Positions 1 to 25,833 of a stretch of 25,833 nt of DNA are shown in pieces; positions within the stretch are counted from its first letter, which is position 1; every line of letters begins with the position of its first letter. The position numbers were made by a program, and so were the translations under genes. This DNA is from a virus, in IMG/VR virus record IMGVR_UViG_3300032291_002242, positions 1 through 25,833 of that record; one strand, 5' to 3'. The notes under the pieces are model-generated. The model was not told the DNA's origin and searched no databases. It saw only the letters and a list, made by a program, of their open reading frames with translations.

Positions 1-61
1 TCCTGGTTTTCTATAAATTTCATATAAGTTTATTTAAATAACATTACGATTATCGACAATT

Positions 62-87
62 TCTCCCTGGTTTTGGGAGATTTTTTT
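62..87 (+). terminator. Rho-independent terminator
   Basis: TCTCCC (62-67), a 7-nt loop and GGGAGA (75-80) form a perfect 6-bp stem, followed at once by seven T residues (81-87). This is a textbook intrinsic terminator for rightward transcription entering from outside the window. It isolates the control region at 90-361. Confidence 0.85.
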
Positions 88-98
88 ATGGGGTTTTA

Positions 99-173
99 AG
101 GTTTGAAAGGACTTGACAAACCATTATATCTGTGGTATCATCCGCTGCGAGGATATGAGGTTTGAAGGTTTGA
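99..173 (+). repeat. AGGTTTGA direct repeats around the promoter
   Basis: AGGTTTGA occurs exactly at 99-106, 158-165 and 166-173. One copy is upstream of the promoter at 113-141 and two adjacent copies are downstream of it. The placement suggests binding sites for a regulator, but that is inference from position only. An 8-codon ORF (155-181, MRFEGLTI) overlaps the two downstream copies. Confidence 0.45.
113..141 (+). promoter_or_regulatory. Sigma-70-type promoter in the control region
   Basis: TTGACA (113-118), a 17-bp spacer and TATCAT (136-141). The predicted start near 148 would produce RNA running through the repeats and DnaA boxes. The only ORF close behind is an 8-codon one (155-181), so this promoter may make a leader, a primer or a regulatory RNA. 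ACCA and TGGT form a short dyad inside the spacer. Confidence 0.6.
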
Positions 174-246
174 CAATATGAAGGTTTTGTGATAGGGCCC
201 CTCTCCCCAAAAAAGATTACGAACGCCTCTTTAAAAGCGCTCCCTA

Positions 247-331
247 CTCCACTATCCTCCACTTCACTCCACTTCTAGAGTGTCTAATAATATTATCAGT
301 AAGATTAATCTGTGGATAAACCTGTGGATAA
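247..331 (+). other. Candidate replication origin (iterons plus DnaA boxes)
   Basis: CTCCACT is repeated at 247-253, 257-263 and 267-273, exactly 10 bp apart, so on one face of the helix. An AT-rich stretch (281-309) follows. Then come two perfect TGTGGATAA sequences (311-319 and 323-331), each the complement of the consensus DnaA box TTATCCACA. Phased repeats, an AT-rich unwinding zone and paired DnaA boxes together are typical of replication origins. No replication protein gene lies within the window beside it, so origin function is inferred. Confidence 0.6.
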
Positions 332-361
332 CTGTTCATCTCCATGTGCTACAATGGATGA

Positions 362-550
362 ATGATAACACTCACACTAATACTAATAACCTGGTATGCC
401 ACTAAGGTATATTACACAAAAACCTTTACTATCCAAACTCCTGAGAAAGATTCTGATATGGGCCATATCCAATGTTCAGGATGTTCTCAAACCATCTATA
501 CGCACAAGGACAACTTTAGAGTTCCATACTACTGTCTGGCATGTAAGTAA
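362..550 (+). CDS. Small membrane-anchored zinc-ribbon protein
   Basis: A 62-residue protein. Residues 1-17 are a hydrophobic stretch (probable membrane anchor) and the rest is soluble. CSGC near residue 38 and CLAC at the C-terminal end form a four-cysteine zinc-ribbon pattern. The start is chosen because TACAAT (350-355) sits exactly six bases before the ATG, the leaderless arrangement seen throughout the window. The stop overlaps the start of the next zinc-ribbon gene (TAATG), so the two are probably translated together. No function is recognised beyond metal binding. Confidence 0.7.
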   Translation: MITLTLILITWYATKVYYTKTFTIQTPEKDSDMGHIQCSGCSQTIYTHKDNFRVPYYCLACK

Positions 551-648
551 TGTTAGATGTCCTATGCTTCAACTGTGGTGGTATGTTCCAAGTTCCCTAT
601 GGTACAAAAGAGATTACGAAGCAGTGTCCAAAATGCGACGGCAAATAA
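550..648 (+). CDS. 32-residue zinc-ribbon protein
   Basis: This ORF encodes 32 residues with CFNC near the N-terminus and CPKC near the C-terminus, a complete treble-clef or zinc-ribbon set in a minimal protein. It begins in the TAATG overlap with the preceding gene, which also carries a zinc ribbon. The pair could be partners, or a split of a once longer protein. Its codons include one copy of the polar octamer (GAG ATT ACG AAG at 612-619 read in frame as E-I-T-K). The function is unknown. Confidence 0.6.
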   Translation: MLDVLCFNCGGMFQVPYGTKEITKQCPKCDGK

Positions 649-651
649 AGA

Positions 652-966
652 TTACGATACATCCTTTATAGCCCTATTGACCATACGGATCAAACCTCGT
701 CTAGTTACTTTCGATGCATCAAATGTCTCCGTATATCCCCCTTGTGGCATATCTGCCTTATCTAGGAAAGAACCATGCTTTTCCCTTAGTGTTCTTAGTA
801 CTAGGGTTTCTACTGTTCTTGCTTTATCCCGTTCGGAAAACCACCAATACTTGATCAATATCCAACCCTTGGTCCTATGGCTTGCAAACCTTTTACCTGA
901 CACATCTGATATACCTATCTTGACAGCCTTATACACAGGGCTATAGAGTATATATAGTAGGGTCAT
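652..966 (-). CDS. GIY-YIG-like nuclease, T5orf172/MUG113 type
   Basis: A 104-residue protein. The N-terminal LYILYSPVYKAVKIGIS resembles the two short strands of the T5orf172/MUG113 branch of GIY-YIG nucleases. KRFASHRTKGW and a later glutamate in VETLVLRTLREKHG fit the conserved R/H and E of that fold. Such phage proteins are usually annotated as putative endonucleases; activity is not proven. It is one of only two minus-strand genes in the first 10 kb. On its strand TATAAT (973-978) lies exactly six bases before the ATG. It converges on the zinc-ribbon gene that ends at 648. Confidence 0.6.
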   Translation of the reverse strand: MTLLYILYSPVYKAVKIGISDVSGKRFASHRTKGWILIKYWWFSERDKARTVETLVLRTLREKHGSFLDKADMPQGGYTETFDASKVTRRGLIRMVNRAIKDVS

Positions 967-1013
967 ATGTCTATTATACTTTATCCCCCCGCAAAATATG
1001 CTAGAATGGTTTT

Positions 1014-1565
1014 GTGGATTATTCGATAGTTACCCTGCCTAGAGTTGGCTCAAACTATCTTCAAGACAGGATACTCCAACATACTGGTTTGTTTGTGGAA
1101 AGGTTTCATACTCTTCAAGATAACAAAATGATAACGATAGCCAGAGACCCAGTAGAATTCCTGACATCAGAGGTGGCTATGTCTTATTTCTATGATACCT
1201 CAAGTACTACTTTAGACAAGTTAGTTAATAATAATTTAAGGAGTCTTTGGCTAAGCGATTACTCTAAGTACTTTACTGGCACAGATGATATGACTATGAC
1301 TGATCAGTTTGATATTATAATAGATTACGATAGGCTAATAAATTTCCCCGTTGAAACGATCAAAGCCATAGCCAGTAAGATGGATATTGATATTATAAGT
1401 GATGACTATGAGTCTGGTCGTCTTAAGGACTACACTGAGCATGGCCATATTATTTCAAGCAAAAGGGTTAAAGAATATGAGATGATCAGAGAATATGTAG
1501 AAGATACAGATCTATCCAAACTATATGACATTTACCATGCCATGCTAGATAAAGCCATACATTGA
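1014..1565 (+). CDS. Sulfotransferase-like protein (copy 1)
   Basis: A 183-residue protein with LPRVGSNYLQ near residue 8, matching the 5'-phosphosulfate-binding loop of PAPS-dependent sulfotransferases. ITIARDPVEF near residue 41 matches the RDP element that contacts the 3'-phosphate. The product would transfer sulfate from PAPS to an unknown acceptor. At 183 residues it is shorter than typical sulfotransferases (about 250-300). GTG is the start; TAGAAT (1002-1007) lies six bases upstream. The stop TGA is embedded in the -35 TTGACA of the next promoter. A diverged paralog is at 5725-6267. Confidence 0.65.
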   Translation: MDYSIVTLPRVGSNYLQDRILQHTGLFVERFHTLQDNKMITIARDPVEFLTSEVAMSYFYDTSSTTLDKLVNNNLRSLWLSDYSKYFTGTDDMTMTDQFDIIIDYDRLINFPVETIKAIASKMDIDIISDDYESGRLKDYTEHGHIISSKRVKEYEMIREYVEDTDLSKLYDIYHAMLDKAIH

Positions 1566-1590
1566 CAAACGAGCCAAACCAGACTATACT
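1562..1590 (+). promoter_or_regulatory. Consensus promoter for a leaderless transcript
   Basis: TTGACA (1562-1567), exactly 17 bp, TATACT (1585-1590), then six bases to the ATG at 1597. The upstream gene's stop codon (1563-1565) lies within the -35 hexamer. Confidence 0.85.
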
Positions 1591-1596
1591 TAGTAT

Positions 1597-1803
1597 ATGA
1601 TCAATATGGAGATACCTGACCCATTTACAGCATTTCGTATAGAAAAATATAATCGCACAAAAGGATTACGATATGACTTCTTTTCTGGCGAATGGGACAT
1701 GGAGTGTGCTGCATGCAGTGAACCTCTCAGTGCCCCGAATAAAAAGACTATGACCAAGATTCGTCTATACCATACAAGAAATGAGTGTCTGGGTGGATAC
1801 TGA
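1597..1803 (+). CDS. Small cysteine-containing protein
   Basis: A 68-residue protein of unknown function. CAAC near residue 37 and a cysteine near the C-terminus could bind a metal with the nearby histidine (LYHTRNEC). It is expressed from the strong promoter just upstream and probably begins with its ATG at or very near the 5' end of the mRNA. It overlaps the next small gene by 23 bases, so this is the first gene of a compact four-gene run ending at 2236. Confidence 0.6.
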   Translation: MINMEIPDPFTAFRIEKYNRTKGLRYDFFSGEWDMECAACSEPLSAPNKKTMTKIRLYHTRNECLGGY

Positions 1804-1915
1804 ACAAACCTTCGATCAAGAGTTTACTGTTGAAGACATTACGAACGCCATAGTTGAACAGGCTAAGGCTGAGGTCAAGGCTAGGTATGGCAACAAGAAA
1901 AGACATAGACAGTGA
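1781..1915 (+). CDS. 44-residue acidic/basic helical protein
   Basis: The ATG at 1781 opens 44 codons. The N-terminal part is acidic (DTEQTFDQEF), followed by a predicted helix rich in Ala, Lys and Glu (EQAKAEVKARYG) and a basic tail. It overlaps the gene before (1597-1803) and the gene after (GTG at 1912 inside its stop region), which supports translation. No family is recognised. The polar octamer at 1837 is read here as D-I-T-N. Confidence 0.5.
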   Translation: MSVWVDTEQTFDQEFTVEDITNAIVEQAKAEVKARYGNKKRHRQ

Positions 1916-2160
1916 AGAAGTGCTATGCTAAAAAAAATAATGGAAAAACCTGCTTTGCAAAAGTAACTGACTCTGCTCATTTCTGCCACATTCACGATCC
2001 TAATGGAAAATTCAGACAACAACTAAAGCGTAAGGGTATGGGCAAGGACTATGTTGTTAGGTGTGAACATACTTGGTATATGAGAGAGCATGGGATTACC
2101 TGTACAAGATGCCTAATGATTTGGGAGAGTGATGAGGATAATAGTCTGTCCAATTTGTAA
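1912..2160 (+). CDS. Cysteine/histidine-rich small protein
   Basis: An 82-residue protein starting at GTG inside the stop region of the preceding gene. CYAKKNNGKTCF and CHIHDPNGKFR give a C-x8-C...C-x-H-x-H cluster, probably one zinc site. A second pair (CEHTWYMREHGITCTRC) could form another. This arrangement recurs in small actinophage proteins, but no specific function is known to me. It overlaps the next C2H2 gene by 29 bases. Confidence 0.6.
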   Translation: MKKCYAKKNNGKTCFAKVTDSAHFCHIHDPNGKFRQQLKRKGMGKDYVVRCEHTWYMREHGITCTRCLMIWESDEDNSLSNL

Positions 2161-2236
2161 GAAGGAATGGGACTTAAGATGGGGTGTTTTTGGACATGAC
2201 TCCCTTGCTAGGCATATGAAGGCTACTCACCAATAG
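2132..2236 (+). CDS. 34-residue single C2H2-type zinc finger
   Basis: The ORF contains CPIC, then an H-x4-H pair near the C-terminus, so the whole protein is about one classical-looking zinc finger. Such one-finger proteins usually bind nucleic acid or protein; the target is unknown. It overlaps the previous gene, supporting translational coupling, and is followed by a short GC-rich hairpin (2237-2251). Confidence 0.55.
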   Translation: MRIIVCPICKKEWDLRWGVFGHDSLARHMKATHQ

Positions 2237-2251
2237 TGCCCGTATAGGGCA
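2237..2251 (+). terminator. Possible weak terminator hairpin
   Basis: TGCCC and GGGCA pair across a 5-nt loop directly after the stop at 2236. The following sequence has no proper T-run, so efficiency is doubtful. From 2252 to 2320 nothing further is visible. Confidence 0.35.
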
Positions 2252-2332
2252 TTGAAAGGTTTATTACTTCTATTTTCCGCCGAACTTTAAAACCTATTTT
2301 TCCCGAATGCGTTCCTGTGATATACTTTATTT

Positions 2333-3280
2333 ATGAAAGCAATTCAAATCGCCGAGTTTGGCAGCCCCGATGTTATGAAATATGTTGAAATATCTGAGCC
2401 AGATATAAAACAAAATGAGATTATTCTTGATGTTGCTGCAATAGGCATCAACTACTCAGATACACATAAAACTGAAAACACATATCTTCTACCACAATCT
2501 TTGCCTATGATTCCTGGTATTGAAATTGTTGGAACTCATGATGGAATTCGCTACTTAGCAGTTGCATCATCTGGTGGATACGCACAAAAAGCAACTGCTC
2601 ACAGATCTCTTGTCTTTCTAATTCCTGATGGAGTTAGTGATGAAGAGGCGCTCTGCGTCTTAGTACAAGGAACAACTGCGTGGCATATATTAAAGACTAT
2701 GGGAAATGTACAAAAGAATCAATCTGTTGTTGTTCATGCAGCAGCAGGTGGCGTTGGAACAATTGCTATTCAGTTGGCCAAGATGTGGGGTGCTAAGGTA
2801 ATTGCCGTGACATCGTCTGACTCTAAAGGAGAATTAGCAAAATCACTTGGCGCAGATGTAGTAGTTGATGCAAACTCTAAACATCTTGGAAAGTCTATTC
2901 GACAAGCAAATGGTGGCACTGGCGTAGACCTAGTCCTTGAAATGGTTGGTGGTAAAACCTTTGATCAAAGCCTTTTTTCATTAGCCAATTTTGGAAAACT
3001 TATAACTTATGGTATGGCATCTCGTGTAGCCCCAACACCAATAAATCATCGTTCTCTTATATATGGGTCAAAAACAGTTTCAGGTTTCTGGCTTGCTAAT
3101 TGTTTTGGCAATAAGGAATTATTAAATGATGTAGTGGAAGAACTGTTTGATCTAGTGTTAGAAGGAAAAATAAAGCCAGTTATCGGGTCTACTTACCCAC
3201 TAAGCCAGGCAGCCGATGCTCATCGCTCAATGCTTACTCGTGAGTCTATAGGCAAAATCGTTCTAGATCCTGCATTATAA
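2333..3280 (+). CDS. NADPH:quinone oxidoreductase-like MDR enzyme
   Basis: A 315-residue zinc-independent medium-chain dehydrogenase/reductase. The N-terminal GroES-like domain (about 1-115) is followed by a Rossmann domain with AAAGGVGTIAIQLAK at 136-150, the nucleotide-binding loop typical of QOR-type enzymes using NADPH. No structural or catalytic zinc cysteines are seen. Family members reduce quinones or enones by hydride transfer. TATACT (2321-2326) is six bases before the ATG. It leads a run with the oxygenase and monooxygenase genes downstream and may supply redox chemistry to the same pathway. Such a full-length metabolic enzyme is unusual in a phage and could be host-derived. Confidence 0.85.
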   Translation: MKAIQIAEFGSPDVMKYVEISEPDIKQNEIILDVAAIGINYSDTHKTENTYLLPQSLPMIPGIEIVGTHDGIRYLAVASSGGYAQKATAHRSLVFLIPDGVSDEEALCVLVQGTTAWHILKTMGNVQKNQSVVVHAAAGGVGTIAIQLAKMWGAKVIAVTSSDSKGELAKSLGADVVVDANSKHLGKSIRQANGGTGVDLVLEMVGGKTFDQSLFSLANFGKLITYGMASRVAPTPINHRSLIYGSKTVSGFWLANCFGNKELLNDVVEELFDLVLEGKIKPVIGSTYPLSQAADAHRSMLTRESIGKIVLDPAL

Positions 3281-3302
3281 ATGAGTAGTGTATAATAGTT
3301 AT

Positions 3303-3911
3303 ATGCCATATATAGTTAACAATCAGCCTGTTGGACATGACCCAAGCGATATCGAAAGAAAACCATCGTATATGGAGTTTTTCGAAAAGATAGGAAACTC
3401 TCCAGATAACATAAAGGTTATACCAAACTTTCTTTCTGATAAAGAGATTAGATATCTTTTGTCACATATAGATGAAAGAAGAATGGTAAGTTTTGTTTCT
3501 CAAAAAGATAACGATGGCAATCCTGTTTCATGGATTCACAACTATGAAGGAATTCGTGACAAAGATAATGTAATCGGCAGGATATCTGATGAAATAAAAA
3601 AGGCATATCAGATTGAAAACATTGAGCCAAAAAGCGATAGACTAAATCTTGCAAGATGGGATGTAGGCACTAAACTAGGACTTCATGTTGATGATCTTGG
3701 TTATGTAACAGACAATCATTTGCCAACACTTGTTTATTTAAATGATAATTATGAAGGCGGAGAGTTGGGTTTTGCTACACATGGTTTTGTATTTAAACCT
3801 AAGAAGGGTGACCTAATCATGTTCCCTGGAAATATGCACTATGCACATGAAGTATTTGAAATTTTGTCTGGAACAAGATACACACTACCTATCTGGTTTA
3901 CAATACCGTAG
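3303..3911 (+). CDS. 2OG-Fe(II) oxygenase, prolyl-hydroxylase (P4Hc) type
   Basis: A 202-residue double-stranded beta-helix oxygenase. The iron triad is visible as H128 and D130 (GLHVDDLG) and distal H182 (YAHEV), and R192 (SGTRY) is placed to bind 2-oxoglutarate. The enzyme should hydroxylate a protein or small substrate, releasing succinate and CO2. The start is set at 3303, not at the in-frame GTG at 3288, because TATAAT (3291-3296) lies exactly six bases before this ATG and the longer reading would include the -10 box. It is homologous to the C-terminal domain of the fusion protein at 4182-5582, with only one small gene between them. Confidence 0.85.
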   Translation: MPYIVNNQPVGHDPSDIERKPSYMEFFEKIGNSPDNIKVIPNFLSDKEIRYLLSHIDERRMVSFVSQKDNDGNPVSWIHNYEGIRDKDNVIGRISDEIKKAYQIENIEPKSDRLNLARWDVGTKLGLHVDDLGYVTDNHLPTLVYLNDNYEGGELGFATHGFVFKPKKGDLIMFPGNMHYAHEVFEILSGTRYTLPIWFTIP

Positions 3912-3925
3912 GGTATAATTAAAGA

Positions 3926-4192
3926 ATGACAATCGGTCAAGAAGGACACACAAAAAAAAGAATACTATTAGATGGATCAGAAGTAAATGACTATGATTAT
4001 CCAATTGATTTAATATTACATACCAAGGCACCTGGAAAGTGGAAGTTGATAGATCTTGAGACTGGTCAAGAATATCTTGGGTCAGAGATTTCTCACGAAA
4101 CATTTGGAGAAATTTTAAGAAGTAAAGTAGCAAAGGCTAAGATAGGATCTTGGTTTAAAACAAAAGGAAGAGTAATAAAAAATGGAAAATAG
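3926..4192 (+). CDS. Conserved-looking 88-residue protein, unknown function
   Basis: A small soluble protein with an acidic first half (DGSEVNDYDYPIDL), a strand-rich middle (KWKLIDLETGQEYLG) and a basic C-terminus (KAKIGSWFKTKGRVIKNGK). No family is recognised. TATAAT (3914-3919) is six bases before the ATG. Its last 11 bases overlap the start of the monooxygenase fusion, so the two are translationally coupled. That suggests it may act as a partner or adaptor of the fusion protein. Confidence 0.6.
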   Translation: MTIGQEGHTKKRILLDGSEVNDYDYPIDLILHTKAPGKWKLIDLETGQEYLGSEISHETFGEILRSKVAKAKIGSWFKTKGRVIKNGK

Positions 4193-5582
4193 CAACAAGC
4201 CTATAACTTTTCACTGGATGTGGAGAAGACACTGGCAGGTAAATGACAGCACCGAACACTTAGATCTTAAAGGTATTCTTGGTATGGCACAAGAACTAGA
4301 TGGGGCAAATGTAAAGTCTGTATTGCTTCCTTATGGTCCAGGGGGTATTGATTTTTCATTAGTTATAAAAGAATCATTAGAAAAAACAAATCAACTAATA
4401 ATGACGATTGCTTTACCAGCATATGGAACAAGTCCTGACTATGCTGCTAAAATTGTTGATACTTTAAATAGGTTTGCACCTGGAAGAATTGGTGTAAATC
4501 TTGTTGCTGGAAGATGGGGAGATGAAGGAAATGGACCATCAGAGAAAATAGTTTTAGATCATTACATGCATGACTCAAGTCTTATTGATACCCTAGAGAA
4601 AAGAGTAGCAATATCTGCAGTCTGGATGGATAAGTTTATGGATTTAATGAGATTTCACAAGCATAAAACTCACATGGCTGTCGTTGGTTCTTCAGACACC
4701 ACAATTGAAATAGCAAACAAGCACTGTGAATATGCATATGTTGACGATAACTTGCTTTATAGCGATCAATTTAAGAAGATTAATCTTGATAAAGTAAAGC
4801 CAATAGTTATTATTGATCCGCTAATTATTAATAACCTAGATGATGAAAAAAATGTTAAGTATGATAAAAATGCACCAGTAAGAAGACAGAATCACCATGT
4901 AAAAGGAACGCTAGAACAAGTAAAGAGTCAAATAAGAAAAATATCTAGCAATTATGGAGTATATGATTTTATGATTCATACAGATCAAGAAGATATTAGC
5001 CAACTTCTTAAACTTGTTAAGGAGTTTAATGGAGAAGAGTTGAGCACGGTTAAGCCAAACCTAACACATGAAAACTTTTCCAAAATTGGAAGCAAGGCAG
5101 GCAATGTAAAAATATTTAATAATTATATTAGCAAAGAAGAATGTGAAAGCATAATAAGAATGATTAAAGAAACAGAGACAAGCAATGTAAGACCACTTCA
5201 ATCTCAAGCGCTATCCTTAGTCTATTATGACTCGCTCAATCTTCCAGAAAAGTATGTGCCTGGAGTACACGCTATGCTAGAAAAAGAATATGATGTTAAA
5301 GTAAAACCAAGACATGCTCGTTTTGCTGAGTGGATACATAACAGTAGTCAAACAATTCCTATCGACGACATGGGATCAAAAGATTCAAATCATATGGCTG
5401 GCTGGGTATATCTAAATGATGACTATCATGGCGGAGAGATTTCATTTATTAATCAAGACATATCTTTTAAACCAAAGGCTGGTGATCTGGTTATGTTTCC
5501 TGGAAATATGCACTATTGGTATAATGTTGGACCTGCAAATGGATCAAGATATATAATGCCTGTGTGGTTTGATTTTGTTTAA
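4182..5582 (+). CDS. Luciferase-like monooxygenase fused to a degenerate 2OG-oxygenase domain
   Basis: A 466-residue two-domain protein. Residues 1 to about 270 look like a bacterial luciferase/SsuD-type (FMN- or F420-dependent) TIM-barrel monooxygenase: LPYGPGGIDFSL, MTIALPAYGTSPDYAAK, then FAPGRIGVNLVAGRW. Residues about 300-466 align with the neighbouring P4Hc enzyme (KPKAGDLVMFPGNMHY, GSRYIMPVWF). In that alignment the first iron ligand is P393 instead of His, D395 is kept, and the distal His is Y447; R456 remains. The C-terminal domain is therefore probably not an iron oxygenase and may bind substrate. The start overlaps the 88-residue gene. I know of no standard family with this domain order. 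Confidence 0.8.
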   Translation: MENSNKPITFHWMWRRHWQVNDSTEHLDLKGILGMAQELDGANVKSVLLPYGPGGIDFSLVIKESLEKTNQLIMTIALPAYGTSPDYAAKIVDTLNRFAPGRIGVNLVAGRWGDEGNGPSEKIVLDHYMHDSSLIDTLEKRVAISAVWMDKFMDLMRFHKHKTHMAVVGSSDTTIEIANKHCEYAYVDDNLLYSDQFKKINLDKVKPIVIIDPLIINNLDDEKNVKYDKNAPVRRQNHHVKGTLEQVKSQIRKISSNYGVYDFMIHTDQEDISQLLKLVKEFNGEELSTVKPNLTHENFSKIGSKAGNVKIFNNYISKEECESIIRMIKETETSNVRPLQSQALSLVYYDSLNLPEKYVPGVHAMLEKEYDVKVKPRHARFAEWIHNSSQTIPIDDMGSKDSNHMAGWVYLNDDYHGGEISFINQDISFKPKAGDLVMFPGNMHYWYNVGPANGSRYIMPVWFDFV

Positions 5583-5597
5583 TGGTATAATTAACTT

Positions 5598-5723
5598 ATG
5601 GAAAAATCTAAATGTTTTTTTTGTGAAAACGCTGCAACTCATTACGATATAGTCGTAAATCGTAAAGATTATATTGTTGCAGATGTTTGTTTGAGTCACC
5701 TGTCCATGGGACTGGTATCATAG
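5598..5723 (+). CDS. 41-residue CxxC/CxxH zinc protein
   Basis: TATAAT (5586-5591) lies six bases before an ATG that opens 41 codons. C6-x2-C9 and C31-x2-H34 form a compact zinc site separated by a beta-hairpin-like segment. The arrangement resembles a miniature of the DUF7455-like proteins at 16801 and 17143. It ends one base before the start of the second sulfotransferase-like gene, so the two share a transcript. No function is assigned. Confidence 0.6.
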   Translation: MEKSKCFFCENAATHYDIVVNRKDYIVADVCLSHLSMGLVS

Positions 5724-5724
5724 A

Positions 5725-6267
5725 ATGAGTAATGACTTACCACCACACCTTCTAACATTTCCAAGAAGTGCTTCTCACTATTTTGATAGACTTGTTTATA
5801 ATAAAGTAGGATTTCATATAGAAAGATCTCATATAGTTAATCATTTATTTGATAAAGACAATAACAAAAAAAGAAGAATAGTTACAATAGTAAGAGACCC
5901 AATCGAAAGCATATCTTCTCTTGTAGCCTTAGAAAAATCTCTTGTCTCTAACTCTAATAGAGTAAATGAAATAGTGTCAGAGTATGTTTTGCTCTATAAT
6001 TTTTTGTATGAAAATGCAGACTATGTTATAGATTATCAAGATCTAACAAAATATCCAGACTTAGTGATTGATAAGATATTAAATCTGTTAGATATAAATA
6101 AAGAAAATTCTTTTAATTTTGTAACCGATATTGACTATAATAGTAAAAATTTTGTTGAATCAAGTAAAAGTTTGTCTGGCTACAAAGAAGTTAAATTAGA
6201 TAATCACAACATTGAACTTTGTTATTTTTATTATAATAAAATATTAAAAAATAAAATAATAATTTAA
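5725..6267 (+). CDS. Sulfotransferase-like protein (copy 2)
   Basis: A 180-residue paralog of the gene at 1014-1565. LTFPRSASHYFDRLVY near residue 9 is the PAPS 5'-phosphosulfate loop; VTIVRDPIES near residue 53 is the 3'-phosphate element. A conserved I-D-Y element (YVIDYQDL, compare IIIDYDRL) follows in both copies. The C-terminal third is AT-rich and lysine/asparagine-rich and is more diverged. It is translated right after the zinc gene (spacing one base). The product would sulfate an unknown acceptor. The short length suggests a phage-specific minimal sulfotransferase, or loss of activity. Confidence 0.65.
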   Translation: MSNDLPPHLLTFPRSASHYFDRLVYNKVGFHIERSHIVNHLFDKDNNKKRRIVTIVRDPIESISSLVALEKSLVSNSNRVNEIVSEYVLLYNFLYENADYVIDYQDLTKYPDLVIDKILNLLDINKENSFNFVTDIDYNSKNFVESSKSLSGYKEVKLDNHNIELCYFYYNKILKNKIII

Positions 6268-6272
6268 AAAAA

Positions 6273-6301
6273 TTGACTAATGAGTTGAAGTAGTGTATAC
6301 T
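6273..6301 (+). promoter_or_regulatory. Consensus promoter for a leaderless transcript
   Basis: TTGACT (6273-6278), 17 bp, TATACT (6296-6301), then six bases to the ATG at 6308. Confidence 0.8.
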
Positions 6302-6307
6302 TAATAT

Positions 6308-6595
6308 ATGGAACAATGGATAAACGACTATGCCTCATGGGTGCTTGCCTTTAGCGGTGTTGCAGCAATATATTTTGTTGGCAGAAAACAAATATGGGCA
6401 TGGATATGGGCTACCTGTAATGAGGCTATGTGGATTTACTATGCTATAGTAACAAAGCAATATGGCTTTATCTTTGCTGCTATCGCTTACTCTATTGTTT
6501 ATGTTAAATCATATAGACATTGGAAAAGATTAGACTCAGATCGTTTATCTTGGAGAATTTTTACCAAATTACTTTGGGATAGTGATCATAAATAA
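6308..6595 (+). CDS. PnuC-like small membrane protein
   Basis: A 95-residue, tryptophan-rich membrane protein with about three hydrophobic segments (8-24, 29-47, 52-67). WIWATCNEAMWIYYAI resembles the core repeat of PnuC nicotinamide riboside/mononucleotide transporters. It is about half or less of a full PnuC, so it would have to work as an oligomer or is a relic. PnuC-like proteins take up NAD precursors; the P-loop kinase/nucleotidyltransferase at 16043-16804 could be a functional partner. It has its own consensus promoter, giving a leaderless mRNA. Confidence 0.6.
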   Translation: MEQWINDYASWVLAFSGVAAIYFVGRKQIWAWIWATCNEAMWIYYAIVTKQYGFIFAAIAYSIVYVKSYRHWKRLDSDRLSWRIFTKLLWDSDHK

Positions 6596-6623
6596 ATAAA
6601 ATTTTTTATGATATACTTGTTTC

Positions 6624-7634
6624 ATGTCTTTTTTTACAAGAAACATTTTATCTTTTTATGAACTCAATCAAAAAAATCTTTGGTATTTAAAAAAACATTT
6701 TGCAAGCAATTCAATTCCTGGTCTGTATCAACCAGAGGCGAATGATCCTTTTAACCTTACATGGCAAGATCCAAAGCCTTCTTCTGCAACAGTAGATTAC
6801 GATAACACATATAAGATTAACAGTCTAGGTTTGCGTGGAGAAATATACAACAATCCAGAAATACTGGCATCTGGCTGCTCTTTAACTTTTGGTCTAGGAG
6901 TTCCAGAATTAGGAAGATGGACAAATATTTTTGGCAGCAAGATCAATAAAGATGTTATGAATTTAGCAAATCCTGGTGCAACTGCAAAGACTATCTGTAT
7001 TAATATCATTCAATATTGCATGAATAATAAAATGCCTAAAGAGATTTTTTGTTTGATGCCAGATTTTTTTAGAAGTATGGTAATAGTTGACAAAGAGTTT
7101 TACAAATCAAAAACAATTATGCGTGATATAGGGACAAAAGATCAACTAGACTATGCATTTTGCCTGGCAGAAGTAAAACAGGATAAAGAGTCTATATTTA
7201 TGAGGGTGGAAGATCAAAAATATATAGAAGACTCAACCTCTCCGCATCAATTAATATTAGACTCTATAAACTTTATCTATATTTTAGAATCATTTTGCCT
7301 ATCAAACAACATAAAGTTGTATTGGACTACATGGGATCTAGCAACATCTAGGATTTTAGGAGAACTTGTTAAGTTTAAGGATTTTAAACTGAAAAATTTT
7401 ACACCCATACTTCCTTCTACTCAATTGCTTGGACTTAACGCTTATGCAAACAAAGAATGCAATTCAGATCATGGATCTGAGTTTAGAAGTCACAAGTCTT
7501 GGCCGATTGGCACTGACTACACACTGAAAAACAACAAAAAACAAAAAGACTGGGCTCATATAGGAATTCATGCTCAATATCATGTGGCAGACTTTTTTTA
7601 CAATTTATATAAACAAGAAAACCCCAACATTTGA
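6624..7634 (+). CDS. SGNH/GDSL hydrolase-like protein
   Basis: A 336-residue protein. INSLGLRGE (65-73) then ILASGCSLTFGLGV (80-93) match block I of SGNH hydrolases, but the usual G-D-S reads G-C-S (84-86). NLANPGATA (113-121) matches the Gly-containing block II. DWAHIGIHAQYH (309-320) matches the catalytic D-x-x-H block V. Such enzymes are esterases, often removing or adding acyl groups on glycans. TATACT (6612-6617) is six bases before the ATG. The stop TGA lies inside the -35 box of the next promoter. The GCS variant occurs in phage and cyanobacterial relatives as far as I recall; activity is uncertain. Confidence 0.65.
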   Translation: MSFFTRNILSFYELNQKNLWYLKKHFASNSIPGLYQPEANDPFNLTWQDPKPSSATVDYDNTYKINSLGLRGEIYNNPEILASGCSLTFGLGVPELGRWTNIFGSKINKDVMNLANPGATAKTICINIIQYCMNNKMPKEIFCLMPDFFRSMVIVDKEFYKSKTIMRDIGTKDQLDYAFCLAEVKQDKESIFMRVEDQKYIEDSTSPHQLILDSINFIYILESFCLSNNIKLYWTTWDLATSRILGELVKFKDFKLKNFTPILPSTQLLGLNAYANKECNSDHGSEFRSHKSWPIGTDYTLKNNKKQKDWAHIGIHAQYHVADFFYNLYKQENPNI

Positions 7635-7659
7635 CTTATTGGGGCATATGCAGTATAAT
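7631..7659 (+). promoter_or_regulatory. Consensus promoter with a dyad over the -35 box
   Basis: TTGACT (7631-7636), 17 bp, TATAAT (7654-7659), six bases to the ATG at 7666. CCCCAA (7622-7627) and TTGGGG (7639-7644) form an inverted repeat that brackets the -35 box and the upstream stop codon. It is a possible operator or weak terminator. Confidence 0.75.
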
Positions 7660-7665
7660 TAATAT

Positions 7666-7782
7666 ATGAATCTTGATCAATGTGAAGTATGTAGCCTAAG
7701 TAAAACATCAGAATGGTTTTGGAATGCTCATCAAACAATGAGTGATGGAAAGATTTGGTGCGTTAATGCCAAAAGATCCTAA
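7666..7782 (+). CDS. 38-residue CxxC protein
   Basis: A short ORF headed by a consensus promoter with the ATG six bases after TATAAT. It has CEVC near residue 6, a Trp-rich middle (EWFWNAHQ) and a later single cysteine (WCVNAK), giving a possible three-Cys/one-His zinc site. It overlaps the next tiny gene by 17 bases. No function is recognised. Confidence 0.55.
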   Translation: MNLDQCEVCSLSKTSEWFWNAHQTMSDGKIWCVNAKRS

Positions 7783-7894
7783 GATAATGACTATGGACTG
7801 GCGCAGCCTTGGCTATTGGCCTATTTGGAAAGATGGAAAGAAAGTGTGGGTTCCTAAAGATGATAAATCATTCGACAAAAACACAAAGAACTAG
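7766..7894 (+). CDS. 42-residue basic, tryptophan-containing protein
   Basis: The ATG at 7766 opens 42 codons. The product is lysine-rich with a repeated Trp pattern (WRSLGYWPIWKDGKKVWVP). It overlaps the preceding gene by 17 bases, as neighbours do here. No family is recognised and it could instead be a by-product frame; the overlapping frame at 7809 covers its second half. Confidence 0.4.
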   Translation: MPKDPKIMTMDWRSLGYWPIWKDGKKVWVPKDDKSFDKNTKN

Positions 7895-8177
7895 GATATT
7901 TCCATTACGATGGATAGGGAATATATGTGGAGAGTTTGCTGGCAACCATATTGTTAAGTGTGTGAATATGGATGAGGATGAAGAGTATGGGTGGAGATAT
8001 AAGTACCATGCTTTTATGTGGAAATATCTTAATAAACCTTACGAATGGTGGGGAACATACTATATGATTGATATGGATGCGTGGAAAAAAAGTTTAGATA
8101 AAATAAAGATTGACATGTCTGATTCAGGCTGGGATGATTATGATGAGTTTGGGAAAGCGTACTGGGATAAAGATTAG
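7809..8177 (+). CDS. Acidic/aromatic protein of unknown function
   Basis: The open frame gives up to 122 residues. The convincing part is the C-terminal 85 residues: an acidic, Trp/Tyr-rich block (EYGWRYKYHAFMWKYL, WDDYDEFGKAYWDKD). The start is uncertain. The first ATG (7809) would overlap the preceding gene by 86 bases; ATG 7860 or the ATG beginning MDEDEEYG are alternatives. Its stop overlaps the end of the convergent gene at 8174-8419 by four bases. No family is recognised. Confidence 0.55.
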   Translation: MAIGLFGKMERKCGFLKMINHSTKTQRTRIFPLRWIGNICGEFAGNHIVKCVNMDEDEEYGWRYKYHAFMWKYLNKPYEWWGTYYMIDMDAWKKSLDKIKIDMSDSGWDDYDEFGKAYWDKD

Positions 8178-8419
8178 CCAATATTACCAGAACCAGTTAC
8201 TGATCCAGTTCCAGTTACTGACTTGACACCATACGGTGCCCAGTTATCATTACTTCCTCCACCTACTGCAGGAGGATATCCTGGATTACCAGGGTTGCTA
8301 ATTCTAATGAAGTAGGCTCCGTCAATACCATATGGGTCTCCATCAGTAATAACTGTGTCTCCAATGGCATAAAGTGCTCCATTATTGTATAGTCCTTGAT
8401 AATTTGGTGGTGTTGTCAT
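8174..8419 (-). CDS. Possible tail-fibre or carbohydrate-binding accessory protein
   Basis: An 81-residue protein with Gly, Asn and Pro-rich strands. NYQGLYNNGALYAIGDTV resembles the N-G-x-x-Y-x-x-G-D-V pattern of small carbohydrate-binding or tail-fibre modules in phages, and NWAPYG resembles the end of that module. The tail is Ser/Thr/Gly-rich. It is a lone minus-strand gene inside the rightward block. Its own TATAAT (8426-8431 on +) is six bases from the ATG, and its promoter region is back-to-back with that of the gene at 8476. A structural role is an inference. Confidence 0.5.
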   Translation of the reverse strand: MTTPPNYQGLYNNGALYAIGDTVITDGDPYGIDGAYFIRISNPGNPGYPPAVGGGSNDNWAPYGVKSVTGTGSVTGSGNIG

Positions 8420-8440
8420 AAGATTATTATATCATCATAT

Positions 8441-8469
8441 TTGACATACCCTTGTCCGTAGGGTATACT
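8441..8469 (+). promoter_or_regulatory. Consensus promoter with a spacer dyad
   Basis: TTGACA (8441-8446), 17 bp, TATACT (8464-8469), six bases to the ATG at 8476. ATACCCT (8446-8452) and AGGGTAT (8460-8466) form a 7-bp inverted repeat in the spacer that reaches into the -10 box, so it may be an operator. Confidence 0.8.
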
Positions 8470-8475
8470 TGAAGT

Positions 8476-8649
8476 ATGAGTATAGATGAAATGACACTAA
8501 GAGAAGAAATTGCAAGGGCTATAGAGGCTCTGCCAATTGAAGAATCAAAAACAAATGCTTTAGGTATGCGTATTGCTGCTGCAAAAATTGCAAGAGGAGA
8601 GGATAACTATATGACTAAAATTTTTGAAACACAGGTGGATTTTGAATGA
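8476..8649 (+). CDS. 57-residue helical protein
   Basis: The ORF begins six bases after TATACT. It is a small, mostly helical, acidic protein (MTLREEIARAIEALPIEE, then MRIAAAKIARGED). A common phage pattern is a small helical protein followed by a one-span membrane protein, as here (8646-8735, ATGA overlap). No family is recognised. Confidence 0.6.
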   Translation: MSIDEMTLREEIARAIEALPIEESKTNALGMRIAAAKIARGEDNYMTKIFETQVDFE

Positions 8650-8735
8650 TTAGTCTTTTCTTTTTAATTCCAGCATTCTTATTAGGGTATGCTGTTTGCT
8701 ATTTTGTTATGACATATAATGTTGATCAGAACTAG
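8646..8735 (+). CDS. 29-residue single-span membrane protein
   Basis: The ATG overlaps the preceding stop (ATGA). Residues 3-24 are a continuous hydrophobic segment (SLFFLIPAFLLGYAVCYFVM), followed by a short polar tail. It overlaps the HAD-phosphatase start by 17 bases. It may be a real micro-protein or simply couple translation to the next gene. The function is unknown. Confidence 0.45.
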   Translation: MISLFFLIPAFLLGYAVCYFVMTYNVDQN

Positions 8736-9186
8736 TCCTGTAACTCCAGCGGTCATCTTTGATGTAGATGGCACATTAGCCAATGTAGATCCATACCTAC
8801 ATCTTGTTCGTGGCTCTAATAGGGATTACGATGCCTTTCATGAGGCCTCTATAGATGCCCTGCCAAATTTTGAAGTAGTCGAAATGTTAAATGAGGCTTT
8901 TTTTGATCAAAAACATATAATAATTGTCACATCAAGAAAAGAAAACTGGCGTGGCATAACCTCTCAGTGGCTTGCTAAAAACGATATTGGACATCATGCA
9001 TTATACATGCGGAAAGATGATGATAACAGACCAGACTACGAAGTAAAAAAGGATATACTAATTCAAATTAAGAAATATTGGAATGTCCTTCATGCAGTTG
9101 ACGACAACCCAAATGTTATTAGACTTTGGGAAGATCATGGTATTCCTACTACCAAGATAGGCACATGGGATGGAAACAAATCTTGA
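8719..9186 (+). CDS. HAD-superfamily phosphatase, PNK 3'-phosphatase-like
   Basis: A 155-residue protein. VIFDVDGTLA (12-21) is HAD motif I (D15-x-D17-G-T). IIIVTSRKENW near residue 73 is motif II with the conserved threonine. KKDILIQIKK supplies a lysine, and HAVDDNPNVIRLWEDHGI (135-152) is motif III with the metal-binding acidic pair. The order and spacing match the phosphatase half of T4 polynucleotide kinase and small phage HAD phosphatases, so nucleotide or nucleic-acid end repair is a reasonable guess; no kinase domain is present. The stop TGA lies in the -35 box of the next promoter. Confidence 0.75.
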   Translation: MLIRTSPVTPAVIFDVDGTLANVDPYLHLVRGSNRDYDAFHEASIDALPNFEVVEMLNEAFFDQKHIIIVTSRKENWRGITSQWLAKNDIGHHALYMRKDDDNRPDYEVKKDILIQIKKYWNVLHAVDDNPNVIRLWEDHGIPTTKIGTWDGNKS

Positions 9187-9211
9187 CACACATTCCTCAG
9201 TATGGTATGAT
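9183..9211 (+). promoter_or_regulatory. Consensus promoter for a leaderless transcript
   Basis: TTGACA (9183-9188), 17 bp, TATGAT (9206-9211), six bases to the ATG at 9218. The upstream stop (9184-9186) is inside the -35 hexamer. Confidence 0.75.
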
Positions 9212-9217
9212 TAGTTT

Positions 9218-9346
9218 ATGAGCAAACGAGTTAAGAAAATATATAAGTGTGTTGAGTGTGAGACTATGATTACAATTGTAACCAGGGTTCACGAACTTCC
9301 AGAGTCAATCATTTGTCCTTGTGACAAAGTAGCAGAAAGTCAGTGA
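9218..9346 (+). CDS. 42-residue zinc-ribbon protein
   Basis: CVEC near residue 11 and CPC near residue 33 form a C-x2-C...C-x-C knuckle pair. The arrangement is a minimal zinc ribbon with a short linker (TMITIVTRVHELPESI). It has its own strong promoter and an ATG at the predicted mRNA 5' end. It is followed by two more tiny genes. No function is recognised. Confidence 0.6.
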   Translation: MSKRVKKIYKCVECETMITIVTRVHELPESIICPCDKVAESQ

Positions 9347-9350
9347 TATA

Positions 9351-9518
9351 GTGAAAAAGTCTAATAACAAAGTCTCTCAGCATAAAATTAAAAGAGCAAA
9401 CAAAAATAAAAAAAGAGTTCAGGCTAAACCACACCTTTCTAAATTTGAAAGAAAGCAAGCATTCTTAAGAGAACAAATAATTAATCAGTCACTGTTTCAG
9501 GCATCTCAAAATATTTAG
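9351..9518 (+). CDS. 55-residue highly basic protein
   Basis: GTG at 9351 opens 55 codons. Lys, Arg and Asn dominate the N-terminal half (KIKRANKNKKRVQAKPH); the C-terminal half is a polar helix (FERKQAFLREQIINQ). The charge suggests nucleic-acid binding. The start is four bases after the preceding stop. No family is recognised. Confidence 0.5.
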   Translation: MKKSNNKVSQHKIKRANKNKKRVQAKPHLSKFERKQAFLREQIINQSLFQASQNI

Positions 9519-9529
9519 GAGATAGGCAA

Positions 9530-9673
9530 TTGGTAGATCAAGACGAGTTAAAAAAAATACCAAAAGAACTAAAGAGTTACATTATTAAAGAGCATATGAA
9601 GACATACTATTACTCTACTGTTGGAATCTTATGTTTTTTGCTTGGCACATTCTTTGGTTTATTAATTAAATAA
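9530..9673 (+). CDS. 47-residue single-span membrane protein
   Basis: A TTG start preceded by AGGAG (9517-9521) at good spacing. The first half is charged and helical (DELKKIPKELKSYIIKEH); the second is a membrane segment (VGILCFLLGTFFGLLI) ending in a lysine. The start codon and function are uncertain. It is just upstream of the tRNA-Met gene. Confidence 0.5.
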   Translation: MVDQDELKKIPKELKSYIIKEHMKTYYYSTVGILCFLLGTFFGLLIK

Positions 9674-9679
9674 GGACTA

Positions 9680-9754
9680 GCACCAGTAGCCAAGTTGGTT
9701 AAGGCACCGAACTCATAATTCGGCTATTCGTAGGTTCAAGTCCTACCTGGTGTA
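9680..9754 (+). tRNA. tRNA with CAU anticodon (Met, or Ile2)
   Basis: The acceptor GCACCAG pairs with CTGGTGT. The anticodon arm is CCGAA-CTCATAA-TTCGG, giving CAU. The T arm is GTAGG-TTCAAGT-CCTAC. No CCA is encoded. CAU could be elongator Met or lysidine-modified Ile; the presence of a separate UAU tRNA makes Met more likely. Confidence 0.85.
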
Positions 9755-9755
9755 C

Positions 9756-9784
9756 TTGACATACCGTGCCAAAATCGGTATAAT
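9756..9784 (+). promoter_or_regulatory. Consensus promoter with a spacer dyad
   Basis: TTGACA (9756-9761), 17 bp, TATAAT (9779-9784). ATACCG (9761-9766) and CGGTAT (9776-9781) form an inverted repeat, the same layout as at 8441. Here the transcript has a leader of about 23 bases with an AAAGGA ribosome-binding site before the ATG at 9814. Confidence 0.8.
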
Positions 9785-9813
9785 TATCATATAACTACTA
9801 ACAAAGGATAAAA

Positions 9814-10191
9814 ATGAAGAAAGTAATCGTATCTCTATTAGTTGCAGGACTATGTATTTTTTCTGTTGTTCCATCGCAGGCTGCTGTAAGTAAGGCAAAT
9901 AAGGTTGCATGTACTCAGACCATGGGTCTAATCGCTCAAATGTATATGTCAAATATGGCTTCTGATACACCAACTGTTCATGATGCAAAATGGGAAAAGA
10001 GTGTTAAGTTAAAGGCTACGAAATTACGCTCATATGCAAAACCAGCAACAGGCAAAATTAAGTCACAAATCAATTCTATGGCAGCAACTTTTGATAAGGC
10101 TATTAAGTTAAAGAATGACGAAGATGCTTCTTTTGAAAATTCTTTAAATTTACTTACACAGTCAAATGTACTTGAAGTGTTGTGCAAATAA
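9814..10191 (+). CDS. Small secreted protein with signal peptide
   Basis: A 125-residue protein. Residues 1-24 form a signal peptide: MKK, hydrophobic core VIVSLLVAGLCIFSVV, cleavage after PSQA-A. The mature part is mostly helical and lysine-rich, with one cysteine near its N-terminus and one at the C-terminus that could form a disulfide. No family is recognised. Unlike most genes here it has an untranslated leader with a ribosome-binding site. Secretion suggests a role at the cell surface, such as superinfection exclusion or envelope change, but that is speculation. Confidence 0.65.
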   Translation: MKKVIVSLLVAGLCIFSVVPSQAAVSKANKVACTQTMGLIAQMYMSNMASDTPTVHDAKWEKSVKLKATKLRSYAKPATGKIKSQINSMAATFDKAIKLKNDEDASFENSLNLLTQSNVLEVLCK

Positions 10192-10319
10192 TGTACGAAG
10201 ACGATAGTGTATTCTCAGATTACGATAACGATACATACGACCATAACCCTTTCTTAGGACCAAGAGATGTAATTGGATCAGAAGATAATTGGGGAATAAA
10301 CGCTCCTGATTGGGCATAA
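10191..10319 (+). CDS. 42-residue acidic protein
   Basis: Starts in a TAATG overlap with the secreted-protein gene. It is strongly acidic (DDSVFSDYDNDTYDHNP) with an aromatic C-terminus (NWGINAPDWA). It carries the last copy of the polar octamer, read as D-Y-D. Small acidic phage proteins sometimes mimic DNA or inhibit host enzymes; there is no direct evidence here. Confidence 0.5.
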   Translation: MYEDDSVFSDYDNDTYDHNPFLGPRDVIGSEDNWGINAPDWA

Positions 10320-10337
10320 TCGGGTAGTTAAAGGTTT

Positions 10338-10411
10338 ACATCTGTAACTCAGTTGGTTAGAGTACCTGCCTTATATGCAGAGAGCCGAAGGTTCGAGTCC
10401 TTCCAGATGTA
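10338..10411 (+). tRNA. tRNA-Ile (UAU anticodon)
   Basis: The acceptor ACATCTG pairs with CAGATGT. The D arm is ACTC...GAGT. The anticodon loop is CTTATAT, giving UAU, which reads AUA. The T arm is GAAGG-TTCGAGT-CCTTC. One mismatch is seen at the top of the anticodon stem. UAU is rare in bacteria, which usually read AUA with a CAU tRNA modified to lysidine. AUA codons are frequent in this window. Confidence 0.85.
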
Positions 10412-10415
10412 CCGT

Positions 10416-10491
10416 GTCTTCATCGTCTAGTGGCCTAGGACTCTGCCCTTTCACGGCAGCAACACGGATTCGAATTCCGTTGGAGATACCA
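10416..10491 (+). tRNA. tRNA-Glu (UUC anticodon)
   Basis: The acceptor GTCTTCA pairs with TGGAGAT. The anticodon arm CTGCC-CTTTCAC-GGCAG gives UUC. The T arm is ACGGA-TTCGAAT-TCCGT. The 3' end reads ACCA, so CCA appears to be encoded. Confidence 0.85.
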
Positions 10492-10492
10492 A

Positions 10493-10565
10493 ACCTCTGT
10501 AGTTCAGTGGACAGAACGATGGACTTCTAAGCCATGCGTCGCAAGTTCGATTCTTGCCAGGGGTA
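10493..10565 (+). tRNA. tRNA-Arg (UCU anticodon)
   Basis: The acceptor ACCTCTG pairs with CAGGGGT. The anticodon loop CTTCTAA gives UCU, reading AGA. The T arm is GCAAG-TTCGATT-CTTGC. One A-G mismatch is present at the base of the anticodon loop. AGA is a favoured Arg codon in the left-arm genes. Confidence 0.8.
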
Positions 10566-10593
10566 CAAAATATTCATAGTGTATAATCATTAT

Positions 10594-10986
10594 ATGGAAA
10601 AAATAACATGTAAAGATCTATGGAAAGAGTTACTTTTTAGTGAACCAGATGGTCAAAATACTGTGGCTTGTAAAGAAAGAATGGCAAAATATTCTAAAGA
10701 TGACTGGTCTATTATGGCCAAAGAAGCAATTGATTTAACAAATATGCTTGCTGAATTAGTTAAAAACAAAGTTCCAATTGAAAGTAAACTTGCAGAAGAT
10801 GGCTTTGATGCTTTAATTAAACACTTTGCCGACTGGTTTTTTACAATAGACAAAAAAAATGCTGAAAAACTTGCATTTGTTTGTTCTCTTCACCCAGACT
10901 ACATAACATTTTTTGACGGATATGCTATTGGACTGTCAAAGTACATAGGAAAAATTGGTTTTCGTTACTCATACAAACTTGCATAA
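10594..10986 (+). CDS. TipAS-like domain protein
   Basis: A 130-residue all-helical protein. Its pattern (KDDWSIMAKEAIDLTNMLAE, then HFADWFFTIDKKNAEKL, then a YITFFDGYAIGLSKYI ending) resembles the TipAS drug-recognition domain of MerR-type TipA regulators, which traps thiopeptides such as thiostrepton. No DNA-binding domain is attached. A stand-alone domain could bind a small molecule or peptide. The start is 10594 because TATAAT (10582-10587) is six bases upstream; the longer in-frame start would overlap the tRNA-Arg gene. It converges, five bases apart, with the first leftward gene. Confidence 0.65.
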   Translation: MEKITCKDLWKELLFSEPDGQNTVACKERMAKYSKDDWSIMAKEAIDLTNMLAELVKNKVPIESKLAEDGFDALIKHFADWFFTIDKKNAEKLAFVCSLHPDYITFFDGYAIGLSKYIGKIGFRYSYKLA

Positions 10987-10991
10987 TAAAC

Positions 10992-11120
10992 TTATTTTTT
11001 AGGATGCTTTGGTTCATATGGTGCGATCTTAGACTTAACTCGACCATCTTTGTATAGTCTAACAATCCATCCATCTTTAATCTGAATAGGATTAAACGCT
11101 GTTGCTTTTTTCTTTGGCAT
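10992..11120 (-). CDS. 42-residue basic protein
   Basis: This ORF begins in a TAATG overlap with the upstream gene (11120-11560). The sequence is strand-rich and basic (IKDGWIVRLYKDGRVKSK) with lysine-rich ends. It is the last gene of the leftward block. The motif DGWIVRLYKDGR looks like a small beta-sheet module often seen beside phage structural genes, but no function is assigned. Confidence 0.55.
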   Translation of the reverse strand: MPKKKATAFNPIQIKDGWIVRLYKDGRVKSKIAPYEPKHPKK

Positions 11121-11560
11121 TACTTTGCCACCTTAAATGGAGAATCAGCCCAACTATCTGACTTAGCAACTGGTATACAGTTTGGTACTGGCTTCCCATC
11201 AGCACCTGGCTTCATTCCTCTTTGAACATATCCATCCCAGCAAGGTGCAGCCTTTCCCATTTGTGCGTCATACATTGCCATAGCAACTTCTGAATCTTCT
11301 GGCTCAACCATTAGTGGTGGGATCTGTACATACATAGACATTGCACATGCAGTGTATAGTCTTGTTGCTTCCCATAGTCCGCTTTCTTCTTGTTCAAATA
11401 GTTGAATCATTACCGCAGGATTTTCTGCACTTGCTTCCATATAATATTCTGTTTCTGGATTACCAAGAGCGCCTTCATACATAACATGTACTACTTGCCC
11501 TATGTGTGTATCTCCTTCTCCACCGTGGGAGGTCATTGCGAAATCGCCTTCTTTTAGCAT
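11120..11560 (-). CDS. Phage protein with C-terminal CWxGY...VPNC motif
   Basis: A 146-residue protein. The N-terminal part (KEGDFAMTSHGGEGDTHIG) is strand-rich. The C-terminal part contains CWDGYVQRGMKPG followed by KPVPNCIPV, a motif I recognise at the ends of several actinophage and cyanophage head or protease-related proteins. Its role here is unknown. Its TATAAT (11567-11572 on +) is six bases before the ATG and overlaps the stop of the HNH gene upstream. Confidence 0.6.
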   Translation of the reverse strand: MLKEGDFAMTSHGGEGDTHIGQVVHVMYEGALGNPETEYYMEASAENPAVMIQLFEQEESGLWEATRLYTACAMSMYVQIPPLMVEPEDSEVAMAMYDAQMGKAAPCWDGYVQRGMKPGADGKPVPNCIPVAKSDSWADSPFKVAK

Positions 11561-11567
11561 ATAACTA

Positions 11568-11840
11568 TTATAGCATGCCGTTTAGCCTGTTGTGGGTCCT
11601 TATTCTGTGGCAGTTGGCACAAACCACCTCACACTTTTCGATCTCTTTCTTAATAGACTTCCATGAAAAACCATCATGGATCATCCTTGATACATTGTAC
11701 TTCTTGTCTCTTATGTGGTCAAAGTCTAAGATAATATGATTATTGATTCCACAATCTACACAGCCAGAATCTTCTTTTATCTTGGCCAGCATCTTCTTAT
11801 ACTGCTGCTTATTATAATGGTCTAACTCTTTGTCAGTCAT
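11568..11840 (-). CDS. HNH endonuclease
   Basis: A 90-residue protein from the ATG at 11840. CVDCG, then ILDFDHI (the central D-H of the beta-beta-alpha metal fold), then CEVVCANCHRIRTHNR give the complete Cys4-supported HNH pattern. It should nick or cut DNA. Phage HNH enzymes serve as homing nucleases or in packaging. The longer in-frame start at 11882 is rejected because TATAAT (11848-11853) precedes the ATG at 11840 by seven bases. Upstream on the same strand lies the structured noncoding segment 11868-12058. Confidence 0.85.
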   Translation of the reverse strand: MTDKELDHYNKQQYKKMLAKIKEDSGCVDCGINNHIILDFDHIRDKKYNVSRMIHDGFSWKSIKKEIEKCEVVCANCHRIRTHNRLNGML

Positions 11841-11867
11841 TGATATTATTATACCGCCAAATGTTAG

Positions 11868-11951
11868 GTCCCACACAAGCAATTCACCTGACTTGCGCCA
11901 CGGTCTCTATCCAATGGGTAACTAATCCATCACTAAGGTCCTGTGTGGGAC
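11868..11951 (-). ncRNA. Possible structured RNA element closed by a 10-bp stem
   Basis: GTCCCACACA (11868-11877) and TGTGTGGGAC (11942-11951) are perfect inverted repeats enclosing 64 bases with smaller possible stems. Overall length (84 nt) is tRNA-like, but no T-loop or anticodon arm fits. On the minus strand TATAAT-like and TACAAT sequences lie just before the first arm, so an RNA could start there. There is no ORF on either strand that looks real. Confidence 0.4.
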
Positions 11952-11973
11952 AATTATATTGTAGCATAGGAAA

Positions 11974-12055
11974 TGAGCAGTTTATAGACGACTGCTCAGG
12001 TCTATTGGCCACGAAGATTCGACTCCTGCCAACTCTCCCCTCATGGGAGCATCCG
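11974..12055. other. Pseudoknot-like and hairpin-rich noncoding stretch
   Basis: GAGCAGT (11974-11980), ATAGAC (11983-11988), ACTGCTC (11990-11996) and GTCTAT (11999-12004) lie in the order a-b-a'-b', the pattern of an H-type pseudoknot; it is the same on both strands. TTGGC/GCCAA flank a further hairpin, and CTCCC/GGGAG another near 12,035-12,050. TTCGACTCCTGCC (about 12017-12029) resembles a tRNA 3' half, but no matching 5' half is found. The gap between the HNH gene and hsp20 holds nothing else. Confidence 0.4.
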
Positions 12056-12100
12056 TTGTAAAACCTTTTAAAGTCTCATAGCGGAATGTTATCTATTATA

Positions 12101-12505
12101 CTACTTAATTTTAATAGATTTCGGTAGTTTATCTTCTGGAATTTGTTTTTCAAGTTTGATATCTAGGATACCATCTTTAAATTCAGCCCCAATAACTTCA
12201 AAAAATTCAGGAAGTGTGAAGATATCAGTGAACTTACGGGCGGCGATTCCTTTATATACATACTCTGCTCCCTCTGGCAACTCAGGATCTTTCTTTTCTC
12301 CATGAACTGTAAGTTTGCGGTTTTCAAGAGATACTGATACATCCTCCTTAGAAAAACCAGCCAAAGCAAATGAAAGAATATATTCCTTATCATTTAGTCT
12401 GATCTGATTATAGGGTGGATAGTTTGCTGCTGTTCCCATTTTCTGGAAACTTGTGAAGGTATTAAAAAATGGATCATTAAAAAGATCCAGTGCTGTTTTT
12501 ACCAT
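12101..12505 (-). CDS. hsp20: Hsp20-family small heat shock protein
   Basis: A 134-residue small heat shock protein: short N-terminal arm, alpha-crystallin domain (about 28-120) with LAGFSKEDVSVSLENRKLTV and a later GILDIKLEK, and a C-terminal I-x-I motif (SIKIK) used in oligomer assembly. It prevents aggregation of unfolded proteins. Small heat shock genes are common in phages of aquatic bacteria. The ATG has a strong GGGGA ribosome-binding site eight bases upstream, and it is driven by the promoter at 12564-12592, with a leader of about 57 bases. Confidence 0.9.
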   Translation of the reverse strand: MVKTALDLFNDPFFNTFTSFQKMGTAANYPPYNQIRLNDKEYILSFALAGFSKEDVSVSLENRKLTVHGEKKDPELPEGAEYVYKGIAARKFTDIFTLPEFFEVIGAEFKDGILDIKLEKQIPEDKLPKSIKIK

Positions 12506-12563
12506 ATTATTCCCCTTTCAAGCGAATAAGTTAATTTACCCCCCAATCTGGGCAGGCATAAAT

Positions 12564-12592
12564 ATTATAGCATAGAAAAACAGGCTAGTCAA
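12564..12592 (-). promoter_or_regulatory. hsp20 promoter overlapping a terminator
   Basis: Read on the minus strand: TTGACT (12592-12587), 17 bp, TATAAT (12569-12564). The -35 box lies within the terminator hairpin of the upstream holin gene, so ending one transcript and starting the next share the same DNA. Confidence 0.8.
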
Positions 12593-12605
12593 ATACCCTA
12601 GCCTG
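12576..12605 (-). terminator. Rho-independent terminator after holin gene
   Basis: On the minus strand CAGGCTAG (12605-12598) pairs perfectly with CTAGCCTG (12588-12581) across a 9-nt loop, followed by five T residues. It ends the leftward transcript of the holin gene. Confidence 0.85.
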
Positions 12606-12618
12606 CTAATCTAAAGAA

Positions 12619-12900
12619 TTACTTCTTTGCTGCTGCCTTTTTAGCAGGAGCCTTCTTTGCTGTCTTCTTGACAACCTTAGCAGTCTTGACTGCCTTGTCT
12701 ACCTCTTCTACTGATGGCAACTTGCCAAATGCAGTATCGTTAGGGTTAACTGCTCTCAACGCTACTGGCACGATGGCTCCAAGCAATGAGTAAGCAAGTG
12801 TCTTTGGATCTGTTACGCCTGAAGCGTAAAGTGCAATTGCAGCACCAAGGACTGATCGTCCGTAAGATGCAAGCATTGCTTTTAGTTGTGTTGTATTCAT
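12619..12900 (-). CDS. Holin-like membrane protein
   Basis: A 93-residue protein with two hydrophobic segments (about 15-28, VLGAAIALYASGV, and 36-50, AYSLLGAIVPVALRAV), NPND after the second, and a long C-terminal tail of Lys/Ala/Pro repeats (KKTAKKAPAKKAAAKK). This is the form of actinophage holins. It would form the lesion in the cytoplasmic membrane that releases the endolysin at 18261. AGGAGG lies at good spacing before the ATG. It is followed by a strong terminator. The distance of about 5 kb from the endolysin gene is larger than usual. Confidence 0.65.
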   Translation of the reverse strand: MNTTQLKAMLASYGRSVLGAAIALYASGVTDPKTLAYSLLGAIVPVALRAVNPNDTAFGKLPSVEEVDKAVKTAKVVKKTAKKAPAKKAAAKK

Positions 12901-12919
12901 TTTTTCCTCCTATAGGATA

Positions 12920-13072
12920 TTACTTTGTTAGTTCTGTATAGTGATATATACAGACATCTCTAATTTGAGTTTCTGTGCTATACAGTTTTTCTGCTTCAAG
13001 TTCACAATCAAATATATGGCAAGAATAAAAAGCGCTAAATGCCAGATCTGAGTATGACTTGAAAGTTATCAT
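12920..13072 (-). CDS. 50-residue protein, unknown
   Basis: Begins in an ATGA overlap with the stop of the upstream gene. It is a soluble protein with aromatic and acidic residues and three cysteines (SCHIFDCE, DVCIY). The Cys-x3-Asp-Cys pattern could bind metal. It ends 19 bases before the holin start, so it belongs to the same operon. Confidence 0.5.
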   Translation of the reverse strand: MITFKSYSDLAFSAFYSCHIFDCELEAEKLYSTETQIRDVCIYHYTELTK

Positions 13073-13476
13073 GTATCTATTTTACCATAATCGTCTGGAA
13101 GAAGTTTCTTAAGTTCCTCATACGCATTAGTGATTTTTTTCATAGAATAGTAATTGGGTGCCATAGAGCCAAGGTCCCCATACTCTTTAAAATATGATAT
13201 TTCTGGCTCAATATCAGTAATAAAATTATTTAATGATGCTTGAACTTCGTCTATATAGGTATATGCCCAATCACGGGAATCTGAAATAAATTTTAAAAAG
13301 TCCTCATCGGCTTTTTGTTTGTCTGTTTTATTATTCTCTTGCTGCTCTGCCTGAAGCATAATAAGTTCTATTGTTTGAGCAACTATTTCTGCATTTTTTC
13401 TTTTTTGATTATAAAAAAGAAAAGCAAGTATTGTTGAAGTTATTGACAACATCATAATCAGTACTGGCTGGATCAT
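13069..13476 (-). CDS. Membrane-anchored coiled-coil protein
   Basis: A 135-residue protein. Residues 2-22 (IQPVLIMMLSITSTILAFLF) form a single membrane anchor. Residues 28-60 form a polar helix, likely coiled coil, followed by a helical cytoplasmic or periplasmic part. The design resembles spanin-like or holin-accessory proteins, which fits its place in the holin operon, but no family is certain. It starts in a four-base overlap with the upstream gene. Confidence 0.55.
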   Translation of the reverse strand: MIQPVLIMMLSITSTILAFLFYNQKRKNAEIVAQTIELIMLQAEQQENNKTDKQKADEDFLKFISDSRDWAYTYIDEVQASLNNFITDIEPEISYFKEYGDLGSMAPNYYSMKKITNAYEELKKLLPDDYGKIDT

Positions 13477-13712
13477 AGTTCTTTACCACCTTCTCTAACC
13501 AAAAGAACTATGGCTCCATTATCCTCTAGTGCTTTTTTTACACGAACCATATACTCAATAGCCTGCCTCTTTAACTCTACAGTTTCCAAAGACATAAAAT
13601 CTTTTTCTTTTGCTTTTACTGTTATAAAATTATCATTATCTACAATTTCTAAAGAAAAATTTTTAGGAGCATGAAGTGATCTAAATGCTCTTTTCATTGC
13701 ATCTGTATACAT
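13473..13712 (-). CDS. 79-residue alpha/beta protein, unknown
   Basis: A small soluble protein: a strand-rich first half (SLEIVDNDNFITVKAKEKDF) and a helix (LKRQAIEYMVRVKKALEDNG) followed by a strand (AIVLLVRE). The fold could be a ferredoxin-like alpha/beta unit. The stop overlaps the next gene start by four bases (ATGA). No function is recognised. Confidence 0.6.
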   Translation of the reverse strand: MYTDAMKRAFRSLHAPKNFSLEIVDNDNFITVKAKEKDFMSLETVELKRQAIEYMVRVKKALEDNGAIVLLVREGGKEL

Positions 13713-13713
13713 A

Positions 13714-13995
13714 TTACTCCATTGTTAATGATTGCCATGTCATTCCCCAGTCATTTTTGCTCTTGTGATTAGAAAACTCTTTTGATATTTCTCCATTTTC
13801 TAAGTATACACCACCCCAGACACCCCACTCTTTTCCTGAAATCCCAACAGAAAAACATTCTTTTCTCACTGGACAAGAAAAACATAGCGCATCAATCGCT
13901 GGTCTTAGCAGTTCGTCATCCTCATACTTTTCAAAAAATATATTTGTATCGTAGTCTAAACAAAGAGCACTGTCTTTCCATTTAAATCTATTCAT
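13714..13995 (-). CDS. whiB: WhiB-like iron-sulfur transcription regulator
   Basis: A 93-residue WhiB protein: first cysteine at ALCLDYD, the CFSCPVRKEC cluster that supplies three more ligands to the 4Fe-4S centre, and GVWGGVYLENG with the conserved G-V-W-G-G turn. The usual basic AT-hook-like tail is weak: only scattered lysines follow. WhiB-like proteins bind the host principal sigma factor and are found only in actinobacteria and their phages, so this gene is the best host marker in the window. Phage copies can compete with host WhiB regulators. Confidence 0.9.
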   Translation of the reverse strand: MNRFKWKDSALCLDYDTNIFFEKYEDDELLRPAIDALCFSCPVRKECFSVGISGKEWGVWGGVYLENGEISKEFSNHKSKNDWGMTWQSLTME

Positions 13996-14208
13996 TTAGA
14001 TCACATACTTATCAGGAATTTCCCAACCTAGGTTAGAAGGAGCAAACTCTTTTTTCATTTGCCACTTATTGTTTTTATAGACTCCAAACTTTGAGAAGTA
14101 TGCCTTCTCTGATGGGAATGTCTCAACAACAGTCCACCCATCCCAAGATAGTTGTCTGTTCTTTTTAACTATTGATTCCATAGTTTCTAAAGAGTTAATT
14201 ATCTTCAT
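13996..14208 (-). CDS. 70-residue protein typical of actinophages
   Basis: A small protein with an N-terminal helix (SLETMESIVKKNRQLSW) then a strand-rich, aromatic part (DGWTVVETFPSEKAYFSK, KNNKWQMKKEF). The pattern is one I associate with uncharacterised actinophage proteins beside WhiB genes. It ends one base before the WhiB start. A promoter-like TATAAT (14253-14258 on +) gives a leader of about 40 bases containing a TGTGC/GCACA hairpin. The function is unknown. Confidence 0.6.
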   Translation of the reverse strand: MKIINSLETMESIVKKNRQLSWDGWTVVETFPSEKAYFSKFGVYKNNKWQMKKEFAPSNLGWEIPDKYVI

Positions 14209-14259
14209 AGTGTTTCCGTTCTGTTTGTGTGCAAAGGCACAGTCTGATGCATATTATAC

Positions 14260-14610
14260 TTAAAAGTTATACACATTTGTATTTATATTATTTAGTTTTG
14301 ATACATGAACAATCTTAGATACTGGCTCTTTTGGGTTAGACAAAAAAGCAAAATGATTTATTTCAGATATGTTTTCTTCTAGCCACTGAGGAGAAACTTT
14401 AAAGAACTTAATGTTTTTTCCTCTTGACTTCATTCCTTTTTCTGATAGATTTGAAAACTCCATAGCCATCATGTTTATATTATTTGGACCTGCTGAGTAT
14501 ATGTGAAAGTCTTTGTCGCTTTCTAGCAACTCAGATAGGGCAACGGCCATAGATCTGAGGAAAATCTGGTAGTTATCAAAACTACTCGTCCCCTGAACTC
14601 CTACTATCAT
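14260..14610 (-). CDS. Rossmann-like protein, possibly SLOG/YspA type
   Basis: A 116-residue protein. MIVGVQGTSSFDNYQIFLRS has a glycine turn after a first strand, and FHIYSAGPNNINMMAMEF has a second strand followed by SAGPN, as in nucleotide- or ligand-binding SLOG/YspA-like folds. The C-terminal part (SPQWLEENISEINHFAFLSN) is compatible with a closing strand. The role could be sensing or processing nucleotide derivatives; this is weak. It overlaps the upstream membrane gene by 29 bases. Confidence 0.5.
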   Translation of the reverse strand: MIVGVQGTSSFDNYQIFLRSMAVALSELLESDKDFHIYSAGPNNINMMAMEFSNLSEKGMKSRGKNIKFFKVSPQWLEENISEINHFAFLSNPKEPVSKIVHVSKLNNINTNVYNF

Positions 14611-14998
14611 CGTTAATCCCTTCTCGTAATTTATCCATTATGAATAACATCTTGTCTAATTGTACCTTATCCATGTGTATCGTGTCAACTTGTTCTGCTG
14701 CATCCTTATCGATAAGTTCATCTACTAAAGGTGCTTTGTAAAATATGTTGTCTTTGATCCAATAAGCGTCGTTGTCAAAAATAATAACCTTTATGTTGGC
14801 TTTATCATGATGTATTTTTGACTGAGTCCTAGCCTTTATTCTTCTTGAATTATTTTTTCTATTACTATAGCGATGCTGAAGCATTGACTGACTAACTATA
14901 GGCTGTTTATTATTTTTTATACTGTTTCTTAAAACAAATACATATATTAGTAATAGGATAGTAACTGTTGTCCCAATAGCACCATAAAAATTATTCAT
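14582..14998 (-). CDS. Single-span membrane protein with basic linker
   Basis: A 138-residue protein. Residues 8-24 (IGTTVTILLLIYVFVLR) form one membrane span. A basic stretch (HRYSNRKNNSRRIKARTQSK) follows and then an alpha/beta soluble part ending in an acidic tail. AGGAG lies about seven bases before the ATG. No family is recognised. The cytosolic part may interact with the product of the overlapping downstream gene. Confidence 0.55.
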   Translation of the reverse strand: MNNFYGAIGTTVTILLLIYVFVLRNSIKNNKQPIVSQSMLQHRYSNRKNNSRRIKARTQSKIHHDKANIKVIIFDNDAYWIKDNIFYKAPLVDELIDKDAAEQVDTIHMDKVQLDKMLFIMDKLREGINDDSRSSGDE

Positions 14999-15022
14999 AA
15001 ATACTCCTAGGAATCCAGTATA

Positions 15023-15355
15023 TCAGTTTTTGTTAAAAAGAACCTTGACTATTTCTTCAACAACCACACGCTCATCATTTGGCAAAGATTTTATAGAGGC
15101 AACATCAAAAGACTTTGGACCAAGTTTAACAATTGGATCTTTTTGTGTCACATCCATATCTAGAAATCCTTTTTCCCAAAGTTTTAAGGTTACTTCTGAA
15201 AAATATAGAGAAAGTTCTTCGCTAAGCCTAGAGTCAATGTCCTTAAGTCTGTCTGTAGGCTTATACAGTGGCTCTCCAGTCTCAGAATCTTTGCCTGCAA
15301 ACTCTAAGCCTCCATTAAGGACTAGATTGTCAACAATATCAAACTCATCACTCAC
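15023..15355 (-). CDS. 110-residue acidic protein, unknown
   Basis: A soluble acidic, helix-rich protein starting with GTG in a GTGA overlap with the nuclease stop. DRLKDIDSRLSEELSLYF is an amphipathic helix. Placement directly after the SNase gene suggests that it functions with the nuclease or only shares its transcript. No family is recognised. Confidence 0.6.
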   Translation of the reverse strand: MSDEFDIVDNLVLNGGLEFAGKDSETGEPLYKPTDRLKDIDSRLSEELSLYFSEVTLKLWEKGFLDMDVTQKDPIVKLGPKSFDVASIKSLPNDERVVVEEIVKVLFNKN

Positions 15356-15759
15356 TTTCCAGACTTCTTTCTAGCCTTTGCAAGTGCATCAAAGTCCTTA
15401 ACCTTAGTATCTCCTAAGTATCCCCATGCATACCCATCGTTAATCATCATGTCATTTAAAGATACTGTGTCTCCATTAATATATACCCAGCCTAAAATGC
15501 GACCATACTTTTCAGATGAGTCCATCTTTTCAGTCTTAATCACAACTGACTTGGCGTCTTTTAGAGCCTTCTTCAAATATTCCTTGGACTCAAGACCAAG
15601 AGCCTTTTCTTTAAGGTCCTTTGTGCGAGACTCAGGGGTATCAATACCAGCCAGTCTAACACGAGATGCAAACAGGATATCAAACCCTAAATCAATAAGA
15701 ACATCGATGGTATCTCCATCTACAACATTCTCTACTTTTCTTACATAGTATTCATACAT
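15352..15759 (-). CDS. Staphylococcal-nuclease-like thermonuclease
   Basis: A 135-residue SNase. VVDGDTIDVLIDLGFD is the first strand pair with D14/D16-type metal ligands. RVRLAGIDTPE gives R35 and E43, and KYGRILGWV gives R87; all three catalytic residues are present. It hydrolyses DNA and RNA with calcium. There is no signal peptide, so it acts inside the host, perhaps in host DNA breakdown. The start at 15759 is preferred to an in-frame ATG further upstream because GGGGGAG stands just before it and the ATG overlaps the preceding stop (TAATG). Confidence 0.9.
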   Translation of the reverse strand: MYEYYVRKVENVVDGDTIDVLIDLGFDILFASRVRLAGIDTPESRTKDLKEKALGLESKEYLKKALKDAKSVVIKTEKMDSSEKYGRILGWVYINGDTVSLNDMMINDGYAWGYLGDTKVKDFDALAKARKKSGK

Positions 15760-15962
15760 TATTTTCTCCCCCATTGAATATAGTTCCATCCACGCTCATG
15801 TGCGTAGTAGATAAATACTTTAACTACCGTTTCCCAAAATGCAATTGTCACAGAGAGAGAAGCGTTTTTTGTAATGACATAGGCAACAGCAACAGAGGAA
15901 AGAGTTCCCCATATGCGATAACTTAATGCCTTGGCAAAAGATCTGGCCTTAGTTACTGTCAT
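15759..15962 (-). CDS. DUF2061 membrane protein (copy 1)
   Basis: A 67-residue membrane protein. RSFAKALSYRIWGTLSS, then two hydrophobic segments (SVAVAYVIT, LSVTIAFWETVVKVFIYY) and the family signature Y-x-H-E-R-x-W-N (YYAHERGWN) identify DUF2061. The function of the family is unknown. A second DUF2061 gene lies at 18043-18261. The stop overlaps the SNase start. Confidence 0.85.
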   Translation of the reverse strand: MTVTKARSFAKALSYRIWGTLSSVAVAYVITKNASLSVTIAFWETVVKVFIYYAHERGWNYIQWGRK

Positions 15963-16017
15963 CTTTATCTTTCTTCTTAAACATTGCTGCTACCATTCGG
16001 TCTTCAGCATCATTCAT
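15949..16017 (-). CDS. Very small basic/acidic ORF
   Basis: 22 codons (MNDAEDRMVAAMFKKKDKDD and two more residues) after an AGGA ribosome-binding site. It overlaps the DUF2061 start by 14 bases. The frame stays open upstream to an ATG at 16086, which would give 45 residues (MLFRLLKNASSWVFKQLEKS... start) overlapping the end of the kinase gene. Either form is plausible. The function is unknown. Confidence 0.4.
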   Translation of the reverse strand: MNDAEDRMVAAMFKKKDKDDSN

Positions 16018-16042
16018 TGCTTTTCCTGATTTTTCTAATTGT

Positions 16043-16804
16043 TTAAATACCCAACTGCTTGCGTTTTTCAGTAGCCGAAATAGCATGAATGTCTGCCCCC
16101 AAATCTACTTGTTCAATCTTGTATCCTACATCTCTTCCATATACAATGTTGGTAATGTTAGGTAGTCTTAGTACTAATGCCCCGTCCATAAAATCATCCT
16201 TGGCAATATACTCTTTTACCTGATCAAACTTAAGTGGATCCTTCTCGCTTGTATTGTAGGTATTGCGGACTCCAAGAAGTACTTGGTCAGTTCTCTTACC
16301 TGCTTCCTTGTAAAGGGCATGGTGGCCCTCGTGCCAAGGCTGGTACCTACCTAGCATAAGTGTTGTAGGTGCAGACCAGTCATGTAGGTTAAACTGATTA
16401 ATGATTACCGATGCCTTTTCATTTGCATCCCATTCATGGCTTATAAAAGCAATGTCATAGTTTGTTGGCATTTCAAACATCTTGTTGGTGTCTTCAAATC
16501 TTCCTTCTTCAATAGTGTTCATGAATACCAAAATGTCTGGCTTTCCAAATGTTGTACGAGTTAAATCTGTTGGGCAAACAAAATCAACGATTACTGGAGC
16601 AACTCCTTGCTTAGCAATTAGCCTTGCCATCTCCCCCATACGACGAGCCTGCTCAAGTCTATCTTCTGGCGTAAAGCCTAAGTCTGAATTGACTGTTGCA
16701 CGAACTTCATCTGCATTAAGATGAATAGCGTTAATTCTTTCTTTGAGTGCCTTGGATAACTCTGTCTTTCCTGAACCTGGAAGACCTATAATCTGAATAA
16801 TCAT
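16043..16804 (-). CDS. P-loop kinase fused to nucleotidyltransferase
   Basis: A 253-residue two-domain enzyme. The N-terminal domain (1 to about 135) is an adenylylsulfate-kinase-like P-loop kinase: GLPGSGKT at 7-14, NADEVR near 30 and DLGFTPEDRLEQARR near 41. The C-terminal domain (from about 146) is a nucleotidyltransferase with GRYQPWHEGHHAL (H158-x-G-H161) and ISATEKR near 242, the HxGH/ISTxxR signatures of the NMN/pantetheine adenylyltransferase superfamily. The order is opposite to NadR (transferase then kinase). A role in NAD salvage with the PnuC-like protein at 6308, or in making an activated sugar or sulfur donor, is possible. Its end overlaps the small gene at 15949. Confidence 0.8.
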   Translation of the reverse strand: MIIQIIGLPGSGKTELSKALKERINAIHLNADEVRATVNSDLGFTPEDRLEQARRMGEMARLIAKQGVAPVIVDFVCPTDLTRTTFGKPDILVFMNTIEEGRFEDTNKMFEMPTNYDIAFISHEWDANEKASVIINQFNLHDWSAPTTLMLGRYQPWHEGHHALYKEAGKRTDQVLLGVRNTYNTSEKDPLKFDQVKEYIAKDDFMDGALVLRLPNITNIVYGRDVGYKIEQVDLGADIHAISATEKRKQLGI

Positions 16805-17058
16805 GCGTGTGGATCTTCCTTTGCTTTGTTTTCAATCAATTTATCTCTTTCATCAACGACAGTAATCATAAATGACATCATTTTTTTATAGCCTTCTGGA
16901 TTGTTCATAATATTATTATAGTGGTGCCCACAAAAAAGCAGGTCCCCATTTAATCCATTAACCTGTACAAGGGCTTCTGCATTGCAGGAATCACATCGGT
17001 CCAACGGGCTAAGTAGCCACTCTTTATCTTGTACAGGTGTTTTAGTCATGGTCTTCAT
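16801..17058 (-). CDS. DUF7455-like small zinc protein
   Basis: An 85-residue protein with LSPLDRCDSCNAEALVQV, then LLFCGHHYNNI: a C-x2-C...C-x2-H zinc site on two hairpins. The C-terminus has TVVDERDKLIE. This matches the DUF7455 family of small actinobacterial proteins. The tandem-module gene next door (17143) is built from the same unit. The first ATG (17058) directly follows TATACT; the in-frame ATG at 17049 is an alternative start that keeps the whole domain. The stop overlaps the kinase start by four bases. Confidence 0.75.
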   Translation of the reverse strand: MKTMTKTPVQDKEWLLSPLDRCDSCNAEALVQVNGLNGDLLFCGHHYNNIMNNPEGYKKMMSFMITVVDERDKLIENKAKEDPHA

Positions 17059-17106
17059 AGTATACTCTATCTTTCTTATGTTGGTTTATTTAATATCTTA
17101 TATATA

Positions 17107-17135
17107 ATTATACATCATAACGGTCACAGTGTCAA
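17107..17135 (-). promoter_or_regulatory. Consensus promoter upstream of the DUF7455-like gene
   Basis: On the minus strand: TTGACA (17135-17130), 17 bp, TATAAT (17112-17107). It gives a leader of about 45-50 bases and probably drives the operon down to 15023. Confidence 0.8.
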
Positions 17136-17142
17136 CAACAGA

Positions 17143-17754
17143 TTAGACACATTTTAGGCTTGCTGCCTCTTCAGCAATAGTCTGTGTCATTCTAGATCTT
17201 TCATCTATAATTTCATGAACATCCTCATACACTACACCATTACTGTAATATCTATAATAGTTTTTTCTAAAATGAAAATTGCAATAAAAGACTCCATCTT
17301 TTTCATTAAAATTCCTAGTATAAGTAAAGTTAATTTTTCCATCAACTTTATGTTTAGGCTTTACATTAACAAATGCTTCTGCGGTACACACTAGACTAGG
17401 CTTGTGAGTGCTAAATATATGACAATTATGACCAACAGTCATTCTAGTTTCTACATTTTTTGCAAATGTATCTTTAACTCTTTCTCTTTCATCAATCATA
17501 AATTCTTGAATAGACTCCCATGGTGTTCCAAGGTGGCTATTTGCTCTTGTTCTTGTCATGTTCATCTCATAATAATAATGGTAATCACATAAAAATTTTT
17601 TGCCGTGAGTTCCTTCTATATAAACAAATGCTGGTGCAACACAAGATGGATTTGCATTTTCACTTGCACCAAGAATATTTAAAGTTTTTTCAGGCAAGAA
17701 CATCATAGGATCAAACGCTTGACACACTTGCTCTTCTGGAATTTTAAACATCAT
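17143..17754 (-). CDS. Tandem-duplicated DUF7455-like zinc protein
   Basis: A 203-residue protein made of two diverged copies of the module found singly at 16801. Copy 1: C...CVAPAFVYIEG, KKFLCDYHYYYEM, EFMIDERERVKDT. Copy 2: C...CTAEAFVNVKP, GVFYCNFHFRKNY, EIIDERSRMTQT. Each copy has the two N-terminal cysteines, a C-x2-H and a terminal (I/V)-D-E-R helix. Function is unknown. It begins in a four-base overlap with the FmdB-like gene. Confidence 0.65.
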   Translation of the reverse strand: MMFKIPEEQVCQAFDPMMFLPEKTLNILGASENANPSCVAPAFVYIEGTHGKKFLCDYHYYYEMNMTRTRANSHLGTPWESIQEFMIDERERVKDTFAKNVETRMTVGHNCHIFSTHKPSLVCTAEAFVNVKPKHKVDGKINFTYTRNFNEKDGVFYCNFHFRKNYYRYYSNGVVYEDVHEIIDERSRMTQTIAEEAASLKCV

Positions 17755-17936
17755 CTTTTCCTGTTATCTGTGCTATAGAATCCACTACCATTAAAGACTG
17801 CGCCTACATTAGAGTAGACACGATTTAAATCGCTATTGCAAACATCACACTTATAGCCTGGATCTTCAGAGCCGATTGGCCTTTGTTTGATAAAATTATC
17901 TTTGCAATTAGTGCAACTATATTCATAAATAGCCAT
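17751..17936 (-). CDS. FmdB-family zinc-ribbon protein
   Basis: A 61-residue protein: MAIYEYSCTNCKDNF, then KCDVCNSDLNRVYSNVG and the tail FNGSGFYSTDNRK, all matching the FmdB zinc-ribbon family (putative regulatory proteins). Two C-x2-C pairs bind zinc. The start at 17936 is preferred to a longer in-frame start because MAIYEY is the family's N-terminus and it overlaps the preceding stop as TAATG. FmdB-like proteins are common in actinophages; the target is unknown. Confidence 0.85.
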   Translation of the reverse strand: MAIYEYSCTNCKDNFIKQRPIGSEDPGYKCDVCNSDLNRVYSNVGAVFNGSGFYSTDNRKR

Positions 17937-18043
17937 TACTTCTTTTTCTTTTCTTTTACATACCAAACTGGCAGTCTGAGTTCATCTCCAGACCACTCAT
18001 ACCCTAAAGCCTTTACAACAAATCTAATAATCTTAATACGCAT
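17936..18043 (-). CDS. 35-residue basic protein
   Basis: The ATG overlaps the stop of the upstream DUF2061 gene and its own stop overlaps the FmdB-like start (both TAATG). The product is basic with a lysine-rich end (KEKKKK) and a hydrophobic N-terminus (IKIIRFVVKALGYEW). The double overlap is the main evidence that it is real. Confidence 0.5.
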   Translation of the reverse strand: MRIKIIRFVVKALGYEWSGDELRLPVWYVKEKKKK

Positions 18044-18261
18044 TACTTTACCTTCTTTCCAAACCTTGCCCAAATTCTTTCATGAAGATAGAAGAAAGTC
18101 ATCTCTAGCGAGAGATACATCAAGCCGTAAAGACCCACATACTCCCACTCTGCTTCTTCAGTAAAATACTTAAGTACGAAATAAATTATTCCAGCAACAA
18201 AAGTAAAGTGTACGAAAGGCCAACTTACAGTCTTTAGTAATGACTTTCTTCTAGACTCCAT
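18043..18261 (-). CDS. DUF2061 membrane protein (copy 2)
   Basis: A 72-residue membrane protein: SRRKSLLKTVSWPFVHF, two hydrophobic segments, and FFYLHERIWARFG at the end, the DUF2061 signature. It is diverged from copy 1 at 15759. It starts in a TAATG overlap with the endolysin stop, so it is co-expressed with lysis functions. Function unknown. Confidence 0.8.
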   Translation of the reverse strand: MESRRKSLLKTVSWPFVHFTFVAGIIYFVLKYFTEEAEWEYVGLYGLMYLSLEMTFFYLHERIWARFGKKVK

Positions 18262-18893
18262 TATAGTGCTACCTTGCCTTTTCCTCCGCCAGATGTCTTC
18301 TTTGCAGCAGGCCTCTCTGCTTTCTTTTCTGGTGCTGATACTGCTGTAGATGCTGCAATCTTGTTTAGCAATGGAGCATTTTCTTCACCAGTATAAACTG
18401 GACGACCCCAACCAACTACAGCGTTGATCAACTTCTTCTTGTTGTTCTTGACATACGCACGAGTTTTTTCTACGCACATTCCTCCATTGCGTTGATCTCC
18501 CTTTGCAGTTCCTGAAGTATTTCCTTCAATAACTTGAATGGTTCCATCACCGTTGTTCTTAATGCAAAGACCAACATGTGAAATACGATTTACACCATCT
18601 TCTGGAAAATCAAAATAGATCCAGTCACCAGGAGTTGGATCATCATTGCGAGCATCTGCCCAACGGCCTTCCTTCTTAAATTGATCTGATGCTGCTACTG
18701 TTGATGCAGACTTAGGGAATGACTTAACTCCCGCAGTAAACGCACACCAAGAAACAAAGGACTGACACCATGGTTGGAAGTTAACCTTTATCCATGCACC
18801 GTACTTTGTTTCGTTATCTTTTGGGCCTTCAATTGTGCCCACTTCTTTCTTTGCAACCTCAATGATTGCTTCTAGACTACCTTTTGCTGCCAT
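18261..18893 (-). CDS. CHAP-domain endolysin
   Basis: A 210-residue lysis enzyme. PWCQSFVSWCAFTAGV (41-56) carries the nucleophile C43; NRISHVGLCIKN gives H106; VIEGNTS gives the third residue of the CHAP triad. CHAP enzymes cut peptide bonds or the amide link in peptidoglycan. The C-terminal 40 residues are Ala/Pro/Lys/Gly-rich, possibly a cell-wall-binding or linker tail. The start is at MAAKGS (18893) because AGGAGG stands six bases before it; the longer frame start is at 18914. It is driven by the promoter at 18919-18947. Confidence 0.85.
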   Translation of the reverse strand: MAAKGSLEAIIEVAKKEVGTIEGPKDNETKYGAWIKVNFQPWCQSFVSWCAFTAGVKSFPKSASTVAASDQFKKEGRWADARNDDPTPGDWIYFDFPEDGVNRISHVGLCIKNNGDGTIQVIEGNTSGTAKGDQRNGGMCVEKTRAYVKNNKKKLINAVVGWGRPVYTGEENAPLLNKIAASTAVSAPEKKAERPAAKKTSGGGKGKVAL

Positions 18894-18918
18894 TTTTTCC
18901 TCCTTCAAGGACATATCT

Positions 18919-18947
18919 ATTATACCAGTTTACCTGCATATTGTAAA
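18919..18947 (-). promoter_or_regulatory. Endolysin promoter
   Basis: On the minus strand: TTTACA (18947-18942), 17 bp, TATAAT (18924-18919). A short leader of about 20 bases contains AGGAGG. The promoter lies in the last codons and just after the stop of the carbamoyltransferase gene. Confidence 0.75.
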
Positions 18948-20354
18948 GTTGTATTCTTTTTCCCATTTAAGGATATCGCTTTCATCGTTCAAAAGTGGCT
19001 GACCTTTTATATTAAGGCTAGTATTCAAAAGCACTGGCACTCCAGTCTGGAGATAGAACTTGTTTATTACTCTATATAGACCTGGGTGCTGCTCTCTAGT
19101 AACTGTCTGTACTCTAGAAGTTCCATCCTCATGTACCACAGAAGGAATCTTATCTGGTTTCAAACACTTTACTGTATATTGCATATACGGACTTTCAAAG
19201 TCCATATCAAACCATTTGTTGGCATGGTCTGCCAAAACCACTGGAGCAAAAGGTCTAAACAACTCTCTCTGTTTAATTCTATTTACTTTGTCTTTAATAA
19301 GTGGATCTCTTGGATCTGCAAGGATTGATCTATTTCCTAATGCTCTGGGACCGTATTCTGCTTTACCTGATGCTACTGCTACTATTCCATCCTTCAATAT
19401 GCCGTCCACAATTTTTTGAATTGGATAACTACCGCCTAAGTCATAACCAAGATATGGACTTTTCCATTCTATATGCTTGCCATAGAGCGCTGCTGCAGCA
19501 CCCAAAGAACTTCCCGCATCTCCTGGATTTGGCATAATCCAAACCATGTCAAATATATTCCACAGCAATGTGTTGGCTGATGAATTAAGAGCACACCCAC
19601 CCATGAATACAAGATTCTTTTTGCCAGTAATAGACTTAGCCATACGCATAAAATCATTTAATCTTTGCTCATAAACAACTTGAACTGCTGCAGCAATGTC
19701 AAACTTGTCTTGCTCCGACTCAATCCATCCCCAATCATGTATGCCCTTATGAAAGTTATATTTCTGTTGATCGTAAGAAAGAAAGTATTCATTAACTTTT
19801 TTATAGTATTTTGTCCAGTCCCCGTAAGCAGCCATACCCATCATAATGTATTCTTCTTGGTTTGGCATAAGTCCAATTAGTTGTGTAAAGGCTGAATAAA
19901 ATAATCCAAAACTAGTAGGATAGTTTTGCTTATACTTTAACTTTATCTTGTCACCCTCTCCAACCCAAATTGTTGAAGTGTTGTATTCCCCAATTGCATC
20001 TAAAACAACAATTACAGCATCATTAAATGCACTTGTATAATATCCTGCTGCTGCGTGAGAATAGTGATGGCTAAAAGATTTTCTTGGCACACCCTCTATA
20101 TTAAACCTTGGCTTCCAGTCTCCTGCACCACCCCTTAAAGCCAGCCTAGAGGCCTTTAGGAGGGGTTTTTCATAGTAGGCAATGTGATCTGGTCTTCCAT
20201 ACTGCAATGCATCTTTTACTAAACTATCATTCACATACCAGTCATTTTTTTGTTTGCTATATCTTTCTGCATGCCCTGCAAAAAGTATTTCTCCATCTTT
20301 TATTAAAGAAACTGATGCATCATGAGATGTCTCATTTACTCCAAGGATTATCAT
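18930..20354 (-). CDS. NodU/TobZ-type carbamoyltransferase
   Basis: A 474-residue, full-length enzyme. The N-terminal Kae1/TsaD-like ATPase-like domain has GVNETSHDAS at its start and the metal-binding HHYSHAAAGYYTS (96-108). GGCALNSSAN and PNPGDAGSSLGAA follow. The C-terminal domain has GPRALGNRSILADPRD and FRPFAPVVL. It would transfer carbamoyl from carbamoyl phosphate (via carbamoyl-AMP) to a hydroxyl group of a sugar or small molecule. The last gene of a six-gene minus-strand operon, 19 bases after the P4H-like gene. A hydroxylase upstream could create the acceptor hydroxyl. Confidence 0.9.
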   Translation of the reverse strand: MIILGVNETSHDASVSLIKDGEILFAGHAERYSKQKNDWYVNDSLVKDALQYGRPDHIAYYEKPLLKASRLALRGGAGDWKPRFNIEGVPRKSFSHHYSHAAAGYYTSAFNDAVIVVLDAIGEYNTSTIWVGEGDKIKLKYKQNYPTSFGLFYSAFTQLIGLMPNQEEYIMMGMAAYGDWTKYYKKVNEYFLSYDQQKYNFHKGIHDWGWIESEQDKFDIAAAVQVVYEQRLNDFMRMAKSITGKKNLVFMGGCALNSSANTLLWNIFDMVWIMPNPGDAGSSLGAAAALYGKHIEWKSPYLGYDLGGSYPIQKIVDGILKDGIVAVASGKAEYGPRALGNRSILADPRDPLIKDKVNRIKQRELFRPFAPVVLADHANKWFDMDFESPYMQYTVKCLKPDKIPSVVHEDGTSRVQTVTREQHPGLYRVINKFYLQTGVPVLLNTSLNIKGQPLLNDESDILKWEKEYNFTICR

Positions 20355-20372
20355 TGATTATCTTTCTGTTTA

Positions 20373-20936
20373 TTAATTGAGGTCTGGATCAACAATTGTA
20401 TACCCCTCTGGGTGCTCTGTCTGTGTTGTATGCATATAAAGAAGGGTTGTTCTTTTGCCACTTTCTATTTGAGATATACCATGTCTCCACAAATCTCCAT
20501 CACTTAAGAAAAATATACCATCATATTTTTCTGGCTTGTATGTAAAATTAATACCTGGGAAATATAAATCTCCTCCAGTAAAGTCATCATCAAGATATAT
20601 TACAGTGCTATACTCAATAAACTCTTCTGGTGGCTGATCATCAATATGAGGATTTGCCGAACTGCCTTGTGTCCAGACTGAGCCAAAGGACTTAAATGTT
20701 TTTATTTGTTTTGTTTCTTCTGGGTTTAGTCTTTGATGCACATCGTTAGACAATAGAGAATATTTTTTTTGAATGTCTAAGACTGTCTTGTTATACGGAT
20801 AGGCAGTTCCGCCATACCTTGTCTTATAGTATTCTGGATATGGATTAACCTCTGATGGACTTTTAATCTCATCTATTAGTATCTGTGAATCCTCAGCAGT
20901 AATAAAGTTTTTAATTATAATTGGTGTTGTTATCAT
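20373..20936 (-). CDS. 2OG-Fe(II) oxygenase, P4Hc type
   Basis: A 187-residue enzyme. PHIDDQ gives H97 and D99, WRHGIS gives distal H152, and SGKRTTLLY gives R162 for 2-oxoglutarate; IYLDDDFTGGDLYFPG is the typical core. All catalytic residues are present. It would hydroxylate a protein or small-molecule substrate. The ATG overlaps the stop of the glycosyltransferase gene, so the two are coupled. Compared with the gene at 3303 it is a distant relative, not a recent duplicate. Confidence 0.85.
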   Translation of the reverse strand: MITTPIIIKNFITAEDSQILIDEIKSPSEVNPYPEYYKTRYGGTAYPYNKTVLDIQKKYSLLSNDVHQRLNPEETKQIKTFKSFGSVWTQGSSANPHIDDQPPEEFIEYSTVIYLDDDFTGGDLYFPGINFTYKPEKYDGIFFLSDGDLWRHGISQIESGKRTTLLYMHTTQTEHPEGYTIVDPDLN

Positions 20937-21769
20937 TAATGTATCTCATTCTGCACTACATGAAATCTTTGCTCAGACACTAGATCTAGATTTGAAAAGA
21001 AATTATACTCCACATCGTTTACAGGATATGGAAAATATTCCAAACGACGAAAATCATAGTCTATAAGGTTCATAAGTTCCTTAACACCAGGCATGCACTC
21101 CTCTTTTGATTTAAAAGAATCTATAACTTTTGAATAGTTATGATATAAAGAAAATGGTATGAAATCATTTTCTTTTATATTAGGTTCTTGATCAACCACT
21201 AAATTAGTTGGAATAGCCACTATAGAAATTCCTTTGTGTGCTGCGTACATTGAAACATATTCATCAACCCCATAATTTTTAAATATTGAAATATCAGGCA
21301 AATTTTCAAACAAATCAAATTTCATAAAGAAAAAATCTTTAACAAACCAGTTATTTTTTGTTGCTGTTGATATTTCTTTTTTATTGTAATCTGGATAAAA
21401 CTTATAGTTATTTTTATTAAATACAATATTATAATTTCCTGATACAATTGTGTTTGTTTGACCTTGGTATCTTAGTAATTCATTATCCCAATCTTTTTCA
21501 AACATTTTTGCACCATCAATATACATAAAAAAATCAAAACTTTTTTTCTTTTTTAAAAGATATAGGCACTTAAATCTAGATACTAGACTGTCCCAATGTA
21601 CATGATTGTACTCTACCCCTAAAAACTTTTCTGGCCTTGACACATTTGTTTGATCGTATACGACAACATGTATGTGATTATGACCGCTTTGATTTTTTAT
21701 GAGTTGCTCTACCGCTTGTGGTAGTGCTTTACTTTTGTACCCATAAAAATAAACTAATATTTTTTTCAT
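20936..21769 (-). CDS. GT-A-type glycosyltransferase-like protein
   Basis: A 277-residue protein. MKKILVYFYGYKSKALPQAV is a first Rossmann-like strand and helix, FMYIDGAKMFEKDWDNELL contains a D-x-(A/D) type acidic motif followed by the W-D of GT-A families, and YGVDEYVSMYAAHKG is a likely acceptor/catalytic element. The organisation recalls GlcNAc transferases of the GT60 type, which act on hydroxylated proline in eukaryotes, but the similarity is by eye and weak. It lies two bases from the next gene (21771). Confidence 0.55.
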   Translation of the reverse strand: MKKILVYFYGYKSKALPQAVEQLIKNQSGHNHIHVVVYDQTNVSRPEKFLGVEYNHVHWDSLVSRFKCLYLLKKKKSFDFFMYIDGAKMFEKDWDNELLRYQGQTNTIVSGNYNIVFNKNNYKFYPDYNKKEISTATKNNWFVKDFFFMKFDLFENLPDISIFKNYGVDEYVSMYAAHKGISIVAIPTNLVVDQEPNIKENDFIPFSLYHNYSKVIDSFKSKEECMPGVKELMNLIDYDFRRLEYFPYPVNDVEYNFFSNLDLVSEQRFHVVQNEIH

Positions 21770-21770
21770 T

Positions 21771-22436
21771 TTACAGTAATGGAATCCAGTGTTGTTCTAT
21801 CGTGTGGCTTCCGCCTCTAAGCAAAGACTCCAGAGGCTGAATGTCATACGCAACTGTAATTCTTGAACCTTCCCAATCCCAGTCCCCCATAGCATGTGGG
21901 TGTCCCATTTCTGAAACAATCATTCTGTTATTAATGTTGTGGTTTGCAACTTCTCTTTTTGGATCACCAAAAAGTCTGTAGTAAGTTGTTGATGGCTCAG
22001 CCTTTACACAGTAGTATCCATGAAAATTAGGGGCGCCAGGTGCACCATGATCATGCCAATTTAACTTTCCATTTCCCTTGCTGTTTATATTAAACCAGCC
22101 TTGAACATAGTATTTCTGCTTTTCAAAATCTACACCGTAGTATTCACAGGCTTCCTTAACAGTCTTTGATAATTCGGAATATAGTTTATGCAAAGATGGA
22201 TGATAAAGTTGAAACACATTATATTCTCTCCACTTTACAGTTGACAGGCTTCCAGACTCTAGCCAGTAGCCTGGATCATTCTCCATTGTTTCTACCCCAC
22301 GAAGTTTAGCATTTTCAATCAACTCATACTTTTCTTCTAAAAACTTAGTTAACTGATCTAAATCGTTGTCTAGATATTTTTCAAAAAACTTATGCTCCTT
22401 GTTGCTTTGCGACAAAGACCCATTTGTATTTAACAT
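21771..22436 (-). CDS. 2OG-Fe(II) oxygenase of the 2OG-FeII_Oxy_5 kind
   Basis: A 221-residue protein. VQGWFNINSKGNGKLNWHDHGA (central part WHDHGA at 127-132) supplies the first iron ligands as H-D-H; HGYYCVKAEP follows the family's G-x-Y-Y strand; HPHAMGDW gives a distal histidine and GSRITVAYDI gives the 2OG-binding arginine R192. This pattern matches the PF13759-like phage/cyanobacterial branch rather than P4Hc. The substrate is unknown. Its ATG overlaps the stop of the DUF6065-like gene by one base. Confidence 0.7.
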   Translation of the reverse strand: MLNTNGSLSQSNKEHKFFEKYLDNDLDQLTKFLEEKYELIENAKLRGVETMENDPGYWLESGSLSTVKWREYNVFQLYHPSLHKLYSELSKTVKEACEYYGVDFEKQKYYVQGWFNINSKGNGKLNWHDHGAPGAPNFHGYYCVKAEPSTTYYRLFGDPKREVANHNINNRMIVSEMGHPHAMGDWDWEGSRITVAYDIQPLESLLRGGSHTIEQHWIPLL

Positions 22437-23200
22437 TATTTTTCTCCCTCATTGTTTATTTTTTCTTTGTTGTACTTTGCATATTCTTTTTTTCTCCATG
22501 CAAATTTTCTATAGTGTGCTGTTATATCAGACCTTCTATTTTCTGATCTTAGTTTATGTTTTTCTATAGCCTCAAAAGAGTCATCAATCACTAAGTTCCA
22601 AGGCTCTCTTTTGATTGGTATCATCTGAAATACTGGAGTTCCCATTGGTATTATTCCTTCAAAATCTTTTTTTATAAAGAATGGTATAAAGGCAGGCAAT
22701 CCCCAAATGTCAGAATCAACTATTCCAGATGGAACCCAAAATGGCAAGTCTGGTCTATTTATTGGCATAGTCATAAATAGAGAATAATCTTTTGGTGTTT
22801 CATAATACCATTGCATCTTAACACCAAAATGTATAGGGTGAACATCTTTTGGAATTGCCATATCAACATTAGGACGTTTATCCATCATCATAAAGTTCTT
22901 TTTCCAAGACAGTGATGGCTTGCCAGATATATCAAGTTTTACCTCTAGATCATCCTCTAGTGAGTACATATAACCAAGAGACATTGCGTCCTGAAACGGC
23001 AAGCAAAGTTTTGTAGAAACATTTGATCCGTCTGCACCCCTATCATTTACTGGACACAAAGATTTTAGGTCGTTGCTTGTGAAGTGCTTTGCCAAATCTC
23101 TGTACCACTGTGGTATTTTTTTATAAGATGGCTCTGGAGACACTAGATCTTTGTCTGTGTAGTGTGGAGTAAAAGTTAGTTCTAACTCATTGTTGTCCAT
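22436..23200 (-). CDS. DUF6065-like protein
   Basis: A 254-residue protein without a known enzyme motif. SPEPSYKKIPQWYRDL, KLCLPFQDAMSLGY, SGIVDSDIWGLPAFIPFF and IPMGTPVFQMIPIKREPW are the elements I associate with the DUF6065-type proteins found beside oxygenases in phages and marine bacteria. No function is established. The C-terminus is a basic helix (RKKEYAKYNKEKINN). It overlaps the upstream gene by 14 bases. Confidence 0.65.
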   Translation of the reverse strand: MDNNELELTFTPHYTDKDLVSPEPSYKKIPQWYRDLAKHFTSNDLKSLCPVNDRGADGSNVSTKLCLPFQDAMSLGYMYSLEDDLEVKLDISGKPSLSWKKNFMMMDKRPNVDMAIPKDVHPIHFGVKMQWYYETPKDYSLFMTMPINRPDLPFWVPSGIVDSDIWGLPAFIPFFIKKDFEGIIPMGTPVFQMIPIKREPWNLVIDDSFEAIEKHKLRSENRRSDITAHYRKFAWRKKEYAKYNKEKINNEGEK

Positions 23201-23846
23201 AGTAATCCTTTATTTTAAATATCTCTGTGTCGCTTAAGTTAACAGACATATCGTACATTGCAGTATTCTTACTAATAATAGCATACTTTTCTTTTAATTG
23301 GTGTTGTCCAGTATTCTTAATTTTAAAATCAATAAAATCTGAAAAAGCATACTCCGATGTATCTTCTATTAGTTTAGCAATAATATTTTTTTCATTTATA
23401 TAAAATGGTGTATCTTCGTTTTTTACTTCAGTGATACTAACATCAATGTCTTTATTTATAAACCACGGAATATAAAATCTATATGTTGGGTCAAAGCATT
23501 CTGTATTTTCTAAACTATTTAAAGATGGATAAAACTGTCTTTGATGACATTTATCTAAAGCGTATAGGGTATTGTCGTCTTTTTCTTCAACCCAAATCTC
23601 AGCATGAGTCCTTTGTCTAAAAGTAATTCTATTATCTATTATACTTATAATTTCTGGTCTTGGATATAGATTAAGAACATAGTTATTAACTGGCTTTAAA
23701 ATACTATCTATTTCTAAAATTTCTTTTGAGTTATACCTAGACCAAATATTTGGAAGTCCTGACTGAATTATTATTTCTGGCAAAGATAAGTTTTCAGAGT
23801 TTACCCACCATGGGGATCCTGAAATATTATTTTTTTTAATTATCAT
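23187..23846 (-). CDS. First gene of the tailoring operon, unknown function
   Basis: A 219-residue soluble protein. PWWVNSE, LYPRPEI, ITFRQRTHAEIWVEE and FDPTYRFYIPWFINK suggest a beta-sandwich with conserved aromatic/proline turns, similar in flavour to the DUF6065-like protein that follows. A beta-sandwich that pairs with that protein is one possibility. No family is recognised. AAGG stands shortly before the ATG, and TATAAT (23879-23884 on +) is 32 bases upstream, so it has a leader. Confidence 0.55.
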   Translation of the reverse strand: MIIKKNNISGSPWWVNSENLSLPEIIIQSGLPNIWSRYNSKEILEIDSILKPVNNYVLNLYPRPEIISIIDNRITFRQRTHAEIWVEEKDDNTLYALDKCHQRQFYPSLNSLENTECFDPTYRFYIPWFINKDIDVSITEVKNEDTPFYINEKNIIAKLIEDTSEYAFSDFIDFKIKNTGQHQLKEKYAIISKNTAMYDMSVNLSDTEIFKIKDYYGQQ

Positions 23847-23894
23847 TTTGCCCTTATCTTAAATGTTTTGGTATAACAATTATACACCATCACG

Positions 23895-23967
23895 CTGCCC
23901 CACCTGGCCTCGATCCAGGGACATCCGAATTAACAGTTCGGCACTCTACCAACTGAGTTATAGGGCA
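23895..23967 (-). tRNA. tRNA-Asn (GUU anticodon)
   Basis: The acceptor TGCCCTA pairs with TGGGGCA. The anticodon arm CCGAA-CTGTTAA-TTCGG gives GUU. The T arm is CCTGG-ATCGAGG-CCAGG. CCA is not encoded. It is separate from the four tRNAs at 9.7-10.6 kb and sits between the protease and the tailoring operon. Confidence 0.85.
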
Positions 23968-24002
23968 AAGCAGGCAGTTTTAGTCATGCCTAGGACTAAC
24001 TG

Positions 24003-24881
24003 TTAGTTACGAATGTATGATGCAGCACCAATTAAAATCTTTGGAAGAGAAGTTAGATACTCCCCAAATGTTTTAAAGGTATTGCGATTTACATATGATG
24101 CTGCTGAAATTACTGTTGCTACAGAACTTCCAGAAGTTTTTAGTTCTGAACCATTATATTTTGTAACAGTTACACGACCAGGTGCTACTATATCAAGTCC
24201 AGGACCTGTATTTGTTGCTGGCTCTAGTTGTGTTTCGTTTCCAAGTGCACCTACGCCAATTGCCCCATTGACACAAGAAGGAAATCCAACCACATCTCGT
24301 CGACGGTCATTTCCTGTTGCAACAAATACTGGAATATTATTAGAGGTTAGAGATGAAATAGAATTGATAGTTCTAACATCTTTTGAGCATCGATCAAGAG
24401 CAAGGCTTGATTGGCTAACTGATACGGCGTCAATACTATACTTTGATGCATTTTGCGATACCCATTCAAGTGCTAAGTCAATTGTGCGGTTAGAAAATTG
24501 ATTAGTTCCGCCAGACTTTTCCATATTTGCAATTCTTACAAACACAATCTTAAGGTTAGGATTAACTGTTAATGCAGCCTTAACCATTGTGTCTCCGTGG
24601 AAAACGCCATTACTCCACCCGCTAGTTGGCCATACTGAGTTTCCCGCTGCGCCTTTGCCTTCCATAAAAGTGCTACCGTTTGGACATAGTACGGACCCAC
24701 CGAATTTCAGAGCAAAGGAATCATTTGCCGTAAAGCATGCTTCTTGAATGATTGATGGAAAGTTATTTGAGTTAATTGCAGAGTCAATAATTGCAAGAAC
24801 CTTTTGATCTTCTGCTTGTGCTGGCTGTGTTACTGTTATTAGTAGTGCTGCTGATAGTAGTGCTAGTAGTGTTTTTTTCAT
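24003..24881 (-). CDS. Secreted subtilisin-like serine protease (S8)
   Basis: A 292-residue protein. A signal peptide (MKKTLLALLSAALLITV, cleavage near QPAQA-E) is followed directly by the catalytic domain, with no propeptide visible. D33 (AIIDSAIN), H95 (FHGDTMV), oxyanion N191 (VATGNDRR) and S253 (TSGSSVATVISAAS) make the S8 set. The enzyme should be exported by the Sec route and act outside the host membrane. AAAGGA precedes the ATG. A secreted subtilase is unusual for a phage; host envelope remodelling or attack on competitors are possible roles. Confidence 0.85.
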   Translation of the reverse strand: MKKTLLALLSAALLITVTQPAQAEDQKVLAIIDSAINSNNFPSIIQEACFTANDSFALKFGGSVLCPNGSTFMEGKGAAGNSVWPTSGWSNGVFHGDTMVKAALTVNPNLKIVFVRIANMEKSGGTNQFSNRTIDLALEWVSQNASKYSIDAVSVSQSSLALDRCSKDVRTINSISSLTSNNIPVFVATGNDRRRDVVGFPSCVNGAIGVGALGNETQLEPATNTGPGLDIVAPGRVTVTKYNGSELKTSGSSVATVISAASYVNRNTFKTFGEYLTSLPKILIGAASYIRN

Positions 24882-24896
24882 TTTATTCCTTTTCTA

Positions 24897-25100
24897 TTAA
24901 GAAATCATCAGTCTTATGACATGACAACATGGGTCTCCACCTTGGTCCCATTCTTCACTTTCTTCTTCACTCATATATTCGTATCCGCCATCATGTGTAT
25001 TGCAGTAGGGTGGTGTTACCCATCCTCTTTCAATACCATTTTCAAGCCAGATACCAAACTCTTGCTCTTCTGGTGATAAGTCTTCGTGCGAGTGATTCAT
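24897..25100 (-). CDS. 67-residue conserved acidic protein
   Basis: A protein with WVTPPYCNTHDGGYEYMSEEE and GGDPCCHVIRL: two cysteines and two histidines that could bind a metal, in a very acidic frame. I recall similar small proteins in actinophages with no assigned role. TATACT (25107-25112 on +) is six bases before the ATG, so it fits the leaderless pattern. It is followed by the S8 protease, so they may share a transcript. Confidence 0.65.
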   Translation of the reverse strand: MNHSHEDLSPEEQEFGIWLENGIERGWVTPPYCNTHDGGYEYMSEEESEEWDQGGDPCCHVIRLMIS

Positions 25101-25115
25101 ATTAAAAGTATACTC

Positions 25116-25640
25116 CTAAAGGCTAACAATGTCAACTGGACCCATGCATGACGGGTTAAATTTAATAGCAGCATTTACTGCTTGCATTACTCTGTTTCTT
25201 GCATTTTTTTGTTTATCTGTTGCGTATAAAACACCGTATGCGTATTCTGCACCAGATCCCATAGCAAGATATGGCAGTGTATATTTAGATAAAGACATAT
25301 CTGCAGAACTGTGCTCATAGATTTCTCCACGAACCGCAATAATCAAACCAAGATCTCCGTCTTTTGATGTGTCTACCCAGAACTCGTTATAAAATTCACG
25401 AAGTTCTTTTACAAACCTAGTTTGCATAAACTTGTCTGTGTCTTTAATGTTGGGAGGAGTTGGTTTAAAATTATAACGGATTCTTTCTCCGTCCATCGCC
25501 CCTGCATATCCAATTAGGTATGGACCTATCTTCCAAACTTTTGGAGCAGATAGTGCTAAAATAGTACCATCATCTGATGCTCCACGATCTCCAGCCATAT
25601 AAATTTTATCTTCATGTTTTACAACAGCAATGCAAGTCAC
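25116..25640 (-). CDS. Proteasome-beta/HslV-like NTN hydrolase
   Basis: A 174-residue protein. T2 (MTCIAVV) is the N-terminal nucleophile after Met removal, D18 (AGDRGASD) and K34 (APKVWKIG) are the supporting catalytic residues of proteasome-type peptidases, and MGSGAEYAYGVLYAT fits the later conserved helix. It has no propeptide. GTG is the start. Phages of actinobacteria sometimes carry such proteasome-like proteins; the substrates and any partner ATPase are unknown. It lies close to the promoter at 25674-25703. Confidence 0.85.
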   Translation of the reverse strand: MTCIAVVKHEDKIYMAGDRGASDDGTILALSAPKVWKIGPYLIGYAGAMDGERIRYNFKPTPPNIKDTDKFMQTRFVKELREFYNEFWVDTSKDGDLGLIIAVRGEIYEHSSADMSLSKYTLPYLAMGSGAEYAYGVLYATDKQKNARNRVMQAVNAAIKFNPSCMGPVDIVSL

Positions 25641-25673
25641 AGGTAGAAGCCCTCTCCAGATAGGTGATACTTA

Positions 25674-25703
25674 AGTATACCATTGCCCAGAGAGGGCTGT
25701 CAA
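25674..25703 (-). promoter_or_regulatory. Promoter of the proteasome-like gene, inside an inverted repeat
   Basis: On the minus strand: TTGACA (25703-25698), 18 bp, TATACT (25679-25674). AGCCCTCTC (25648-25656) and GAGAGGGCT (25690-25698) are 9-bp inverted repeats that span the promoter from just below the -35 box to past the start site. A shorter GCCC/GGGC dyad lies in the spacer. Confidence 0.65.
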
Positions 25704-25719
25704 CTAGGGTCAATAATGA

Positions 25720-25833
25720 CTAATTAGCCTTTTTGTCTACCGTCTTAAACGCATCATTGATCTCTGCCAATGTGAGTTTTCCATCGTCCAAAAAAGCCCT
25801 TGCCAGTCTTTCAATGACTGTTGCTACGCCTAA
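25720..25833 (-). CDS. Partial helical protein at window end
   Basis: The open frame enters from the right edge and ends at TAG (25722-25720). The 37 visible residues include VIERLARAFLDDGKLTLAEI and FKTVDKKAN, two helices with a D-D-G-K-L-T turn like an EF-hand-like or holin-accessory tail. The gene is incomplete here, so no family is assigned. Confidence 0.5.
   Translation of the reverse strand, partial: LGVATVIERLARAFLDDGKLTLAEINDAFKTVDKKAN

Follow-up and report, generated by a model that had tools for sequence, protein, structure and literature searches.

The closest described relatives of the protein considered here are, for its N-terminal domain, the alkanesulfonate monooxygenases SsuD and MsuD, which are group C two-component FMN enzymes, and, for its C-terminal domain, the prolyl hydroxylases, including P3H1, the chlorella-virus PBCV-1 enzyme vCPH, PHD2 and Pseudomonas P4H. 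In MsuD, residues N104 and V106 line a proposed dioxygen pocket, the FMN phosphate is bound by H123, Y127, S177 and S178, with R126 nearby, and RGGA is the motif of the sulfonate-binding loop (PMC8234197). A precedent for the retention of a dead oxygenase fold beside a live one comes from OGFOD1, Tpa1p and Ofd1; the second DSBH of OGFOD1 and Tpa1p is metal-free, packs against the live one and has been suggested as a binding site for substrate or partners (PMC4396695). The locus described here shares this principle, but whereas both DSBHs of those proteins lie in one chain, here the dead DSBH follows a luciferase-like monooxygenase (LLM) domain and the live hydroxylase is encoded by a separate gene.

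The window, by which we mean the whole 25.8-kb stretch of DNA that was analysed, is an IMG/VR virus record. The genes and domains of interest are as follows:

2333 to 3280, plus strand: quinone-oxidoreductase-like dehydrogenase (Pfam ADH_zinc_N, 6.1e-31), a neighbour outside the conserved module
3288 to 3911, plus strand: P4H, a prolyl-4-hydroxylase-type 2OG/Fe(II) oxygenase of 207 aa with a complete HxD...H...R set (Pfam 2OG-FeII_Oxy_3, 8.3e-11); the start codon is GTG 3288 or ATG 3303
3926 to 4192, plus strand: P88, an 88-aa protein (phrog_4098, 8.9e-8), the 3' end of whose ORF shares 11 nt with the start of the fusion
4182 to 5582, plus strand: LLM-psOG fusion, 466 aa
4182 to 5027, plus strand: LLM (TIM-barrel) domain, residues 1-282 of the fusion
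5064 to 5579, plus strand: psOG (pseudo-2OG) domain, residues 295-466 of the fusion

The first-pass annotation had read the frame at 4182-5582 as a luciferase-like monooxygenase fused to a 2OG-oxygenase fold. Indeed, the N-terminal domain matched the NCBIfam alkanesulfonate monooxygenase models (3.5e-7), the C-terminal domain matched Pfam 2OG-FeII_Oxy_3 (3.4e-7, residues 401-463), and comparison with known folds, described below, gave the same answer. Candidate stretches encoding a relative numbered 136, and IMG/VR contained 74 distinct full-length LLM-psOG fusions. At a further eight loci (L111, L112, L121, L180 and L189-L192) the two domains were encoded by separate, overlapping genes, which shows that psOG is retained next to the LLM even as a protein of its own; one additional copy (L187) was frameshifted. 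The 74 distinct fusions and eight clean two-gene loci rule out an assembly or sequencing error as the source of the fusion.

The association between these genes proved to be extremely tight. psOG lay behind the LLM in 83/83 testable LLM types and, in an independent scan seeded with psOG alone, the LLM was directly upstream in 77/77 loci, many of them on contigs that were already known. P88 was adjacent to the LLM in all 87 distinct LLM types, mostly with overlaps of 8-17 nt, and a P4H gene lay within 3 kb upstream in each of the 54 testable types. P4H, P88 and LLM-psOG thus form an obligate gene set. The quinone oxidoreductase, which the earlier annotation had included in the upstream group, is present in the window but was found within 3 kb upstream in only 1/54 types and can be discounted as a module member; the co-occurrence of P4H and P88, which that annotation had proposed as a check, was borne out.

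We turn now to the LLM domain, which had no Pfam match. Against the PDB its best sequence match was SsuD (1m41/1nqk; 3.8e-4 with one sequence, 3.4e-5 with a profile). An AlphaFold2 model of the full-length fusion (51 relatives; pLDDT 80.7, pTM 0.58) comprised a TIM barrel and, behind it, a domain rich in beta structure, the mutual placement of the two not being given by the model at this pTM. The predicted barrel matched group C flavin monooxygenases with Z about 22 (for 3sdo, Z 22.5 over 263 aligned residues, rmsd 3.1 Å), with values of about 21 for SsuD/MsuD; FMN-type and F420-type structures reached similar scores. Residue comparison, for which one SsuD-LLM alignment that misplaces the C-terminal half was used in its first half only, indicated that the counterparts of MsuD N104, V106, H123, R126, S177 and S178 are all retained. 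They include two short stretches:

4497 to 4505, plus strand: N106-L-V108 of the LLM, aligned with MsuD dioxygen-pocket residues N104/V106
4689 to 4694, plus strand: S170-S171 of the LLM, aligned with MsuD FMN-phosphate residues S177/S178

N106, V108, R141, S170 and S171 were invariant in the 74 fusions and H127 nearly so. The pairing of H127 and R141 with MsuD H123 and R126 spans an 11-residue insertion, and MsuD Y127, which also binds the FMN phosphate, is replaced by Val (V142). Since the FMN and oxygen-pocket residues of MsuD are matched in the LLM, its cofactor is most likely FMN rather than F420. In contrast to SsuD and MsuD, however, the phage domain is fused to psOG and falls short of SsuD in length by about 100 residues, and no flavin reductase was recognised beside the module. 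The window fusion protein also contains no RGGA string, which makes alkanesulfonates improbable as substrates; the profile alignment with MsuD ends ahead of the W195/R225 region of that enzyme. The segment lost relative to SsuD may have been replaced, as a cover for the flavin site, by psOG or P88.

Modelled alone (85 relatives), psOG gave a confident structure (pLDDT 92.9, pTM 0.89) that resembled P3H1 (Z 15.8), PBCV-1 vCPH (15.6) and PHD2 (about 15). The domain therefore shares with the prolyl hydroxylases their fold (Z 15-16) and a 2OG-type arginine but, in contrast to them, every psOG lacks a complete iron triad. In alignments of the window proteins, H133, D135, H187 and R197 of P4H corresponded to P393, D395, Y447 and R456 of the fusion, just as had been noted from the sequence at the outset:

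5358 to 5360, plus strand: P393, the position of the lost first iron histidine
5364 to 5366, plus strand: D395, the iron aspartate position, kept in the window and Asn in some relatives
5520 to 5522, plus strand: Y447, the position of the lost distal iron histidine
5547 to 5549, plus strand: R456, the 2OG C5-carboxylate-type arginine, about 10 residues past the distal ligand

Not one of the 74 distinct full-length fusions carried the HxD...H triad, and in the first set all 62 psOG rows were likewise without a complete triad. Reading positions 393, 395 and 447 in turn, the combinations were PDY (41), SDY (8), HNH (7), RDY (6), ADY (4), PNY (4), PNH (2), LDH (1) and QDH (1), that is, nine broken triads and never HDH. 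The variety of these triads shows that each of the three ligand positions changed independently of the others. R456, on the other hand, was present in 74/74 fusions, and W384 and Y410 were also invariant. In the neighbouring 2OG oxygenases, with extra paralogues counted, H, D, H and R were complete in 84 of 84 distinct sequences. A shift of the distal ligand to H448 or H444 was ruled out, both positions being variable. Finally, dN/dS was 0.175 for psOG, 0.22 for P4H, 0.11 for the LLM and 0.077 for P88. Since the psOG value of about 0.17 is like that of the live P4H, these data support the view that psOG is a maintained pseudo-oxygenase and not a decaying one, and the original suggestion of a pseudo-oxygenase domain coupled to a monooxygenase is strengthened by the incomplete triads, the purifying selection and the kept arginine.

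The fusions fall into two clades. In clade A, which includes the window, the first histidine is lost in all and the distal histidine in nearly all, D395 is kept in most, and H386 and H404 are both present in 64/65. In clade B (L116 and L199-L214) the distal histidine is kept, and either the aspartate has become Asn or the first histidine is missing; both histidine positions are kept with Asp to Asn in 7/9 distinct sequences. Between clades the LLM is 79% identical and psOG, the fastest-diverging part of the fusion, 38%; the psOG of one clade is no closer to that of the other than either is to clade B P4H. Trees placed the two psOG clades in one group (99/92), each on a long branch, but when one was omitted the other fell near the clade B P4Hs or was unresolved. 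In the LLM, clades A and B are about 90% identical up to residue 188 and about 58% identical beyond it, and L116 is a mosaic; to judge from these sequences, recombination within the LLM is visible and blurs the question of psOG origin. With long branches as well, the trees fit neither one origin nor two decisively. Loss of the iron site may have occurred on more than one occasion, in which case selection would have favoured the dead domain.

The results suggest a model that we hold with about as much confidence as doubt, in which an FMN-dependent monooxygenase uses an iron-dead prolyl-hydroxylase fold as an arm for binding substrate or partner, alongside a live P4H and P88. The N-terminal barrel would be a compact luciferase-like and probably FMN-dependent monooxygenase, fed reduced flavin by the host. 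psOG, its iron site gone, would serve as a binding domain that keeps a polypeptide substrate close to the flavin site or else provides a docking point there for the active P4H, P88 or both. P4H, P88 and LLM-psOG would then work together in the oxidative modification of a shared target, for which P88 itself is a candidate. FMN use, a physical complex, a binding role for psOG, a common substrate and a polypeptide target are all elements that we infer, the prolyl-hydroxylase fold being the one feature that points to a polypeptide. What leads us to a binding arm is the loss of the triad in every fusion beside intact neighbours, the selection on psOG, the obligate linkage and the existence of both fused and split forms. 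Against it stand the lack of a recognised flavin reductase beside the module, the position of the clade B P4H gene, 1.4-2.0 kb away and often with another gene between, the possibility of weak metal binding in the clade B sequences that keep both histidines, and the invariant arginine, which equally fits a sensor that binds 2OG.

In such a sensor the retained arginine would bind 2OG or a related acid without iron, and the flavin monooxygenase would be gated by metabolic state. The invariance of R456, W384 and Y410 would be explained, and an effect on host 2OG levels has been proposed for cyanophage 2OG oxygenases (PMC3037559). However, the arginine and its neighbours may simply persist for folding. 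In active 2OG enzymes the metal also chelates 2OG, and no such sensor accompanying an LLM is known to us; on balance we consider a sensing role unlikely. We feel much the same about a scheme in which psOG is the dimerisation partner of the active P4H, a pseudo-subunit paired with a catalytic one, such that the fusion ties hydroxylase to monooxygenase. psOG and P4H are homologues that were always found together, both evolve faster than the LLM and P88, and OGFOD1 and Tpa1p offer examples of such packing, but the distance of the P4H gene in clade B speaks against a pairing of this kind.

The binding-arm model can be extended, doubtfully, to a phage-borne protein-modification machine in which P88 is a ribosomally made substrate or carrier that is hydroxylated by P4H and then oxidised further by the flavin monooxygenase, with the iron-dead domain as the substrate-holding arm. 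P88 is the most constrained member of the module and gave no convincing match to the PDB. A stretch of about 50 residues is shared (43-45% identity) with the C-terminal tail of NTP-transferases of T4-like phages (RB69 ORF53_52c-type, phrog_4098, L128, L129). RB69 ORF53_52c is a candidate for making the arabinosyl-hmC sugar nucleotide in DNA modification (PMC6024577); the stretch forms the C-terminus of that 561-aa protein, whereas P88 is a free protein.

It seems very unlikely that psOG still binds metal through an altered ligand set and is catalytic. The H-x-N...H arrangement of seven distinct clade B sequences, and the frequent D395, H386 and H404 of clade A, could be taken in its favour, but no histidine of psOG is invariant across both clades, the ligand positions have been lost in differing combinations, and a counterpart of H404 is present in many intact P4Hs, which argues against H404 as a new ligand. 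That psOG is a decaying passenger without function can be given hardly any credence, since, for all its lost iron site and rapid divergence between clades, its dN/dS is low, it is open in 74/74 fusions and in the split genes, and it was never lost in the 83 testable types.

Under our favoured model of a binding arm, psOG looks like a dead enzyme turned to new use for holding or docking. None of the named phages and bacterial genomes that were searched had the module. Many 2OG oxygenases of aquatic phages have no known substrate, and here a fixed partner set of P4H, P88, flavin-type monooxygenase and dead oxygenase domain makes both substrate and complex testable with few proteins. The module also provides a clear natural example of selection maintaining a 2OG-oxygenase fold whose iron site is lost, in genomes that encode many intact paralogues as well; this dead fold is, moreover, joined to an oxygenase of an unrelated class.

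The carriers appear to form a large group of uncultured actinobacterial viruses. The window encodes a WhiB-like transcription factor (13714-13995, minus strand; 3.6e-11), as do ten of ten large member contigs, and whiB has been termed a key indicator of actinophages (PMC10202952); the hosts are therefore probably actinobacteria. One 113-kb member encodes a 2829-aa tape measure protein, terminase, portal, DNA polymerase and ribonucleotide reductase. Matches to the fusion numbered five to nine per large contig, and almost all were paralogues of the 2OG type. A search of ten large contigs for the T4-type capsid protein Gp23 gave no match, but the control was silent too. No named phage had this LLM, only generic SsuD relatives being matched, and peptide-pattern scans of GTDB genomes found no relative and so lent no support to a bacterial origin, the patterns being narrow enough for distant relatives to escape.

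Several other genes deserve mention. Some members, from both clades, have a tryptophan-halogenase-like gene close to the module, namely L258 (L258:1836-3425) and the loci L073, L126, L150, L184, L188, L193, L196, L204, L205 and L207. The window itself has many group-transfer and oxidation genes, among them two weak sulfotransferase-like genes, a carbamoyltransferase and another intact 2OG oxygenase (1014-1565, 5725-6267, 18930-20354 and 20373-20936). A PnuC-like transporter (6308-6595, plus strand; just below cut-off) possibly forms an NAD salvage pair with a P-loop kinase (16043-16804, minus strand), part of which is weakly cytidylyltransferase-like. A subtilase-family protease with an apparent signal peptide is encoded at 24003-24881 (minus strand), and the product of 25116-25640 (minus strand) has a weak proteasome-subunit match, just above the Pfam cut-off, making it a possible phage-borne Ntn hydrolase.

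Follow-up and report, generated by a model that had tools for sequence, protein, structure and literature searches.

A phage gene block with DUF6065-like proteins, predicted 2OG oxygenases and a GT60-like glycosyltransferase as a candidate mobile cassette for tail-fibre modification

Gene order and borders of the locus

The window, by which is meant the whole analysed stretch of 25,833 nucleotides of the virus record IMGVR_UViG_3300032291_002242, contains six ORFs that all lie on the minus strand (g1 to g6, Table 1). As had been described in an earlier note made from the sequence alone, the gene starts overlap or nearly touch, with successive spacings of -14, -1, +1, -1 and +18 nt. A CHAP endolysin gene follows 15 nt downstream of g6 in the unchanged reading direction, and upstream of g1 there are 156 nt and a tRNA-Asn gene, and then a subtilase gene. 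Because the co-directional reading goes on past g6, the "six-gene operon" of that note is a choice of borders; a promoter scan gave nothing better than shuffles. For each of the six ORFs, full-length alignments were obtained with relatives from 20-80 other viral contigs, where the order is kept, and they are thus genes and not chance ORFs. No near DNA match of the window was found in phage records. The nearest relative, G001, matches 86% of the window with an identity of 82%, and the block belongs to large freshwater phages, probably with Actinobacteria as hosts.

Table 1. The six genes of the locus, with positions in the window.
Gene	Position	Strand	Length	Assignment
g1	23187-23846	-	219 aa	divergent DUF6065-like, paralogue of g2
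g2	22436-23200	-	254 aa	DUF6065-like, predicted dUTPase-like beta fold and long C-terminal helix
g3	21771-22436	-	221 aa	probable 2OG-Fe(II) oxygenase, Oxy_5 type
g4	20936-21769	-	277 aa	GT-A glycosyltransferase, GT60-like
g5	20373-20936	-	187 aa	prolyl-4-hydroxylase-like 2OG-Fe(II) oxygenase
g6	18930-20354	-	474 aa	Nol/TobZ-type O-carbamoyltransferase

Families and folds of the encoded proteins

That g6 is a carbamoyltransferase, as first read from the sequence, is certain, as both Pfam models (PF02543 at 7e-34, PF16861 at 6e-54) are over the cut-off, the two domains reaching 118 and 182 bits, respectively, against cut-offs of 24 and 27. It also matches PHROG 1601 at 1.6e-106, and its nearest solved relatives are NovN, GdmN and TobZ. 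The assignment of g5 as a P4Hc oxygenase is good as well: H97xD99, H152 and R162 are conserved among relatives, and its profile matches the structures of prolyl 3-hydroxylase 1 at 1e-11 and of bacterial prolyl 4-hydroxylases at 2e-8, in addition to PHROG 61 (2OG oxygenase) at 3.5e-9, so that the HxD...H motif, the 2OG-binding Arg/Lys and the profile similarity of the P4H type are all present. There is also a weak Tet-like similarity in g5. For g3, the proposed Oxy_5 type stands with moderate strength. The metal and 2OG motif set of 2OG oxygenases (H128-D129-H130, H181 and R192) is near-invariant over 33 relatives, and the g3 profile picks up SCREM1_75, a cyanophage member of PF13759, at 7e-6 when searched against 19 sequences, but a direct Pfam search gave no match to Oxy_5 (PF13759), and hhalign with a small Oxy_5 set, used after a broad, badly aligned oxygenase set had been dropped, gave an E of 0.003 at a probability of 11%. 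Judged from these motifs and profiles, g3 is a probable Oxy_5-type 2OG-Fe(II) oxygenase, and by comparison g3 and g5 are not close paralogues. Matches of g3 to PoNi_C and Tn916-Xis are below cut-off and not believed, and the profile search of solved structures gave weak and implausible formin matches and nothing usable otherwise.

The GT-A fold of g4 had been called with the provision that a failing structure comparison would refute it, and it survived this test: the AlphaFold model (pLDDT 87.9, pTM 0.86) is closest to polypeptide GalNAc-transferases, with a Z of 17.3 to GalNAc-T2, followed by LH3 and heparosan synthase at Z 13-14. Also the suggested resemblance to GT60 is borne out, by way of the relatives: g4 itself has no PF11397 (GT60) match at E<=1, 10 of its 34 relatives do match this model (best 8.7e-5), and hhalign of the g4 family with a true GT60 of G001 gave 3.8e-6. 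As the DxD/DxH metal motif is replaced by DGA in the clade of the window, g4 is termed GT60-like and not a GT60 member. The metal motif is lost in the relatives L055, L075 and L078, and WD and GxEE/DE are retained in nearly all relatives; with the metal motif altered or lost, some copies of g4 may be inactive. No g4 was found in phage records, and a profile search of solved structures with g4 gave nothing usable.

The first gene, g1, has no Pfam or PHROG match of its own and had been listed as an unknown protein. It is not unrelated to the second gene: the families of g1 and g2 align colinearly across 178 columns (hhalign E 2.6e-5, probability 75%), and g1 is thus a divergent paralogue of g2, with PxNxY, DKxxxRQFYPS and PW motifs conserved across 34 relatives. 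The label DUF6065-like holds for g2 solely through relatives, 23 of 40 of which match PF19541 (DUF6065) with 2.7e-7 as the best value; g2 itself has no PF19541 match at E<=1, and the scanned contigs of its relatives stay under the curated cut-off. Its match to PHROG 7084 reaches 3.2e-30. All 50 top structural rows for the AlphaFold model of g2 (pLDDT 78.5) are dUTPases, the best with a Z of 10.3 over 125 residues at 2.8 A, and Foldseek gave only 6.8e-4 for a dUTPase; as modelled, g2 has a dUTPase-like fold, which is newly recognised here. No paper on DUF6065 was found in the literature searched. DUF6065 is found, too, on Roseobacter-type and Bradyrhizobium chromosomes that carry neither fibre nor cassette, and a DUF6065-like gene of the cyanophage S-RIM4 lies near ribonucleotide reductase genes and not near fibres. 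By eye only, GIVDSD of g2 resembles dUTPase motif III.

Co-inheritance of the genes and their link to tail fibres

The same gene block in other phages, for which the earlier note had proposed to look, was found in the same order. Among near relatives, g1, g2, g4 and g5 are jointly present or jointly absent around g3, with at least three changes in their presence on the g3 tree, and a different phage group (L055-L077) carries this block with unchanged gene order and without the neighbours that it has in the window. From their distribution, g1 to g5 may be a mobile cassette. The carbamoyltransferase gene g6 behaves differently, as it adjoins g3 in at least 20 phages that have no g1, g2, g4 and g5. 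In some other phages it is located upstream of g1, and in the L055-L077 group it is either missing or found elsewhere than at the block. The single six-gene pathway of hydroxylation, sugar addition and carbamoylation that had been proposed is thus rejected, g6 being linked to g3 yet separable from the block.

In the L055-L077 group, the block is embedded in the cluster of structural genes. It starts immediately behind a tail-fibre gene that has (F/Y)xFTP repeats and ends ahead of LamG, portal and head genes. A low-complexity fibre gene is found upstream of the tail DUF6065 gene at 74/74 untruncated loci. The tail-fibre protein seen as the candidate substrate has Fn3 domains, followed by repeats of the FSFAP/FGFTP/YSFTP or TPVPVP type and then a Hint-like domain. 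In block-bearing phages the low-complexity stretch of the fibre contains Pro, whereas in block-free phages it consists of proline-free FGA repeats. The count of cassette against fibre proline was 8/0/0/7 samples, in which contigs are paired by sample and not by genome, with one same-contig minus case, and the covariation reflects about two evolutionary changes only. Motifs of the form [FY]x[FY][TSAV]P, a pattern picked after inspection of the data, occur in 16/16 fibre-bearing contigs with the cassette and not in the 1 contig without it, but the cassette-bearing G010 has a single motif, which is attainable by chance. In the clade of the window, the block is far from the fibre (44 kb versus 102 kb in G001); the phage's own fibre lies outside the window, and the nearest relative has one. 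No g4 was seen in six incomplete contigs that carry g3 and DUF6065 along with FxFTP fibres. The association of DUF6065, oxygenases and fibres recurs elsewhere: a Pro-rich Hint fibre stands together with DUF6065 and two 2OG oxygenases (PF13640, PF13759) on a contig of a T4-like phage, and another contig combines two DUF6065 genes and three oxygenases with an FFPPFF fibre. In G001, the true GT60 gene and a collagen-like tail protein are about 1.8 kb apart. Such collagen-like proteins, found in G001, G002, G008 and others and not found in G003, were rejected as the substrate and are a side possibility. The fibres of the closest relatives of the window contain (A/T/V/S)-Pro repeats, whose likeness to extensin repeats was noted by eye.

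Possible function and relation to known systems

The reading that we tentatively prefer, at somewhat less than even chances, is that g1 to g5 form a mobile cassette for virion-protein modification, in which fibre prolines are hydroxylated and then glycosylated. The P4H-like g5 would hydroxylate prolines in the low-complexity stretch of the tail fibre, the GT60-like g4 would then add a sugar, perhaps HexNAc, to the new hydroxyl or to a neighbouring Ser/Thr, and g3 would hydroxylate a further residue in the same fibre protein. The proteins g1 and g2, which would both have the dUTPase fold and the long C-terminal helix, could be non-catalytic adaptors or chaperones that grip the fibre, and g6 could accompany the cassette optionally, with a function closer to that of g3, and might carbamoylate a hydroxyl group. 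The wider claim that phages carry a complete hydroxyproline-glycosylation system for tail fibres, with P4H and GT60-like enzymes on extensin-like or (F/Y)xFTP repeats, DUF6065 adaptors and co-evolving proline, we consider doubtful.

Another manner of modifying a virion or tail protein, with the oxygenases acting on Phe, Asn, Asp, Lys or Gly-rich parts and g4 directly on Ser/Thr, is rather unlikely for the cassette. GT27 polypeptide GalNAc-transferases as the nearest folds of g4, repeats rich in Ser/Thr and aromatic residues, and DUF6065-oxygenase clusters that also adjoin Gly-rich fibres without Pro repeats would agree with it, but g5 has prolyl hydroxylases as best match and the cassette tracks proline in the fibre. 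GT27 Ser/Thr transferases favour nearby Pro. The list of targets had initially been left open, and the genome context points to a tail-fibre protein, with small molecules, host glycans and DNA losing ground. An auxiliary metabolic role or a change to the host surface, in which a glycan, peptide or small molecule of the infected host would be altered, is improbable: carbamoyltransferases of the g6 family do act on antibiotics and sugars, and cyanophage 2OG oxygenases are usually taken as metabolic genes (PMC9602691), but no precursor-synthesis genes accompany the block, g3 was not found in 84,980 bacterial and archaeal genomes, and the linkage runs to fibre genes. We give a slightly smaller chance, and thus a slim one, to the fibre adjacency being an accident of phage history, in a hypervariable region that collects functionally separate cargo; phage fibre regions are variable and other cargo (SDR, RNR, several oxygenases) is nearby, but g1, g2, g4 and g5 are kept or lost jointly and the link of DUF6065, oxygenase and fibre recurs in unrelated phages. 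Very unlikely is DNA hypermodification, in which oxygenase and glycosyltransferase would act on a pyrimidine base and g6 would carbamoylate 5-hydroxymethylcytosine, as a phage carbamoyltransferase of the same family does in vitro (PMC8670742) and as the dUTPase-like fold of g2 and the Tet-like similarity of g5 might suggest, since that system is linked to thymidylate-synthase-type genes and not to fibre genes, PF00303 of this type was found in 0/9 contigs of relatives (85-119 kb, possibly fragments), no Tet/JBP (PF12851) was over cut-off in 9 possibly incomplete contigs of relatives, the L055-L077 cassette lies among late structural genes, and g4 resembles peptide transferases.

For the preferred proline hydroxylation and glycosylation there are several known counterparts. 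In protists, GT60 acts on hydroxyproline of Skp1 (PMC8724618). As is proposed for the cassette, a soluble prolyl hydroxylase is followed there by a GT-A transferase of the GT60 family, a GlcNAc-transferase, but the substrate belongs to a eukaryotic ubiquitin ligase, DUF6065, Oxy_5 and carbamoyltransferase are lacking, and g4 is distantly related and has its metal motif altered. Plant and algal extensins and arabinogalactan-proteins have (A/T/V/S)-Pro repeats that are hydroxylated and then glycosylated, yet by other glycosyltransferases and in the secretory pathway. A repeat protein is first hydroxylated and then glycosylated also by the LH3 and mimivirus collagen enzymes, to whose GT domains (LH3, R699) g4 aligns at a Z of about 13; they differ by acting via hydroxylysine, as fused enzymes and in eukaryotic hosts. 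The prolyl 4-hydroxylase of the chlorovirus PBCV-1 acts on Pro-containing peptides, and hydroxyproline sought in chlorovirus virions was not detected despite the active viral enzyme (PMC7019647). It is a virus-encoded enzyme of the P4H type that PBCV-1 has in common with the cassette. We know of no linked GT60/DUF6065 block in PBCV-1. In mycobacteriophages, proteins of the capsid and of the tail tube bear glycans, according to Freeman 2023 as cited in PMC12619734. Their enzymes are different from those of the cassette. To our knowledge, no hydroxylation step is part of that glycosylation.

Hydroxylation and glycosylation of proline repeats are known from plants and some protists and are not known from a bacterial virus. 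If the preferred reading is true, bacterial viruses, too, have a modification that until now was assigned to plants, algae and protists, and apply it to the tail fibre, the organ of host finding; a testable function would be available for the many 2OG oxygenases in aquatic phages, which are usually read as genes for host metabolism, and a first role for DUF6065. Under the wider claim, which we consider doubtful, DUF6065 together with 2OG oxygenases would be the hallmark of a kind of fibre modification that is widespread among phages, cyanophages and T4-like phages included. A candidate substrate motif can be named, and a related cluster is carried by an isolated phage, the cyanophage S-CREM1, which encodes a Gly-rich fibre protein, a halogenase, a DUF6065-like protein and eight 2OG oxygenases.

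Gene block and neighbourhood

All six leftward ORFs are present as the earlier note described them, overlapping or nearly touching, with gaps of -14, -1, +1, -1 and +18 nt between consecutive ORFs from g1 to g6, and as the leftward unit runs on into a CHAP endolysin gene 15 nt beyond g6, its border on that side is a matter of choice. The window, 25,833 bases at 36% GC, is an entire virus record of IMG/VR type, and an actinobacterial host is inferred from its WhiB gene (PF02467, 3.6e-11).

Genes of the block and other features of the window
Feature	Position	Strand	Remark
g1, divergent DUF6065-like	23187-23846	-	
g2, DUF6065-like	22436-23200	-	
g3, probable Oxy_5-type oxygenase	21771-22436	-	
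g4, GT60-like glycosyltransferase	20936-21769	-	
g5, P4H-like oxygenase	20373-20936	-	
g6, O-carbamoyltransferase	18930-20354	-	
Subtilase	24003-24881		just upstream of block; accompanies it in near relatives
Proteasome/HslV-like peptidase	25116-25640		just upstream of block; accompanies it in near relatives
WhiB	13714-13995		
Long ORF, apparent fusion	4182-5582		C-terminal 2OG-FeII_Oxy_3 domain (3.4e-7); N-terminal 300 residues resemble luciferase-like flavin monooxygenase (by eye)
Second Oxy_3 gene	3288-3911		
Small protein, sulfotransferase-like look	1014-1565		Sulfotransfer_1 1.5e-4, slightly below cut-off
Small protein, similar look	5725-6267		

A synteny map was built on 80 loci containing g3. 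About 30 near relatives carry g1-g5 complete and in the order of the window, and the block recurs in a different phage group (L055-L077) as g2', g1, g2, g3, g4, g5 and one more oxygenase, where no g6 adjoins it and the window's flanking genes are absent. Another 24 g3 loci have none of g1, g2, g4 and g5, and in nearly all of them g6 follows g3. Together with at least three changes of cassette state on the g3 tree, these synteny classes indicate that g1, g2, g4 and g5 form one functional unit with g3, g6 being a looser partner of g3; the single six-gene pathway proposed before is not supported, as g6 is separable. The g3-carbamoyltransferase pair is conserved without other cassette genes in L013-L019 and L025-L050 (in part), and may be a modification unit of its own.

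In a relative's contig of 115 kb (G003), the block begins directly after tail-fibre genes and ends ahead of LamG-like, portal and major head genes (structural names by eye); the product of the gene ahead of it combines Fn3 domains with FGFTPFGFTPFSFTP repeats and a domain resembling Hint (the last partly by eye). This fibre gene also occurs in the window's own clade, with a separate DUF6065 gene behind it, and in the nearest relative (G001) it lies 58 kb from the block. A scan for this tail DUF6065 gene yielded 80 loci, and a low-complexity fibre gene was found upstream of it in all 74 that were long enough to judge. Tail proteins of the relative G002 contain dozens of YSFTP repeats (49 motifs in L092:9607-11715, with a PASTA-like start by eye, and 27 in L093:692-1840).

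Predicted enzymes and DUF6065 proteins

The glycosyltransferase call for g4 is borne out by its structure, predicted from an alignment with 34 relatives (pLDDT 87.9): the model is that of a GT-A glycosyltransferase, most similar to GalNAc-T2 (Z 17.3), with heparosan synthase and the transferase domain of LH3 at Z 13-14. Its resemblance to GT60 holds in that 10 of the 34 relatives match PF11397 and its profile aligns with the true GT60 protein of G001 (3.8e-6), but the metal motif is DGA, not DxH or DxD, and is lost in some relatives, which is why g4 is classed as GT60-like only. In G001, a collagen-like tail protein (84931-85662) is encoded some 1.8 kb away from this true GT60 gene (L086:2159-3127, i.e. 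82159-83127, minus strand; PF11397, 1.2e-31).

Family models likewise confirm g6 as a full O-carbamoyltransferase, closest among solved structures to NovN, GdmN and TobZ. The P4Hc call for g5 is good: the protein has the 2OG-oxygenase residues H97, D99, H152 and R162, and its profile matches prolyl 3-hydroxylase 1 as well as prolyl 4-hydroxylases from bacteria. The Oxy_5 call for g3 is of moderate strength: H128-D129-H130, H181 and R192 are nearly invariant among relatives and its profile retrieves, from a cyanophage, a good member of PF13759 (Oxy_5), but g3 has no direct Pfam match and its direct profile comparison with Oxy_5 is weak.

The second gene had been called DUF6065-like and the first unknown. 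The match of g2 comes solely via its relatives, and profile comparison (2.6e-5 over 178 columns) shows g1 to be its paralogue. The g2 model (pLDDT 78.5) matches dUTPases only: they fill the top 50 rows, the best reaching Z 10.3 across 125 residues, though the Foldseek value is just 6.8e-4; a long C-terminal helix follows the dUTPase-like part, and the annotated cyanophage relative SCREM1_70 bears the name triphosphate nucleotidohydrolase.

Fibre proline and a possible role of the cassette

The fibres have either proline-free repeats, (FGA)n/(FSA)n, or repeats that contain proline (FSFAP, FGFTP, YSFTP, FSPFGFSP, and tracts of VPLPTPVPVPVPVP or APTPAPTPVPTP). The motif [FY]x[FY][TSAV]P (background 0.28 per 1000 residues) is present in 16/16 contigs carrying both cassette and fibre, and absent from the one cassette-minus contig with a fibre. 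Pairing contigs by sample, from lists compiled by hand, gave eight cassette-plus samples with proline fibres, seven cassette-minus with proline-free ones, none discordant and four mixed; the Fisher p of 1.6e-4 carries the serious caveat that it rests on two evolutionary events, which is few. Proline-free fibres group essentially into a single clade on the tail-DUF6065 tree, with one nested return; this return, L210 from sample 32283, is matched by a nested return of the cassette in the same sample (L024), as coupling of cassette and fibre predicts.

Modification of the tail fibre is the reading that covers most facts: g5 would hydroxylate a fibre proline, g4 would glycosylate the fibre, g3 would add another hydroxylation, and the DUF6065 proteins would serve as adaptors. 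These steps we infer, and the full mechanism has slightly less than an even chance; the interpretation in the earlier note is partly supported, and is narrowed here to a fibre-modification cassette g1-g5 with an optional carbamoyltransferase. The g5 and g4 steps have a parallel in protists, whose Skp1 carries a hydroxyproline that is glycosylated by a GT60 enzyme (PMC8724618), and the g5 step one in the prolyl 4-hydroxylase encoded by a chlorovirus, in whose virions hydroxyproline was nonetheless undetected (PMC7019647); a paper on phage collagens stated that prolyl hydroxylases are absent from bacteria and viruses (PMC3368898). It is quite possible that Ser/Thr is glycosylated directly, without hydroxyproline. 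The gene neighbourhood agrees less well with host-directed metabolism, and DNA hypermodification by these enzymes is disfavoured, as the contigs of nine relatives hold no thymidylate-synthase-type gene, with which the known 5hmC carbamoyltransferase co-occurs (PMC8670742), and no Tet/JBP protein above cut-off.

Recurrences and counterexamples

Similar combinations recur independently. Among phage-like contigs binned with bacterial genomes, the T4-like L250 combines DUF6065 with a Hint fibre that carries QTPFTYQNPVNAQQPNIRNAQ repeats and with two oxygenases, one of PF13640 and one of PF13759; L240 has two DUF6065-type genes and three oxygenases alongside an FFPPFFPFFPP fibre; and in L242, DUF6065 goes with a Hint-like domain and FSFVPFGFTP repeats. 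In the cultured cyanophage S-CREM1 (L253:18664-26781), Gly-rich fibre genes are followed by one run that comprises a tryptophan halogenase gene, a gene for a DUF6065-like protein and eight annotated 2OG-oxygenase genes; its description lists the oxygenases and draws no link to the fibre (PMC9964418). In haloarchaeal tailed viruses, DUF6065 adjoins a Gly-rich adhesin and tail fibre. Counterexamples to a strict link with fibres are S-RIM4 and alphaproteobacterial chromosomes, where DUF6065 lies by ABC-transporter-like or TPR-like genes; in L244, L245, L247 and L248 (Roseobacter-type and other alphaproteobacteria), it ends an ABC-transporter-like gene group, in some beside a TPR-like gene.
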